DNA of 52,808 nt. It comes from Acidobacteriota bacterium. Lineage in GTDB: Bacteria > Acidobacteriota > Terriglobia > Acidiferrales > UBA7541. Within the stretch, counting starts at the first letter, position 1. Each line of letters opens with the position of its first letter. A model generated the notes under the pieces. That model did no database searches. It was not told where the DNA came from and saw only the letters and a list, made by a program, of their open reading frames with translations. The position numbers and the translations under genes are program-made. Below, piece after piece: positions 1 to 52,808 of this stretch. The stretch lies in NCBI GenBank assembly GCA_003224085.1, contig QHYK01000069.1, forward strand, positions 1-52,808, written 5' to 3'.

Positions 1-12
1 GAGAACGGCCAC

Positions 13-417
13 TCAGCCTCTCATTGCCCGGATAAGAGTTTCCGTTGGATTAGCCGGTTCTCTCGATGCAAGATCTGCGAGACTCTCTAACTCGCGCGGT
101 GTCCAAGGGATCTCCACGCGTGGGAGTGCGAGTTCAGGGGCGACGCGTTCAAGGCGCGGAAACATCAATTCCTTCCGCTCACCCGTTTCAGCTTCACTAA
201 AAATGCGGTGACCGCGCTTTCTTTCCCATACCGCCCAGCGGAACAACGCCACGGCATCAGAAAGAAAATCCGTGTTGCTAGTAAGTTGCAACTCTTGCTT
301 CAAACCGCGAACCATGCGGTCTTCAGCAGGAGCCAAATCAGCCTGAAACTTTGACTTGCGCGCAGTCCGTTCAGTTTGCGGCTGCTTCCTAATCTGCTTG
401 GTTTTTAACGCCATCAT
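13..417 (-). CDS. Hypothetical protein, possibly ribbon-helix-helix-like
   Basis: I do not recognise a named family. The 134-residue protein has a Lys/Arg-rich N-terminus (residues 1-25), then a stretch (about 33-70) that could fold as a short strand and two helices like ribbon-helix-helix DNA-binding proteins or antitoxins, and a C-terminal helix with 'TPRELESLADLA'. It starts with two ATG codons in a row; the sequence AAGAGGATAGTCC just upstream gives a ribosome binding site for either. Its 3' end lies 12 bases from the window edge, so a partner gene (for example a toxin) could lie outside the window. RHH assignment is inference only. Confidence 0.55.
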   Translation of the reverse strand: MMALKTKQIRKQPQTERTARKSKFQADLAPAEDRMVRGLKQELQLTSNTDFLSDAVALFRWAVWERKRGHRIFSEAETGERKELMFPRLERVAPELALPRVEIPWTPRELESLADLASREPANPTETLIRAMRG

Positions 418-539
418 TGGACTATCCTCTTATACTCCAAATCCACTCCTATACTACTACATATTGAATGTCGTTTCGAGTCCTGGCTGAGCCCGAGCCA
501 CCACACCTATATCCGCATCGACCGTGAGTAGCGGGCAAG

Positions 540-680
540 TACGAGGACGCCTCACGGCCCCCCTGAGAGAACGTGGCATGTCAACCTGCAATGGGTCGTG
601 CCGACGAGTACAGACCGTGCCAGAATTTCCGTAACTTCCCGTAAGTTTGGTTGCAATTAGTTTGTAACTGGCGTCCAAAA
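540..680. repeat. Left copy of a diverged direct repeat (partner 7423-7530), in a gene-free stretch
   Basis: The gap 418-736 holds no convincing gene. Bases 540-637 align with 7423-7530 in the same orientation: shared blocks include cgaggacgc, tcaacctg, tacagaccg and tgccagaatttccg in the same order and with similar spacing, roughly 70% identical by eye. A further match (aactggcgtccaaaa at 666-680 against 7793-7808) corresponds to the last codons of the tyrosine recombinase remnant on the right. I read this as a degraded copy of the recombinase 3' end and its downstream flank. The open frame over 457-729 on the minus strand is a by-product of this repeat, not a gene. Confidence 0.6.
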
Positions 681-736
681 CCCCTCGTTTTGGCCGTGGT
701 TTTGGGAGTCGAAGAACCGTAAGGGCCATTGAATCA

Positions 737-1543
737 TCAAACCTTCACTTCCCACTTACCACTGGCATCCGAGCCGTTCTTCACCGGCAATGGGCTCGAG
801 TTAGTGATGTGGACATTTGAGAAATACGCCTCCTCGCCTTGGTAACTCCACAGCGCGATGCCACCTCGCAAATCTCGGCCCATTAAGCCCTCCACCACGA
901 GGCTCGGATTTTCAGATCCGTTCAGATAGAGTTTGGCGGAGCGGCCCTTTACCTCGATTCTGACTTTAGTCCAGGTCTCTGGTTGCAAGTCCGCATAAGC
1001 CTCGTAGACCCAAGGCCACTCCCGGCGCAGTTTGTACCAGCCGAAGTCCGGCTCGGAGGTGTATTGCACCGAATGATTTCGCATCGCCTGGTCATCTGAG
1101 CGTGAGTTCCCGGGTCGCAGGTAGAACAGTTCGTAGCGCGATGCGTCCGGTCGCGCCCTGAAGGCGATGCCGACAAAGCCGGGCATTCGCATCCCCGGCG
1201 GCGTGGTAATCTTCAAAACAATGTCGGCTTCGATTGCGCCATCCTGAAAATCCGTGCCCCACAAGAGCGCGAAGCCGTCCTTTTCCGTGTCTTTTGTGAA
1301 GCGCACAGCTTTACGCCCCTTGTATTCGATCGCTTCGGCCTTTTCGTTAAGCAGGACCAGATTCTTGGTGTCGCTCAGCGCAAACGTTTGAGCGATAGAC
1401 GTAGTCTGACCGAAGGTGGCCCAGGCCAGTAAGATCCCGAAAACCTCTAGAGTTCTGCCTCCTAGCTGTGTGACTCGAGATCGCTTGCCGATCCCGTCGC
1501 GACGGAACAAAGTCTTCAATCGGAGCCACCCTCGCCGAGCCAT
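737..1543 (-). CDS. Secreted concanavalin A-like lectin/glucanase-fold protein
   Basis: This 268-residue protein has an N-terminal hydrophobic segment (about residues 29-52, ending near 'SIAQ'), then a beta-rich domain resembling DUF1080/LamG concanavalin A-like folds: 'GFALLWGTDFQDGAIEADI', 'VGIAFRARPDASRYELFYLR', 'WTKVRIEVKGRSAKLYLNG' and 'GGIALWSYQGEEAYFSNVHI' are typical of that fold. A sugar-binding or glycan-degrading role is plausible; no catalytic residues can be assigned. It is the last gene of the padR-ADOP-ADOP operon (22 bases after the preceding stop). Oddly, its first ~20 residues (ARRGWLRLKTLFRRDGIGKR) match the start of the two ADOP permeases, at DNA as well as protein level, so its signal peptide sits behind a borrowed permease N-terminus. 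Confidence 0.75.
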   Translation of the reverse strand: MARRGWLRLKTLFRRDGIGKRSRVTQLGGRTLEVFGILLAWATFGQTTSIAQTFALSDTKNLVLLNEKAEAIEYKGRKAVRFTKDTEKDGFALLWGTDFQDGAIEADIVLKITTPPGMRMPGFVGIAFRARPDASRYELFYLRPGNSRSDDQAMRNHSVQYTSEPDFGWYKLRREWPWVYEAYADLQPETWTKVRIEVKGRSAKLYLNGSENPSLVVEGLMGRDLRGGIALWSYQGEEAYFSNVHITNSSPLPVKNGSDASGKWEVKV

Positions 1544-1565
1544 ACGATGACATCACCTCTATTTC

Positions 1566-4205
1566 TTACTCGCTACGGAGCGCTTGCATCGGATCAAGGC
1601 GGGATGCGCGCCAGGCAGGCAGTAGACATGCAATGCAGGCCACGCTCAGCAGAATGACTGCGACGGCGCCGAAGACACCGGCGTCCAAGGGTCGGACACC
1701 GTAGAGCAAGCTGCGAACCGTTTCCGCGACAGCCGCTCCTCCGGCCAGCCCCAAAACCAGGCCCACGCTCGCGGGGCGGAGTCCATCCGACAGCATCAGC
1801 TTCAGCACCTCCCTGCGTTGGGCGCCAAGAGCGATGCGGATCCCTATTTCCGTGGTGCGCTGGGTGACGATGTAGGAGAGCACTCCGAACAAACCTCCTG
1901 CGGCCAGTGTCAACGACAAAACCGCGAATGCGAGTAGCAGGGTCGCATCGAAATTGGCGTCCAACGTAGATTTTCCAATCATCTGATCTATGGTCAGGAC
2001 GTCGGAAACCGGCAGGTCCGGATCAAGCTGTTGAACGAATTGCTGAATGGGCAAAGCCAACGAGGTCACGTCCTGGCTGGAACGAACTGCGAGCGTCGCA
2101 AAGTTAGGGTAAAGCATGGGGAAATACATCAGCGGCTCAGGAGGCTTGGTGATCAGGAAGCGCGTGTCGCCTACGACGCCAATAATCTCGTAAGGTTTCT
2201 GATCGAAGGTAATCAGGTGCTTGCCGATCGGATCCTCGTCAGGGAAATAACGCCGCGCGAACGACTCGTTGATGATGGCTTTCTTATAGTGGTCCAGAGA
2301 TTGATATTCGTCGAAGGTCCTACCACGCCGCAACGCAATGCCAAGAGCTGCAAAATATCCTGGATCGACGAAGCGCACGATGGAATCCAGTCCCTGGCCC
2401 GGCGGGAGTGGCGGATGCTCGGCGATTCTGAAACCATTGTCCCAACTGCGGCCTTGGCCGGGAACAAAGTCACCCAGGGTGACGGCCTGAACACCAGGCA
2501 GAGAACGCGCGCGCTGCAGCAGCGGGTTCCAAAAATTGGCGCGTTGCGCCGGCTGGCTATATTCCGCTTGGGGAAGCGCGAAGCCCATCGTGAGCACGTT
2601 GTTGGTGATGCAGCCGAGATCGAACGCGCGTAAGCGTGCGTAGCTCTTTATCAACAAACCTGCCCCGATGAGCAGGACAACGGTAAGCGCCACTTCCAGG
2701 GAAAGCAGCCATTTGCGGAGTTGAACCCGGCCAGGTCCGCCACTGTGCGAGCGTGACGATTCCTGGAGCGAAGTGAGAATCTGATCGCTTTTTATCGAAA
2801 ACGCCGAGATCGTTCCGGCAAACAACGCACAAAGGAAAATCAGGCCGGCGGCAAAGCCGAAAACCATACCGTCCATCTGAATCGCTTCAATGCGGGCCGT
2901 ATCCTGGCGCGTGGCAACGAACCACTGAATCACCGCGCGGGCTATCGGAAGGCTGGCTGCGCCGCCTGCGGCCGATAAAAGAAAACTTTCGGTCAGGTGT
3001 TCGCGAAACAGACACCAACGGCTGCCGCCGAGCGCCGTGCGAATGGCAAGTTCTTTCCGCCTGGCAGTCCCTCGTGCGACCAAGAGGCTTGCGACATTCA
3101 AGCAGGCAATCAAAAGAAGGCAGGCGGTCGCGGCAAGCAGCACGTAGAGAGGCGTGGTGATGTCACCCACAACGTCATCTAAAAGAGAACGGCTGTTGGC
3201 GGCTGCACTTACGAATGGATTGTCCAGGTGTTGTTCGTGCAGCCGATGGTTGATGATCGAAAGCTCTTCTGTTGCCTGTGCTTTCGTTACACCAGGGTTC
3301 AAACGTCCGATTACCACGAACTGGTGAGAATCCAGTTGCTGCCATCTTTGAGGAGACAGTTCGTGGAAGATCGGTGTCCACAATTGGATGGAATGCTCCG
3401 GGTAAGCGAACCATGACGGCATCACCCCAACCACGGTATAGGGCTTGGCATCCAGATGGATTGTTTGATTCAGGATTGCGGGATCGCCTCCGAAGCGTCG
3501 CTTCCACAGTCCCCAACTCAAGATTACTGTCGCATTGGCGGAGGACTGGTCCTCTGCTCGCGTAAAGCTTCGGCCAACAGCCGGCTCTACCCCAAGTGTC
3601 GGAAACAAATTCCAGGAGCATTCCGTACCCCGCACTCTTTCGGGAAGCTGTCCACCTGCTCCGGACAGGTTGTAGTCCTCCATGCCATTGACAATCGCCA
3701 GATCGGAAAAGCTATGGCTTTGCTTCTTCCATTCCGTGAACACTCCCCCGGCAACCACGTTGTAGGTAAACGGAGAGTCGGAAAACCGTTCATATAACCC
3801 GACGAGGCGTTCGGGGTCCCTAAAAGGCAGCGGCTTCAGCAAAACCGACCGTACGACGGTAAACAGCGAAACATTTGCACCGATGCCGATGGCAATAATC
3901 ACGACCGCGATCAGCGCAAAGCCTGGAGTGCGAACCAGAGCCCGCGCGCTCTGGCGGAGATTCTGACCGAATTGTTCCAGCCAAATCCAGCCCCACGTGT
4001 CCCGCGTCTCTTCCTTGAGCACCGTAGGGTTGCCGAAAGTTCGCATCGCAGCATAGCGCGCCTCTTCGCGGCTCATGCCCGCGGCGATGTTCTCGGCAAT
4101 CTGTTGTTCGAGATGAAATTGAATCTCATCGTTCAATCGCTGACCGACTCGATTGCGACGAAACAAAGTTTCCAACCGAAGCAACAATCGCCGAGCCCAA
4201 ACCAT
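1566..4205 (-). CDS. ADOP-family ABC transporter permease (MacB/FtsX-like)
   Basis: An 879-residue inner-membrane protein with the ADOP plan: an N-terminal soluble permease-prefix domain (about 1-75, with 'EIQFHLEQQIAENIAAGMSREEARYAA'), a first transmembrane helix near 93-115, a large MacB-type periplasmic domain, three helices around 355-480, then a second MacB_PCD plus FtsX module ending 'PAWRASRLDPMQALRSE'. No ATPase domain is encoded, so it is an orphan permease in the family sense; substrate unknown. It follows its paralogue at 4235-6946 with 29 bases between them, and both starts share the same leader pattern GGAGTGAnnTGTCATG, which points to tandem duplication. Family assignment is strong; function is not known. 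Confidence 0.92.
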   Translation of the reverse strand: MVWARRLLLRLETLFRRNRVGQRLNDEIQFHLEQQIAENIAAGMSREEARYAAMRTFGNPTVLKEETRDTWGWIWLEQFGQNLRQSARALVRTPGFALIAVVIIAIGIGANVSLFTVVRSVLLKPLPFRDPERLVGLYERFSDSPFTYNVVAGGVFTEWKKQSHSFSDLAIVNGMEDYNLSGAGGQLPERVRGTECSWNLFPTLGVEPAVGRSFTRAEDQSSANATVILSWGLWKRRFGGDPAILNQTIHLDAKPYTVVGVMPSWFAYPEHSIQLWTPIFHELSPQRWQQLDSHQFVVIGRLNPGVTKAQATEELSIINHRLHEQHLDNPFVSAAANSRSLLDDVVGDITTPLYVLLAATACLLLIACLNVASLLVARGTARRKELAIRTALGGSRWCLFREHLTESFLLSAAGGAASLPIARAVIQWFVATRQDTARIEAIQMDGMVFGFAAGLIFLCALFAGTISAFSIKSDQILTSLQESSRSHSGGPGRVQLRKWLLSLEVALTVVLLIGAGLLIKSYARLRAFDLGCITNNVLTMGFALPQAEYSQPAQRANFWNPLLQRARSLPGVQAVTLGDFVPGQGRSWDNGFRIAEHPPLPPGQGLDSIVRFVDPGYFAALGIALRRGRTFDEYQSLDHYKKAIINESFARRYFPDEDPIGKHLITFDQKPYEIIGVVGDTRFLITKPPEPLMYFPMLYPNFATLAVRSSQDVTSLALPIQQFVQQLDPDLPVSDVLTIDQMIGKSTLDANFDATLLLAFAVLSLTLAAGGLFGVLSYIVTQRTTEIGIRIALGAQRREVLKLMLSDGLRPASVGLVLGLAGGAAVAETVRSLLYGVRPLDAGVFGAVAVILLSVACIACLLPAWRASRLDPMQALRSE

Positions 4206-4234
4206 GACAGTTCACTCCTGCATTTTTTCGTGAA

Positions 4235-6946
4235 TCATTCGTACCGCAAGGCAACCATCGGATCCACCTGTGACGCTCGCTGCGCTGGCAAAAAACTGGC
4301 AATCAACGCGACGGCAATTAACAACACACTTGCCCCAATAAGACTTAGCGGATCGTTCGGCTGCAGGCCAAAAAGCAGTGCGCCAGCTCCGCGAGCGGCA
4401 GCGAGGGCAAGTGCCACTCCCAGAACGGTGCCAAGTGCGAGCAAGACGACTGTTTGTCCCAAGACCATGGCAACGATGTTCCCTCTGCTTGCACCAAGGG
4501 CCATTCGAACGCCGATCTCATTTCGGCGGGTTACTACGATGTAGGAAATCGCGCCATAGAGTCCAATCATGGTGAGAAGCCCGGCCAAGGCACCGAAAAA
4601 GCCCGAGAGCAAAGCCATCATCCGTTCGCGCACAATTCGGTTCTCGATGTCTTTCCGAAACACTCGGAAATCCGACCTGATTTCCGGATTCACTTCATTG
4701 AGCTTTGTTCTCAGTGCGGGGAACACGATAGAAGGCGGTGACGAAGAGCGGAGGAAGACGGAAACCCGAGGGCCAAAAGCGGGAAACTGCGAGGCTGCAC
4801 CGAAACTCTCTGGCGGCGTCTCCTCCCGCAATCCCGCGTACTTTGTGTTCCTCACGACACCGACAATTTGGTATTCGGTCGAGGGATAGCCCGGTTCGAC
4901 CACCGATCGAAACGTTTTTCCAATCGGAATGGCACCGCCCAGATACTTTTGGGCAAACGCTTCGTTCACCATGGCGACATGAGGCGACACCTGGGTGTCG
5001 CGATCATTGAAATTGCGTCCTGCAAGCAGAGCGATTTGCATGGTCTCGAAGTAGCCCGGACTTACCCAGGTGAATTTTGACCATCCTTCGCGGCCATCGA
5101 TTTGTAAGCCGAGCGTCCAACTGCTTCCGTCCAACGGTACGTGCGTTGAGGTGCCTGCAGATTCCACCCCTGGGAGAGAGCGAATCTGCGTGAGCAAGTC
5201 TCGAATGACCGCTGGGTACTGCTCGGCATCGGCCAAGTGCATGGGTTCAAGGTTGATAAAGGCCAGCAAAATGTCCTTCTCTCGGAAGCCGGGATGAAAG
5301 GTGGTCAGGTTCCTGAAGCTGCGGACGAAGAGCAGCGCACCGACGAGCAACACTACCGAAACAGCAATTTGCGAGATAACCAGGACTCGCTGGAAGGAAA
5401 AGCGTTCGAGCCCGGTCGTAACGCTGCGGCTCCCCGACTTGAGCGCATCGCCGGGTTCAGCACGAGACCATCGAAACGCCGGCACAAGACCGAACACGAG
5501 GCAGGTCGTCACGGCAATGGAGGTGGTGAAAAAGAGCACACGCCAATCGAGCGCCAAGTCGAGTTCCAACACATTGCGCTCAGTGCTGAGGAGCCACAGG
5601 ATGCTCCGGCCGAATACTCTTGCCAAATACAGGCCTAGCAATGCGCCGCCTGACGCCAAGAGCAATCCCTCCGCGAGCAACTGGCGAACCAAGCGCCAGC
5701 GCGAGGCCCCGCACGCCAGCCGCACGGCCATCTCGCGTTCCCGCGTGCTTGCGCGCACCAGCATCAAGTTCGCAAGGTTCGCGCAGGCGATTAGGAGTAC
5801 GAGGCCGGTGATGCCCAAGAGCAGCAAGAGCGATGCGTCATAGGTCTTACGCAGATCACTCAAACCGTTCGCAGCCGGATAGGCAGCGAGGCGAGACGCT
5901 CGGTAGGTGTTCTGGGATTTCGTGCTGTACCCACTGGGCTCAGTCGCCTCAAAAAGACCGGGACTGATAGCGTCGAGTTGCAGCGAGGCCTGTTCGGTGG
6001 TCCAGCCCGGCTTGAGGCGCCCCATCACGGTCAGCCAGAACAAGTCGCGCCGGGCCAGAACCGAGGCGGCTGGCTGAAATGCAGTGACGGAACAAAACGG
6101 CTCAGCGACGTCGAAATTGTTTCCCACCTCAAGACCGAAAAAGTCGGGAGGCGTCACTCCGAGGACTTCGGCAGGATGTCCCTGTATCAGAAGCTTGCTC
6201 CCGATGGCTGAATCGCGGCCGCCAAACTCGCTCTGCCAAAATCCATAACTGATGACGACGCCCGAGATGCCGCAGTCTGGGCGGTCGTCTTCGTCCGTGA
6301 ACAAGCGGCCTCTGATGGGAGGCAAGCCCAGAACAGCGAAGGTGTTGCCAGTAAGCCAAAGAGCCCGAGCCCCCCTTTGCTGTGAACCTTCGCCAACAGC
6401 AACTTCATCGCCTCCTGACCAGGCAAAAACGCCGGAAAAGACCTCTTGGTGGGCGCGCAGCTGCTCGAAGAGCGGATAAGTGAGGCTAATTTCACGGTTG
6501 CTGATCCCAAACCCCTGATTTCCGCCCTTGATCTGCACCAGTGCTAGGGACTGAGGAGTCGAGACTGGCAAGCTGCGCAGGCGCACGGCATCGAGCAACT
6601 GAAAGATTGCTGTGTTTGCGCCGATTCCTAGTGCAAGGGTAAGAATTGCAGTTGCGGTGAAGCCTGCACTTTTCCGAAGCGTGCGGAATGCATAGCGCAG
6701 GTCCTGACCCATCTGTTCAAGGCGTAGCCAGCCCCACGTGTCCCGGGTCTCTTCCTTCAGTACGGTGGGGTTGCCGAAAGTTCGCAGCGCAGCATACCGA
6801 GCCTCTTCTCGACTCATGCCCGTGGCGATGTTCTCGGCGATTTGCTGTTCGAGATGAAACTGAATCTCAACATCCAACCGCTGAGCAATTCGGTTGCGGC
6901 GGAACAACGTCTGCAATCGGAGCCACAATCGCCGAGCCCACAACAT
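4235..6946 (-). CDS. ADOP-family ABC transporter permease (MacB/FtsX-like)
   Basis: A 903-residue paralogue of the downstream permease, with the same order: prefix domain (1-75), first helix near 93-115 ('TATAILTLALGIGANTAIFQ'), MacB periplasmic domain, a three-helix FtsX block near 375-495 ('LANLMLVRASTREREMAVRL'), a second periplasmic domain and a last FtsX block with 'YIVVTRRNEIGVRMALGASR' and the terminal 'SQVDPMVALRYE'. It begins 12 bases after padR stops, with ribosome binding site AGGAGTGAG. Tight linkage to PadR suggests a small-molecule-induced efflux or envelope function, which is inference. No motif shows the substrate. Confidence 0.92.
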   Translation of the reverse strand: MLWARRLWLRLQTLFRRNRIAQRLDVEIQFHLEQQIAENIATGMSREEARYAALRTFGNPTVLKEETRDTWGWLRLEQMGQDLRYAFRTLRKSAGFTATAILTLALGIGANTAIFQLLDAVRLRSLPVSTPQSLALVQIKGGNQGFGISNREISLTYPLFEQLRAHQEVFSGVFAWSGGDEVAVGEGSQQRGARALWLTGNTFAVLGLPPIRGRLFTDEDDRPDCGISGVVISYGFWQSEFGGRDSAIGSKLLIQGHPAEVLGVTPPDFFGLEVGNNFDVAEPFCSVTAFQPAASVLARRDLFWLTVMGRLKPGWTTEQASLQLDAISPGLFEATEPSGYSTKSQNTYRASRLAAYPAANGLSDLRKTYDASLLLLLGITGLVLLIACANLANLMLVRASTREREMAVRLACGASRWRLVRQLLAEGLLLASGGALLGLYLARVFGRSILWLLSTERNVLELDLALDWRVLFFTTSIAVTTCLVFGLVPAFRWSRAEPGDALKSGSRSVTTGLERFSFQRVLVISQIAVSVVLLVGALLFVRSFRNLTTFHPGFREKDILLAFINLEPMHLADAEQYPAVIRDLLTQIRSLPGVESAGTSTHVPLDGSSWTLGLQIDGREGWSKFTWVSPGYFETMQIALLAGRNFNDRDTQVSPHVAMVNEAFAQKYLGGAIPIGKTFRSVVEPGYPSTEYQIVGVVRNTKYAGLREETPPESFGAASQFPAFGPRVSVFLRSSSPPSIVFPALRTKLNEVNPEIRSDFRVFRKDIENRIVRERMMALLSGFFGALAGLLTMIGLYGAISYIVVTRRNEIGVRMALGASRGNIVAMVLGQTVVLLALGTVLGVALALAAARGAGALLFGLQPNDPLSLIGASVLLIAVALIASFLPAQRASQVDPMVALRYE

Positions 6947-6958
6947 GACAACTCACTC

Positions 6959-7288
6959 CTACGTCGTCTCTACCACTAGGTTGATTGCCGCTGACAGGCG
7001 GTTCCAATTCGCCGCTTCCTTTTCAAGCTGCGCGCGCCCCGCCGCCGTCAACGAGTAAAACTTGGCTTGCCTTCCTGTCTCTGTTTCTGCCCATTTGGCC
7101 TTGATCCAGGCTTTCTGTTCCAGCCGGTGCAAAGCTGGGTAGAGGGATCCTTGCTGAACCTGGAGCACCTCACCCGAGATTTGTTGAATGCGCTTGGCAA
7201 TCGCCCACCCATGTTTCGGTTCGAGCGAGACCGTTTTGAGGATCAGAAGGTCCAGAGTCCCCTGCACAAGATCGTTTGGCTTCGCCAT
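6959..7288 (-). CDS. PadR-family transcriptional regulator
   Basis: A 109-residue winged-helix protein of the PadR type: 'DLVQGTLDLLILKTVSLEPK' then 'HGWAIAKRIQQ', the recognition helix region 'QQGSLYPALHRLEQKAWI', and the wing 'TGRQAKFYSLTAAG'. PadR proteins of this short class usually repress the adjacent transport operon and their own gene. It is the first gene of the minus-strand operon with two ADOP permeases and the lectin-like protein. The start ATG lies only about 2 bases from the transcription start predicted from the upstream -35/-10 boxes, so its mRNA may be nearly leaderless. Confidence 0.93.
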   Translation of the reverse strand: MAKPNDLVQGTLDLLILKTVSLEPKHGWAIAKRIQQISGEVLQVQQGSLYPALHRLEQKAWIKAKWAETETGRQAKFYSLTAAGRAQLEKEAANWNRLSAAINLVVETT

Positions 7289-7296
7289 ACTATGGT

Positions 7297-7325
7297 TATC
7301 TACAATAGGTATTGTCGATTGTCAA
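7297..7325 (-). promoter_or_regulatory. padR-operon promoter with an operator palindrome between -35 and -10
   Basis: Read on the minus strand: a perfect TTGACA (7325-7320), a 17-base spacer, and TAGATA (7302-7297), followed at once by the padR start at 7288. The spacer contains the palindrome ACAATACCTATTGT (7315-7302; plus-strand ACAATAGGTATTGT). An operator inside the spacer fits steric autorepression by PadR. The -10 box matches the consensus at only three positions, so its placement is less certain than the -35 box. Confidence 0.55.
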
Positions 7326-7422
7326 GAGCATCCAGAATTCAAAAATTATTCGGTTGCGGAGACGTTTGCGGGCAAGATGCATCCCGTAATCCTGGCAACT
7401 CCCCTCGACCGGGTCCTAGAGC

Positions 7423-7530
7423 GAGGACGCTTCATCCATCTCGACGGACCCGCGGGGAGGACGCATCATCTCAACCTGGAGGAGATCTTGCCAGCCGGTA
7501 CAGACCGCCGTGCCAGAATTTCCGGAACCC
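7423..7530. repeat. Right copy of the diverged direct repeat (partner 540-637)
   Basis: Same orientation as the left copy and sharing the ordered blocks cgaggacgc, tcaacctg, tacagaccg and tgccagaatttccg. Here the repeat lies just before the tRNA-Met 3' half and the recombinase remnant, while on the left it directly adjoins a trace of the recombinase 3' end. The bases 7531-7683 between this repeat and the tRNA fragment hold nothing I recognise. Confidence 0.6.
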
Positions 7531-7683
7531 ACACAAATTAGAGGGCAAGTTTTCGCAAGTGTCCGTCTTTTGTCCGTGTTCTGGGTGCAAAAGCGAACCA
7601 AACGGAGCAACAGAAGCGAGCGATTCCTCTTTGTTTTCTTGCGTTCCGTTGCACGGCTTTGTACCACGTGTAGGCAGGAATTG

Positions 7684-7730
7684 CGCTCATAACCCGAAGG
7701 TCGTCAGTTCAAATCTGACCCCCGCAACCA
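7684..7730 (+). other. 3' half of a tRNA-Met gene, probable att site of a lost integrative element
   Basis: The segment has the tRNA-Met anticodon loop CTCATAA, the 3' strand of the anticodon stem (cccga), a variable loop, a perfect T-arm (GTCAG-TTCAAAT-CTGAC, 7704-7720), the acceptor 3' strand ccccgca and the terminal ACCA. The bases before it (aggaattgcg) do not pair with the anticodon stem and no D-arm or 5' acceptor strand exists, so this is not a working tRNA. A 3'-half tRNA duplicate next to a tyrosine recombinase is the usual mark of site-specific integration. Confidence 0.75.
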
Positions 7731-7744
7731 TTTCTAGCTGATTT

Positions 7745-7786
7745 GAAACGGCTTAGAGGATGCTCCCTCTGGGCCGTTTCGCTTTT
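7745..7786 (+). terminator. Intrinsic terminator following the tRNA-Met fragment
   Basis: An outer stem GAAACGGC (7745-7752) pairs perfectly with GCCGTTTC (7773-7780), and an inner stem agagg (7755-7759) pairs with cctct (7766-7770); the short T-run gctttt follows. It sits 15 bases after the CCA end, so it is likely the terminator of the original tRNA gene carried along with the attachment site. Confidence 0.6.
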
Positions 7787-7796
7787 CCGTTCCAAC

Positions 7797-8140
7797 TAGC
7801 GTCCAAAATTCCCCAAACTGCGTTGCCAAGTTGCGCCGCAATCCGCTTTCCGTCTTCGCTGATCACGTGCGTGTAGATCGTTTCCGACCGGCGACCCATC
7901 GGCGTGGCCGAGCCTCTGTTGACGCAATTTCTGCGATGCTCCGAAACTGCTCATCAGAGTTGCGTTCGCGTGACGGAAGGCGTGAAAGCCATCGACGCGT
8001 GTCACCTGGATACCGAGAGCCCGAAGCAATGGCCTGAACTTTCGTTTGAGCAACAAGTTCTGGTCCCACGGCGTTCCGTTGCGAGTGGCGAAGAGCGGGC
8101 GATTGCGCACGTCTTCCAGGAAAGCAAAGCTGGATCGCCC
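7797..8140 (-). pseudogene. Frameshifted C-terminal remnant of a tyrosine recombinase (phage-type integrase)
   Basis: One minus-strand frame (from about 8128 to 7890) encodes 'RPLFATRNGTPWDQNLLLKR', then the box-II motif 'FHAFRHANATLM' and 'QQRLGHAD'. Near 7888 the frame breaks. The next frame continues with 'SETIYTHVISEDGKRIAAQL' and ends 'WGILDAS', carrying the catalytic Tyr in 'IYTH'. The N-terminal SAM-like domain and the first catalytic Arg region are absent. It lies between the yceH-type gene and the tRNA-Met half-site, the expected position for the integrase of an element inserted there. It is non-functional as read; a single-base sequencing error would not restore the missing N-terminus. 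Confidence 0.8.
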
Positions 8141-8187
8141 AGAGTGTCCTCACGAACGCACGAGTAAGAGTGTGCCTCCCGTCCTGC

Positions 8188-8844
8188 TTACTCAAACTGT
8201 TTTCGGAATAGTGCGAATTGCTGTTTCAGGTCAGCCACTTCATTCTTGAGGCTGGCAATCTCCTCTTCCAGCTTTCTCACTCTGTCGCCGTCCGCCGAAA
8301 TGCCGCCCACGTCGGGTTGCGGCTTTTGTTGCGCTTCAAATTGCGCCACCTCCCCTGACAGCAAATGCACATAGCGCGTTTCCTTTGTCCCTGGCTGCCT
8401 CGGCAGTGGTTTCACAAGCGGAGGCTCCCGCTTCATCAAGTGCTGCAAGCTCGATTGCACCGCCCCGAGATCTTCAAAAGAATGCATGCGCTCGGAGCGG
8501 CTTCTCAGTTCGCCCGGTGTCTGCGGACCGCGCAGGAGCAACAAGCACAGGATCGCGCTCTCGTGGCGATAGAAGTTGAAGGCTTCCTGCAGCCGGTGCT
8601 CGTACTTGGTTACCCTGCTGTCCGCGGGACTCACGGACCGTACTAGCGACTGTCCCTCGAGAGAGTGCAGCGCCCGCCGCACGGCGGCCTCGTCCAGGTT
8701 CATTACCGGCTCGCGGTTCGACTTCTGGTTGCAGGCGTTGATCAGCGCGTTCAGGGAGAGCGGGTAGTATTCGGGCGTAGTCGCTTCTTTTTCCATGAGC
8801 GACCCCAATATCCGGCATTCCACTTCATTCAGTACGATGTTCAC
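8188..8844 (-). CDS. yceH: YceH family protein (DUF480)
   Basis: A 218-residue protein of the DUF480/YceH family: 'LNEVECRILGSLMEKEATTP' followed by 'YYPLSLNALINACNQKSNRE' and 'MNLDEAAVRRALHSLE' is the family signature of two winged-helix-like repeats; the second repeat begins near 'FNFYRHESAILCLLLLRGPQ'. The last 35 residues are a coiled coil ('VRKLEEEIASLKNEVADLKQ'). The biochemical role is unknown. The start is GTG at 8844 with no strong ribosome binding site. It runs up to the integrase remnant. Confidence 0.9.
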   Translation of the reverse strand: MNIVLNEVECRILGSLMEKEATTPEYYPLSLNALINACNQKSNREPVMNLDEAAVRRALHSLEGQSLVRSVSPADSRVTKYEHRLQEAFNFYRHESAILCLLLLRGPQTPGELRSRSERMHSFEDLGAVQSSLQHLMKREPPLVKPLPRQPGTKETRYVHLLSGEVAQFEAQQKPQPDVGGISADGDRVRKLEEEIASLKNEVADLKQQFALFRKQFE

Positions 8845-8949
8845 AGCCCGAAATCATACAACAGGTTCGCGAACCGCTTGGTTACTTGCAGTGCTGCGTT
8901 TCCCTGGTCGGCAGCCTCGCTGCCGCCCTTTTTTTACTTCTGCGTTCCT

Positions 8950-9170
8950 TGAGTTTTGGAAACGACCCGAGCCCGGCTTCAACAGCGTCGACGGCTTCTC
9001 CGGTTGGAGCACAGCTGGCTGCTCGGTCGTCTACGTCCGGGGAGAATATCAGCATTCGCGTGCCGTTGCTCGGAGGCGCGGGCCGGCGGCTTTGACTTCA
9101 GCTACCGTTTGCCCTGGCTTCGCAACTGGCTCACGATCTACACGGATTCCCTCGCAGACGACCATACCTC
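8950..9170 (+). pseudogene. Decayed fragment resembling a Wzi-type capsule assembly protein
   Basis: The 362-base space between the yceH-type and yceI-type genes contains pieces in two plus-strand frames: 'GWSTAGCSVVYVRGEYQHS' (ending near 9060) and, in another frame, 'GGFDFSYRLPWLRNWLTIYT' with 'DSLADD' (about 9085-9160). Both resemble conserved outer-membrane beta-strand segments of capsule assembly Wzi family proteins as I remember them in Acidobacteria. No start, stop or continuous frame remains. Assignment from memory of the family, hence modest confidence. Confidence 0.45.
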
Positions 9171-9206
9171 GCGAACACCTGGAAGCGGCAGCGAAATCGT
9201 TACTCC

Positions 9207-9839
9207 TTATTGCGCCGTTTGTGCTTCCACCGTACCCTTCAAGTCCAACTCGACGTTGACGGAGTGATCGACTTTGAGTAGCCAAGTGCTCGGATTCTTC
9301 AGACCCCACTCGATGAAAGGCACGCTCAACTTCGCCGTCGCGCTCCAATGATCGCCGGAGAGATTCGCTTGCACCGGAACGGTCAATTCGTGCTCGCTGC
9401 CATGCAGCAAGAAAGTCCCGTGCACTTGCACCGTGGAGTCTCCTTGCTTGTCGAATTTTCCGGCGACGCTGTCCGGGCGAAAGATGATTTCGCTGAATCG
9501 GCCGCTTTCGAGCACGTCCCTGTGCATTTTCTTGTCGCGCCCGTCGTTGCCGCTTTTTCCGCTGGTCGCGTCCACCACAATCTCACCGCTGGCCTTCCCC
9601 GTACCTGCATCCATCAGGAAGCTTCCGCGCTTTAACGCAAACGTTCCGTGCACCGTATGAAGCGAACTTCCGAGCGTCCAATGCACGGTGCTTTGCGCTG
9701 CATCGAGAGTAAAGGCGAGCGCGTCGGGCGTGGTTTGCGGCGAAGCGTGCTGCGGCAAGGCGATCAGAACGGGTGGCGCGACGAGCAAGGCAGCCCCCCA
9801 ATACATGACCCGCTTCTGCCGGCTTCGCAACATTCTCAC
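9207..9839 (-). CDS. YceI-like secreted lipocalin-fold protein
   Basis: A 210-residue protein with a signal peptide (hydrophobic residues about 10-30) and a YceI domain: 'FTLDAAQSTVHWTLGSSLHT', 'GTFALKRGSFLMDAGTGKAS', 'MHRDVLESGRFSEIIFRPDS' and the closing 'WLLKVDHSVNVELDLKGTVE'. YceI proteins are periplasmic and bind long isoprenoid or lipid-like ligands. The start is GTG at 9839 behind AGGAAAGG; an ATG two codons later is an alternative. It is monocistronic as far as can be seen. Confidence 0.9.
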   Translation of the reverse strand: MRMLRSRQKRVMYWGAALLVAPPVLIALPQHASPQTTPDALAFTLDAAQSTVHWTLGSSLHTVHGTFALKRGSFLMDAGTGKASGEIVVDATSGKSGNDGRDKKMHRDVLESGRFSEIIFRPDSVAGKFDKQGDSTVQVHGTFLLHGSEHELTVPVQANLSGDHWSATAKLSVPFIEWGLKNPSTWLLKVDHSVNVELDLKGTVEAQTAQ

Positions 9840-9889
9840 AGTTCACCTTTCCTTCTTTCTCAATGCAATGAACCTTATGCGGGAGCTCC

Positions 9890-10996
9890 TTATCCTGTAA
9901 TGAGCCGCCACCCCAAATAGGCGATCGTCTCAGCGAGAAATGCGGAAGAAGTTTCCTTCACGTGCGCTGCCAGCAGGCGCGTAAATAAATCCGGGTCCCT
10001 TGCCAAACCTTGCAGAACGCGTTTCCTCAGGGGCGCGAAGCGATCCAACAACAGGAGAAGCCGCGCCATGGCCTGCGGCCGCCTTGCCAACTTGCGGTGA
10101 GCCGCCTGGTACTTCTCTAGTTCCCCAGTTTCTAGCGCACCCGCGAGCACCAAGGCTTGGCGAAAACCCAGTTCGAGCCCTTCTCCCGTAATCGCGTCCA
10201 CGCTGCCCGAGGCATCTCCAATAAGCGCGACGTTTCCCCGATACACCCGGTCGAGTTTGCACGTCGCCGTCACGGTGCCTCGCTGCACGCTGCTCAGCTT
10301 CGCATTGCTTAGACTGGCCGCGAGCCCCGGAAATTCCCGCAGCGCCTCTTCAAAACGCATCGCGGGGTCACGCGAGATCAGCACGACGCAAGTCTCTTCG
10401 TTCGCCAGAGGCGTCACGTAGGCCTGGATTTTTCGTCCCCAATACACTTCGACGCAATCCGTCAACAGCCGCGCTCGATAGTGCCGCCTCTGTGCGAATC
10501 GCACTTCGCAGTGCACGCCGGAATCCAGCCCACTCCAGCGCCTCCCGCGTGAGTGGACTCCATCCGCGCCCACAACCCATTTTGTGGGAATCGCCTTTCC
10601 TCCCACGATGGCGCAACGGCGCGAGATGCCCGTGACAGGAGAGTTCCATAGCAGTTCAACGCCCGATTCTTCCGCGCGCTCGACCATTTTTCGATGCAGA
10701 ACAGTTCGGCGCACACCAATGCTACTCTCGCCGGGAAATTGAGCTTCCGCGGAAATGCCGCCGTCGATAAAACGAATGCGTCGAAAAACCTGTCCGTCAT
10801 TCGATGAAATGCTGATGCCAAGTTCGCGGAGCGCCGCCAACGTGCCCGGCAAGAGCCCTTCGCCGCAGGCTTTGTCGATCGGCGGTCTCGCTCCGTCCGC
10901 CACCGTAACGGAAATGCCTTTCCTTCTCGCCGCGATAGCAGCCGCCAATCCCGCAGGCCCTCCGCCAATGACCAATACGTCTGTCGTGTGCCCCAT
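9890..10996 (-). CDS. FAD-dependent oxidoreductase (geranylgeranyl-reductase/monooxygenase type)
   Basis: A 368-residue flavoprotein. The N-terminal dinucleotide-binding motif is 'DVLVIGGGPAGLAAAIAARR', followed by 'PIDKACGEGLLPGTLAALRE' as in geranylgeranyl-reductase-like enzymes, the 'GADG' motif near residue 143, and the FAD-ribityl motif 'VALIGDASGSVDAITGEGL'. Such enzymes reduce or hydroxylate isoprenoid or polyketide substrates; nothing beside it shows which. The ribosome binding site GGGAG precedes the ATG. It stands alone between the yceI-type gene and the divergently oriented ilv operon. Confidence 0.88.
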   Translation of the reverse strand: MGHTTDVLVIGGGPAGLAAAIAARRKGISVTVADGARPPIDKACGEGLLPGTLAALRELGISISSNDGQVFRRIRFIDGGISAEAQFPGESSIGVRRTVLHRKMVERAEESGVELLWNSPVTGISRRCAIVGGKAIPTKWVVGADGVHSRGRRWSGLDSGVHCEVRFAQRRHYRARLLTDCVEVYWGRKIQAYVTPLANEETCVVLISRDPAMRFEEALREFPGLAASLSNAKLSSVQRGTVTATCKLDRVYRGNVALIGDASGSVDAITGEGLELGFRQALVLAGALETGELEKYQAAHRKLARRPQAMARLLLLLDRFAPLRKRVLQGLARDPDLFTRLLAAHVKETSSAFLAETIAYLGWRLITG

Positions 10997-11208
10997 GCAA
11001 ACTCCCGTAGCTGCGATGCATTTTCGCGCCCAGAAATCTACAGCAAATTAGAATGTCGCGGCGCATAGGAAAGATGCTCCTTCTTTTTCACGCTTTGTCT
11101 CCTCTCTATCTCTGTCCGGCGAAAACGCGAACCCGCGGAAAGCCCAACGAGCCCAGTTTTCCCATAAGAGATGTTTATTCGATTCAGTATAACTATTAAT
11201 TGGACTGA

Positions 11209-11236
11209 TTGACTCGCCCTGCTTCATTCTGATACT
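11209..11236 (+). promoter_or_regulatory. Candidate promoter of the ilv operon
   Basis: TTGACT (11209-11214, five of six consensus bases), a 16-base spacer and GATACT (11231-11236, four of six). Transcription would begin near 11243, only a few bases before the leader-peptide ATG at 11249. That would explain the lack of a ribosome binding site there. A second AT-rich box, TATAAC at 11188-11193, lacks a convincing -35 partner. Confidence 0.45.
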
Positions 11237-11248
11237 CTTCATGGCGAT

Positions 11249-11368
11249 ATGACAAGCATCGCCATCACGAATACGCGGAGCGTCCACTGGGCTTTGCCAG
11301 ACGGCCGAGTACCTCTCGTAATTGCAGGAATTGGCTTTGTCCTCGTAGGAGGACGCACCAGCGGATGA
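11249..11368 (+). CDS. Leader peptide of the branched-chain amino acid operon (attenuator control peptide)
   Basis: A 39-codon reading frame, ATG to TGA, ends inside the attenuator. Codons from 11309 to 11347 read V-P-L-V-I-A-G-I-G-F-V-L-V, giving eight Val/Leu/Ile codons among thirteen. These are exactly the amino acids made by the operon downstream. The stop codon TGA (11366-11368) lies within the antiterminator strand 11363-11372. There is no Shine-Dalgarno sequence, but the candidate promoter would put the transcript start within about 6 bases of the ATG. The gene is too short for normal annotation; position, composition and the flanking structures together make it convincing. Confidence 0.8.
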   Translation: MTSIAITNTRSVHWALPDGRVPLVIAGIGFVLVGGRTSG

Positions 11369-11440
11369 TGGCGGCGTAAGCCAAAGCGAAGCACAAGAAT
11401 TCGGCCATCATCCAGACCAGGATGATGGCTTTAGTTTTTT
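11339..11440 (+). promoter_or_regulatory. ilv transcription attenuator (antiterminator/terminator switch)
   Basis: Three segments can pair in two exclusive ways. Segment A (11363-11372, GGATGATGGC) and segment C (11420-11429, the same ten bases) are both perfect complements of segment B (11404-11413, GCCATCATCC). B with C gives a terminator followed by tttagtttttt; A with B gives an antiterminator. A small hairpin, GTCCTC-GTAG-GAGGAC (11339-11354), overlaps the Val/Leu codons, and TTGGCTT (11331-11337) can pair with AAGCCAA (11378-11384). A ribosome stalled at the Val/Leu/Ile codons leaves A free, so A pairs with B and the genes are read; a ribosome reaching the stop at 11366 covers A and the terminator forms. 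Confidence 0.85.
11404..11440 (+). terminator. Attenuator terminator upstream of ilvD
   Basis: A perfect 10-bp stem, GCCATCATCC (11404-11413) with GGATGATGGC (11420-11429), closes the 6-base loop AGACCA and is followed by a T-rich tail with a run of six T (11435-11440). It lies 54 bases before the ilvD start and after the leader peptide, so it would stop transcription before the structural genes. Confidence 0.88.
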
Positions 11441-11494
11441 CTAGGGCTGCTTTTTGAATTTGCCGCCGTCTCGCACCAGCGAAGGAGCCGTTCA

Positions 11495-13219
11495 GTGACC
11501 GATTCCAAACCTCGAAGCCACGCACTCATTGACGGAGCGAGCCGCGCCGGAGCGCGAGCCATGCTGCGCGCCTGCGGTTTGAAGGATGACGATTTCCAGA
11601 AGCCGCTCATCGGAGTCGCCAACACTTGGATCGAAATCGGTCCCTGCAACTACCACCTCCGCGAATTGGCCGGACACGTCAAGGAGGGCATTCGCGCAGC
11701 GGGCGGCACCCCGCTCGAATTCAACACGGTTTCCATTTCCGACGGCATTACCATGGGCACTGAGGGCATGCGCGCCTCGCTGGTCAGCCGCGAAGTCATC
11801 ACCGATTCCATTGAACTCGTGACGCGCGGCAATTTGTTCGACGCACTGGTCGTTCTGGTCGGCTGTGACAAGACAATTCCTGCTGGAATCATGTCGCTGG
11901 CACGGCTAAATATCCCAGGCCTGGTTTTGTATGGCGGCTCCATCGCGCCCGGCAAATTCGAGGGCCACGCGGTCACGATTCAAGACGTTTATGAGGCTAT
12001 CGGCGCGCACGCACGCGGCAGCATGAGCGATGCGCAGCTCAAGTCGCTTGAGACCTCTGCGTGCCCTGGCGCCGGCGCCTGCGGAGGACAATTCACCGCG
12101 AACACCATGGCGCTGGTCTGCGAATTCCTGGGCATAGCTCCGATGGGGCTCTCCAGCGTTCCCGCAACCGATCCCGCAAAGGCCGCTGCGGGCCGGCGGG
12201 CCGGCGAATTGGTGATGGGCCTTCTTCGCAAAAATGTGACGCCGTCAAAAATCATCACAAAACAGGCCATCGAAAATGCCATTGCGGGCGTCGCAGCCAC
12301 CGGTGGTTCCACGAACTCCGTTTTGCATCTGTTGGCCATCGCCAACGAAGCGAAGATTTCTCTTTCCATTGACGATTTCGATCGCATCAGTTCGCGTGTT
12401 CCCATTCTCGCCGATTTGAAACCGGGAGGACGATTCGTGGCCACCGATCTCTATGCAGCCGGCGGGACAGCGCTGGTGGCCAAGCGCATGTTGGAAGGCG
12501 GATTTCTTCGCGGTGAATGCCTCACGGTAACCGGCCGCACCCTCGGGGAAGAGGCCAATGCAGCAAAGGAAACTTCTGGGCAGGAAGTCGTCCGCAAACT
12601 TAACGCGCCTCTCAAACCCACGGGCGGCCTGGTCATCCTGAAAGGAAATCTTGCGCCGGAGGGCTGCGTCATCAAAGTTGCCGGGCACAATCTGCAGAAG
12701 TTCAGCGGCCCCGCGCGAGTATTTGACAGCGAAGAAGCTGCGTTCGCTGCCGTCGAGAAAGGCGCCATCAAAGCGGGCGACGTGGTGGTCATTCGTTACG
12801 AAGGTCCGAAAGGCGGGCCCGGCATGCGCGAAATGCTCGCCGTGACGGCCGCGCTGGTAGGCGAAGGCCTTGGCGATTCCGTGGCGCTCTTGACCGACGG
12901 CCGATTCTCCGGCGCCACGCATGGATGGATGGCCGGACACGTTGCGCCAGAAGCCGTGAATGGCGGCCCGATCGCTGCCGTCGCTGATGGCGACACGATC
13001 ACGTTTGACATCCCCGGTCGCCAGTTGAACGTCGGACTCACCGCGGCTGAAATCCAAAAACGCATGGCTTCCTGGAAGCCGCCAACGCCTCGATTTACCA
13101 ACGGAGTGATGGCCAAATACGCGCTGCTGGTTTCTTCCGCCTCAGCCGGCGCGGTGACGAGTTTGCCCGCCTCGTTTGCGACATTCGCTCGGCCTCTTCA
13201 AAACGTGAGGTCTGTATGA
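11495..13219 (+). CDS. ilvD: Dihydroxy-acid dehydratase
   Basis: A 574-residue cytoplasmic iron-sulfur enzyme that dehydrates 2,3-dihydroxy-isovalerate and its methylvalerate homologue in valine/isoleucine synthesis. Visible signatures are '[20 protein letters not shown]' and '[16 protein letters not shown]', which carry the cluster cysteines, and the C-terminal '[20 protein letters not shown]'. Length is normal. The start is GTG at 11495, seven bases after the ribosome binding site GAAGGAG. It is the first structural gene after the attenuator, and its last codons overlap the ilvB start by four bases (ATGA), indicating translational coupling. Confidence 0.97.
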
Positions 13220-14928
13220 AACTTACCGGTGCGGAAATACTTTGCGAGACACTTACCCGTCTCGGCGTGCGCGAAATCTTTGGCTATCCGGGTGGCGCGA
13301 TTCTTCCGGTGTACGACGCGCTCGGCAAATCGAAATTGCATCATGTCCTGGTGCGCCACGAGCAGGGAGCCACGCACATGGCCGATGGCTACGCGAGAGC
13401 AAGCGGCGGCGTCGGCGTAGCGATGGCAACTTCCGGCCCCGGCGCGACCAACATGGTGACGGGCATTGCCACCGCCATGATGGACTCCTCGCCCATCGTT
13501 TGCATCACCGGCCAGGTCAGCAGCAAAGTCCTCGGCTCCGACGCGTTTCAGGAAACCGACATCACCGGCATCACCATGCCGATTACCAAACACAACGTGG
13601 TGGTTACGCAAACCGGAGATATTGCGCGAACACTTCGCGAAGCGTTCGTCATCGCCAAGAGCGGGCGCCCGGGTCCGGTGTTGGTGGACGTGACCAAGGA
13701 CGCGCAACAGGCTACCGCCGAATTCGAATGGGACGCCTGCATGCCCAAGCTACCGCCAAAACGTATCCGCAACAATCACGACCAAGCCGAATTCGACCGG
13801 GCCGTCGAATTGTTGAACACGGCGAAGCGGCCGGTGGTTCTCGCAGGCCACGGCATCATGGTTTCCGGCGCCATGCGCGCGTTCGAGCAATTCATTCGCG
13901 CGGGCAACTACCCCGTGGCGATGACACTGCTCGGCATCGGCTGCTTCCCCGCCAAGGATCCGCTCAACCTCGGCATGATGGGCATGCACGGCGAGGCGTG
14001 GGTGAACAACGCGATTCAGGAAGCGGATTTGCTGATTGCGGTTGGTATGCGTTTTGACGATCGCGTCACCGGCGACCTGCGCACGTACGCCGAGAACGCG
14101 CGCAAAATTCACATCGAGATCGACCGCGCAGAAATCAACAAGAACGTGAAAGTGGATGCAGCGCTAGTGGGCGACGCACGCGAAGTGCTCGAACATCTCA
14201 CGCCGCACATCGAGACAAGGGACCACAGTGCATGGATTCGTCATATTAATGAACTGAAAGGCGATTCGGCGGTGCGCGACATCCAGAGCCTGCCCGATAC
14301 AGGTCATCTTTACGCCGCGCATGTCATCAATGACCTCTGGAAAGAAACGCGCGGCGAAGCCATCGTGGTCACCGACGTGGGCCAGCACCAAATGTGGGAA
14401 GCACAGTATTACCATCACGACCGGCCGCGCACGCTGATTACTTCCGGCGGCCTCGGCACGATGGGCTTTGCGCTGCCGGCAGGCATCGGCGCGAAGTTTG
14501 CAAAGCCGGATTCGGAGGTTTGGGTGGTGGTCGGCGACGGCGGATTCCAGATGACCATGAGCGAATTGGCAACCATCGTCCAGGAAAAGATCAACGTGAA
14601 GATTGCCATCATCAACAACGGCTATCTCGGCATGGTGCGGCAGTGGCAGGAGTTTTTCTACGATAAACGGTACGTGGCAACGCCTCTGGTCGCGCCGGAT
14701 TTCATCGCACTGGCCAACGCTTTTGGCATCCGCGCCGAGCGGATCACCACGCGCGCGGAAGTAATTCCTGGGATTCGAACCGCGCGAGAAGCGAATGAAA
14801 CGGTACTGCTCGATTTTCGCGTCGAGCAGGAAGACTCCGTGTATCCGATGGTTCCCGCGGGCGCTTCGCTGCACGACATGATTCGCCGTCCGCACAATCC
14901 GCTGGTGGAAACCGCCTCGGACGAGTGA
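13216..14928 (+). CDS. ilvB: Acetolactate synthase large (catalytic) subunit
   Basis: A 570-residue thiamin-diphosphate enzyme that makes acetolactate or acetohydroxybutyrate. The N-terminal domain has '[18 protein letters not shown]' and the catalytic Glu in '[18 protein letters not shown]'; the C-terminal ThDP-binding motif runs from '[18 protein letters not shown]' to '[17 protein letters not shown]'. It overlaps ilvD by ATGA and is followed directly by the regulatory subunit gene. All expected residues appear present. Confidence 0.97.
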
Positions 14929-14945
14929 GGAAGAAAGAGGACAGC

Positions 14946-15497
14946 ATGCAAACACTCGTTGCCTACGTGGAAAACAAACCAGGCGTGCTGAACCGCGTCT
15001 CTTCACTCGCGAGGCGGCTGGCCATCAACATTGACTCGCTCACGGTCGGGCCGACGGAAAACGAAGAGATTGCGCGCATGACCATCGTGGCACATACCGA
15101 TGAACGCGGCGCGCACCGCCTGGAAGCAAGCCTCGAAAAACTCGTGGACGTGCTGCTGGCGGAAAATATTTCCGGCCGCGCTCTGCTCGAACGCGACCTC
15201 GCGTTGATTAAAGTGGCTGCCGACCAGCAGAACCGGCCGCATCTGATGGAATTGATCAAGGTTTTTCGCGCTCGCGTCGTGGATGTGGCTCCCGAATCCC
15301 TGATTATCGAAGTTTCCGGCACCGTGGACAAAATTGACGGCTTGCTCGAAGTGCTTCGTCCCTTTGGTGTTCTGGAGATGGCCCGCACCGGACGCATTTC
15401 CATGACGCGCGGAAGCGATTTGCTGCGTCCGCCATTGCTGGACATCGAGGTTTCAGCGGTTGAATCCGAAGTTTCGAAGGTGAATAAACACCCTTAG
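14946..15497 (+). CDS. ilvN: Acetolactate synthase small (regulatory) subunit
   Basis: A 183-residue protein from the chosen start. The N-terminal ACT domain ('LVAYVENKPGVLNRVSSLAR' to 'MTIVAHTD') binds the feedback inhibitor valine, and the C-terminal ALS small-subunit domain ('FRARVVDVAPESLIIEVSGT') follows. The frame is also open from a GTG at 14925 that overlaps the ilvB stop, but the ATG at 14946 is preceded by AAAGAGGA and matches the usual N-terminus, so it is preferred. The name ilvH would be equally acceptable. Confidence 0.95.
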   Translation: MQTLVAYVENKPGVLNRVSSLARRLAINIDSLTVGPTENEEIARMTIVAHTDERGAHRLEASLEKLVDVLLAENISGRALLERDLALIKVAADQQNRPHLMELIKVFRARVVDVAPESLIIEVSGTVDKIDGLLEVLRPFGVLEMARTGRISMTRGSDLLRPPLLDIEVSAVESEVSKVNKHP

Positions 15498-15615
15498 CTT
15501 TCGCCGGAAAAGGTTTCAGGATCTGGACGCGAGTGCGAGCGTCTCTAAAAAAATCAGGCACACTTGGGTAACCCATTCGGCCGCGCGCCGGCCAATGATC
15601 AAATGAGAGGACACC

Positions 15616-16653
15616 ATGGCTAATCTCTATTACGACGACTCCGCGGATCTCGCGCTCATTCAAGGAAAAAAGGTGGCCATCATTGGCTACGGCTCGCAGG
15701 GACATGCACATTCTCTGAACCTGCGCGATAGCGGAGTTCAAGTCCGAGTGGGTCTCCCCGAAACCAGCGCTTCGCGCGCCAAAGCCCAAAAGGAAGGGCT
15801 GACCGTTAACACGCCGGCAGAGGCTGCGGCTTGGGCCGATGTCATCATGATTCTTGCTCCGGACACGAAGCAACCGAAACTCTATCGCGACGCGATTGAG
15901 CCAAACCTCAAGCCGGGCAAGACGCTCATGTTCGCGCACGGCTTCAACATCCGTTTTGGCGCGATCAAACCGCCGAAAACCGTTGACGTTTCCATGATCG
16001 CGCCCAAAGCGCCCGGCCATCGCGTGCGGGAGGTCTTCACCGAAGGCGGCGGCACGCCCGCGCTGCTGGCGGTGGAACAAGAGGCAAGCGGAAATGCCAA
16101 GGCACTGGCGCTCTCGTACGCGAAGGGACTGGGCTGCACGCGCGCGGGTGTTTTAGAAACGACGTTCACCGAAGAGACCGAGACGGACCTGTTTGGCGAG
16201 CAGGCGGTGCTTTGCGGCGGCGTCAGCGAATTGATCAAAGCAGGCTTCGAGACGCTCGTTGCGGCAGGCTACCAGCCGGAAGTAGCGTATTTCGAGTGCA
16301 TGCACGAGCTGAAGCTGATCGTGGACCTGATCTACCGCGGCGGGCTCAGCTATATGCGCTATTCCGTCAGCGATACCGCTGAGCAGGGCGACTATGCTTC
16401 CGGGCCGCGCATTGTAACCAAACAAACGCGCGAGGAAATGAAGAAGATTCTCGCGGAAATTCGCGACGGCAGCTTCGCGAAAAAGTGGATTGAAGAAAAC
16501 GAAAAGGGCTGCCCCAACTTTTTGGCCACGCGCCAGCATGAGCAGCAGCATCCCATTGAGCAACTCGGCCCCAAGCTGCGCGCGATGATGCCCTTCCTGC
16601 AACCTGTTCTCGCACCAGGCCTGGAGATCAAGGCCGCCGCCACCAAGAAATAA
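15616..16653 (+). CDS. ilvC: Ketol-acid reductoisomerase (class I)
   Basis: A 345-residue NADPH-dependent enzyme that isomerises and reduces acetolactate. The Rossmann motif is '[20 protein letters not shown]'; the knotted C-terminal domain carries the metal ligands in '[20 protein letters not shown]' and the helix '[19 protein letters not shown]'. The length is that of the short class I enzyme. It begins 118 bases after ilvN with ribosome binding site AGAGGA; the gap has no clear terminator, so it likely belongs to the same attenuated operon. Confidence 0.97.
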
Positions 16654-16736
16654 TCCTCAACTCACCCTGGCAGGACGCTCGTAGCTTTCGCGGCTCGGTA
16701 CGGGAAACAAAATTGAGGGGGTTGAACCCTCTGGCT

Positions 16737-16796
16737 CCGGGAGATTGTGGCGTCTCCCGGGCAAAGGTTGACACAGCGTAGGATTTGGGCAATCCT
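16737..16796 (+). promoter_or_regulatory. Inverted repeats and candidate operator/promoter before the rpiR-type gene
   Basis: A perfect inverted repeat CCGGGAGA (16737-16744)/TCTCCCGG (16753-16760) follows the ilvC gene; with no T-run it may be a weak terminator or structural element. Next is a perfect -35-like TTGACA (16768-16773), and then the palindrome AGGATT-TGGGC-AATCCT (16780-16796), five bases before the first possible start of the regulator. The palindrome's position fits an autoregulatory operator. No good -10 box is seen at the right spacing. Confidence 0.4.
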
Positions 16797-16801
16797 CTCG
16801 C

Positions 16802-17674
16802 GTGATGAAACAAAAGATGGCTCCGTCCCCATCGAACTCGCTGCACCTTGGCGAGCGCATCGAGCAGCTTAGCGTCAAGCGCCAGGAAATTATCCGCCCA
16901 ATTCTCGAGCATCCGCGCGAATACGTGTTGCTCAGCGTGCGCGCGATGGCCAAGCGCTTGAAGACCGATCCGGCAACGGTCGTTCGAATCGTGCGCGGGC
17001 TGGGCTTCGGCAGCTATCGGGAATTTCAGCGCCATCTGCATGAACTGGCTCTAGCTTTTGCCACCTCCCTCGATACCATGCAATCCGGCGGGCGCGGCCC
17101 CAGCGTGCCGACGCATGTCGTCGAGTCGCTCGAGCAGGATTTGAAAAATCTCCAGGGGCTCAAGAACAGCCTCGACGCGCAGCGGCTCGTGGCGCTGGCG
17201 AAGCGTTTTCATGAAGCAAGGCGCATTGTCGTTCTCGCGGCCGATTTAGCAGCACAGCTCGCGGGGTACCTCGAATATCAAATCAGCCTGTTAGGCCTGC
17301 CGATTTTTGCGGCCACTTCGGCGGGCCGGATGCTGCACCTGGTGCGCTCCGTCAATAAGCAGGACCTGGTGATCGCGGTCAGTTTTCGGCGCGGGTTGCG
17401 GCAGACCGTCGAAGGCGCGGAGCAGGCTCGCGCGAATGGCGCGTATTGCGTGGGCATTGCCGATACCTATCTTTCTCCGTTGGCGCGAGAATGCAACGAA
17501 ATTTTTCTAGCTTCCGTCGAGACAACTTCCTTCGGAGCTTCCTACGTTGCGCCAATCGCGCTGCTCAATTCCCTGCTCGCTGCCGTGGGGCAGTACCACC
17601 GCCCACAAACGCTGGCCATCGTAAAGGAAATTGCCGAAGAGCAACGCAAGGGATTCCGCTGGTACAATCCGTGA
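16802..17674 (+). CDS. MurR/RpiR-family transcriptional regulator with SIS domain
   Basis: A 290-residue regulator. The N-terminal RpiR helix-turn-helix (about residues 18-95) includes 'SVRAMAKRLKTDPATVVRIV' and 'LGFGSYREFQRHLHELA'. The C-terminal SIS domain (about 120-260) has 'RIVVLAADLAAQLAGYLEYQ', 'DLVIAVSFRRGLRQTVEGAE' and 'GAYCVGIADT', and would bind a phosphosugar or related ligand. MurR of this family senses MurNAc-6-phosphate, which fits the cell-wall-salvage genes that follow, but the ligand here is inference. Starts GTG 16802 and ATG 16805 are adjacent; no clear ribosome binding site is seen. Confidence 0.9.
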   Translation: MMKQKMAPSPSNSLHLGERIEQLSVKRQEIIRPILEHPREYVLLSVRAMAKRLKTDPATVVRIVRGLGFGSYREFQRHLHELALAFATSLDTMQSGGRGPSVPTHVVESLEQDLKNLQGLKNSLDAQRLVALAKRFHEARRIVVLAADLAAQLAGYLEYQISLLGLPIFAATSAGRMLHLVRSVNKQDLVIAVSFRRGLRQTVEGAEQARANGAYCVGIADTYLSPLARECNEIFLASVETTSFGASYVAPIALLNSLLAAVGQYHRPQTLAIVKEIAEEQRKGFRWYNP

Positions 17675-17760
17675 GACGTTCGTGCAGTTTCTTCTGCTTT
17701 TTCCGCAGTGAAAATGCCCACGGATGCAATCTGATTTCTACGGCTGAAAGGCAAACCAAG

Positions 17761-18840
17761 GTGAGCGTAGAACTGCGACCATCGTCAAGAACCGCCTGCA
17801 TTGTAGCGCTGACAATTCTTGTTCCCTTCGCTGGCGCTGCCCGAGCGCAATCGACGAATTCCATCGTCCCTGGCCCAAAACCTGCAGACGCCCCGTCGGG
17901 ATGGAAGATCTGGATCGGGGAGTACGGATCCAAAGAGATTACGTTCACGGTTGGCGAGTCGGAAGGGCATGGATTCATAATCGACAAGGTTGCGGGCAAG
18001 AAATGGGATTTACCTTCACCGCCGGTTGAGACAGCCGCGCAAGTGGAACGGAGCAGCACCAGATTTGTCGTAGTGCATTTCTGGCGCGATCCTGTGGGCA
18101 GACTGGATTTGTGCACCAACGATTTGTGCTGGGGCAAGAACGCTTATGGCGTAGACGACCAGAATGTCGCGCGGGTGAAGCCGGTGCGGGCCATTGACGA
18201 CGGGCTGCGCGCGGAGGCGCTTGCAGCGACGCCACCGAAAGAAACCGGCAATTTTCGCAAGCCGGATCTCGTTGAATTGGGGCTGCTCGATCCGGGGATT
18301 CGTCTGGACATTCGCTATGCGACGGCGAACGATTTCCTTGGAACGCCTGTGTATTCGCAGGCGCGCGCGTTTCTTCAGCGCCCCGCTGCCGAGGCGCTTT
18401 TGCGCGTGCAGCAAAAACTCAAACCGCTTGGCTACGGGCTACTCATTCACGACGCGTACCGGCCGTGGTACGTGACGAAACTTTTTTGGGATGCCACGCC
18501 CCCGGAAGGAAAAATCTTCGTGGCCGACCCCGCGCAAGGCTCGCGCCACAACCGCGGCTGTGCGGCGGACCTCACGCTTTACGATCCGGCGACCGGGAAA
18601 CCCATCGAGATGCCCGGCACTTATGATGAAATGTCGCCGCGCTCCTTTCCGGACTATCCCGGCGGAACTTCGCTCCAGCGCTGGCACCGCGATCTGCTGC
18701 GCCGCGCGATGGAATCGGAAGGTTTCACGGTGTATGAAGCGGAGTGGTGGCACTTCGATTACAAAGACTGGAAGGAATACCCGCTTCTGAATGTTCCTTT
18801 TGAAAAGCTGGGTCTGGATGCAGCAGAGGCAACGCATTAA
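17761..18840 (+). CDS. Secreted VanX/DdpX-type D-Ala-D-Ala dipeptidase with an extra N-terminal domain
   Basis: From the GTG at 17761 the protein has 359 residues with a signal peptide ('ACIVALTILVPFAGAARAQS'). The C-terminal half is a peptidase M15D domain with the zinc/catalytic motif 'SRHNRGCAAD' (H263, D270) and 'EWWHF' (E328, H331), so the active site is intact; such enzymes cut D-alanyl-D-alanine. VanX proteins are about 200 residues; here residues about 30-175 form an additional beta-rich region I do not recognise ('WKIWIGEYGSKEITFTVGES'). The frame is open further upstream inside the regulator gene, but the signal peptide supports this start. Neighbours suggest periplasmic cell-wall-peptide turnover. 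Confidence 0.88.
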   Translation: MSVELRPSSRTACIVALTILVPFAGAARAQSTNSIVPGPKPADAPSGWKIWIGEYGSKEITFTVGESEGHGFIIDKVAGKKWDLPSPPVETAAQVERSSTRFVVVHFWRDPVGRLDLCTNDLCWGKNAYGVDDQNVARVKPVRAIDDGLRAEALAATPPKETGNFRKPDLVELGLLDPGIRLDIRYATANDFLGTPVYSQARAFLQRPAAEALLRVQQKLKPLGYGLLIHDAYRPWYVTKLFWDATPPEGKIFVADPAQGSRHNRGCAADLTLYDPATGKPIEMPGTYDEMSPRSFPDYPGGTSLQRWHRDLLRRAMESEGFTVYEAEWWHFDYKDWKEYPLLNVPFEKLGLDAAEATH

Positions 18841-18920
18841 AAGGCAATGCGTTGCGGTTTGCGGTTGGTGACATAACTGGGACGCGCTAAAGCGCGGCCT
18901 AAAACGGCGGAGGCTTCATC

Positions 18921-21900
18921 TTGAACGGCGAAACAAGCAGTGCGCTCAGCACTCTCGCGGTGTTTCTTCTGTCTTTTTTTGCATTCCAGGTTGGCCCAGC
19001 TCGCGCTCAATCGGACAACTCGCTCGCTCAACGCATCCAGAAAGTCATCAGCCGCCCGGAATTCGCGCACGCCAACTTCGGCATCGAGTTCTATTCACTG
19101 GATACGGGCAAGGTCGTTTATGCGCTCAACAGCGACAAACTTTTTGTCCCTGCTTCCACAACGAAGGCGCTTACCGAAGGGACGGTGCTCGCGAAACTCG
19201 GCGCCGATTATCGATTTCATACCCGCGTTTATCGCACCGGCTCCGTCGACAAGCACGGCACGCTCAAGGGCGATTTGATCCTTGTGGCTAGCGGCGACCC
19301 GAATCTCTCTAATCGCATCCAGCCGGACGGCACGCTCGCGTTCGTCGATGAAGATCATTCTTATGGAGGGCCCGCGCTGCCTGGCGATCCGCTCGCGGTC
19401 ATCAAAGAGCTTGCAAAGGGTATTGCGGTCAAAGGGATTCACAAAATCCAAGGCCGCGTCCTCATTGACACGAGTCTGTTTCCCGATGGACCGCGCGAGG
19501 GAGGCACTAACGTCGTGATGTCCTCCATCATGATCAATGACAATGTCATTGATCTCCTGGCGTCGCCCGGCGCAAAAGAGCGTGACCCCGTTTCGTTGAA
19601 AACGTCGCCTCAGACTTCCTACATCAAATTCGTGAATCGGCTGACCACCTCGCCGGCCGGAAACAAGCCTTCGTTCGATCCTCCGGGATTCGCAACGAAC
19701 AAGGATGGTCCCGTCACCGTGACGCTAACGGGAAGCCTGCCCGTAGGTTCCGCACCGCAGCCTGCAACGGTGGCCGTGCCTTCACCGACGAAATTTGCGG
19801 AAACGGTTTTCCGCGATGCGCTGACTGCTGCAGGCGTGGAGATCCAATCCCGTTCCGGTCCCGCCCCAACTGACTTTTCCGGCTTCACTCGTCTTTACAC
19901 CGCACAAAATCAAGTCGCCGAACACGTTTCTCCTTCTTTGTCAGAAGAGATCAAGGTCACGCTGAAGGTCAGCCAGAATCTCCACGCGGGGATGGGGCCG
20001 TACCTCCTCGGAGCGCTGGTGGCGAATGACACAAGGAATCCGCTCGACGCAGGATTCCTTGTTGAACACGACTTCCTGCAATCCGCGAAACTGGACCTTT
20101 CCGGCAGCGGTCAAGGAGACGGAGCCGGCGGCGACTGGGCGGACCTTTTCAGCCCGGACTTCATGGTGCATTACCTCACGTATTGGACTACGCGGCCGGA
20201 CTACGAAGTCTTTTTCAAAGCGCTACCGGTTCTGGGCAAGGACGGCACGCTCGCAAAAATTCAAGTGAATTCGCCCGGCGCAGGCCACGTATTCGCAAAA
20301 ACGGGAACGTTTGGTTCGGAGGACAAACTCAATAACAAATTGATGCTCAACGGCAAAGGGCTCGTGGGTTATGTGATGACAAAGGACAACAAAAAGCTCG
20401 CCTTCGCAGCTTACGTGAATCACGTGACGCTTCCGCCAGATATGGAAATGGCGCAGAGCGTCGGGGGACAGGCACTCGGCGAGATTGCAGCCGCAGCATA
20501 TGACGCCGATCTCGATGACTCGGGAGGCGCAAGTGCCGCCTACGATCTCCTCATCCGCAACGGCCACATCATTGACGGCGCGGGCAATCCCTGGTTTGCC
20601 GGAGACGTGGCCGTGAGCGGCGACCGGATCGCTGCTGTAGGCGATTTGCGCAACGCCCACGCCAAGCGCGAGATTGATGCGCGCGGGCGGATCGTTGCGC
20701 CCGGATTCATTGACATGCTCGGTCAATCGGAAGTCGCTTTACTGCTGGACAATCGCTCGCTGAGCAAGCTGTCTCAGGGAATTACGACGGAAATCACTGG
20801 CGAAGGCGGCTCCATCGCGCCGCAAAATGAAAAGACCATTGCGCCCATGAAGCCGTTTCTGGACCACTACAAACTCACCGTTGATTGGACAACGCTCGAT
20901 GGTTACTTCAAACGGCTCGAGAAACAGGGCACGCCTCTCAACATCGGAACTTATGTCGGCTCGGCCCAGGTTCGCGAGGCAGTCATTGGCGACAATGACC
21001 GTGCGCCCACTCCCGCCGAACTCGAGCAAATGAAAGCGCTCGTAGAACAGGCCATGAAGGATGGCGCACTTGGCGTTTCCAGCGCGCTGATTTATCCGCC
21101 GAATATCTACGCGCAGACCGATGAGCTCATTGCGCTCGCGCAGGTAGCGTCCAAATACGGCGGGCTCTATGCCACACACATGCGCAGCGAAGGCGCTTCG
21201 GAAATGCAGGCGCTCGCGGAAGCCATTCGCATCGGCCGCGAAGCGAATCTCCCCGTGGAAGTCTTTCATTTGAAGGTGAGCGGCAAGCCGCGCTGGGGCA
21301 ACATGAAGAATGTCGTCGCCACCATTCAAAGCGCCCGGGATTCCGGGCTCGACATTGCCGCCGACATGTATCCCTACCCTGCCGGAGCCACGGCGCTCGC
21401 GTCCGCTCTTCCGCCCTGGGTCGCGGATGGGGGGGTTCAGAAGCTACTCGAGCGCCTGAAAGATCCCGCTGTGCGCGCACGCATCAAGAAGGATCTCACC
21501 GGCGACCATCCCGACTGGGAAAATCTCTTCTACGATTGCGGAGGCGCGTCGGGCGTTCTTATCGCTTCTGCAGAAAAGCCGGAACTGAAGCAATTTGAAG
21601 GGAAGAAAGTAGACGACGTCGCCAAAGCTTGGAAGAAAACGCCGGAAGACACGCTGATGGACCTCGTTCTCGCAGACAATGCGCAAACAGGCGCGATTTA
21701 TTTCATGGCCAGCGAAGAAGATTTGCAAACCGGCCTCAGTCAGCCCTGGACGAGCATTGGGCTAGACGCTGGTGAAATGTCCTTGGACGGTCCCACCTAC
21801 GAAGCGCATGAGCATCCGCGCTCCATGGGCTCCATACCACGTTTTCTCGGGCACTATGTTCGCGACGGACATCTCCTGCCTCTGGAAACTGCCATTCGAA

Positions 21901-22157
21901 AAATCGCCTCGCTTCCCGCGCAGCGCGAACATCTGGAAGGCCGCGGGCTTCTGAAGCCCGGCTATTTCGCGGACATCACCATTTTCGATCCGGCGACCAT
22001 CATTGACCATGCCACTTTCCTAAAGCCCGACCAATTGTCAGAAGGGATCGACTTCACCATCGTCAACGGGCAAGTCGAATACGACCACGGCAAACTCACC
22101 GGCGTAACGGCGGGCAAAGTTCTTCGCGGCCGCGGCTGGCACGCGTCAGGTAACTGA
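18921..22157 (+). CDS. Fusion of DacB-type D-Ala-D-Ala carboxypeptidase (S13) and N-acyl-D-amino-acid deacylase
   Basis: One uninterrupted 1078-residue frame, starting TTG at 18921 seven bases after GGCGGAGG, with a signal peptide (to about residue 30). Residues about 35-525 form a penicillin-binding-protein-4/S13 domain: the catalytic SxxK is S79-T-T-K82, the SxN box reads S351-Q-N353, and the KTG box is at 460-462. After a short acidic linker (about 525-538) comes an amidohydrolase domain of the D-aminoacylase type, beginning 'YDLLIRNGHIIDGAGNPWFA' and including 'GFIDMLGQSE' (595-604) in place of the usual HxH-type metal motif, 'YATHMRSEGASEMQALAEAI', 'EVFHLKVSGKPRWGN' and 'ALPPWVADGG'. This could cleave the terminal D-Ala of stem peptides and deacylate N-acyl-D-amino acids in the periplasm. 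The fusion is directly seen; the coupled role is inference. Confidence 0.9.
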   Translation: MNGETSSALSTLAVFLLSFFAFQVGPARAQSDNSLAQRIQKVISRPEFAHANFGIEFYSLDTGKVVYALNSDKLFVPASTTKALTEGTVLAKLGADYRFHTRVYRTGSVDKHGTLKGDLILVASGDPNLSNRIQPDGTLAFVDEDHSYGGPALPGDPLAVIKELAKGIAVKGIHKIQGRVLIDTSLFPDGPREGGTNVVMSSIMINDNVIDLLASPGAKERDPVSLKTSPQTSYIKFVNRLTTSPAGNKPSFDPPGFATNKDGPVTVTLTGSLPVGSAPQPATVAVPSPTKFAETVFRDALTAAGVEIQSRSGPAPTDFSGFTRLYTAQNQVAEHVSPSLSEEIKVTLKVSQNLHAGMGPYLLGALVANDTRNPLDAGFLVEHDFLQSAKLDLSGSGQGDGAGGDWADLFSPDFMVHYLTYWTTRPDYEVFFKALPVLGKDGTLAKIQVNSPGAGHVFAKTGTFGSEDKLNNKLMLNGKGLVGYVMTKDNKKLAFAAYVNHVTLPPDMEMAQSVGGQALGEIAAAAYDADLDDSGGASAAYDLLIRNGHIIDGAGNPWFAGDVAVSGDRIAAVGDLRNAHAKREIDARGRIVAPGFIDMLGQSEVALLLDNRSLSKLSQGITTEITGEGGSIAPQNEKTIAPMKPFLDHYKLTVDWTTLDGYFKRLEKQGTPLNIGTYVGSAQVREAVIGDNDRAPTPAELEQMKALVEQAMKDGALGVSSALIYPPNIYAQTDELIALAQVASKYGGLYATHMRSEGASEMQALAEAIRIGREANLPVEVFHLKVSGKPRWGNMKNVVATIQSARDSGLDIAADMYPYPAGATALASALPPWVADGGVQKLLERLKDPAVRARIKKDLTGDHPDWENLFYDCGGASGVLIASAEKPELKQFEGKKVDDVAKAWKKTPEDTLMDLVLADNAQTGAIYFMASEEDLQTGLSQPWTSIGLDAGEMSLDGPTYEAHEHPRSMGSIPRFLGHYVRDGHLLPLETAIRKIASLPAQREHLEGRGLLKPGYFADITIFDPATIIDHATFLKPDQLSEGIDFTIVNGQVEYDHGKLTGVTAGKVLRGRGWHASGN

Positions 22158-22351
22158 AGATTCCTCTGGGTGACGGCTGAGGCAGGACTAAGTTTATTGA
22201 GGTGAGTGGAAGTCTGCCGTGTTATCCTCGAGCGCCGAATCCGGATCTTTGCATTCGCGGATGATGGTAATCTGCGTCTCCAGGCCGTTGCCGTTCACCC
22301 TTTTTTTAGTTTATCGAACAACACAAAATTGACTTCAACTTCCATCGCCCA

Positions 22352-22738
22352 TCAGCTCAGAGCCGTTTTTCCTAGCTCGACCACGCGCCGCTCGTAAGTC
22401 ATTTCTACGAATCCGTGCTTTCCGTAATAGCGCAGCACGATCTTGTGCCCTGGCTCGATCTTCGCGCGCGTCTTGACCAGGGAATCGGAGAGTTCCACCC
22501 ACTGTCCGTTCACCAGGTAGCTGCCCTCCCACCCGCGCAACTCGAAATGCCCGTCGGTCTTCAAAATCAGGGGCGCCGCAGTGCACGCGATCACTTTGCC
22601 TTTGATCTTTGCCTGCGTGCACTGGTAGCGGCCGGAAACATCGGTGGTTTGAGCGGAAGCTGGCGGAATCAAAACAAGCAAGAAAGTGGCGAGGGGCAAA
22701 GCGCGCTGCAGACACGAGGCGACTCGAACCGGTCCCAT
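22352..22738 (-). CDS. Small secreted hypothetical protein
   Basis: I do not recognise the family. From the ATG at 22738 (preceded by GTGGAG) the protein has 128 residues with a signal peptide ending near 'PPASAQ'. A compact beta-rich domain follows, opening 'DVSGRYQCTQAKIKGKVIAC', with two cysteines that could form a disulfide, and 'DGHFELRGWEGSYLVNGQWV', reminiscent of lipocalin-like or META-like small domains. The frame is open to 22936 but upstream codons do not look coding. It lies alone between two convergent or divergent neighbours. Confidence 0.65.
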   Translation of the reverse strand: MGPVRVASCLQRALPLATFLLVLIPPASAQTTDVSGRYQCTQAKIKGKVIACTAAPLILKTDGHFELRGWEGSYLVNGQWVELSDSLVKTRAKIEPGHKIVLRYYGKHGFVEMTYERRVVELGKTALS

Positions 22739-22983
22739 GGGAATCTCCACACCCAGGTCGCTTCGCTGCGGGCGGCGGGTACCTGGCCGGAGGTACCAGT
22801 GCAATTCTCCGGCCACGATGCCTCTCCGTAATCCAGTTACAATCAATGAGTTACGGCATGGAAAGTCTCCCCACGCACAGGTGGGATGGCAGCTATTTTC
22901 CTTTCGAGCGGCCACGGAAGGAACTGTTTTGCGCAAGCGACTGGCGACGCTCGAACCCTAGTTCCCGTTAGCGAATGTCCCTT

Positions 22984-24663
22984 CTAAGGCGCCTCCGCCA
23001 CCGCTTGGCCGTCTTTGCGAGGGTCGGAGGCTCCGTAGTTCACGCCAGCGGCAAAATCGCGCATTACGGCTTGACCACCGCCAACGACGCTCGCGAATGT
23101 CCCTTTCAATTCAATCTTGTGTCCCTTGGCTGTAAGCTCGTCGCGCACTTTTTGCGGAATGCGGTTTTCCATCATCACGTCGCATCCGCCAAAGGAATGC
23201 TTGCTGAAACGTGGGGCTTCCAGCGCCGCCTGAATGTTCATCTTGAAATCCGCGAGATTGGCGATGAATTGCGCGTGCGCCTGCGACTGGTTCCAACCTC
23301 CCATGATTCCGAACGCCACCCGGGTGTCGCCTTTTTGAGCGAACGCCGGAATAATCGTGTGCAAAGGCCGCTTCCTTCCGGCAAGGGCATTCGGAGAGGA
23401 AGGATCGAGCGAGAAGAGTCCGCCGCGGTCGTGCAGCGCAAAGCCCGTGCCTGGTGCCACGATGCCGGATCCGAACGACTCGTAGTTGCTCTGAATTAGC
23501 GAGACCATGTTTCCTTCGTGGTCGACCACGCTCAGATAAGTGGTGTCATTTCCGGCTGGGATCTCTCCAGCCGAGGCCTCGCAGTTCGCGTGATCGGAGT
23601 CTATCTGCTTGGCCCGCTGGGCGGCCCATTGTTTCGAGAGCAGCGTGGCGGTCGGTAACTTTCCTTTTCGCGGATCGCCGATGAATTTCAGCAAATCTGC
23701 ATACGCTAATTTCTTCGCTTCGATCATGGCATGGAGCGCGTTCGTCGAAGCAAATCCCCAATCCTTCTGGCCAAGCGGAAACGTCTCCATGATGTTGAGC
23801 ATTTCCAGCGCGGCGAGGCCCTGCACATTGGGAGGCAACTCGTAAACTGTCCAATCGCGATAAGTCGTCGAGATGGGCTCGACAAATTCGCTGGCAAACT
23901 CTGCGAGGTCCGCGGCCACCATCGGCCCGCCGTGTCGCTTCATGGATTCCAGAATCTTTGCCGCAATCTCGCCTTTGTAAAACGCGTCCCAACCGTGCTG
24001 CGCAATCTGCTTGAGCGACCAGGCGAGGTCCGGATTACGAAACACCTCTCCCACTTTGGGCGGCCGGTCGTTGGGCAAATACGTTTTTGTCGCCGTGTCG
24101 TCGGTGCGCAAATAATCGACGGACCCCGCCCAGTACGCCGCGGTCCATTCCGGCAACGGGAATCCTTCCTGCGCGGTTCGAATCGCGGCAGCCAAATCTT
24201 CCGCCAACTTCTTGCGCCCGAATTTGTCTGCCAGTTTCTGCCAGCCGTCCACTGCGCCAGGCACGGTGATGGCGTTCACGCCCTGCTGCGGCATGCTGCG
24301 AATTCCCTGCTTCTGCAAATACTCGAGGGTCAGCCCTTTGGGCGCCCACCCGCTCGCGTTCAATCCGTAGAGCTTGTTGGCCTTGGCGTCATACACGATG
24401 GCAAACAAATCTCCGCCGATGCCGTTCATCATCGGCTCGACCACGCCCATCATTGCGTTCGCGGCAATGGCCGCATCAACGGCGTTTCCGCCCTGCTCGA
24501 GGATACGAACGCCCGCTTGCGCGGCGAGCGGCGATTCCGCCGCCACGATCCCGTTGAGCGAAATCACCATCGAGCGCGCCTGGCCGCGGTCCTGCCCGTA
24601 GCTATTTCCGGCAAACACGGCTACGACCACAAAAGGAAATATCCATCCGCGAAGCTTTTGCAC
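22984..24663 (-). CDS. ggt: Gamma-glutamyltransferase (secreted, Ntn-hydrolase)
   Basis: A 559-residue periplasmic enzyme that hydrolyses or transfers the gamma-glutamyl group of glutathione and related peptides after self-cleavage. Signatures include 'GIVAAESPLAAQAGVRILEQ', 'GNAVDAAIAANAMMGVVEPM', the nucleophile motif 'NDTTYLSVVD' (Thr near residue 370), 'SGIVAPGTGFALHDRGG' and 'GIMGGWNQSQAHAQFIANL'. The preferred start is GTG 24663, after GGGAAGGA, giving the signal peptide 'LRGWIFPFVVVAVFAG'. The frame is open to a GTG at 24711 that overlaps the stop of the upstream gene by four bases. Co-directional with the VPS10/BNR protein, probably one transcript. Confidence 0.94.
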   Translation of the reverse strand: MQKLRGWIFPFVVVAVFAGNSYGQDRGQARSMVISLNGIVAAESPLAAQAGVRILEQGGNAVDAAIAANAMMGVVEPMMNGIGGDLFAIVYDAKANKLYGLNASGWAPKGLTLEYLQKQGIRSMPQQGVNAITVPGAVDGWQKLADKFGRKKLAEDLAAAIRTAQEGFPLPEWTAAYWAGSVDYLRTDDTATKTYLPNDRPPKVGEVFRNPDLAWSLKQIAQHGWDAFYKGEIAAKILESMKRHGGPMVAADLAEFASEFVEPISTTYRDWTVYELPPNVQGLAALEMLNIMETFPLGQKDWGFASTNALHAMIEAKKLAYADLLKFIGDPRKGKLPTATLLSKQWAAQRAKQIDSDHANCEASAGEIPAGNDTTYLSVVDHEGNMVSLIQSNYESFGSGIVAPGTGFALHDRGGLFSLDPSSPNALAGRKRPLHTIIPAFAQKGDTRVAFGIMGGWNQSQAHAQFIANLADFKMNIQAALEAPRFSKHSFGGCDVMMENRIPQKVRDELTAKGHKIELKGTFASVVGGGQAVMRDFAAGVNYGASDPRKDGQAVAEAP

Positions 24664-24707
24664 GCTATCGTCCTTCCCGGTTACGCACAACATTCCGAAG
24701 AACATCC

Positions 24708-27700
24708 TCACGGCGTCTTGATGACAATGTTCGGAATGTTTTTATCCCGCAACATTGCGTTGAACGAGGACACGTCTTTCGTCAGAATCTGTTGATAATC
24801 CTTCTCGAATTGGTCGCCCTGTTTTTTGAGTTCTTCTCCCACCGCCAGTTGCTGTGTGGTGGGCGGAAAATCGGAGCTGCCCGTTTGTTCGGCAAGGTAG
24901 CTGATCTTACTGGCCAGCATGGGCGGCCAGCGAACGTCATCTTGACCTCTGCCTGTAGACTTGAGTTGAATGACCTTGCCTTCCACTTCCATGAGTTTCT
25001 GCTCCAAATCGTCCGCGGCCTTTCGAATGGCCTTCCCTGTGTCATCGCTTCCCATTTCCATTTCCTTTTCCAGCGTCTGAAGCTGCGCGCGGATGAATTC
25101 GATTTGATTGACGCTGGCAGCGACGGCGTTCATTTGGTCTTGCAAGCCGGAAAGGAACTGGGTCTGGGTCTGAATGTCGTTTTCTGTCCCGGCGGAATGC
25201 GGGTCCTTTAGCACATTGAGTCTCTGGCTCGATTTCTCTTCGCCCGCAGTGAGCGTGACCGTGTAAGAGCCGGGAGGCGCGAGCAGGGAAATGCGACTCG
25301 TGCCTGATGCAGGACGCCAGCCTTCCGGTCCCACCTTCACATCCGGAGCATAGAGAGGACTGGTCCTCAGCTTAATCTCTGTGCCTGGTTCGAACCGGAG
25401 GTTCCACCAGACTCGGTTGATGCCCGGCTTAACCTCGCAGGAAGGGCCGCCTTCACCTTCCTCACCGCCGGCGCCTGGTCCGCCCGGCCGCGCCGCTCGC
25501 CGAGCGCCCTCTTCCCGCGCCTCGCGGCATGCGAGTTCGCGCACGGTTTTCCCGCTCGCGTCGCTGATCGTCAGGCGCACGCTATCTTTTTCGCCGAATT
25601 TCAACTTCAAGTAGAAATTAATCGGTGCGCCATAAGGTGGATTTTGCCCCGCTGCGGGATCGTAAGAAACGGCCGCGGGCTGCGCCACGCTTCGGAAGCG
25701 GTAGACGTCGCGCGGGGCGAACAAATGCGCATTGGACGTCAAGATTTCCGGCGTTAGTTGCTCGAGCGCGGTGATGTCGTCCAAAATCCAGAACCCCCGC
25801 CCATACGTTGCCAATGCTAGATCGTGAAAGCGTTCCTGCGCTGCAATCCAGTACACGGGGGCGTGAGGCAGGCCGCTTTGCAGGGGTTGCCAGATTTTGC
25901 CGTCGTCAAACGAAATGTAAAGCCCGTTCTCTGTACCGAGGTAGAGCTGCCCTTTGCGCACCGGGTCTTCGCGAATGCAATGCGCGTAGCTCAACATGCT
26001 ATGCGGGATACCGTTCGTAATGGCCGTCCACGTTTTTCCATAATCCGCAGTCTTGTACGCGAATGGATCGCGATTGTTCATCTGGTGAAAATCCACGGTG
26101 ATATAGGCCGTTCCGGCATCGTACCGCGAAGCCTCAATGTTGCTCACCGTTCCCCACTCTGGAAGATTCGGAATGTTTTTCGTGACGTTGGTCCAGTTTT
26201 TTCCGCCGTCGCGCGTGATTTGTACATACCCATCGTTGGTTCCGGCCCAGATCATGCCTGCTTCTTTCGGTGATTCGGCAATCGCAAACACCGTTCCCGC
26301 ATATTCCACGCCGATATTGTCCGGCGTGAGGCCGCCGGAAATCCCCATGCGGCTTCTTTCGTTGCGCGTCAGGTCCGGGCTGATAATTTGCCAACTGTTG
26401 CCGCCATCCGCGGTGACGTGCACGAACTGGCTGCCAACATACACTTTGTTGTGCTCGTGCGGCGAAATCGTCACAGGAAACTCCCAGTTGAACCGGTATT
26501 TCACCTCCGCGGCGCTGGCGCCGGAGACGTTCTCCGGCCACACTTCCACTTCTCTGGCCTGGTGATTCCTTTCATCGAACCGCGTTACCGCTCCGCTGAC
26601 GCTGCCCGCACCGGTTCCCGATGACCAGATGATGTTGTTGTCCACAGGATCCGGCGTCGCGAATCCGCTTTCGCTCCCGGCCACGGGATGCCACACGCTG
26701 CGCGAAATTTGAGATCCCCCAAAGCCGCCAAACTGCAAGCTGTTGCTTGGCCCGCGGAAGGATGGGCCATCCTGCCGGTTCCCATAAACGAAATAGGGGA
26801 TCTGGTCGTCGAGCGTCACGTGATAAATCTGCGCGATAGGCAGTTGAATGCGGTCCCAAGTGTGCCCGCGGTTCACGGAAATGCTCACGCCTCCGTCATT
26901 TACCACGGCCATGCGGTCGCCGTTGGTGGCATCAATCCACATCTCGTGATTGTCCCCACCGGGAGTCGCAGGCATGTTCGTGAGCGTATGGCCGCCGTCA
27001 AGCGTCCTCGAGAAAGCCGAAGTGAAAAAATAAACCTCGTTCTCGTTGTCCGGGGAGATTTCCTCGCGCGTGTAATAGTGCGTGCGCCCGCGGATTTGCC
27101 GGTCCGAATTAACCAGTTGCCAGTTTTCCCCGCCATCATCCGAGCGCCACAATTGACCGCTCTGTGTGGGCTTGCCGTCCAGGGGCACGCCGTCGCCGGT
27201 TTCGATCAACGCATAAGCGCGATTGGAATCCTTCTGCGCCACGCGTACCGCGATTCGGCCCACCGGCGGATGCGGCAGGCCGTGTCCTTCCAACCGCTTC
27301 CACGTAGCTCCTTCATCTGTAGATTTGAACAAGCCGCTGCCCGGCCCGCCGCTCTTGCGCCCGTAAGTGTGAATCTCCAGTTGCCACATTCCCGCAAACA
27401 AAATCCGTGGATTGTTCGGGTCCATTCCCAGGTCGGAGCAACCGGTGTTCTCGTCCACAAACAGAGTTTTTTCCCAACTCTTCCCGCCATCGGTAGTCCG
27501 GAACACACCTCGTTCCGGCTGCGGGCCATACGCATGGCCCAAAGCGCACGCTAGCACGATGTCGGGATTGCGCGGATCAATGATTACGTTTGCGATTCTT
27601 CCGGTTTTTTCCAGACCCATCAGCTTCCAGGTTTTTCCCGCATCCAACGATTTGTAAATCCCATTTCCCACGGAAATGTGGCTCCGGATGAAGGATTCGC

Positions 27701-28031
27701 CGGTCCCCGCCCACACGATGTTCGGGTCGCTCGCGGCCACCGCCAGCGAGCCAATGGAAGAAACTGGCTGGTCATCAAAAATCGGATCCCAGTGAACGCC
27801 GCCGTCCGTGGATTTGAGAATTCCTCCCGAGGCTGCGCCCACGTAATACACCTTGGGATTCCCCGGAATCCCCACCACGGCCGTCGCACGGTTCCCCACC
27901 GGCCCGATGTACCGAAATTTCATTTCGTTGTACACGTCGGGATTGATCTGAATTTGTTGCGCACGCGCCAACGCCGTTGCGCAAAAAGCTGCAAGGGCCC
28001 CCACTAAAGAAACCAAGCACGCTCGCTTCAT
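24708..28031 (-). CDS. Large secreted VPS10/BNR-repeat beta-propeller protein
   Basis: A 1107-residue protein with a signal peptide ('LVSLVGALAAFCATALARAQ'). Residues about 30-720 carry many BNR/sortilin-type repeats with the Asp-box pattern S-x-D-x-G-x-x-W: 'KSTDGGVHWDPIFDDQP', 'KSLDAGKTWKLMGLEK', 'RTTDGGKSWEKTLFVDE', 'RSDDGGENWQLVNSDR', 'ITRDGGKNWTNVTKN'. A C-terminal part (about 770-900) with a Gly/Glu-rich insert and a helical coiled segment (about 970-1060) follow. Such propellers are often annotated as glycosyl hydrolase or sialidase-like, but I see no assigned catalytic site. The chosen ATG at 28031 has GAGG upstream; a GTG four codons earlier is possible. The 300 bases before it hold no visible gene. 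Confidence 0.88.
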   Translation of the reverse strand: MKRACLVSLVGALAAFCATALARAQQIQINPDVYNEMKFRYIGPVGNRATAVVGIPGNPKVYYVGAASGGILKSTDGGVHWDPIFDDQPVSSIGSLAVAASDPNIVWAGTGESFIRSHISVGNGIYKSLDAGKTWKLMGLEKTGRIANVIIDPRNPDIVLACALGHAYGPQPERGVFRTTDGGKSWEKTLFVDENTGCSDLGMDPNNPRILFAGMWQLEIHTYGRKSGGPGSGLFKSTDEGATWKRLEGHGLPHPPVGRIAVRVAQKDSNRAYALIETGDGVPLDGKPTQSGQLWRSDDGGENWQLVNSDRQIRGRTHYYTREEISPDNENEVYFFTSAFSRTLDGGHTLTNMPATPGGDNHEMWIDATNGDRMAVVNDGGVSISVNRGHTWDRIQLPIAQIYHVTLDDQIPYFVYGNRQDGPSFRGPSNSLQFGGFGGSQISRSVWHPVAGSESGFATPDPVDNNIIWSSGTGAGSVSGAVTRFDERNHQAREVEVWPENVSGASAAEVKYRFNWEFPVTISPHEHNKVYVGSQFVHVTADGGNSWQIISPDLTRNERSRMGISGGLTPDNIGVEYAGTVFAIAESPKEAGMIWAGTNDGYVQITRDGGKNWTNVTKNIPNLPEWGTVSNIEASRYDAGTAYITVDFHQMNNRDPFAYKTADYGKTWTAITNGIPHSMLSYAHCIREDPVRKGQLYLGTENGLYISFDDGKIWQPLQSGLPHAPVYWIAAQERFHDLALATYGRGFWILDDITALEQLTPEILTSNAHLFAPRDVYRFRSVAQPAAVSYDPAAGQNPPYGAPINFYLKLKFGEKDSVRLTISDASGKTVRELACREAREEGARRAARPGGPGAGGEEGEGGPSCEVKPGINRVWWNLRFEPGTEIKLRTSPLYAPDVKVGPEGWRPASGTSRISLLAPPGSYTVTLTAGEEKSSQRLNVLKDPHSAGTENDIQTQTQFLSGLQDQMNAVAASVNQIEFIRAQLQTLEKEMEMGSDDTGKAIRKAADDLEQKLMEVEGKVIQLKSTGRGQDDVRWPPMLASKISYLAEQTGSSDFPPTTQQLAVGEELKKQGDQFEKDYQQILTKDVSSFNAMLRDKNIPNIVIKTP

Positions 28032-28331
28032 TGCGAACCTCACTCCCTCCGCTTTTTTTGCCTGGAATTGCGCGGATGATACTTGCTGCGCTAGCGGGGG
28101 TCAATAGTTACAAACACGCCGATTCGGCGGGCGCTCCACACAAAACGATTGTTCCAGTGGCCCTCGCGATACTTGTCGCCGCGCAAACACGGGCTGTTTC
28201 ATGTCTGTATGCCAAACGCATACAAGACACGTGCGATTTCGAATTCGGTGATAGCCTGAAATGGCTGTACCCCCTTCCGCTTGGGAACACTCCCTGATTC
28301 TCAGCACTTGTCCGGGCGCGAGCGTGCTGCA

Positions 28332-28820
28332 ATGAATAAGGAAGCGGTTGGGGGAAGTACTCCGCGAACGCGGCCATCTCTCCACGCCGATCTCAACCAG
28401 GTGCTCCTCGAACAGCGGGGCAAGCGCATTCACCTGGGCGAGTTGCTGCTCCAGAACAACAAGATAGCCAAGATCGACCTCATTTCCGCGCTAACCGAGG
28501 TTTCTGACATCCCCTATCTCGATTTCGCGTTCAAGTCGATCCCGCAGCTTTGAAACTGATCCCTCAGGTCATGGCGAGGCACTGTAACGCTCTTCCGACC
28601 ACAATCCAGCCTCATCGTCGTCATGGCCGAGCCGCAGAATCTACAGTTCCTCGACGGGCTGCGCTTCAAATCAGGGTGGCCCGCTCGCGCCGCTCGCTTC
28701 CTCTCTCGAAGACCAAGGGATGGAGTTCATCTCCTTCAGCGACCAACAGAGCAACATCGACACAATGCGCGAGATGGAAGCACCCCAGACATTTGGCAAT
28801 TGCTCGCGAACACTCTAAAA
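28332..28820 (+). pseudogene. Broken N-terminal fragment of a GspE/PilB-type secretion/pilus ATPase
   Basis: Pieces of an MshEN (T2SS protein E, N-terminal) domain occur in order but in changing frames. They are 'LLEQRGKRIHLGELLLQNNK' with 'SALTEVSDIPYLDFAFKSIP' (28390-28548); then 'ALKLIPQVMARHCNALP' in the next frame (about 28547-28600); then 'LIVVMAEPQNLQFLDGLRFK' (28611-28670); then 'SSLEDQGMEFISFSDQQSNI' with 'DTMREMEAP' (28701-28790). The walker ATPase domain is missing. Several frame changes and the truncation mark it as a remnant. It directly abuts glgB, whose open frame extends backwards through part of it. Confidence 0.8.
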
Positions 28821-28849
28821 TTCAGAGGACGCCGCTGCGTCCTGGCATC

Positions 28850-31183
28850 GTGTCCGTAAGCGAGGCGTCGAACAACTCGGAGGCTCCGCCGTTGCCCGAA
28901 CATCACGCCGCCGCCTGGCCGTCGAAGCCGATCGCTTCTCGCGACCCGCGCCTCCATTCGCAAATCGACGCGGTCGTCACCGGGCGCCATTCCGATCCTT
29001 TCGGCTTTCTGGGGCCGCATGCAATCGACGGCGGCTGGGCCATCCGTTTTTTCATCCCTTGGGCTGAGGAAGCGCAGATCTCTTTGCAACCGCCTGCAAC
29101 AGAAAGCGCTGCGCCTGCCTCCGCCCAAGCTGTCGAAGCCTTGAAATTGCGTCCCGAAGGTTTTTTTGAAGCCCTCCTGCCAGCGAACCAAACCAGTGCG
29201 CTCGCTTCCACCAGCTACAAAATTCAGGGCCGCACCCACTACGGCGAATCCTTCGAACTCTACGACCCCTATGCTTTTCCTTGCGTCCTCACCGAGTTTG
29301 ACCTGTATCTCATGGGTGAGGGCCGCCATTACGACACCTACCAAAAACTCGGTGCGCACCTCGTGACGCTCGAAGGCGTCCGCGGAGTTCAATTCGCCGT
29401 CTGGGCTCCCAGCGCTAAACGCGTGAGCGTCGTCGGCGATTTCAATCGCTGGGACGGCCGCGTTCACCCCCTGCGCGCGCGCGGTTCTTCCGGCATCTGG
29501 GAAATTTTCATTCCCGAACTCGCGGAAGGCGCTATCTACAAATTCGAAATCATCGGCCCTGACGGAAATATGCTTCCTCTGAAGGCGGACCCGTACGCGT
29601 TCCGCTCCGAGCTGCGTCCCAACACTGGCTCCATCGTCGCCAATCTGGAAAATTATCTTTGGAACGACTCGGACTGGCTCTTGCAGCGTTCAACCAAAAA
29701 TTGGTTCCAGTCTCCCGTTTCGATTTACGAAGTCCATCTCGGTTCGTGGCGCCGCGTTCCCGAAGATCAAAATCGCTGGCTTTCCTACCTCGAACTTGCG
29801 GACCAGCTCATTCCTTACGTCAAAGAACTCGGCTACACCCACATCGAGATGCTCCCCGTCATGGAGCATCCTTACGACGGCTCCTGGGGCTACCAAACTC
29901 TGGGCTATTTCGCTGCCACCAGCCGCTACGGTTCGCCCACCGAATTCATGGAGTTTGTCGACCGCTGCCACCAATCGAACATCGGCGTCATTCTCGATTG
30001 GACTCCCGCGCATTTTCCGCGCGACGCGCACGGCCTGGCTCAATTCGACGGCAGCCATCTCTACGAGCACGCCGACCCGCGGCAGGGCGCTCATCCCGAC
30101 TGGGGCACGCTCGTCTACAACTACGGCCGCAACGAAGTCCAAAATTATTTAATCTCCAACGCGCTCTTTTGGCTCGACAAGTACCACATCGACGGCCTCC
30201 GCGTAGACGCCGTTGCTTCCATGCTCTATCTTGATTATTCTCGCAAACCCGGCGAGTGGATTCCCAATCAATATGGCGGCCGTGAAAATCTTCAGGCCAT
30301 TGAGTTTCTCAAGCGCATGAACGAAGTGGCCCATGGCAAATTCCTCGGCATCCTCACTATCGCCGAAGAATCCACCGCCTGGCCGGCCGTTTCCCGGCCC
30401 ACCTATCTCGGCGGCCTTGGTTTCAGCTTCAAATGGAACATGGGCTGGATGAACGACACGCTAAACTATTTTTCTCATGATTCCGTACACCGCAAGTACG
30501 AACACAACAAAATCACCTTCTCCATGCTTTACGCCTTCACCGAAAACTTCGTTCTTCCCTTTTCGCACGACGAAGTGGTTCACGGCAAAAACTCGCTTTT
30601 GCACAAAATGCCCGGCGACATGTGGCAACAATTCGCCAATCTGCGCCTGCTTTACGGCTATCATTACGCGCATCCCGGAAAGAAACTTCTTTTCATGGGA
30701 CAGGAATTTGCGCCGCGCCACGAATGGAGCGAAGCCCGCAGCCTCGACTGGCATTTGCTCCAGTGGGATTCCCATCGCGGCGTGCAGAATCTCATCCGCG
30801 ACCTGAACCGGCTCTACACTTCAGAACCCGCCCTGCATCAAGTGGACTTCGATTGGCACGGTTTCGAATGGATTGACGCCAATGACGCCGACAACAGCGT
30901 TCTTAGCTTCATTCGCCGCGGCAAGAATCCCGAAGATTTGATTGTCGTCGTGTTCAACGCCACCCCGGTCGTTCGTGGGGGCTACCGCCTTGGCGTCCCG
31001 CAACCCGGCTACTATCGGGAAATCCTCAACACCGACGCCGCCCACTACGGCGGGTCGAACGTCGGCAACGCGGGCGGCCAGGACGCTTTGAACGAGCCCG
31101 CCCAGGGCCGTCCGCACTCCCTGGTCCTCACCCTTCCTCCTCTCGCCGCCACGTTCCTCAAGTGGATTCCGTCACGGTCGTAA
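28850..31183 (+). CDS. glgB: 1,4-alpha-glucan branching enzyme
   Basis: A 777-residue GH13 enzyme that makes alpha-1,6 branches in glycogen. An N-terminal beta-domain with 'RHSDPFGFLGPHAIDGGWAI' is followed by the CBM48 region ('GVQFAVWAPSAKRVSVVGDF') and the catalytic barrel with 'VILDWTPAHFPRDAHGLAQF', nucleophile Asp in 'IDGLRVDAVASMLYLDYSR', acid Glu in 'LTIAEESTAWP' and 'PFSHDEVVHGKNSLLHKMPG'. The start is uncertain: the frame stays open back to 28550 through the gspE-type remnant, and GTG 28850 is the best-placed start though it lacks a clear ribosome binding site. No other glycogen genes lie in the window. Confidence 0.94.
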   Translation: MSVSEASNNSEAPPLPEHHAAAWPSKPIASRDPRLHSQIDAVVTGRHSDPFGFLGPHAIDGGWAIRFFIPWAEEAQISLQPPATESAAPASAQAVEALKLRPEGFFEALLPANQTSALASTSYKIQGRTHYGESFELYDPYAFPCVLTEFDLYLMGEGRHYDTYQKLGAHLVTLEGVRGVQFAVWAPSAKRVSVVGDFNRWDGRVHPLRARGSSGIWEIFIPELAEGAIYKFEIIGPDGNMLPLKADPYAFRSELRPNTGSIVANLENYLWNDSDWLLQRSTKNWFQSPVSIYEVHLGSWRRVPEDQNRWLSYLELADQLIPYVKELGYTHIEMLPVMEHPYDGSWGYQTLGYFAATSRYGSPTEFMEFVDRCHQSNIGVILDWTPAHFPRDAHGLAQFDGSHLYEHADPRQGAHPDWGTLVYNYGRNEVQNYLISNALFWLDKYHIDGLRVDAVASMLYLDYSRKPGEWIPNQYGGRENLQAIEFLKRMNEVAHGKFLGILTIAEESTAWPAVSRPTYLGGLGFSFKWNMGWMNDTLNYFSHDSVHRKYEHNKITFSMLYAFTENFVLPFSHDEVVHGKNSLLHKMPGDMWQQFANLRLLYGYHYAHPGKKLLFMGQEFAPRHEWSEARSLDWHLLQWDSHRGVQNLIRDLNRLYTSEPALHQVDFDWHGFEWIDANDADNSVLSFIRRGKNPEDLIVVVFNATPVVRGGYRLGVPQPGYYREILNTDAAHYGGSNVGNAGGQDALNEPAQGRPHSLVLTLPPLAATFLKWIPSRS

Positions 31184-31335
31184 CTTTCTATGTCACCAGC
31201 CACGCTGCCGTTGCATCCAACCGGTCAATCCAGCTTGCGGTAGGGCGCAATTGCCGTGCGTTTGGGGCTCCTTGGCTCTTCCCTAGCGGTGGTTAAATCT
31301 GCAGGCGTGCGAGGCGGACCTTAACTTCCTTTTTC

Positions 31336-31905
31336 TTGAATGGAAAATCAGTTTCCGTCGACGATGACCCTTCCACTCCACTGCTTTGGGTGATTCCCGA
31401 TTCCTTGGGGGCTGACGGGCACGAAATTCGGTTGCGGCATGGCCCTTTGCGGCGCCTGCACCGTCCCGCGGCATCGCCACGCATTTTTCTTTCGATAGCT
31501 ACGTCGCCCAAGTTGTGGAGGCTTCTGTCGAAAAGGACGGCACCGTACGTGTGCATCGTGTGGTTTGCGCCGTTGATTGCGGGCGCGCCATCAATCCCGA
31601 CATCATCAAGGCGCAAATGGAAGGCGGCATCATTTTTGGCCTGACCGCTGCACTCAAAACCGAAATCACGCTCGAGAACGGCCGTGTTCAGCAGCACAAT
31701 TTCTACGACTCTCCCATGTTGCGGATGTTCGAATCTCCCGAAATTGAAGTTCACATCGTCGCAAGCGAAGCGCCCGCCCACCGGCGTCGGCGAGCCCAGG
31801 GTGCCACCGCTCGCCAACGCCATTTTCGCGGCGACTGGCAAGCGCATTCGGCGTTTGCCGATTGGCTCGAACGATCTGGCTGCAGCAAGCGAGGCAAAAT
31901 CATGA
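31336..31905 (+). pseudogene. Internally deleted iorA-iorB remnant (isoquinoline 1-oxidoreductase / xanthine dehydrogenase family)
   Basis: The 5' part (31336-31470) reads '[19 protein letters not shown]' and, after a frame change, '[18 protein letters not shown]', the start of the 2Fe-2S small subunit. It passes without a gap into the C-terminal end of the molybdopterin large subunit: '[20 protein letters not shown]', '[20 protein letters not shown]', '[20 protein letters not shown]'. After another frameshift near 31770 it reads '[16 protein letters not shown]' and stops at 31903-31905. Roughly the second half of the small subunit and most of the large subunit are deleted. The stop overlaps the next start as ATGA, a relic of operon structure. 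Confidence 0.85.
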
Positions 31906-32509
31906 GCGCCACGAATCGCGACGCTCGTTCCGTCATTTAATAGCGCTTTCTTGTGCCGGCGGCATCCTCGCAGCCGCATTCATTTTCACCCGTTGGCTCG
32001 GCCGCTCGGCCCAAGCCCTCCCCCGACGCCAACGCTTCCCGCGAAGCATTCCTTCAGGTCTTCAAAGTCTTCACCTTCCCGCGCTGCCAGAATTGTCATC
32101 CCTCCGGCAACTCCCCTCTCCAGGGCGACGACAGCCACGTCCACTTGCAGAATGTCCAGCGCGGCAAGGACGGCCACGGCGTCTATGGCATGCGCTGCGA
32201 CGCTTGCCACCAAACTGCAAATCTTCCGGGCGAGCACATGCCGCCGGGAAATCCGAAATGGTCCCTTCCCTCCCCGGAGCACAAAATGGTTTTTGTCGGC
32301 CGCTCTCCCTTGCAGCTCTGCCGCCAACTCAAGGATCCCAAACAAACAGGCGGCCGTTCCTTACAGCAGCTTTTCGAACATGTTTCTTCCGATGATCTCG
32401 TCGGCCGGGCTTGGAATCCCGGCGACGGTCGCGCTTCTCCGCCCCTCTCCCGTCGGGAGACCGCTGCTCAAAGGAAGACTTCGACGGCGGCGCCGCCTGC
32501 CCGGAGTGA
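31902..32509 (+). pseudogene. Frameshifted c-type cytochrome of the ior-type cluster
   Basis: The original start is probably ATG 31902. The coding sense then moves between frames: a signal-anchor '[20 protein letters not shown]' in one frame, then from about 32020 a long piece with two haem-binding motifs, 'CQNCH' and 'CDACH', plus 'ANLPGEHMPPGNPKWSLPSP' and 'LQLCRQLKDPKQTGGRSLQQ' in another, and finally 'DGGAACPE' with its stop at 32507-32509 in a third. It looks like the cytochrome partner that accompanies isoquinoline-1-oxidoreductase-type hydroxylases. The middle frame is open over 31953-32576 and could be mistaken for a gene. Confidence 0.75.
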
Positions 32510-32572
32510 TCCTGGGCCGCTTTCAGTTTCGAACGCACTTGACGATAATGGTTTTGGCGAGCTGATTAGCTC

Positions 32573-33040
32573 ATGAGTGAACCAGCACAAACCCCTGCAA
32601 CGATTCCTCAGCCTCAGGCTGCCGCGCGCCCCGTCAGGATGGGGCTCGTCAGCGTGACATTTTTCAATTGGTCCAGCCTTGTCTTCGCCATTCTTCAAAG
32701 CGCCTGCACCGCAGTCATCGCCATTAGCGGCTTGCGCGTCGCTATCGGTCTTTCTGCTCTCGCTGCTGCCGCAGGCATCCACGCCCCGGCTCGCGGTTTC
32801 CATCAAGACGCGATTCGCATCGCCATGATGGTTCTCGCTTTTCTCGGCGCCGTCGTCAATCTTTATGTCATTGGAAAAGTGCGGCGTTTAAGAAGGAACC
32901 CCGCAGCGCAATGGCGCATGCAGCCAGTGTCAAAGCAAAAGCTCAACTCCGAGCGTTTTCAAATCGCTCTCTCCATCCTTACTTTGCTTCTGCTCGCCGC
33001 CGAATGGATCACTCACCCTCTCGTCCACCGCGTCCCCTAA
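32573..33040 (+). CDS. Small membrane protein of unknown function
   Basis: I do not recognise the family. The 155-residue protein has a Pro/Ala-rich N-terminus (about 1-22) and about four hydrophobic segments: near 28-50 ('FFNWSSLVFAILQSACTAVI'), 53-70, 80-100 ('IRIAMMVLAFLGAVVNLYVI') and 128-148 ('RFQIALSILTLLLLAAEWIT'). A positively charged loop ('KVRRLRRNPAAQWRMQ') lies between the last two. It begins shortly after the cytochrome remnant and converges on the anti-sigma/sigma pair. The gene itself looks intact. Confidence 0.7.
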   Translation: MSEPAQTPATIPQPQAAARPVRMGLVSVTFFNWSSLVFAILQSACTAVIAISGLRVAIGLSALAAAAGIHAPARGFHQDAIRIAMMVLAFLGAVVNLYVIGKVRRLRRNPAAQWRMQPVSKQKLNSERFQIALSILTLLLLAAEWITHPLVHRVP

Positions 33041-33065
33041 AGAGCGGGGATGTTTCCGCTCTTCC

Positions 33066-33326
33066 TCACTTTTTCTTCAGTTCTGGTTCTGAGCCCTCGA
33101 TCTCTTTCTTTAGCCGTTCATGCAGCCGTTCGCTGAATCCCACCGGCAACTCAAATGTCCGGTCGTCCGCTGTCAAAATCAAGATGTTCCTCGTCGAATC
33201 CAGAATCGCCGAGCAGATTTCGCAGTGTTCTAGGTGCCGTTCGATCTCCGCGCGCAGTTGGGCGTCGACGCTTCCGTCAATAAATTCCGAGATGTGCTCC
33301 CACACGTGCTTGCAGTTGAGCTTCAT
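33066..33326 (-). CDS. Zinc-finger anti-sigma factor (ZAS/zf-HC2 type)
   Basis: An 86-residue protein with the anti-sigma zinc motif H-x3-C-x2-C in 'IERHLEHCEICSAILDSTRN', preceded by the conserved helix 'VWEHISEFIDGSVDAQLRAE'. It lacks a transmembrane segment, so it would be a soluble ZAS protein. Its start overlaps the ECF sigma gene stop by four bases, the typical sigma/anti-sigma pairing, so it should bind and hold the neighbouring sigma factor. The signal is unknown. Confidence 0.88.
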   Translation of the reverse strand: MKLNCKHVWEHISEFIDGSVDAQLRAEIERHLEHCEICSAILDSTRNILILTADDRTFELPVGFSERLHERLKKEIEGSEPELKKK

Positions 33327-33949
33327 AGCGCCCTCCGAAACAATCCCTTCCGCGCAGGTGCCGCTGTCTTCAGGAACGGGACCAATTGTTTTTGCAGCAG
33401 GATTCGCGCGCGGTGCAGCCGTACTTTTACGACTCCCGCCGTGAGCCCCAGCGCTTCCGCCGTTTCTTCCGTGTTCAGGTTTTCCAAATCTCTCAGCGTA
33501 AAAACCTGCTTGTAAATCTCAGGAAGGCTCGCTACCGCCCTGCGCAGCGCCTCGCGCAACTCCCTGCGTTCCAGCGCCTCCAGCGGAATTTCCCGCCAAT
33601 CCGTCAGCGGCGCCGGAGTGTAATCGCCCTCTTTTTCTTCCGCCGCTTCTTCCAGCGATTCCTCCGCCGCGCTCTTCGCTTTGCGCAGCCTTTTCCTTCC
33701 CTCATTGATGGCGATCGTCGTCAGCCACGTGCTGAACTTCGACTCCGCGCGAAACGAGTCCAGATGCCGGTAAGCGTTAATCACCGCTTCCTGCGCCGCG
33801 TCTTCCGCGTCCGTTTCATTCTTCACGATCGACAACACCGTCAGGTACACCATTCGCTCGTAAGGCCGGATCAGCTCGTGAAACAGCTCCTTCTCTCCCG
33901 CCACAATTCGCCGGATCAGTTCCGCTTCTTTTGTCGCCGCCGCTTGCAT
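33323..33949 (-). CDS. ECF-type RNA polymerase sigma-70 factor
   Basis: A 208-residue sigma factor with region 2 ('FHELIRPYERMVYLTVLSIV' to 'DAEDAAQEAVINAYRHLDSF') and 'SKFSTWLTTIAINEGRKRLR', a charged linker rich in Glu (about 95-115), and region 4 ('ALRRAVASLPEIYKQVFTLR' through 'AEALGLTAGVVKVRLHRARI'). It is cotranscribed with the anti-sigma factor that overlaps its end. Targets cannot be told from the sequence; no matching pair of -35/-10 sites was identified in the window. Confidence 0.94.
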   Translation of the reverse strand: MQAAATKEAELIRRIVAGEKELFHELIRPYERMVYLTVLSIVKNETDAEDAAQEAVINAYRHLDSFRAESKFSTWLTTIAINEGRKRLRKAKSAAEESLEEAAEEKEGDYTPAPLTDWREIPLEALERRELREALRRAVASLPEIYKQVFTLRDLENLNTEETAEALGLTAGVVKVRLHRARILLQKQLVPFLKTAAPARKGLFRRAL

Positions 33950-34132
33950 CGTCGTTTTGACTTCGCGCGTCGTGCCCCGCTCAAACTTTCTGCCGCCAGT
34001 CGGACTCTCTACAATTCATTTCCTCTCCGCGCTTTCTCCTGTCTCTGCCCTCCGCGTCCTCTGCGTTTAATCTTTTCCTTTTTCTTAACTTTTAATTTTC
34101 GGCTGTCAACCTATTGCCCGGGTCTAAACCAA

Positions 34133-34159
34133 AGGAGCGGCTGCAGCAAAGCCGCTCCT
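34133..34159 (-). terminator. Intrinsic terminator of the MXKDX-type gene
   Basis: A perfect 10-bp inverted repeat: AGGAGCGGCT (34133-34140 continuing to 34142) and AGCCGCTCCT (34150-34159), with a 7-base loop. On the minus strand it is followed by TTTGGTTT. It lies 18 bases after the stop of the small gene on that strand, in the right place to end its transcript. The rest of 33950-34177 holds no gene. Confidence 0.7.
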
Positions 34160-34177
34160 GCCAGGCGCCCCGCTTGT

Positions 34178-34459
34178 TCAGCTTGGGTTCTTCTTGTCCT
34201 CCATCTTGTGATCCTTTTTGTCATCCATTTTGTGGCCCAACTTTTCGTCCATTCGTTTCTTGTCCTTGCTCCTCTTTTTCTTGTCAGTCGACATCTTGTC
34301 TTCCTTCATCTTGTCGTCTTGTTTCATGCTGTCTTGCTTCATCGTGTCGCTTTGCGTCTTGTCCTGCGGCGCGGAGTCCTGCGCCCGAAGCGGCGCTCGC
34401 AGCGCAAAAGCCGCCGCCAGTGCTGCGAACGCCAAACCTGCCTTTACCTTGCCAACCAT
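34178..34459 (-). CDS. Small secreted Lys/Asp/Met-rich protein (pentapeptide MXKDX type)
   Basis: From ATG 34459 (behind AGGAGAG) the protein has 93 residues: a signal peptide ('AGLAFAALAAAFALRAPLRA') and a low-complexity tail of degenerate 'M-x-K/Q-D' units ('DTMKQDSMKQDDKMKEDKM', 'KKRMDEKLGHKMDDKKDHKM'). It matches the idea of the pentapeptide MXKDX repeat family, secreted proteins of unknown function. Highly charged and probably unstructured; the Met, His and Asp content would allow weak metal binding, which is speculation. The frame is open to 34585 but those codons are unlikely to be used. Confidence 0.75.
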   Translation of the reverse strand: MVGKVKAGLAFAALAAAFALRAPLRAQDSAPQDKTQSDTMKQDSMKQDDKMKEDKMSTDKKKRSKDKKRMDEKLGHKMDDKKDHKMEDKKNPS

Positions 34460-34666
34460 TCGGATCTCTCCTGTGTTTTGATTTTTGGCGAGCCGTTGTT
34501 GCAGGCGTCGCCCGTGCACTTCATACGAGCCGACAACTTCGCAAAAGTTACAGCGCAACCGCTTTACTCCGGCCTCTCTGGCCATTTACTTTTCGACGCC
34601 GACCGCCTTTGCAACCCGAGTCTGCACCGCATCTTCAAGGTATCCTGAAATCACAGGAAGATTGGG

Positions 34667-35554
34667 ATGCCTGGAAATTTTGCCATTCGGCTGCGTTGCC
34701 CTCTCTGCGAAGCTGACTCTTGGGTTACCCTCGCAGACCGTCAGGAAACCTACGAGCAGATTCAGCAACAAACCTGGGAATTCAAGTGCCGCGAACACGG
34801 CCCGCAGACCGGCACGCCTAAAGAAGTGATGGGCGTGGCTCCGTTGGACGATCCGCCGCCCTGTACACAACAATCAGCGCTGGCGTTTGCTAATCCCATC
34901 TCCACCGAAAAGACGAAGCGAATTCCTCGCTCCAGCGAACGCCTGCCTCTTCGCATTCCCGTGGTGGTCTACGGTTTCACCAAGAATTGCGGCGCGTTCC
35001 ACGAAGAAACGGAAACACAAACAGTTAACGCCAGCGGCGCGCTCGTCGTTCTCAAGACCAAGCTGGCCCTCGGCGATTCCGTTTTTCTGGTGCAACGCGG
35101 CAACGGCCTCGAACAGGAAGTCCGCGTGGTCTATCTCGACTCGTACACCGACCGCGAAACCAAAGTCGGGCTGGCGTTCAAGCATCCCGTTCCTGATTTT
35201 TGGCGCAGGTCCCGCAAGCAAAAGCGTTTACCCAAAACGCTGCGTGTCACCGTCAAGGGTACGGATTCGCGTGGTCATCCGTTCAAGCAGAGCAGCTACA
35301 CCATCAACCTCAGCCAAGCTGGCGCGCGCCTCGACGGCATCGGCTTCCTCACATCTCCCGGCCAAACCATTGAAGTGCGCCGCCTATGGCGCAAAAAGAA
35401 GTATCGCGTTGTTTGGATCGGCCACGTCGGAAGTATCGAAGCCAATCAAGTTGGCGTGGTCGGCCTGCAAAACGAGAAAGACATCTGGCGCGTGGAACTC
35501 CCCGAGGGCGAGCCCGACGACGAACCCGACAAGGACAATCCTCCCAAGAAGTAG
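34667..35554 (+). CDS. PilZ-domain protein with N-terminal zinc-ribbon-like segment
   Basis: A 295-residue protein. Residues 8-45 contain 'CPLC' and a later 'CREHGPQ', spaced like a zinc ribbon. Next is a first PilZ-like module starting 'RSSERLPLRIPVVVYGF' with 'VNASGALVVL', and a second starting 'RKQKRLPKTLRVTVKG' with 'INLSQAGARL', which keeps the N-x-S-x-x-G motif of c-di-GMP binders. The tail is acidic ('EPDDEPDKDN'). A role in c-di-GMP-dependent regulation is likely from the domain; partners are unknown. The start has AGGAAG upstream. The 186 bases after it are low-complexity and hold no gene. Confidence 0.82.
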   Translation: MPGNFAIRLRCPLCEADSWVTLADRQETYEQIQQQTWEFKCREHGPQTGTPKEVMGVAPLDDPPPCTQQSALAFANPISTEKTKRIPRSSERLPLRIPVVVYGFTKNCGAFHEETETQTVNASGALVVLKTKLALGDSVFLVQRGNGLEQEVRVVYLDSYTDRETKVGLAFKHPVPDFWRRSRKQKRLPKTLRVTVKGTDSRGHPFKQSSYTINLSQAGARLDGIGFLTSPGQTIEVRRLWRKKKYRVVWIGHVGSIEANQVGVVGLQNEKDIWRVELPEGEPDDEPDKDNPPKK

Positions 35555-35740
35555 CTTGCCGTTTACCGTTCGCCGTTTGCCGCTCCTCTTTTCATTTTCA
35601 TTTTTCCTTTCTCTCTTTTCTGTTTTGCAGTATCCAGTTGGCAGTTCCCAGTTTTCAATCCTAACTCTTGGTTTTTGGCTGTTAGTCCTTTGTTCCCCGA
35701 TTCTTCATTTCACTTTTCCCATCGGTAGCGGTTGTGTCGT

Positions 35741-36583
35741 TCACGTGCCTTGGGGCTCGGAGCGATATCCGCCGCGCCCCGCCGCCATTTTTCTGCCCAC
35801 GGCGCGAATCACCCACGGCATGAATCGCTCGAGAAACACAAGAGCTTTGCCGTGACCGGTGATAATCGCTTCGCGCTTTCCTTTCGCGATCGCGCTGAGA
35901 ATCTGCCGCACCGCTTTTTCCGTCGGCATCACCAGCCAGGCAGGAACCTGGTCTTTCGCGCCTTCGTGGAATTTCCCCTGGTTGTCCGTGCGCCGGATGT
36001 TACTGGCCACAAATCCGGGACTGATGAGCGTCACCTTCACCCCGGAGAGCGCCAGCTCCGGAGTGATGGCGTTCGCCAGCGCGCGCAAGGCAAACTTGCT
36101 CATCGCGTACGGCGAAGCGCCCGGCGTGCTCGCCCATCCGGTCACGCTTCCGACGATGGCGATGTTGCCTTTGTTTTTTTCCACCTCGGGCAGCGCCGCG
36201 TAAATCGTTCGCAGCACACCAAAGACGTTGGTCTCAAATTGCCGCCGGTAGTCCTCCACGGAGAGCTTCTTCAGCGGGCCAACCACCCCAAATCCCGCGT
36301 TGGCAATCGCGACGTCCAGCTTTCCCCACTGCCGCACGGTTTCCGCGACGGCTTTTTGCAAATCGCCGTCTTGCGTAACGTCGCATTGCAGCACCAGCGG
36401 CCTAGGCTTTTCCGCGGCCGCGATTTGCTGCGCCAGATTTTCGAGCAGTTCCTTCCGCCGCGCCGCCAGCGTCAGCTTCACTCCCGCCTGCCCCAACTGC
36501 CGGGCAAGTTCTTCGCCGATCCCCGACGAAGCGCCGGTAATGAGCACCGCCTTGTCCTGAAAGAACCGTTGGGTCTTGTTCAT
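35741..36583 (-). CDS. Short-chain dehydrogenase/reductase
   Basis: A 280-residue classical SDR: the cofactor motif 'AVLITGASSGIGEELARQLG', 'DVAIANAGFGVVGPL' (NAG), the catalytic Ser in 'IAIVGSVTGWAS' and 'YAMSKFALRALANAI' (Y-x3-K). The last ~50 residues are basic and hydrophobic ('ALVFLERFMPWVIRAVGRK'), suggesting membrane association. The frame extends upstream, but ATG 36583 is the natural start, placed 24 bases after the lactonase gene stop; the two are likely cotranscribed. Substrate unknown. Confidence 0.92.
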   Translation of the reverse strand: MNKTQRFFQDKAVLITGASSGIGEELARQLGQAGVKLTLAARRKELLENLAQQIAAAEKPRPLVLQCDVTQDGDLQKAVAETVRQWGKLDVAIANAGFGVVGPLKKLSVEDYRRQFETNVFGVLRTIYAALPEVEKNKGNIAIVGSVTGWASTPGASPYAMSKFALRALANAITPELALSGVKVTLISPGFVASNIRRTDNQGKFHEGAKDQVPAWLVMPTEKAVRQILSAIAKGKREAIITGHGKALVFLERFMPWVIRAVGRKMAAGRGGYRSEPQGT

Positions 36584-36606
36584 GGCGAGGATTGGGCAAG
36601 CCGTCC

Positions 36607-37626
36607 CTACCATCTCACTCCGGTGGCCTTCAGCCGGATGCGGTACAGGCTGGTGCTGGCGGTGATGTAGAGCGTCTTTGCGTCTTGATCGCCCCAGGCA
36701 ACATTGGCCACTTTTTCTGCAATTTTGATCGTTCCCAGGTGCTTGCCTTCGGGAGAAATAATCCACACGCCGCCGGGCCCAGAGCCATAAAGATTCCCCT
36801 GCTTGTCCACACGAATGCCGTCGGGCCCTCCGGGCGAGGCATCGGACTTCGCGTCGAGCAACAGCTTGCCATCGGCCACCGTGCCATCGGGCCCTACCGT
36901 GTAACGCAGCCAGACCCCTTCGCCGGACTCGGCAATGTAGAGAACTTTTTCATCGGGAGAAAATGCGATGCCGTTCGGCCGCTTCAGATCGGCGATGATC
37001 AGCTGCAACTTCGAAGGATCAGGCGGCGCGCCCGGCTTGTGCTGCCGCGCGCCCACAATGCGATACACGCCATTTACCTTAAGCTCTTTGGCGGGATGGT
37101 CATCTCCTTGGGTAGGCAGACCATAAGGAGGATCGGTGAAGTAAAGCGAGCCGTCCGATTTATAGACCAGATCGTTCGGGCTGTTCAGTTTCTTCCCCTC
37201 ATAAGAATCGGCGAGCACCGTGATCTGCGCCTTCGGATCCACCGACTCCAACCGCCAGACGTTGCGCCGCGCATGGCCGGCGACACTCACCCTTGCGTCA
37301 GCATCAAGGGTCATGCCATTCGAGCCTGGCTCCGGTCCGCCGTAGGGCTCAGTTCCCGTATATCCGCTCGGGTGCATGAATACGGACGCGCCCTTGCCGG
37401 GGACCCACTGGACGATGTTGTTCGCGGGAATCTCCGCAAACAACAGCGTGCCGTTGCGCGTCCACACCGGACCCTCGGTCCACTTGTTGAAGCCGCCGGC
37501 AATCTTTTCGAGCCGGGCGTTTTGGGGAACGATTTGGTCGAGTGCCGGATCGAGCCGTTGAATTTCCTGACCGGCCGCAGGTGCTGCCATGAGCGCCAAG
37601 CCCATTAGAAATGCATAGAGTCTCAT
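36607..37626 (-). CDS. Secreted SMP-30/gluconolactonase-like beta-propeller
   Basis: A 339-residue protein with a signal peptide ('LYAFLMGLALMAAPAAGQ') and an SGL/SMP-30 six-bladed propeller: 'FNKWTEGPVWTRNGTLLFAE' (metal-binding Glu), 'NSPNDLVYKSDGSLYFTDPP' (Asn and Asp ligands), 'PNGIAFSPDEKVLYIAESGE' and 'PDGIRVDKQGNLYGSGPGGV'. Members hydrolyse sugar lactones with a divalent metal in the centre. It is the first gene of the pair with the SDR. ATG 37626 is chosen because the codons upstream do not extend the signal peptide sensibly. Confidence 0.92.
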   Translation of the reverse strand: MRLYAFLMGLALMAAPAAGQEIQRLDPALDQIVPQNARLEKIAGGFNKWTEGPVWTRNGTLLFAEIPANNIVQWVPGKGASVFMHPSGYTGTEPYGGPEPGSNGMTLDADARVSVAGHARRNVWRLESVDPKAQITVLADSYEGKKLNSPNDLVYKSDGSLYFTDPPYGLPTQGDDHPAKELKVNGVYRIVGARQHKPGAPPDPSKLQLIIADLKRPNGIAFSPDEKVLYIAESGEGVWLRYTVGPDGTVADGKLLLDAKSDASPGGPDGIRVDKQGNLYGSGPGGVWIISPEGKHLGTIKIAEKVANVAWGDQDAKTLYITASTSLYRIRLKATGVRW

Positions 37627-37763
37627 GCGCGCGATTGTACTCCTCTGGGTAAACAAGTGGCGAGTGACGAGTGGCGAATGACCCGCACGGCGAACCATGC
37701 CTATCTCGTCGCCGCGATGCACTTCTCTGAGTTATCATCAGCGGCTATGGCTGCAGGAAAAGC

Positions 37764-38960
37764 ATGCTGAATGAGTTTGGCTGGGATGAGCGGTACCGCG
37801 TGGCGGGCTTGGAGAACGTGCTTACGCCCGCGCTCGTGGTGTATCCGGAAATGATCCTAACCAATATTGCGCGAACCTTGCGTCTGCTGGATGGAGATGC
37901 GGATCGCTGGCGCGTACACATCAAGACGGCAAAGCTGGAGTACGCGTTGCGGATGCTCGTCGAGCGGGGCATACGGAACTTCAAGTGCGCCACTACGCTC
38001 GAATTACTGACCGCTTGCCGCAGCGGCGCAAGAGATGTGCTCGTTGCTTATCCCATGGTGGGCGCGAACGCGCGCCGAGTGCGCGAACTTGCCGAAGAAT
38101 TTCCGGCGGTGCGCATCTCCGTTTTGGCGGAAAACGAAGGGCAAGTGCGGCAATGGCGAGGCAGCCGGGTCGGCGTGTTTCTCGACATCAATCCGGGGAT
38201 GGACCGCACGGGGATCGAACAGAGCCACAAGGACGACGTTCTTAAGCTTGTGCGTGCGGTTGGCGCCGCCGGGTTGGAATTCCGCGGCTTGCACTACTAC
38301 GACGGGCACTATGGCGGGCTGGGAGAGCGCGAACGAATGGCGGTGGCTCACGCGGGCTACGATAGCTTGATGGAAGTTGTGGCGGAGATCGGAGGCAGCG
38401 GAGGGAACGCGCCAGAGGTGATTACGGCGGGCACGCCGACGCTGCCGTGCTCGCTGGCGTATGAAGGCTTCCGCGGGAAGAAGTTTGTTCACCGCGTTTC
38501 GCCGGGGACGGTGGTGTACAACGATGCGACAAGCCTGGCGCAACTACCGGCCGAGTATGCTTATCAGCCGGCGGCGCTCATGTTGACGCGAGTGGTGAGC
38601 CGGCCGCGCGCGGGCGTGGTCACCTGCGATGCCGGGCACAAAGCCGTTTCCGCGGATGCGGGCGTGCCGACGTGCGTGGTCGTGGGGCATGCGGAATTGA
38701 CGCCGCTTTCGCCGAGCGAAGAGCATTTGCCCATGAGCGTCGCAGGAGGGGCAGCGGGTCCGCAGGTTAGCGAGGCGCTCTACCTTCTCCCGCGGCATAT
38801 TTGCCCTACGGTGAACAATTTTGACTGCGCGCTCCTTGCGCGAGATGGGCGGATTGAGTCGGTGGAGAGAGTGACGGCGCGCGGACGCGAAGCGCCACTT
38901 CTGCGAGGAGCAGATATAAAGGCTTCCGCGCTGCGACAAGCGGTTGCTGAGAAGGTGTGA
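37764..38960 (+). CDS. D-threonine aldolase / alanine racemase-fold PLP enzyme
   Basis: A 398-residue fold-type III PLP enzyme: the cofactor Lys lies in 'RVHIKTAKLEYALRM', followed by 'FKCATTLELLTACRSGARDV', the barrel strand 'VGVFLDINPGMDRTGIE' and 'GLEFRGLHYYDGHYG'. The C-terminal domain has the metal-site segment 'LLPRHICPTVNNFDCALL' and 'AGVVTCDAGHKAVSADAG'. These point to the D-threonine aldolase/D-3-hydroxyamino acid aldolase group. Divergent from the lactonase operon. It adds to the D-amino-acid theme in this window, but no direct link is shown. Confidence 0.88.
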   Translation: MLNEFGWDERYRVAGLENVLTPALVVYPEMILTNIARTLRLLDGDADRWRVHIKTAKLEYALRMLVERGIRNFKCATTLELLTACRSGARDVLVAYPMVGANARRVRELAEEFPAVRISVLAENEGQVRQWRGSRVGVFLDINPGMDRTGIEQSHKDDVLKLVRAVGAAGLEFRGLHYYDGHYGGLGERERMAVAHAGYDSLMEVVAEIGGSGGNAPEVITAGTPTLPCSLAYEGFRGKKFVHRVSPGTVVYNDATSLAQLPAEYAYQPAALMLTRVVSRPRAGVVTCDAGHKAVSADAGVPTCVVVGHAELTPLSPSEEHLPMSVAGGAAGPQVSEALYLLPRHICPTVNNFDCALLARDGRIESVERVTARGREAPLLRGADIKASALRQAVAEKV

Positions 38961-39017
38961 AAACGGCCGATTCGATTCGGGGGATTTCGCGGTGGGAAAT
39001 TAGGGCAAAAAGATTGA

Positions 39018-39047
39018 GGGCGCAACCGCCGTTAAGCCGTTGCGCCC
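39018..39047 (+). terminator. Hairpin after the D-threonine aldolase-type gene
   Basis: A perfect 9-bp stem GGGCGCAAC (39018-39026)/GTTGCGCCC (39039-39047) with a 12-base loop, 58 bases after the upstream stop. There is no long T-run directly behind it, so it is a weak or factor-assisted terminator candidate. Confidence 0.45.
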
Positions 39048-39471
39048 CCTTGCAATTGCGCCGTTAAGTTTTTCAGGCTTCCCGGCCTAATCTGCGCGAG
39101 ACGATAAACCCGGCGTTTTTTCCTGGCAAGAGAAATCTGCAATTTCAACTGTGGAAAGGTGTGCACGGCTGTGCAAAATTCGGAAATTGTAAAATGGAAA
39201 TTCGAAGATCGAAGACGAAGTCGAAAGATCGAAATCCGAAAATTGAGACTAGCGAGTGGTTGCCGGTAGGGAGACGGAGTCGGTCTTCGGAAGGCCGACT
39301 GTGCTGCGATTCTGTAACTCCTAACGTGACCCGGTCACGCGCGGGAGCCAGCATTTTCAAGGAAACATTTTGAAGGGCTGCCTCGTACCTCTTACCAGCA
39401 GCCGGGGAGTGCAAGAGGGTGGGCCGGAGACCCGCCGCCGCAGGCAAGAGCACCGGCCAGGAGGATGCGCC
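39048..39471. other. Gene-free stretch with palindromes before the tandem-domain gene pair
   Basis: No convincing reading frame on either strand. It contains GATCGAAA-type low-complexity sequence (about 39200-39245), a hairpin AGTCGG-TCTTCGGAAGG-CCGACT (39278-39300) without T-run, and a 15-base perfect palindrome CGTGACC-C-GGTCACG (39325-39339) that looks like a regulator binding site for the genes that start at 39472. Confidence 0.5.
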
Positions 39472-40113
39472 ATGTCCTATTCGAATCGGGGTTTCCACGG
39501 CAAGACCGCTATGGTAACCGCAATGGCGCTGCTCCTTTTCCCTGCGGGAGTGGTTGCACAAGGCACGGCGGCGCCGGCAAAGGCCGCGCGATCAACAAGT
39601 TCCGCGCCGGCGGAAAAGGGCGAGCGCTGGCTGCACGTGCGCGTGATCTGCGCGGAGGGCAAAGGCGACACCGTGCGGGTGAACGTGCCGCTGGAGTTGG
39701 CGGAAAAGGTGCTGCCTGCGGTGAATCACGACCGGCTGCACAACGGCAAGGTCCGGATTGATTCTTCCGACGTGGACGACGTGGATTTGCGGGCGCTGAT
39801 GGACGCTATTCGAACGGCCAAGGAAGGCGAATACGTTACGGTGCAGGGGAACGACAACGACGTGCGCGTGGCCAAGGAAGGCAATCAGCTGACCGTCCAC
39901 GTACTGGACAAGAGTGGATCCAAGAAGTCGCAGGTCGAAGTGAAAATACCGATGAAGGTGATGGAAGCGCTGCTTTCCGCGGGAAAGGATGAACTGGATC
40001 TGGTGGCGGCGCTACATGCGCTGGGCGCGCAAGGCGACATGGAACTGGTTTCCTTGAAGGATAGCGAGAATACCGTGAAGGTGTGGCTGGATTCCAAGAA
40101 CGTCGCCAACTGA
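39472..40113 (+). CDS. Secreted protein with two copies of an unrecognised small domain
   Basis: From ATG 39472 (ribosome binding site AGGAGG) the protein has 213 residues: a signal peptide ('TAMVTAMALLLFPAGVVAQG'), an Ala/Ser-rich linker, then two related units. Unit 1 (about 48-135) has 'LHVRVICAEGKGDTVRVNVP' and later 'LRALMDAIRTAKEGEYVTVQ'. Unit 2 (about 137-210) has 'LTVHVLDKSGSKKSQVEVKI' and 'LDLVAALHALGAQGDMELVS'. Each unit is strand - strand with V-x-V-x-V/I-P - helix ending L/P-x-A - helix - two strands. I know no name for it. The next gene shares the domain, so both likely act together. Confidence 0.72.
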   Translation: MSYSNRGFHGKTAMVTAMALLLFPAGVVAQGTAAPAKAARSTSSAPAEKGERWLHVRVICAEGKGDTVRVNVPLELAEKVLPAVNHDRLHNGKVRIDSSDVDDVDLRALMDAIRTAKEGEYVTVQGNDNDVRVAKEGNQLTVHVLDKSGSKKSQVEVKIPMKVMEALLSAGKDELDLVAALHALGAQGDMELVSLKDSENTVKVWLDSKNVAN

Positions 40114-40177
40114 GTTTTGGCTTTTAGGCTCCCAGTTTTTGGTTCTTAGTCTTATAAACCGTGGCCCGGAGGCGAAC

Positions 40178-40615
40178 ATGATACTGCTGGCGAAGGCGGC
40201 TCTCGGACTCAGCGGGGCGCTGGTCGTGGCGGGCGCGTACACTTTTCATGAAGGTGTGATTCGCGTGGATGTGGACGAATTCCGCCCTGGAGGATCGCAC
40301 GTGCACCTGTGGGTGCCTGCGGCGACCGTGCCCATGGCGATGCACTTCGTGCCGAAGCATCCCTTGTGTGATGCGGCACAGCCCGCGCAGGAGTTTCTTC
40401 CGGTGGCGCACGCGCTGTTTAAGGAATTGAAGAAATTCCCGGACACGGAGTTCGTGGAGGTCAACGACGACGAGCAGCATGTGCGCATTCGAACGCACGG
40501 CGAAAAACTACAGATTGACGTGGATGCGCCGGATGAGAAAGTCCACCTCCTGGTGCCGCTCGGCGCCCTGGATGACATGGTGGGGCAGCTCGAGGACAGC
40601 GAGCCGCGAGCGTGA
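40178..40615 (+). CDS. Companion protein with the same repeated small domain
   Basis: A 145-residue protein from ATG 40178 (GGAGG upstream), with an N-terminal hydrophobic segment ('LLAKAALGLSGALVVAGAYT') that could be a signal or anchor. It then has one complete unit, 'IRVDVDEFRPGGSHVHLWVP' to 'FPDTEFVEVNDDEQHVRIRT', and a second partial unit, 'LQIDVDAPDEKVHLLVPLGA' with 'LDDMVGQL'. The pattern matches the two units of the preceding gene, 64 bases upstream. Function unknown. A predicted envelope location is inference from the hydrophobic start. Confidence 0.7.
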   Translation: MILLAKAALGLSGALVVAGAYTFHEGVIRVDVDEFRPGGSHVHLWVPAATVPMAMHFVPKHPLCDAAQPAQEFLPVAHALFKELKKFPDTEFVEVNDDEQHVRIRTHGEKLQIDVDAPDEKVHLLVPLGALDDMVGQLEDSEPRA

Positions 40616-40657
40616 GGAGAAGCTCCTATCTACGTACAACCAAAAAAGAAGCATGAC

Positions 40658-41449
40658 TCAGGCGGAGCCGCCTGATTCTTTGATCGTCACCTGATAATAC
40701 GCTTCTTCGAGGATCGACTCTTTTTTCCAGCCAGCGCGCTGCAAAATTCCCCGGCTGTTCTCGATCATTTTCGGATGCCCGCACAGATAGGCCGTGGTGT
40801 TGTCGGCCCTCAGTCCCCAGATTTCGGTGTACTTTCGCAAAAGATCGTCGACGCGCCCGGTCTCGCCGGTCCACTGCCCGTCCTCCCAGGGACGGCTAAC
40901 CGCGGGGACATATTTGAACCATGGTGCGTTGGAGGCAAGGCGGTCAAGTTCCTCGCGATAGCCGAATTCGAAAGAACGGCTGGCACCCTGGAGACAGAAA
41001 AGCCTGTGTTCAGCGCGCGCCGGACCCGAGCCACTTTTCCAATCGCGATAGAGCGTGCGCGTGTAGCTGACGAACGGGGCGATGCCGGTAACGGTAGAAA
41101 TAAGCAGGTGGTTCGTGTGGCCGGTCTGCAGATCCAGCAGGAAGCGGCCCTTAGCGATTTTGCGGCAGAGCAGCGCGTCCCCCGGCTTCAATTGGAAAAG
41201 ACCGGGCGTCAAGCCACCGTGGGGGACGAGCTCGACAAAGAACTCAAGCGCCTCTTCGTAAGGGGAGGAAACCAGCGAGTAGGCGCGCTCGGTTCGAGCG
41301 CCATTGTTCTCGAGGCCGAGAGTGGCGTATTGTCCCGCGCGGTATTCGAATGGTCCGCCGGGATCAATGCGCAGAACGCACAGGTCCTGCGAAAGGTCGC
41401 GGCGATCGAGAATTCGCGCGGTGTAGTGTTTATCCGGTGAACGAGTCAT
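40658..41449 (-). CDS. Ferredoxin/flavodoxin-NADP+ reductase family protein
   Basis: A 263-residue FNR-type flavoenzyme. The FAD domain has 'FEYRAGQYATLGLENNG' and 'TERAYSLVSSPYEEALEFFV' (R-x-Y-S motif) and 'GGLTPGLFQLKPGD'; the NAD(P) domain has 'HLLISTVTGIAPFVSYTRTL' and the C-terminal 'DNTTAYLCGHPKMIENSRGI'. It lacks an iron-sulfur domain, so an external electron partner is needed. ATG 41449 has GGAGGGAG upstream. It runs opposite to the tandem-domain genes and is followed closely by them. Confidence 0.9.
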   Translation of the reverse strand: MTRSPDKHYTARILDRRDLSQDLCVLRIDPGGPFEYRAGQYATLGLENNGARTERAYSLVSSPYEEALEFFVELVPHGGLTPGLFQLKPGDALLCRKIAKGRFLLDLQTGHTNHLLISTVTGIAPFVSYTRTLYRDWKSGSGPARAEHRLFCLQGASRSFEFGYREELDRLASNAPWFKYVPAVSRPWEDGQWTGETGRVDDLLRKYTEIWGLRADNTTAYLCGHPKMIENSRGILQRAGWKKESILEEAYYQVTIKESGGSA

Positions 41450-41512
41450 CTACGCAGTCTCCCTCCACAGGAAGCATAATCCTTTGACCGCCTGCGCAAC
41501 GACGCCCGTGCG

Positions 41513-42631
41513 CTATTCGTAAGCCAGCGCCAGGACAGGATCGTAGGTGGCCGCGCGGAAGGCCGGATACAGAGCACCGGCCGAGGCTCCGATCAGTGCG
41601 AGAGCGGCGGCAGCAAAAATCCAGGACGCGGTAATGAGAACCGGAAGATCGGGCTTGGTCTGCTTCAAGACAATTTGCGTGAGAAAAGCAAGGCCAATGC
41701 CCAGAACTGTGCCGAAAAACGCGAGGATGAACGTTTCCGTAAGCAGCATGCGAACAATGTCGAAGCGGGAAAAGCCTAGAGCTTTCAGAATCCCGACTTC
41801 GCGCGTGCGCTCCATGACCATCGTGTGCATGTTGAGCAGAACAACCAGAAAGCTGATGAGGATGCCGAGAGCTACCATGGCGCGGGTGAAAGGGCGGAGT
41901 TGCGGCAGATTCGAAGAATTCATCAGCGCGACGTATTCGGCAAGAGAGCGGATGCTGTATTGCGGAAACAGTTCCGCGAGTTGCGCGCGCGTGGCTTCGG
42001 TATCTCCCTTGCTGCGAACGTAAAACATGGAGACGCGCTTCTCGGCGCCGGCAATTTCCTGCGCCGTCCGAATGGGAATGAAAAAGCGTGCGCCTTTGCC
42101 GTGGGCCACGATACCGCTGACGGTAAATTGATGATTCAGAAGTGTGATCTTGCTGCCGACTTTCAAGTGACGCGTTTGCGCAATGATGTCGTCGGCAATC
42201 ACTTCGTCAGGGCTTTCAAAAGGCCGGCCATCGCGAAACAAAAAGCCTTTGCTGAGAGCGTTGAAGCGATGGTAGTCAATGCCATAGACCACCACTAAGC
42301 TCTTTGGTTCCGTGAGGATAACCGTAGGCGCCACCTCATCGACGTTTTTCACGCTGGCGATTTGGTCGCCGAGCGACTCCGGCATGACGGCGCTCGAGAA
42401 AGCAAAGAAAATCGAGGAGTTCGGCGGCTGCACGAGGATGTCGGCGCCAACGCCTTCCACGCGCTTTCCCCATTCGGAAACGACTCCCGAAGTGAGACCG
42501 ACGATCATCAAAACGAGAATTACTTGGATGGCAATAGCAATCACACTGAGAAAACTGCGCAACGGGCGCACGGTGATGCTGCCCCAGAACATTTGAAACA
42601 GCGAGAAAGGCCCTTCGCAGGTTTCATTCAT
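41513..42631 (-). CDS. FtsX/MacB-type ABC transporter permease
   Basis: A 372-residue permease in the normal single-module form: a first helix near 25-50 ('LRSFLSVIAIAIQVILVLMI'), a MacB periplasmic domain (about 55-240), and three helices near 255-360 with 'VVLLNMHTMVMERTREVGIL' and the closing 'ALYPAFRAATYDPVLALAYE'. No ATPase gene is adjacent in the window, so it is an orphan here. The chosen start MNETCEGP is at 42631; a longer frame exists upstream but lacks coding character. Unlike the 1566-6946 permeases it lacks the ADOP prefix domain and second module. Confidence 0.88.
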   Translation of the reverse strand: MNETCEGPFSLFQMFWGSITVRPLRSFLSVIAIAIQVILVLMIVGLTSGVVSEWGKRVEGVGADILVQPPNSSIFFAFSSAVMPESLGDQIASVKNVDEVAPTVILTEPKSLVVVYGIDYHRFNALSKGFLFRDGRPFESPDEVIADDIIAQTRHLKVGSKITLLNHQFTVSGIVAHGKGARFFIPIRTAQEIAGAEKRVSMFYVRSKGDTEATRAQLAELFPQYSIRSLAEYVALMNSSNLPQLRPFTRAMVALGILISFLVVLLNMHTMVMERTREVGILKALGFSRFDIVRMLLTETFILAFFGTVLGIGLAFLTQIVLKQTKPDLPVLITASWIFAAAALALIGASAGALYPAFRAATYDPVLALAYE

Positions 42632-43100
42632 GGGTAACGACCAAAATGTACTGTAACATTCTGATTTTGCTGGGGTCAAAGCGAAGGCAGCGCGGCGCAA
42701 GCAAGCTGCGTGCCGAAAATCGTAACAAATGTTTCTGCGGTGTAAAGTTTTCAACACAAGTGTTGATAAGTTTGTGGAAATCAAGGCGGCGGCACAGCGT
42801 AACTTCCGGCAGTTCAACAATCTTGCGCTCATTGCACTATTTGAGTGCAACTACGACTGTTTCTACCCGGTCAAAATGCCTGCCGAGCCCAATGACAAGC
42901 CCGCGAGAGTCCAAAAATGAGCTTACCTTTCAAAAAAGAAAAGTTTCTCAGCCGAACTGAATCCCGTTCGCCGCGCAAGCCTCTCACATCCGCAGTGAGG
43001 GGAATCACAGAGCAAAAAATTCTTTCGCAAGAACAAGTCCAACGCGTGAAGAGCAGGAATGAATTCGTTCGGGGCGAAAATCTTGCCAGCAAATGCGACG
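42632..43100. other. Gene-free stretch with a cluster of DnaA-box-like 9-mers
   Basis: No gene is supported here. Within 42748-42781 there are TTTTCAACA, TGTTGATAA (one mismatch to TGTGGATAA) and TGTGGAAAT, the first two forming the inverted repeat CAACAC-AA-GTGTTG. A second small palindrome TGCACT-ATTTG-AGTGCA lies near 42834-42850. No dnaA, dnaN or gidA neighbours are present. Confidence 0.4.
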
Positions 43101-43529
43101 TTAATACCACTTCGGGGGACGCTCAAGATGGACTTTAATGGTCTGCTTGGGGTCGGTGATGTCAAACCATCGGCCGTAACTCTTCCAGCCTTCGGCGAGC
43201 ACTTGGATGAGCACACGGCCCAGGGGCGCGTCTGGAACGTGCGCGACGCCATCGCGATTTGTTTTCACGTTCAATTCCATGGTCTTGTTCTTCTTGATTT
43301 TGTGCTCTTCAATGTACTTGAAATAGACACTGGCGTTTTCAACGGGCGAGTCTTTCTCGCCGCCAGTAACCTCAATCGTGATGCGGGATATGGGATCAGG
43401 ATTGATTTTCTGAGCCGGAGCTTTTGATTCAGGAGCAGAAGACGAGGGATTTTGAGCCGCGACTTGGCAGACGACCATCGATATGGCAAGAGAAGAACAC
43501 AGTAAAAGAGTTCGAGAGAAGCTGGTCAT
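43101..43529 (-). CDS. Secreted protein with carboxypeptidase-regulatory/CnaB-like domain
   Basis: A 142-residue protein with a signal peptide ('LLLCSSLAISMVVCQVAAQ'), a Pro/Ser/Ala linker and one beta-sandwich domain: 'RITIEVTGGEKDSPVENASV', 'NVKTNRDGVAHVPDAPLGRV' and 'LIQVLAEGWKSYGRWFDI' follow the usual pattern of carboxypeptidase regulatory-like domains. The frame is open to an ATG at 43544 that has AGAGG directly against it, an unusable spacing, so ATG 43529 is preferred. It is divergent from the metB-type gene and monocistronic. Confidence 0.75.
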   Translation of the reverse strand: MTSFSRTLLLCSSLAISMVVCQVAAQNPSSSAPESKAPAQKINPDPISRITIEVTGGEKDSPVENASVYFKYIEEHKIKKNKTMELNVKTNRDGVAHVPDAPLGRVLIQVLAEGWKSYGRWFDITDPKQTIKVHLERPPKWY

Positions 43530-43827
43530 TGGAGTGAACACCATCCTCTATGGAAGGGCGGGCTGAGGTCAAGTCCCAAGAAAATTGGATGCGAGGAGAG
43601 CGAGAACTGCTGCTCCATTTGTTCCTGCGGATTTGCGCGAACTCGGCATGGAGTGGAAATTTCCGTGGTAGCCTAATTGACGGACTTGTGAGGCTCCTGT
43701 AAGTTTTCAAGAATCTGCTCCGAACGCAACACTGGGACAGTTGAACGCTTGGTAGTGCCCGCGGACGGTCAGCAGCCAACTCCAGGCTGTCTGCTTCACA
43801 AAAGTGTGAGAAAGCAAGGAGAGCAAC

Positions 43828-44967
43828 ATGGGCTTTGCCACGAATGCCATTCATGTGGGCCAAGAGCCGGATCCCGCGACGGGAGCAATCGTCGCGCCCA
43901 TCTATCAAACATCCACCTACGTGAATGAAGAACTGGGAAAGAACAAGGGTTACGACTACGCGCGGACCAGTCATCCGAATCGCAAAGCGCTGGAACGTAC
44001 GGTGGCGAAGCTGGAAGGGGGACATAGCGCGTACGTTTTCACTTCAGGAATGGCAGGAATCGACGCCGTTTTTCGCCTGCTGCGCCCCGGGGATCACGTG
44101 GTTCTATCCGAAGCCGTCTATGGCGGAGTCTTTCGGCTTTCCACGCAACTGCTTGTGCACTTCGGGCTGGAATTCAGCTTCGTGGATACCTCGATGGTGG
44201 AAGCGGTGCGCATGTCGCTGCGACCCAACACGAAGATGCTTTATCTCGAGACTCCCGCGAATCCGACCATGAGCGTGACGGACATCGCCGCCATGTGCAA
44301 GGTGGCCGGCGAGAGGAATATCACGGTTGCCGTGGACAACACCTTTTTGAGCCCGTACCTGCAGCGGCCGATCGAGCTAGGGGCCCATATCGTAGTGCAC
44401 TCGATGACGAAATATTTGAACGGACACAGCGACGCCACGGGAGGGGCCGTTGTGCTTACTCGGCCTGAAGATGCGGAGAAGATTTATTTCATTCAGCGGT
44501 CGGCAGGCAGCGGACTGGCACCGATGGACTGCTTTTTGGTTTCCCGAGGAATCAAGACGCTGGCAGTGCGCATGCTGCAGCACAATGCAAACGGAATTAC
44601 CGTAGCGCGGCACCTCGACGCGCACCCCAAAGTGCGAAAGGTCTATTACCCGGGATTGCCTTCGCATCCGCAGCATGAAGTCGCGCGGCGCCAGCAAAAA
44701 GGGCCGGGAGCGATGCTTTCGTTTGATTTGGGTTCCGTGGACGCCGCACGCAGGTTCCTGAATCATTTGCAGTTGTGCTCGCTCGCGGAGAGCCTTGGCG
44801 GAGTGGAAACGCTGGTTTCGCTTCCCGCGCTGATGACCCATGCCTCTATGCCCCCAGAGGTGCGGGAACGCGTGGGAATCACGGAAGGATTGGTGCGGCT
44901 GTCGGTGGGCATCGAAGACATGGAAGACATCATCGCAGACTTGGACCAGGCGCTGCTGCACGTGTAA
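43828..44967 (+). CDS. metB: Cystathionine gamma-synthase/lyase family PLP enzyme
   Basis: A 379-residue trans-sulfuration enzyme: 'ATNAIHVGQEPDPATGAIVA', 'YDYARTSHPNRKALERTVAK', 'SAYVFTSGMAGIDAVFRLLR', the PLP Lys in 'VVHSMTKYLNGHSDATGGAV' and 'SLGGVETLVSLPALMTHASM' near the C-terminus. Such enzymes join or split cystathionine; sequence alone does not separate synthase, gamma-lyase or sulfhydrylase, so the symbol is tentative. The ribosome binding site AAGGAGAG precedes the ATG. The 300-base region before it shows no riboswitch I can recognise. Confidence 0.9.
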   Translation: MGFATNAIHVGQEPDPATGAIVAPIYQTSTYVNEELGKNKGYDYARTSHPNRKALERTVAKLEGGHSAYVFTSGMAGIDAVFRLLRPGDHVVLSEAVYGGVFRLSTQLLVHFGLEFSFVDTSMVEAVRMSLRPNTKMLYLETPANPTMSVTDIAAMCKVAGERNITVAVDNTFLSPYLQRPIELGAHIVVHSMTKYLNGHSDATGGAVVLTRPEDAEKIYFIQRSAGSGLAPMDCFLVSRGIKTLAVRMLQHNANGITVARHLDAHPKVRKVYYPGLPSHPQHEVARRQQKGPGAMLSFDLGSVDAARRFLNHLQLCSLAESLGGVETLVSLPALMTHASMPPEVRERVGITEGLVRLSVGIEDMEDIIADLDQALLHV

Positions 44968-45021
44968 TCCACTCTGTGGGGCAGCTTGGGCGATGTCCCC
45001 TTCCATCGCTCCTTCACGCGA

Positions 45022-46719
45022 TCAGAGCACGCTATTGCGGCTTCTTTCCGCTCGTCCCGGTTTTTCTTGGGCGGTTACGGTCACTTTTATGGACTGGCTC
45101 GCGGCAATCGCAATCTTTTGTCCCGCCGAAAGATATGCCCGCAAAACCTCCGGCTTAGCCCATTCCAAATCCCATCCATCCTCGATCGCCATTAGGACGT
45201 ACTCTCCCGGTAGAATTCCAGCCAGATTGAATGTGCCGTCGCTATCACTCTCGTCCATGCGTGAATCTTCTTCCATCTCCAAGCCAGATTCGGGCACGAG
45301 GAGAACCATTACGCCTGATGCGGGCTTTCCCTCCGACTGCACTATCCCCGTCACGTGACCTCGCCCCTGCCCCAGTGTGACGGTAAGATCCACTTCGCTC
45401 CCAGCGGCAATGGTTATCGCGCGGCCCGACACCTTCGCTTCTTTCGCCGAAACATGCTGAATGTAGCAATCGTTGCTGGAAAGGTTCACTTGAACTTTGT
45501 AAGTTCCCGGTTGAATCTCGGGAAAGCTAAATGTGCCGTCTTTTCGTAATGGAACTGTTGCAGGAGGCAGCGTAGTCGTCGCAGTGTTGGCAAGATGCAC
45601 ATTTCCGGCTATTGCCCCTGGGTCTCCTCCAGGCAGAAGGATTCGACCGGATACGTTCGCCGTTGCCTGCAATGCGGAGGCATCAATTACTCCTTCCGAT
45701 CTGGTATCTGCTTCGATGGAGCGGGAGGTCCATTCGTTTTCCCTATTCGTCGTGAGGACAAGCGATAGTTCTCCTGGTGGCAGCCCCGCGACCTCATATT
45801 CGCCAGGAGCAACTTGACCGAAGACGAGGTTCAGCACCGAGGTAAACGTGCCGAAGACTCTCTGACTCGCACCGACGCCAAAGGATGTCCCTGCATCGGC
45901 AGGCGAAACTCGGACGTGCAAGCGAGCCGCCGGCACCGCTTGCAGAGTAATGTTGGCCTCCTCCTTGTCTCCCGCGTTTAAGATCAAAGCGGCGCTGGCC
46001 TGCTCATCGGTTACGCCCGGATAAAAGGTAATCGGATAAGCCACGTCCAGAATAGGATCCGAATCCACGCTAATCCCTGACACGGCAAAAGAACCGGCGG
46101 CGCTTCCACCAAAGCCGGAGTTTTGCCTTGTCTGCGAGGAGAGTTGTGACTGGGCGTACCAGGGACGCGCCTGGACCGCTAGATAATATTTCCCGGCATT
46201 TAGATGAGCGAAGCGGTATTCTCCCAAGTCGTTCGTCTGCACCTGCGAGCTTACAAACCTCTCACCACTGCCCTTCATCGGATCAGAAGAGAAAAGGGCC
46301 ACTTGGGCCGCGCGCACAGCCTCTCCACGTTCGTTGGTTACCCGGCCATAGATAACGGCTTCCGGATGCAGGCGAAAGATCAAGTGCTCGGAGTCTTGGT
46401 CCTTTCCGGTGGCAATGCCAACGAAGAACCCACCGTGCTGCTTGAACCCCTCATGCAAGTAGCCTGGCGCCGCGGCACTCAGGACATATTTCCCCGCCGC
46501 CAGCCCTTCGAAGGCAAAACGCCCGTCATCACCGGCGACGGTATTGGTCTGTTCGCCCCCGAGAGAAATCGACACTTGCGCACGCGCTACGGGGGCGTTC
46601 GTGATGTCATCCACGACCACGCCACCGATGCGATATGCGGCCTGCGCCCGAGTTTGTGGCTGCGGACTTGCCTGCCCGAGCGTTGAGAATAACTCCAGGA
46701 ACAAAAGAAGCGCCGTCAT
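45022..46719 (-). CDS. Secreted multi-domain carboxypeptidase-regulatory-like (CnaB-type) protein
   Basis: A 565-residue protein with a signal peptide ('TALLLFLELFSTLGQ') and a series of beta-sandwich modules. The first is 'RIGGVVVDDITNAPVARAQV' with 'DDGRFAFEGLAAGKYVLSAA', the second 'EAVIYGRVTNERGEAVRAAQ' with 'NDLGEYRFAHLNAGKYYLAV'; later modules have 'FSFPEIQPGTYKVQVN' and 'GTFNLAGILPGEYVLMAIED'. The central part includes a long 'ISGISVDSDPILDVAYPITFYPGV'-type segment (about 210-240) common in acidobacterial proteins of this class. No enzyme domain is seen. It overlaps the preceding paralogue by four bases, so the two are cotranscribed. Confidence 0.8.
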   Translation of the reverse strand: MTALLLFLELFSTLGQASPQPQTRAQAAYRIGGVVVDDITNAPVARAQVSISLGGEQTNTVAGDDGRFAFEGLAAGKYVLSAAAPGYLHEGFKQHGGFFVGIATGKDQDSEHLIFRLHPEAVIYGRVTNERGEAVRAAQVALFSSDPMKGSGERFVSSQVQTNDLGEYRFAHLNAGKYYLAVQARPWYAQSQLSSQTRQNSGFGGSAAGSFAVSGISVDSDPILDVAYPITFYPGVTDEQASAALILNAGDKEEANITLQAVPAARLHVRVSPADAGTSFGVGASQRVFGTFTSVLNLVFGQVAPGEYEVAGLPPGELSLVLTTNRENEWTSRSIEADTRSEGVIDASALQATANVSGRILLPGGDPGAIAGNVHLANTATTTLPPATVPLRKDGTFSFPEIQPGTYKVQVNLSSNDCYIQHVSAKEAKVSGRAITIAAGSEVDLTVTLGQGRGHVTGIVQSEGKPASGVMVLLVPESGLEMEEDSRMDESDSDGTFNLAGILPGEYVLMAIEDGWDLEWAKPEVLRAYLSAGQKIAIAASQSIKVTVTAQEKPGRAERSRNSVL

Positions 46720-48371
46720 TGCACCCCGTCCACCGGTTCCTGAACTTCTGCCGTTACGCTGGCCTCAGCCCGGGGTCCTAAGGTCACCTCGGTTGCGTGA
46801 GTCAGGTACCGCTGCATCGCGGCGGGATTGCGATACTCCGCATTCTCGGCGCCTCTCAGGGCGATGACGTAATATTTTCCAGGCGCCAGATTGCCTACCG
46901 AAAGTGAATTAGTCGATCTAAAGAGCTGGGACCGCTTCGGGTATTCCCGGGAGAAGAGCACCACACCGGAAGCCGACGGCTGACCGCTCTCCATTGTTTT
47001 TACGTTCAATTGGGAACCATCATCGCGCACTGTAATTTCAATGGGAGGCGGGGCGACACCCGGCGCCAAGGTCAAGTCATCACGCAGCAGGTCGACGCCG
47101 CCGCAACGCAGCGAAGAGATGTACCAAGGTCCGTGCGGGTTTGCGCTTACAGTGTAGGTACCCGGGACTAGTCCGTCGAACCGTGTTTGCGCTCTTCGGT
47201 CGCCGGGCGCGGTAGGTACGGTGATCCACGAGGAAGACGCGGGGAATTCCTGCGGCGTCAACTGAAGAGAAACTTGATGCACCTTATTTGCCACAGCATT
47301 GTCTAGGATTTCATCGCGGACTTGAACGCCGACGGAAATTCCGCTGCCAAGCACGACAACCAGTCCAGAAACGTCGCCTTGGATGTGGAGGGGAAGGGTG
47401 GCGATTAATGGCGGACGGTCTTCGTCGGCAAGGCGAAGCAGCCCGCTTCCCGTACTTCGTAAAGCAGGCCGCCGGTTCGCCGTAGCGCGCAGCAGGTACG
47501 TGCCTGCGGGGACTCCCATAATCTGGAATTGTCCGGTCTTGGAGTCCATGTGAAATCCGTTTTGCGCCGTTTCTCCGGTGGGATTTATCAACGCGACGTC
47601 GAATCCACTTTCCGGGGCCGCACCCTGTACTACGCCTGCCACGTCAAACAGGCGCAGCGGACCTAGACTTTGCGCGACGTGGACCTGAGCGCCCGCCCGA
47701 ATCTCGATGGTAGTCGCGGACTCCGCGTCCGGGACTCCCGGGTAGAATTGCAAGCCGTATCCCTGCTGCTCATGCTTTTTTGAACGCAACCGGGAGCTAT
47801 TCGACCAACTTCCAATGTTGGACGACTGGAAGGACAAGTAGTAGCGTCCCCGGCTCAGTTGCGCGAGCCGGAAGCTTCCTTGGTCGTCGGTTACGACGCT
47901 CCCGGCGGGAATCAGCTGCCTCTCACCATTCTGCACCTGCCAATGGAGTGCCCTTACGATGAGGCCCTCAAGCGGATGACCGTCGTCACTCTTCAGCTCA
48001 CCGTAGATAATCGCTTCCGGGGTCAGCTTAAGGATTACCTGCTCGTTTTGACCGACTGCGCTGAGCTGTGTGGCGCCTAGTCTTTGAGGTTCCAGGCCAT
48101 CAAAGAACCCTGGCTTTCTGGCAGAAAGCAGGTAGTCTCCTGGTTGGAGATCAGAGAAGGCGAATGTCCCGTCAGGGCCGGTGAACTGTGCTTTTTGCCC
48201 GGGCGCTTGCACCAAGGCGCCGCTGACCGGCTCCCCGGTGACGCTATTGACTACTTTTCCGCGCAGTTCGAGGAGTTCCGGGGTTGTTTGCTGAGCTACG
48301 ACGGGAGAAGCCGCAAAGTACCAGAACAGGGGCGAGCTCAGGATCGCACAAAGACAAAAACGGCACTGCAT
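46716..48371 (-). CDS. Secreted multi-domain carboxypeptidase-regulatory-like (CnaB-type) protein
   Basis: A 551-residue paralogue and upstream partner of the 565-residue protein: signal peptide ('LSSPLFWYFAASPVVA'), then modules beginning 'LRGKVVNSVTGEPVSGALVQ' with 'DGTFAFSDLQPGDYLLSARK', 'AIIYGELKSDDGHPLEGLIV' with 'DQGSFRLAQLSRGRYYLSFQ', and a segment with 'YGLQFYPGVPDAESATTIEI'. The C-terminal end ('LAPGKYYVIALRGAENAEYR') mirrors the end of its partner. Shared order and equal length suggest tandem duplication. Role unknown; extracellular or outer-envelope location is inferred from the signal peptide. Confidence 0.8.
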   Translation of the reverse strand: MQCRFCLCAILSSPLFWYFAASPVVAQQTTPELLELRGKVVNSVTGEPVSGALVQAPGQKAQFTGPDGTFAFSDLQPGDYLLSARKPGFFDGLEPQRLGATQLSAVGQNEQVILKLTPEAIIYGELKSDDGHPLEGLIVRALHWQVQNGERQLIPAGSVVTDDQGSFRLAQLSRGRYYLSFQSSNIGSWSNSSRLRSKKHEQQGYGLQFYPGVPDAESATTIEIRAGAQVHVAQSLGPLRLFDVAGVVQGAAPESGFDVALINPTGETAQNGFHMDSKTGQFQIMGVPAGTYLLRATANRRPALRSTGSGLLRLADEDRPPLIATLPLHIQGDVSGLVVVLGSGISVGVQVRDEILDNAVANKVHQVSLQLTPQEFPASSSWITVPTAPGDRRAQTRFDGLVPGTYTVSANPHGPWYISSLRCGGVDLLRDDLTLAPGVAPPPIEITVRDDGSQLNVKTMESGQPSASGVVLFSREYPKRSQLFRSTNSLSVGNLAPGKYYVIALRGAENAEYRNPAAMQRYLTHATEVTLGPRAEASVTAEVQEPVDGVQ

Positions 48372-48483
48372 GGATGATTCCAGTTACGCGTATCGTTGCT
48401 CAGGCCAGACTTGCAAGTTACCTGCTCAACAAGCTGGTTCGATTCGCGGTTCGGCTCTACGGTTGCCCTTTAAGGGCTTCGAC

Positions 48484-48801
48484 CTAACCTGTGGCCGTAG
48501 CGTCGCTGAGCCAGGCTAAATACTCCGAGGAGCCGTCGGTGAGAGGCAAGGCGATGAATTCCGGCACGTCGTACACGTGCAGGCGCTTCACTTCCCTTTC
48601 CAATTGCGGTAGACGGGTGGCGGTGGTCTTGACAATCAGCAAGTGCTCGCGGGCGGATTCGAGCTTGCCTTTCCAGGTGTAAAAGGATTCCACCGGGCTG
48701 CGAACGACGTTGACGCAGGCGGCCAGGCGCTTTTGCACCACGGCGCGCGCAATCCTCCGCGTCAGCGCAAGAGTCGGGCAGGTGACAAGCACGACCCGCA
48801 T
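48484..48801 (-). CDS. cutA: CutA divalent-cation-tolerance family protein
   Basis: A 105-residue trimeric ferredoxin-like protein: 'RVVLVTCPTLALTRRIARAV', 'VQKRLAACVNVV', 'SFYTWKGKLESAREHLLIVK' and 'VKRLHVYDVPEFIALPLTDG' are the family's conserved blocks. The length from ATG 48801 equals the usual CutA size; an ATG at 48852 would add 17 basic residues, and the frame continues further into the divergent phosphomutase gene. Despite the name, its cellular role is uncertain. Confidence 0.92.
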   Translation of the reverse strand: MRVVLVTCPTLALTRRIARAVVQKRLAACVNVVRSPVESFYTWKGKLESAREHLLIVKTTATRLPQLEREVKRLHVYDVPEFIALPLTDGSSEYLAWLSDATATG

Positions 48802-48925
48802 GTTTTTTGCTTTGGCGCGATTCCCTTTTTCTCGAATTTTTTCTCGGTTCATGGTCTCTCGACTCGGGGGGGCCCTCATCATAACGGCTTTCTCGGCCTG
48901 GCACGAAAGGCTAAAATAGCGCCCC

Positions 48926-50371
48926 ATGAGCACAGGCGCAGGATTAAGCACCCCTTCTCCCATCAAGTTTGGCACTTCGGGCTGGCGCGGCGTAATCGCC
49001 GAGGATTTTACGTTCGCGAACGTGCGGCTCGCGCTGACCGCCATGGCGGAGCATGTAAAGGCCAGCTCGCCACAACCCACGATCCTCGTCGGCTACGACA
49101 CGCGCTTCTATTCCGAGGAATTCTCGCAGCTCGCGGTGGACATCCTGCAACATCACGGCATCCGTGCGGTGTTGTGCGAGACGTTTACGCCGACTCCCGC
49201 CGTGGCGTTCGAAATCATGCGTCGTAAGCTCGACGGCGCCATCAACTTCACGGCTAGCCACAATCCTGCGCAGTATCACGGCTTGAAATTCTCTTCGGCG
49301 GATGCCGGGCCCGCGCTGCCGGAAATCACAAAAGACATTGAAGCCCGCGCAGCCCAGATTGCGGCGAAGGGTGGAGTGCCACGGCTGCCGCATAGCGCCA
49401 CGAAGGTGAAACCCAGCGAAAGCGTGAATCTGCGCGAAAATTATTTGAAGCGGCTCGAAGAACTCGTGCGCTTCGAGACGCTGAAAAAAGCGCATGTGAA
49501 GTTCGTCGTGGACGCGCTTCACGGATGCGGCGCTGGTTATCTGGACCGCGCGTTGCACGATCACGGCGTGGGGGTAGTGGCGATTCGAACGGATCGCGAC
49601 TGCCTTTTCGACGGCACGGGGCCCGATGTGTCGGAAGAGAACCTCGCACCGCTGCGAAAAGTGGTGACCGACGCGAAGACCTCAGCCGGACTGGCCACCG
49701 ACGGCGATGCCGACCGTTTTGGAATCGTGGACCGCGACGGCGCCTGGATCCAGCCGAACCTGATTCTCGCGCTCGTTTATGACTATCTCGTGGAAACGCG
49801 CCAATGGAAAATGCCCGCTGCCCGCAGCGTGGCCACGACGCAAATGATCGATGCCGTCGCGAAGTCGCATGGCCAGAGCGTTCATCAAACGCCCGTAGGC
49901 TTCAAATACATCGGCCAGCTCATTCGCGAAGACAAAATTGCTCTGGGTGGAGAGGAAAGCGCGGGGTTGACGATTCGCGGGCACATCCCCGAGAAAGACG
50001 GCATCCTTGCGTGCTTGCTCGTGGCGGAAATGATCGCGGAACGCGGCGCATCGATCGGCGAACAGATTCGCGCCATGTACAACAAGCTCGGGCGCGAATT
50101 CTGGCCGGTGCGCGAAAACCTGCATCTGGGCGACGAACAAAAGGCAAATGCCGTCCGCAAGGTGGCGGTGGACAGTTCGACACTGCTGGGCCGGAAAGTC
50201 ATATCCATCGACCGCACCGATGGCGCAAAATTTGTTTTTGATGACGGATCGTGGATGCTGTTGCGACTGTCCGGCACGGAGCCATTGCTGCGGCTCTACG
50301 TGGAAGCGGAAAGCGCGGCAGCTTCGGCAAGGTTGACAAGCGAAGCGACCAAATGGGTATTGCAAGGCTGA
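48926..50371 (+). CDS. Phosphoglucomutase/phosphomannomutase (alpha-D-phosphohexomutase)
   Basis: A 481-residue phosphohexomutase with all four domains: 'IKFGTSGWRGVIAEDFTFAN', the phosphoserine loop 'INFTASHNPAQYHGLKFSSA', the Mg loop 'ATDGDADRFGIVD', the sugar loop 'GGEESAGLTIRG' and the phosphate-binding C-terminus 'RLSGTEPLLRLYVEAE'. It interconverts hexose-1- and hexose-6-phosphates; whether glucose, mannose or glucosamine is preferred cannot be told by eye. Its end overlaps the ftsB-like gene by 19 bases in another frame. Confidence 0.93.
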   Translation: MSTGAGLSTPSPIKFGTSGWRGVIAEDFTFANVRLALTAMAEHVKASSPQPTILVGYDTRFYSEEFSQLAVDILQHHGIRAVLCETFTPTPAVAFEIMRRKLDGAINFTASHNPAQYHGLKFSSADAGPALPEITKDIEARAAQIAAKGGVPRLPHSATKVKPSESVNLRENYLKRLEELVRFETLKKAHVKFVVDALHGCGAGYLDRALHDHGVGVVAIRTDRDCLFDGTGPDVSEENLAPLRKVVTDAKTSAGLATDGDADRFGIVDRDGAWIQPNLILALVYDYLVETRQWKMPAARSVATTQMIDAVAKSHGQSVHQTPVGFKYIGQLIREDKIALGGEESAGLTIRGHIPEKDGILACLLVAEMIAERGASIGEQIRAMYNKLGREFWPVRENLHLGDEQKANAVRKVAVDSSTLLGRKVISIDRTDGAKFVFDDGSWMLLRLSGTEPLLRLYVEAESAAASARLTSEATKWVLQG

Positions 50372-50715
50372 AAAAATCGGGCGCTAACGAAAAAGACGTG
50401 CTGTTCTTGCGGCAGTACGGCGGCGCGCTGCTGGGTTTGTTGCTTTTCGCGCTGGTGGTTCACGACATTTTCGGGACACACGGCTATCTGGCGATGCGGC
50501 GCACGCAGCAGGAAATCAAAAAAGTGAAAGCCAACATCGGGCAGCTGAACAAGGAAAACGTTCAACTGGAAGAAGAAGTGAAAGAGCTGAAAAGCGACCC
50601 CCGCAAGATTGAGAAGATTGCCCGCGACGAGTTGGGCTTGGCCAAGCCCGGAGAAGTGATCATCAAGATTCCGCAGTCGCTGCAGTTGCCCCAAGAACCT
50701 GCTTCGAAGCCTTAG
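50353..50715 (+). CDS. FtsB/DivIC-family septum formation initiator
   Basis: A 120-residue bitopic protein from ATG 50353: a short charged N-terminus, one transmembrane helix (about 22-40, 'YGGALLGLLLFALVVHDIFG'), a coiled coil (about 47-80, 'TQQEIKKVKANIGQLNKENV') and the FtsB-type end 'SDPRKIEKIARDELGLAKPG' with 'EVIIKIP'. Such proteins link FtsL and FtsQ in the divisome. The start lies inside the preceding mutase gene. Its last 53 bases overlap the opposite-strand acyltransferase gene. Confidence 0.88.
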   Translation: MGIARLKKSGANEKDVLFLRQYGGALLGLLLFALVVHDIFGTHGYLAMRRTQQEIKKVKANIGQLNKENVQLEEEVKELKSDPRKIEKIARDELGLAKPGEVIIKIPQSLQLPQEPASKP

Positions 50716-51862
50716 CCTTGCGTTTTTTCCAGGTTGTCCTCGCCAGAGAGAGCAACACCATCGCCAGAAAAATTGTGAACAATCCTGCCGTTGCTTTCAG
50801 CGCACTGCACTGCCCCTTGGGCAAAATCGAAAACCTTCCGTAAACAAATTCGATGTGCACCCAATACACTAGCAGCGAAGTGTTTCCGAGCTGGATGAGC
50901 GGGCTGAAGCCTTTTTGCGCGAATCCCCAGCGGCACCACGCGTAAACCAAAAAAAGAATGACCATGAGGATGCCGCAGCGCATGAGCAAGTAATCGGGAT
51001 TGCTGTGCCAGTAGTCGTAAACGGCGTAGAGACAGATGCGCGACGAATCGAAAACTGTGGAGGCCCAGCAGGCCAGAACTCCCGTACCGCCCAGCAGCGC
51101 GAAGGCCAGACCTACCCTGCGTTTCGCAAAATCGGTGAACAAGTAGAGGCCGACGGCCAACCCCGCAAACGCGAACGCCGACCACGGAAATAGCGGAAAG
51201 AGCCATGGCTGCGGTTTGTCGAAAGTATGAACTCCATTGATATAAGACTCGATCGGCCAGGGCAGAAACTTTGGACGATGCGTCGTCCACAGCGGCGGCG
51301 TGGCCATCGCCACGGCAGCTGCCACGCAGAGACCGATCGCCAGTGTGCGGGTTCGTGCGGCGGCCACAGGGCCTTCACCGATCGCAAAGCAAAGCACGCC
51401 CATCAGCATCATCGAAAGCCCAAGAATGTTCAGAACGTCCACTCGAAGCAAATCCGTCCAAGGCGACCAGGGATAACCGAGGGCAACTTCCTGAACGCGA
51501 AAAAGCAGTCCCATGCCGAAAATTTCAGCACCGCGCCGAATGGTTTGCTTTGCCATGGCCTTGCGCGCGACGCCTTTTTCTCGCAAGCGCTCCGTGAAGA
51601 GCGCGAACGAAACCCCCGCCAGAAAAATAAAAAGCGGCGCAGGCAAAGTGCCGCCGAGCTGCGACCAAACGATCAGCGATGACGATTTTCTCGCCGCAGG
51701 GCTGAGCCACGAGTCGTAGCAATGCGTTTGAAACATCAGCACGCACGCCAGACCGCGCATCCAGTCGATGTACGCTAGCCGGCTCATCGGGGAAGGAGCC
51801 AGCACGCGGGCCGCGCCCTGAGTCCCGTTCTGCTCCATCGCGGAGTTGGTTTGGTCTGGCAT
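50663..51862 (-). CDS. Multi-pass membrane acyltransferase (DUF1624/HGSNAT-like)
   Basis: A 399-residue membrane protein with about ten hydrophobic segments. The N-terminal signature 'RLAYIDWMRGLACVLMFQTH' followed by 'YDSWL', then 'PAPLFIFLAGVSFALFTERL', resembles DUF1624/heparan-alpha-glucosaminide N-acetyltransferase-like proteins; the conserved His follows the first helix. Such proteins move acyl groups across membranes onto sugars, by family analogy. The C-terminal ~17 residues are encoded antisense to the ftsB-like gene. Divergent from the CPBP gene with a short 55-base gap. Confidence 0.8.
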   Translation of the reverse strand: MPDQTNSAMEQNGTQGAARVLAPSPMSRLAYIDWMRGLACVLMFQTHCYDSWLSPAARKSSSLIVWSQLGGTLPAPLFIFLAGVSFALFTERLREKGVARKAMAKQTIRRGAEIFGMGLLFRVQEVALGYPWSPWTDLLRVDVLNILGLSMMLMGVLCFAIGEGPVAAARTRTLAIGLCVAAAVAMATPPLWTTHRPKFLPWPIESYINGVHTFDKPQPWLFPLFPWSAFAFAGLAVGLYLFTDFAKRRVGLAFALLGGTGVLACWASTVFDSSRICLYAVYDYWHSNPDYLLMRCGILMVILFLVYAWCRWGFAQKGFSPLIQLGNTSLLVYWVHIEFVYGRFSILPKGQCSALKATAGLFTIFLAMVLLSLARTTWKKRKAKASKQVLGATAATAES

Positions 51863-51917
51863 CGCTCTGCGTTACAATTTTTCTTTGCCGCCCACTCGCC
51901 AATTCGGCCTGTTCTCC

Positions 51918-52808
51918 ATGCTCGGCCTGTGGGCCCTGCTCACCCTTACCGGGGTGCTCTATGCCGTGTGGCTCGGTTACGGCGGTCGCGCCTTCGCTGC
52001 TACCCTGACGACCTTCGCCTTTTTGTTTTTGATCATGCTGCTTTTTGCCGCGCGCGGTTCTGAAACCTTACTCGCCGCACGGCTAGGCCCCGGCGCCGGA
52101 TACTTGCAGGGCGCCGCCTTGTTTCTTCTCTACCTGATTTATGCGCTAGGGACAAATAGTTTTAGCTTCGGGCGTGCCGCAACCGCTGCGGCCCTGACAT
52201 TCATTCCCCTCGCAATCGCGGCCTCTGCGGAACGAAAACCGGCCGGCACGTGGCAGGACTTTGTCATGATCGCGGGCATCTGGGTTGCGGTGAAACCGTT
52301 CCCCAACCGCTGGGGCTTTTCGATGTCCCATTGGCTGTGGCCGTTTCCGGGTGGGCAGTTGGCCTATGTCATGACGGTGCTACTGCTCGTTAACGTGGCG
52401 CTCGCCTCCTTCGTGCTTCTGCGGCGTTTGGACGGCATCGGCTACTCCATCGGCTGGGGCCGCCACTGGAGCTTTTTCGTCCTAGCGAGTTTCTTCGGGT
52501 TTGCGCTCATCGCCATCCCGCTAGGAACGGGCATGCACTTCATTCAATGGGAGCCGCGATGGAGGGAATGGACGTCGCTGCCGCTCACCGCGCTAGGTAT
52601 TCTCTTCTTTACCGCCTGGCCCGAGGAGTTCCTGTTTCGTGGCCTGTTGCAGAATCTTCTCTCGCGCGCGTCTAAGAGCGAAGTCGCCGGTTGGTGGACC
52701 GCCTCCATCTTGTTTGGTTTCTCTCACATCACCAACCTGGGATTCCCCAACTGGCGTTATGTGGTTCTCGCCTCCATCGCCGGGGTTTTCTACGGCTGGA
52801 CGTGGCGC
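51918..52808 (+). CDS. CPBP intramembrane metalloprotease, partial (cut by window end)
   Basis: A frame open from ATG 51918 to the window end (297 codons, no stop), encoding a multi-pass membrane protein. The CPBP/CAAX-like protease motifs are visible: 'WPEEFLFRGLLQNLLSRA' gives the E-E-x3-R motif (E236, E237, R241), and 'ILFGFSHITNLGFPNW' gives F-x3-H (H270). The third motif should lie just beyond the end. In-frame TTG 51885 is a possible earlier start; neither has a clear ribosome binding site. Family members act as prenyl or membrane-bound peptidases, often in bacteriocin self-immunity or signalling; the role here is unknown. Confidence 0.9.
   Translation, partial: MLGLWALLTLTGVLYAVWLGYGGRAFAATLTTFAFLFLIMLLFAARGSETLLAARLGPGAGYLQGAALFLLYLIYALGTNSFSFGRAATAAALTFIPLAIAASAERKPAGTWQDFVMIAGIWVAVKPFPNRWGFSMSHWLWPFPGGQLAYVMTVLLLVNVALASFVLLRRLDGIGYSIGWGRHWSFFVLASFFGFALIAIPLGTGMHFIQWEPRWREWTSLPLTALGILFFTAWPEEFLFRGLLQNLLSRASKSEVAGWWTASILFGFSHITNLGFPNWRYVVLASIAGVFYGWTWR

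Follow-up and report, generated by a model that had tools for sequence, protein, structure and literature searches.

Classical transcription attenuation is a long-established principle. In Corynebacterium the leader of ilvBNC, the ilvB-II motif, is supported by reporter data from rich and minimal medium, and the upstream ORFs of the ilvB-OMG motif, found in several phyla, are described as rich in branched-chain and Thr codons (excerpts of PMC10272879). Leader attenuators for trp, leuS, ilvB and cys genes of Actinobacteria were identified computationally (PMC1262725, in part). For the Acidobacteria, the consulted portions of PMC2965389 contain predicted attenuators, almost none with an associated function, and those of PMC4833913 show leader genes whose frequency peaks shortly upstream of structural genes; Weinberg et al. 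2010 (PMC2864571) presented two acidobacterial RNA motifs that are not marked as cis-regulatory in the sections consulted. Among the literature matches listed we found no acidobacterial leader attenuator for a named operon; subscription papers were mostly outside the scope of the search, and the cross-bacterial survey of Lopatovskaya et al. 2010 may list some.

The DNA analyzed here, a stretch of 52,808 nucleotides from an acidobacterium (the window), carries four ORFs between 11495 and 16653 which we take to be ilvD, ilvB, ilvN and ilvC:

11495..13219, + strand: ORF with GTG start, ilvD, dihydroxy-acid dehydratase, first gene of the putatively controlled operon
13216..14928, + strand: ORF, ilvB, acetolactate synthase large subunit
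14925..15497, + strand: ORF, ilvN, acetolactate synthase small subunit; a homologue at L143 was named by NCBIfam
15616..16653, + strand: ORF, ilvC, ketol-acid reductoisomerase

Direct reading of the sequence showed that this operon is preceded by a short decoy ORF rich in Val, Leu and Ile codons, followed by three mutually related segments (A, B and C) and a T-rich tail:

11249..11368, + strand: leader peptide ORF MTSIAITNTRSVHWALPDGRVPLVIAGIGFVLVGGRTSG-stop, 39 codons from the ATG at 11249 to the TGA at 11366-11368, with orthologous leaders in the genus
11309..11347, + strand: regulatory codon run V P L V I A G I G F V L V, 8 of 13 being Val/Leu/Ile
11339..11354, + strand: small hairpin GTCCTC-GTAG-GAGGAC obtained by folding, between the codon run and A; similar ones were seen by eye in part of the genus
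11363..11372, + strand: segment A, GGATGATGGC, antiterminator 5' arm, identical to C and containing the leader stop
11366..11368, + strand: leader stop UGA, inside A; a stop codon stands at the matching place in 29/30 genus loci
11403..11413, + strand: segment B in its 11-nt form, GGCCATCATCC, terminator 5' arm and antiterminator 3' arm
11420..11430, + strand: segment C, terminator 3' arm, of which 11420-11429 is identical to A
11431..11440, + strand: T-rich tail TTAGTTTTTT, end of the intrinsic terminator

The original prediction proved correct base for base in its leader frame (11249-11368) and in the eight Val/Leu/Ile codons among thirteen at 11309-11347. Direct reading likewise confirmed its claims that the leader stop lies in A and that A and C are identical and both complementary to B, the 10-nt form of B (GCCATCATCC, 11404-11413) being the exact complement of each. 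The terminator stem has 11 pairs (one of them G-U), a loop of 6 and the tail TTAGTTTTTT, and 15 nt separate the last Val codon, which ends at 11347, from A. The exact A:B versus B:C switch with a T-tail before ilvD, also predicted, was borne out by the sequence and by the folding of sub-segments: RNA 11360-11419, in which C has not yet been made, folds as A:B (-24.5 kcal/mol), RNA 11381-11440, in which A is masked, folds as B:C (-21.5 kcal/mol), and at equilibrium RNA 11360-11440 folds as B:C (-28.5 kcal/mol). The minimum free energy of 11243-11450 had a z-score of -2.95.

The frequency of such an arrangement was estimated by scanning for a perfect 9-pair stem with a loop of 3-8, a T-rich tail and a copy of the 3' arm no more than 80 nt upstream. 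On both strands of the window (52.8 kb) the element was the only place with all of these features; one further 9-pair T-tailed stem, on the other strand, was without an upstream copy. A single-strand scan of each of 20 first-order Markov windows gave two stems, neither with an upstream copy. Since no comparable stem and copy were seen in the rest of the window or in the Markov controls, a chance arrangement is unlikely.

A leader with cognate codons, mutually exclusive helices, a stop codon placed in A and a U-tract terminator before ilvD are the features of an attenuator, and we consider it highly likely that the element is a ribosome-mediated (classical) transcription attenuator of ilvDBNC, whose leader very probably lets the ribosome decide whether transcription stops. 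When branched-chain amino acids are plentiful, the translating ribosome would run through the Val/Leu/Ile codons to the UGA in A and mask A, covering the RNA to about 11380; with A masked, the B:C terminator would form and RNA polymerase would stop at about 11440. A shortage of charged Val-, Leu- or Ile-tRNA would make the ribosome stall on 11309-11347, 5' of A, so that A:B would pair once B is made, C would be left free and transcription would continue into ilvD. With the ribosome footprint taken at its generally known size, the 15 nt between the last regulatory codon and A imply that a stalled ribosome should leave A free. Because equilibrium favours B:C, antitermination would have to be kinetic, with A:B forming first, as in other attenuators. 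The small hairpin at 11339..11354 is a possible pause hairpin.

Conservation was analyzed in 30 IlvD loci of the genus and by scanning 36 genus genomes with model R1, which found the element in 31 of the 36 and in all 24 of good quality. Among the genomes missed, G015 has no IlvD match, G026 has a 38% match only and the match in G005 begins at residue 117; in G002 (L023) and G022 (L013) ilvD is present and the A/B/C core is absent. The leaders were compared over 30 core-bearing loci, namely 28 of the 30 IlvD loci together with L133 and L135. In the related genomes whose comparison the original prediction had proposed, the leader frame, the Val/Ile codons, the stop in A and the A, B and C segments are kept in most cases. 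The genus leaders are often 39 codons long from ATG to stop and share the consensus V-V-R-I-I-P-V-[L/P]-V-R-G near their end; in the 27 that are in frame, the most frequent residue at codons -16, -14, -12, -9 and -7, counted from the stop, is V or I. Six of the 30 loci (L007, L012, L024-L027) yielded no in-frame ATG leader under the search rule, which assembly indels in the metagenomes or genuine decay could explain; in L025 and L027 segment A is degenerate. A codon-position conservation test for peptide-level selection in the genus leaders gave no clear synonymous pattern.

Upstream of the leader, the genus alignment contains a further conserved block next to the predicted promoter:

11193..11210, + strand: CTATTAATTGGACTGATT, element 5' of the -35, very strongly conserved in the genus alignment
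11209..11214, + strand: -35-like TTGACT, predicted
11233..11238, + strand: -10-like TACTCT, predicted; TAnnnT occurs at the matching distance in 22/30 genus loci

The motif TATTAATT[TG]GA is kept in 29/30 genus loci, and in the thirtieth, L029, the contig ends before the element. CTATTAATTGGACTGATT is present also in the two genus loci without the attenuator (L013 and L023) and has its sole copy in its own genome at up to 2 mismatches; it is probably a regulator site. Of the promoter boxes originally proposed, TTGACT (11209) and GATACT (11231-11236) are both present, but TACTCT (11233-11238) is the better conserved -10 reading and would shorten the 5' UTR from about 6 to about 4 nt. A near-leaderless transcription start is plausible from these predicted boxes. 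At the other end of the region, a further inverted repeat, GATGG...CCATCGAAGG, was seen by eye just 5' of the ilvD ribosome-binding site in L010, L011, L014, L017 and L022.

Two other features lie around the start and the stop of the leader:

11241..11248, + strand: P1, ATGGCGAT, 5' arm of a hairpin around the leader start, from folding and from the genus loci
11258..11265, + strand: P1', ATCGCCAT, 3' arm of the same hairpin, from folding and from the genus loci
11365..11379, + strand: frame-2 mini-ORF ATG ATG GCG GCG TAA, overlapping the leader stop, with its own stop at 11377-11379

The longest stem at the position of the 5' hairpin had a mean of 7.33 pairs against 5.40 in shuffled sequences (24 genus loci), the excess at a single locus often not being significant; by our reading, the GGC-bearing arm of P1 underlies the longest stem in 19 of the 24. 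L028 keeps P1:P1' by a both-sided change (TGGGCGAT/ATCGCCCA). The idea that P1' also pairs with A as its protector was dropped, since L028 retains P1:P1' by this compensatory change and loses P1':A.

A frame-2 stop at +11 from the leader stop was found in 27/30 genus loci (TAG in 16, TAA in 10, TGA in 1), and a frame-1 stop within 13 nt in 0/30. Among 57 frame-0 leaders elsewhere, a stop within 11 nt lay in frame 2 for 23 and in frame 1 for 4. The +11 stop is in frame with the AUGAUG that overlaps the leader UGA, and a frame-2 stop terminates the leader of L009 and several Thr and Val leaders; the +11 stop may be the end of a re-initiation mini-ORF or a spare stop for frame-shifting leaders. 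From these observations a more elaborate version of the attenuator can be drawn, which we offer tentatively and regard as somewhat doubtful. The core would be a modular chassis in which A acts as antiterminator arm, as stop and as a stop-start overlap (AUGAUG within G-G-A-UGA-UG); having terminated at the UGA, the ribosome would re-initiate on the overlapping AUG and read the mini-ORF to the second stop, which would keep it longer on A and sharpen termination, and the 5' hairpin would set how often the leader is entered.

Beyond the genus, a recurrent core in which the leader stop lies inside GGATGATG, followed by GGCCATCATCC, GGATGATGGCC and a T-tract, was found in other acidobacterial families before different amino-acid genes. 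Model R1 matched 45/396 phylum genomes at E<=0.001. Model R2, built on the core of 40 sequences and expected to miss diverged cores, matched 74/396 at E<=0.01 under strict filters, some of these matches being false. In smaller samples, at E<=0.001, 5/40 phylum genomes and 5/41 class genomes matched; 3 of the 5 in the class sample belong to the genus of the window, and G094, which is counted in both samples, looks like a plain terminator. Named acidobacterial genomes matched in 9/23 cases, two of which (L271 and L272) share coordinates with L243 and L254, terminators after long ORFs. Non-acidobacterial genomes with a similar IlvD gave 2/50 weak matches (E 0.0036 and 0.0052) against a random expectation of about 0.5, a result near chance. 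The genome of the window itself has one clear copy, that before ilvD. On these scans the distribution of the element inside the phylum is patchy. A strict pattern of the core sequence was found at 24 places in 21/396 genomes, 23 of them coinciding with R2 places and one (L282) being new; because this pattern misses the window itself, the covariance model was kept. The genes downstream of the model matches include ilvD, ilvNB, ilvB, ilvNC, cimA, ilvA, thrA, hom, cysteine synthase and a siroheme-type methyltransferase.

Eight R2 matches (L242-244, L247, L252, L254, L255 and L257) were rejected as plain terminators lying right after long ORFs, and they indicate that the terminator half alone can be matched. 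Such matches lend some weight to the view that the window element, too, is an ordinary intrinsic terminator with a chance ORF upstream and without ribosome control. We judge this very unlikely: the upstream gene in the window is divergent, ilvB, ilvN and ilvC lie on the ilvD strand and the terminator can therefore serve the ilv operon alone, a stop codon lies in A at the leader's place in 29/30 genus loci, and the codon content of the leaders tracks the downstream pathway, as described below.

Pairing was analyzed across the phylum on the 40 cores. The B:C helix had 96.4% paired cells and 18 both-sided changes, a number reached in 0/500 shuffles; within the genus alone there were 2 both-sided cells, a modest result that 27/500 shuffles reach. 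For the 10 core A:B pairs, the phylum cores gave 4 both-sided cells, which is not convincing since 77/500 shuffles reach it, and within the genus these pairs are almost invariant, so that covariation there is thin; L012 carries a clear double change in A:B (GGATAATGGC:GCCATTATCC). Between the bases just 5' of A and those that open the terminator loop, pairing extends over a mean of 1.48 contiguous positions against 0.90 (sd 0.10) when the partners are shuffled; this was tested on 62 distinct of 73 loci, and 0/5000 shuffles, which ignore relatedness, reach the value. GGTTC/GAACC, GCAGC/GCTGC and CGGGT/ACCCC are examples. These extension pairs lengthen A:B and are impossible in B:C, and they therefore argue for the antiterminator; in the genus of the window the extension is lacking, with 0 or 1 pair in 15 rows. 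In L313 and L306 the A, B and C segments have all changed together, with TAA and TAG respectively as the leader stop. The compensatory changes that the original prediction proposed to look for were found for B:C across the phylum and for A:B in the extension pairs, with weak covariation in core A:B.

The same data bear on translational or Rho control, in which the leader would affect mRNA stability, Rho access or ilvD translation and termination at the hairpin would be incidental. Leader ORFs without terminators have been proposed for actinobacterial cys operons, with Rho suggested (PMC1262725, in part). In the acidobacterial family, however, the stem and T-tract are kept throughout, the stem covaries and bases of the terminator loop are used by the A:B extension, and we regard this explanation as unlikely.

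Leader codons were compared with the downstream genes over 88 catalogued loci (best match for each, with duplicates L204 and L221 dropped). Seventeen loci (L237, L242-247, L250-252, L254, L255, L257, L258 and L260-262) were excluded because no amino-acid gene was recognised or the terminator followed a long ORF, and 71 were kept. Genes were assigned mostly by BLAST to reference proteins, with families by Pfam and NCBIfam and the window serving as reference for the ilv genes; two assignments were made by eye, L232 as ilvA, like L222, and L239 as cysteine synthase, like L253. The leader frame was chosen by a composition-blind rule, which required a stop codon within or adjoining A at one of the listed offsets and an ATG 18-75 codons before it; for L143 and L229 the frame-0 reading was used instead. 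Codons were counted over the 20 ending two before the stop (19 for L143); the gene classes and the allowed stop offsets were set after the leaders had been viewed.

Before branched-chain genes (40 loci) the leaders averaged 9.3 Ile/Leu/Val codons of 20, with 1.4 Thr and 0.1 Cys. Of 13 thrA/hom loci, where an aspartokinase or homoserine dehydrogenase gene follows, 12 had a leader, with means of 5.7 Thr and 3.1 Ile/Leu/Val; leaders before cysteine synthase or uroporphyrinogen methyltransferase (siroheme) genes (3 loci) averaged 6.0 Cys of 20. Rank tests gave 1e-7 (Thr), 5e-7 (Ile/Leu/Val) and 9e-6 (Cys), values that are optimistic because relatedness is ignored: family f38 supplies 14 of the 40 branched-chain loci (nine ilvNB and four cimA in g63, one ilvNC in g138), genus g104 all five thrA loci and genus g112 2 of the 3 Cys loci. 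Standalone examples are the leaders ITLLIPVIIVVVVLLIKSG-stop before ilvB (L219), TMTTTTTTIGVDGRCG-stop before aspartokinase (L218) and ACACPCCCPACC before cysteine synthase (L253). Across the 55 loci with a leader frame, the leader codons match the downstream pathway. It is well supported, on sequence comparison, that Acidobacteriota possess one A/B/C core with exchangeable codons (Ile/Val/Leu, Thr, Cys) before matching genes. To call the element worth describing for the Acidobacteria, as the original prediction did, is right and yet an understatement, because it belongs to a multi-amino-acid family in the phylum.

This exchange of codons also bears on the possibility that the element is a metabolite- or tRNA-binding RNA (a riboswitch or T-box) that happens to hold an ORF, ppGpp riboswitches being known to control ilvB genes in some bacteria (PMC10272879, in part). 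Codon identity changes with the operon and the core stays constant, and conservation in the genus alignment is highest in columns that mostly belong to A, B and C. Rfam gave no match in the window at family thresholds, T-box included; in 20 family loci it returned two tRNA genes only, with no leader family or T-box at threshold, and in 18 loci searched at E<=0.5 the sole leader family was Thr_leader on L249, at 32.1 bits against a threshold of 55. An RNA of this kind is extremely improbable here.

The remaining 15 loci of the codon table had a mean of 7.0 Ile/Leu/Val, and two gltB and two MFS loci among them fit no pathway. Val-rich leaders before prephenate dehydratase genes (12 of 20 Ile/Leu/Val codons at L146, 7 at L168) were considered as a contradiction and dropped, since ilvB (L146, L168) or ilvD (L149, L227) lies just downstream; aromatic and branched-chain genes may share one attenuated operon at these four loci. 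A further prephenate dehydratase locus, L223, has 4/20 Ile/Leu/Val and no ilv gene in the stretch examined. LysR-type regulator genes lie within about 10 bases of the core, behind Ile/Leu/Val-rich leaders, at L159, L164, L203 and L313 (three named by Pfam, L313 by eye), the three in the table having 7, 9 and 12 of 20; L313 gives a genome from the same genus as the window a second copy of the core. Attenuation of a LysR gene may connect the control of branched-chain synthesis at the transcriptional and the RNA level.

Several other loci carry the core in less expected settings. L156, L162, L212 and L213 have Leu/Ile-rich leaders and a full core, with ilvC convergent nearby in all four; in L156 and L213 the core is followed by an ORF of about 90 aa, of which the L213 copy has no Pfam match. 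At L154 (by NCBIfam) and L226 (by BLAST) the core precedes a glutamate synthase large-subunit gene and neither leader fits the pathway, that of L226 leaning to Thr/Ile. L238 has a Cys-rich leader (6/20) and the core before a redoxin-family gene (Pfam), not a cysteine biosynthesis gene. Among the excluded loci, one frame of L245 looks Cys-rich and one of L250 Leu-rich.

The Acidobacteriota are abundant, little-studied soil bacteria, and they gain here a readable system of amino-acid control, in which the codons of the leader disclose the regulated amino acid and the gene that follows serves as a check. With its fixed core and exchangeable codons, the family offers a natural experiment on the movement of attenuators between pathways that can be tested with reporters, and a covariance model would annotate operons, and some unexpected targets, outside present Rfam coverage.

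Compared with thrL and ilvL of E. coli (Enterobacteria), the acidobacterial element has the same organization of cognate-codon leader, alternative antiterminator and terminator, and first genes of the matching pathways, and the L166 leader ATTIVITTTTCGVPRG-stop presumably resembles thrL in composition. It differs from those systems in that one A/B/C core is common to the Ile/Val/Leu, Thr and Cys operons and in that the leader stop lies inside A. In the literature searched, such a core with exchangeable codons appears to be undescribed. No acidobacterial operon is named in the consulted part of PMC4833913, whereas function is assigned here from codons and gene context, as it is also in comparison with the attenuators predicted in PMC2965389 (in part). 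The element is like the ilvB-II motif of Corynebacterium in having a branched-chain-rich leader ORF and a terminator before ilv genes; there, however, the leader usually has 15-17 codons and each genome has the motif once, before ilvB (PMC10272879, in part), whereas the window leader has 39 codons and lies before ilvD, and its core is reused before other pathways. As in the Actinobacteria, the leader peptides were found computationally and Cys-rich leaders precede cys genes; the short complementary actinobacterial core gGCC-rGCy-GGCC is conserved within, and described for, trp attenuators, and the actinobacterial cys leaders are without terminators (PMC1262725, in part), whereas the acidobacterial Cys-codon leaders carry the terminator core.
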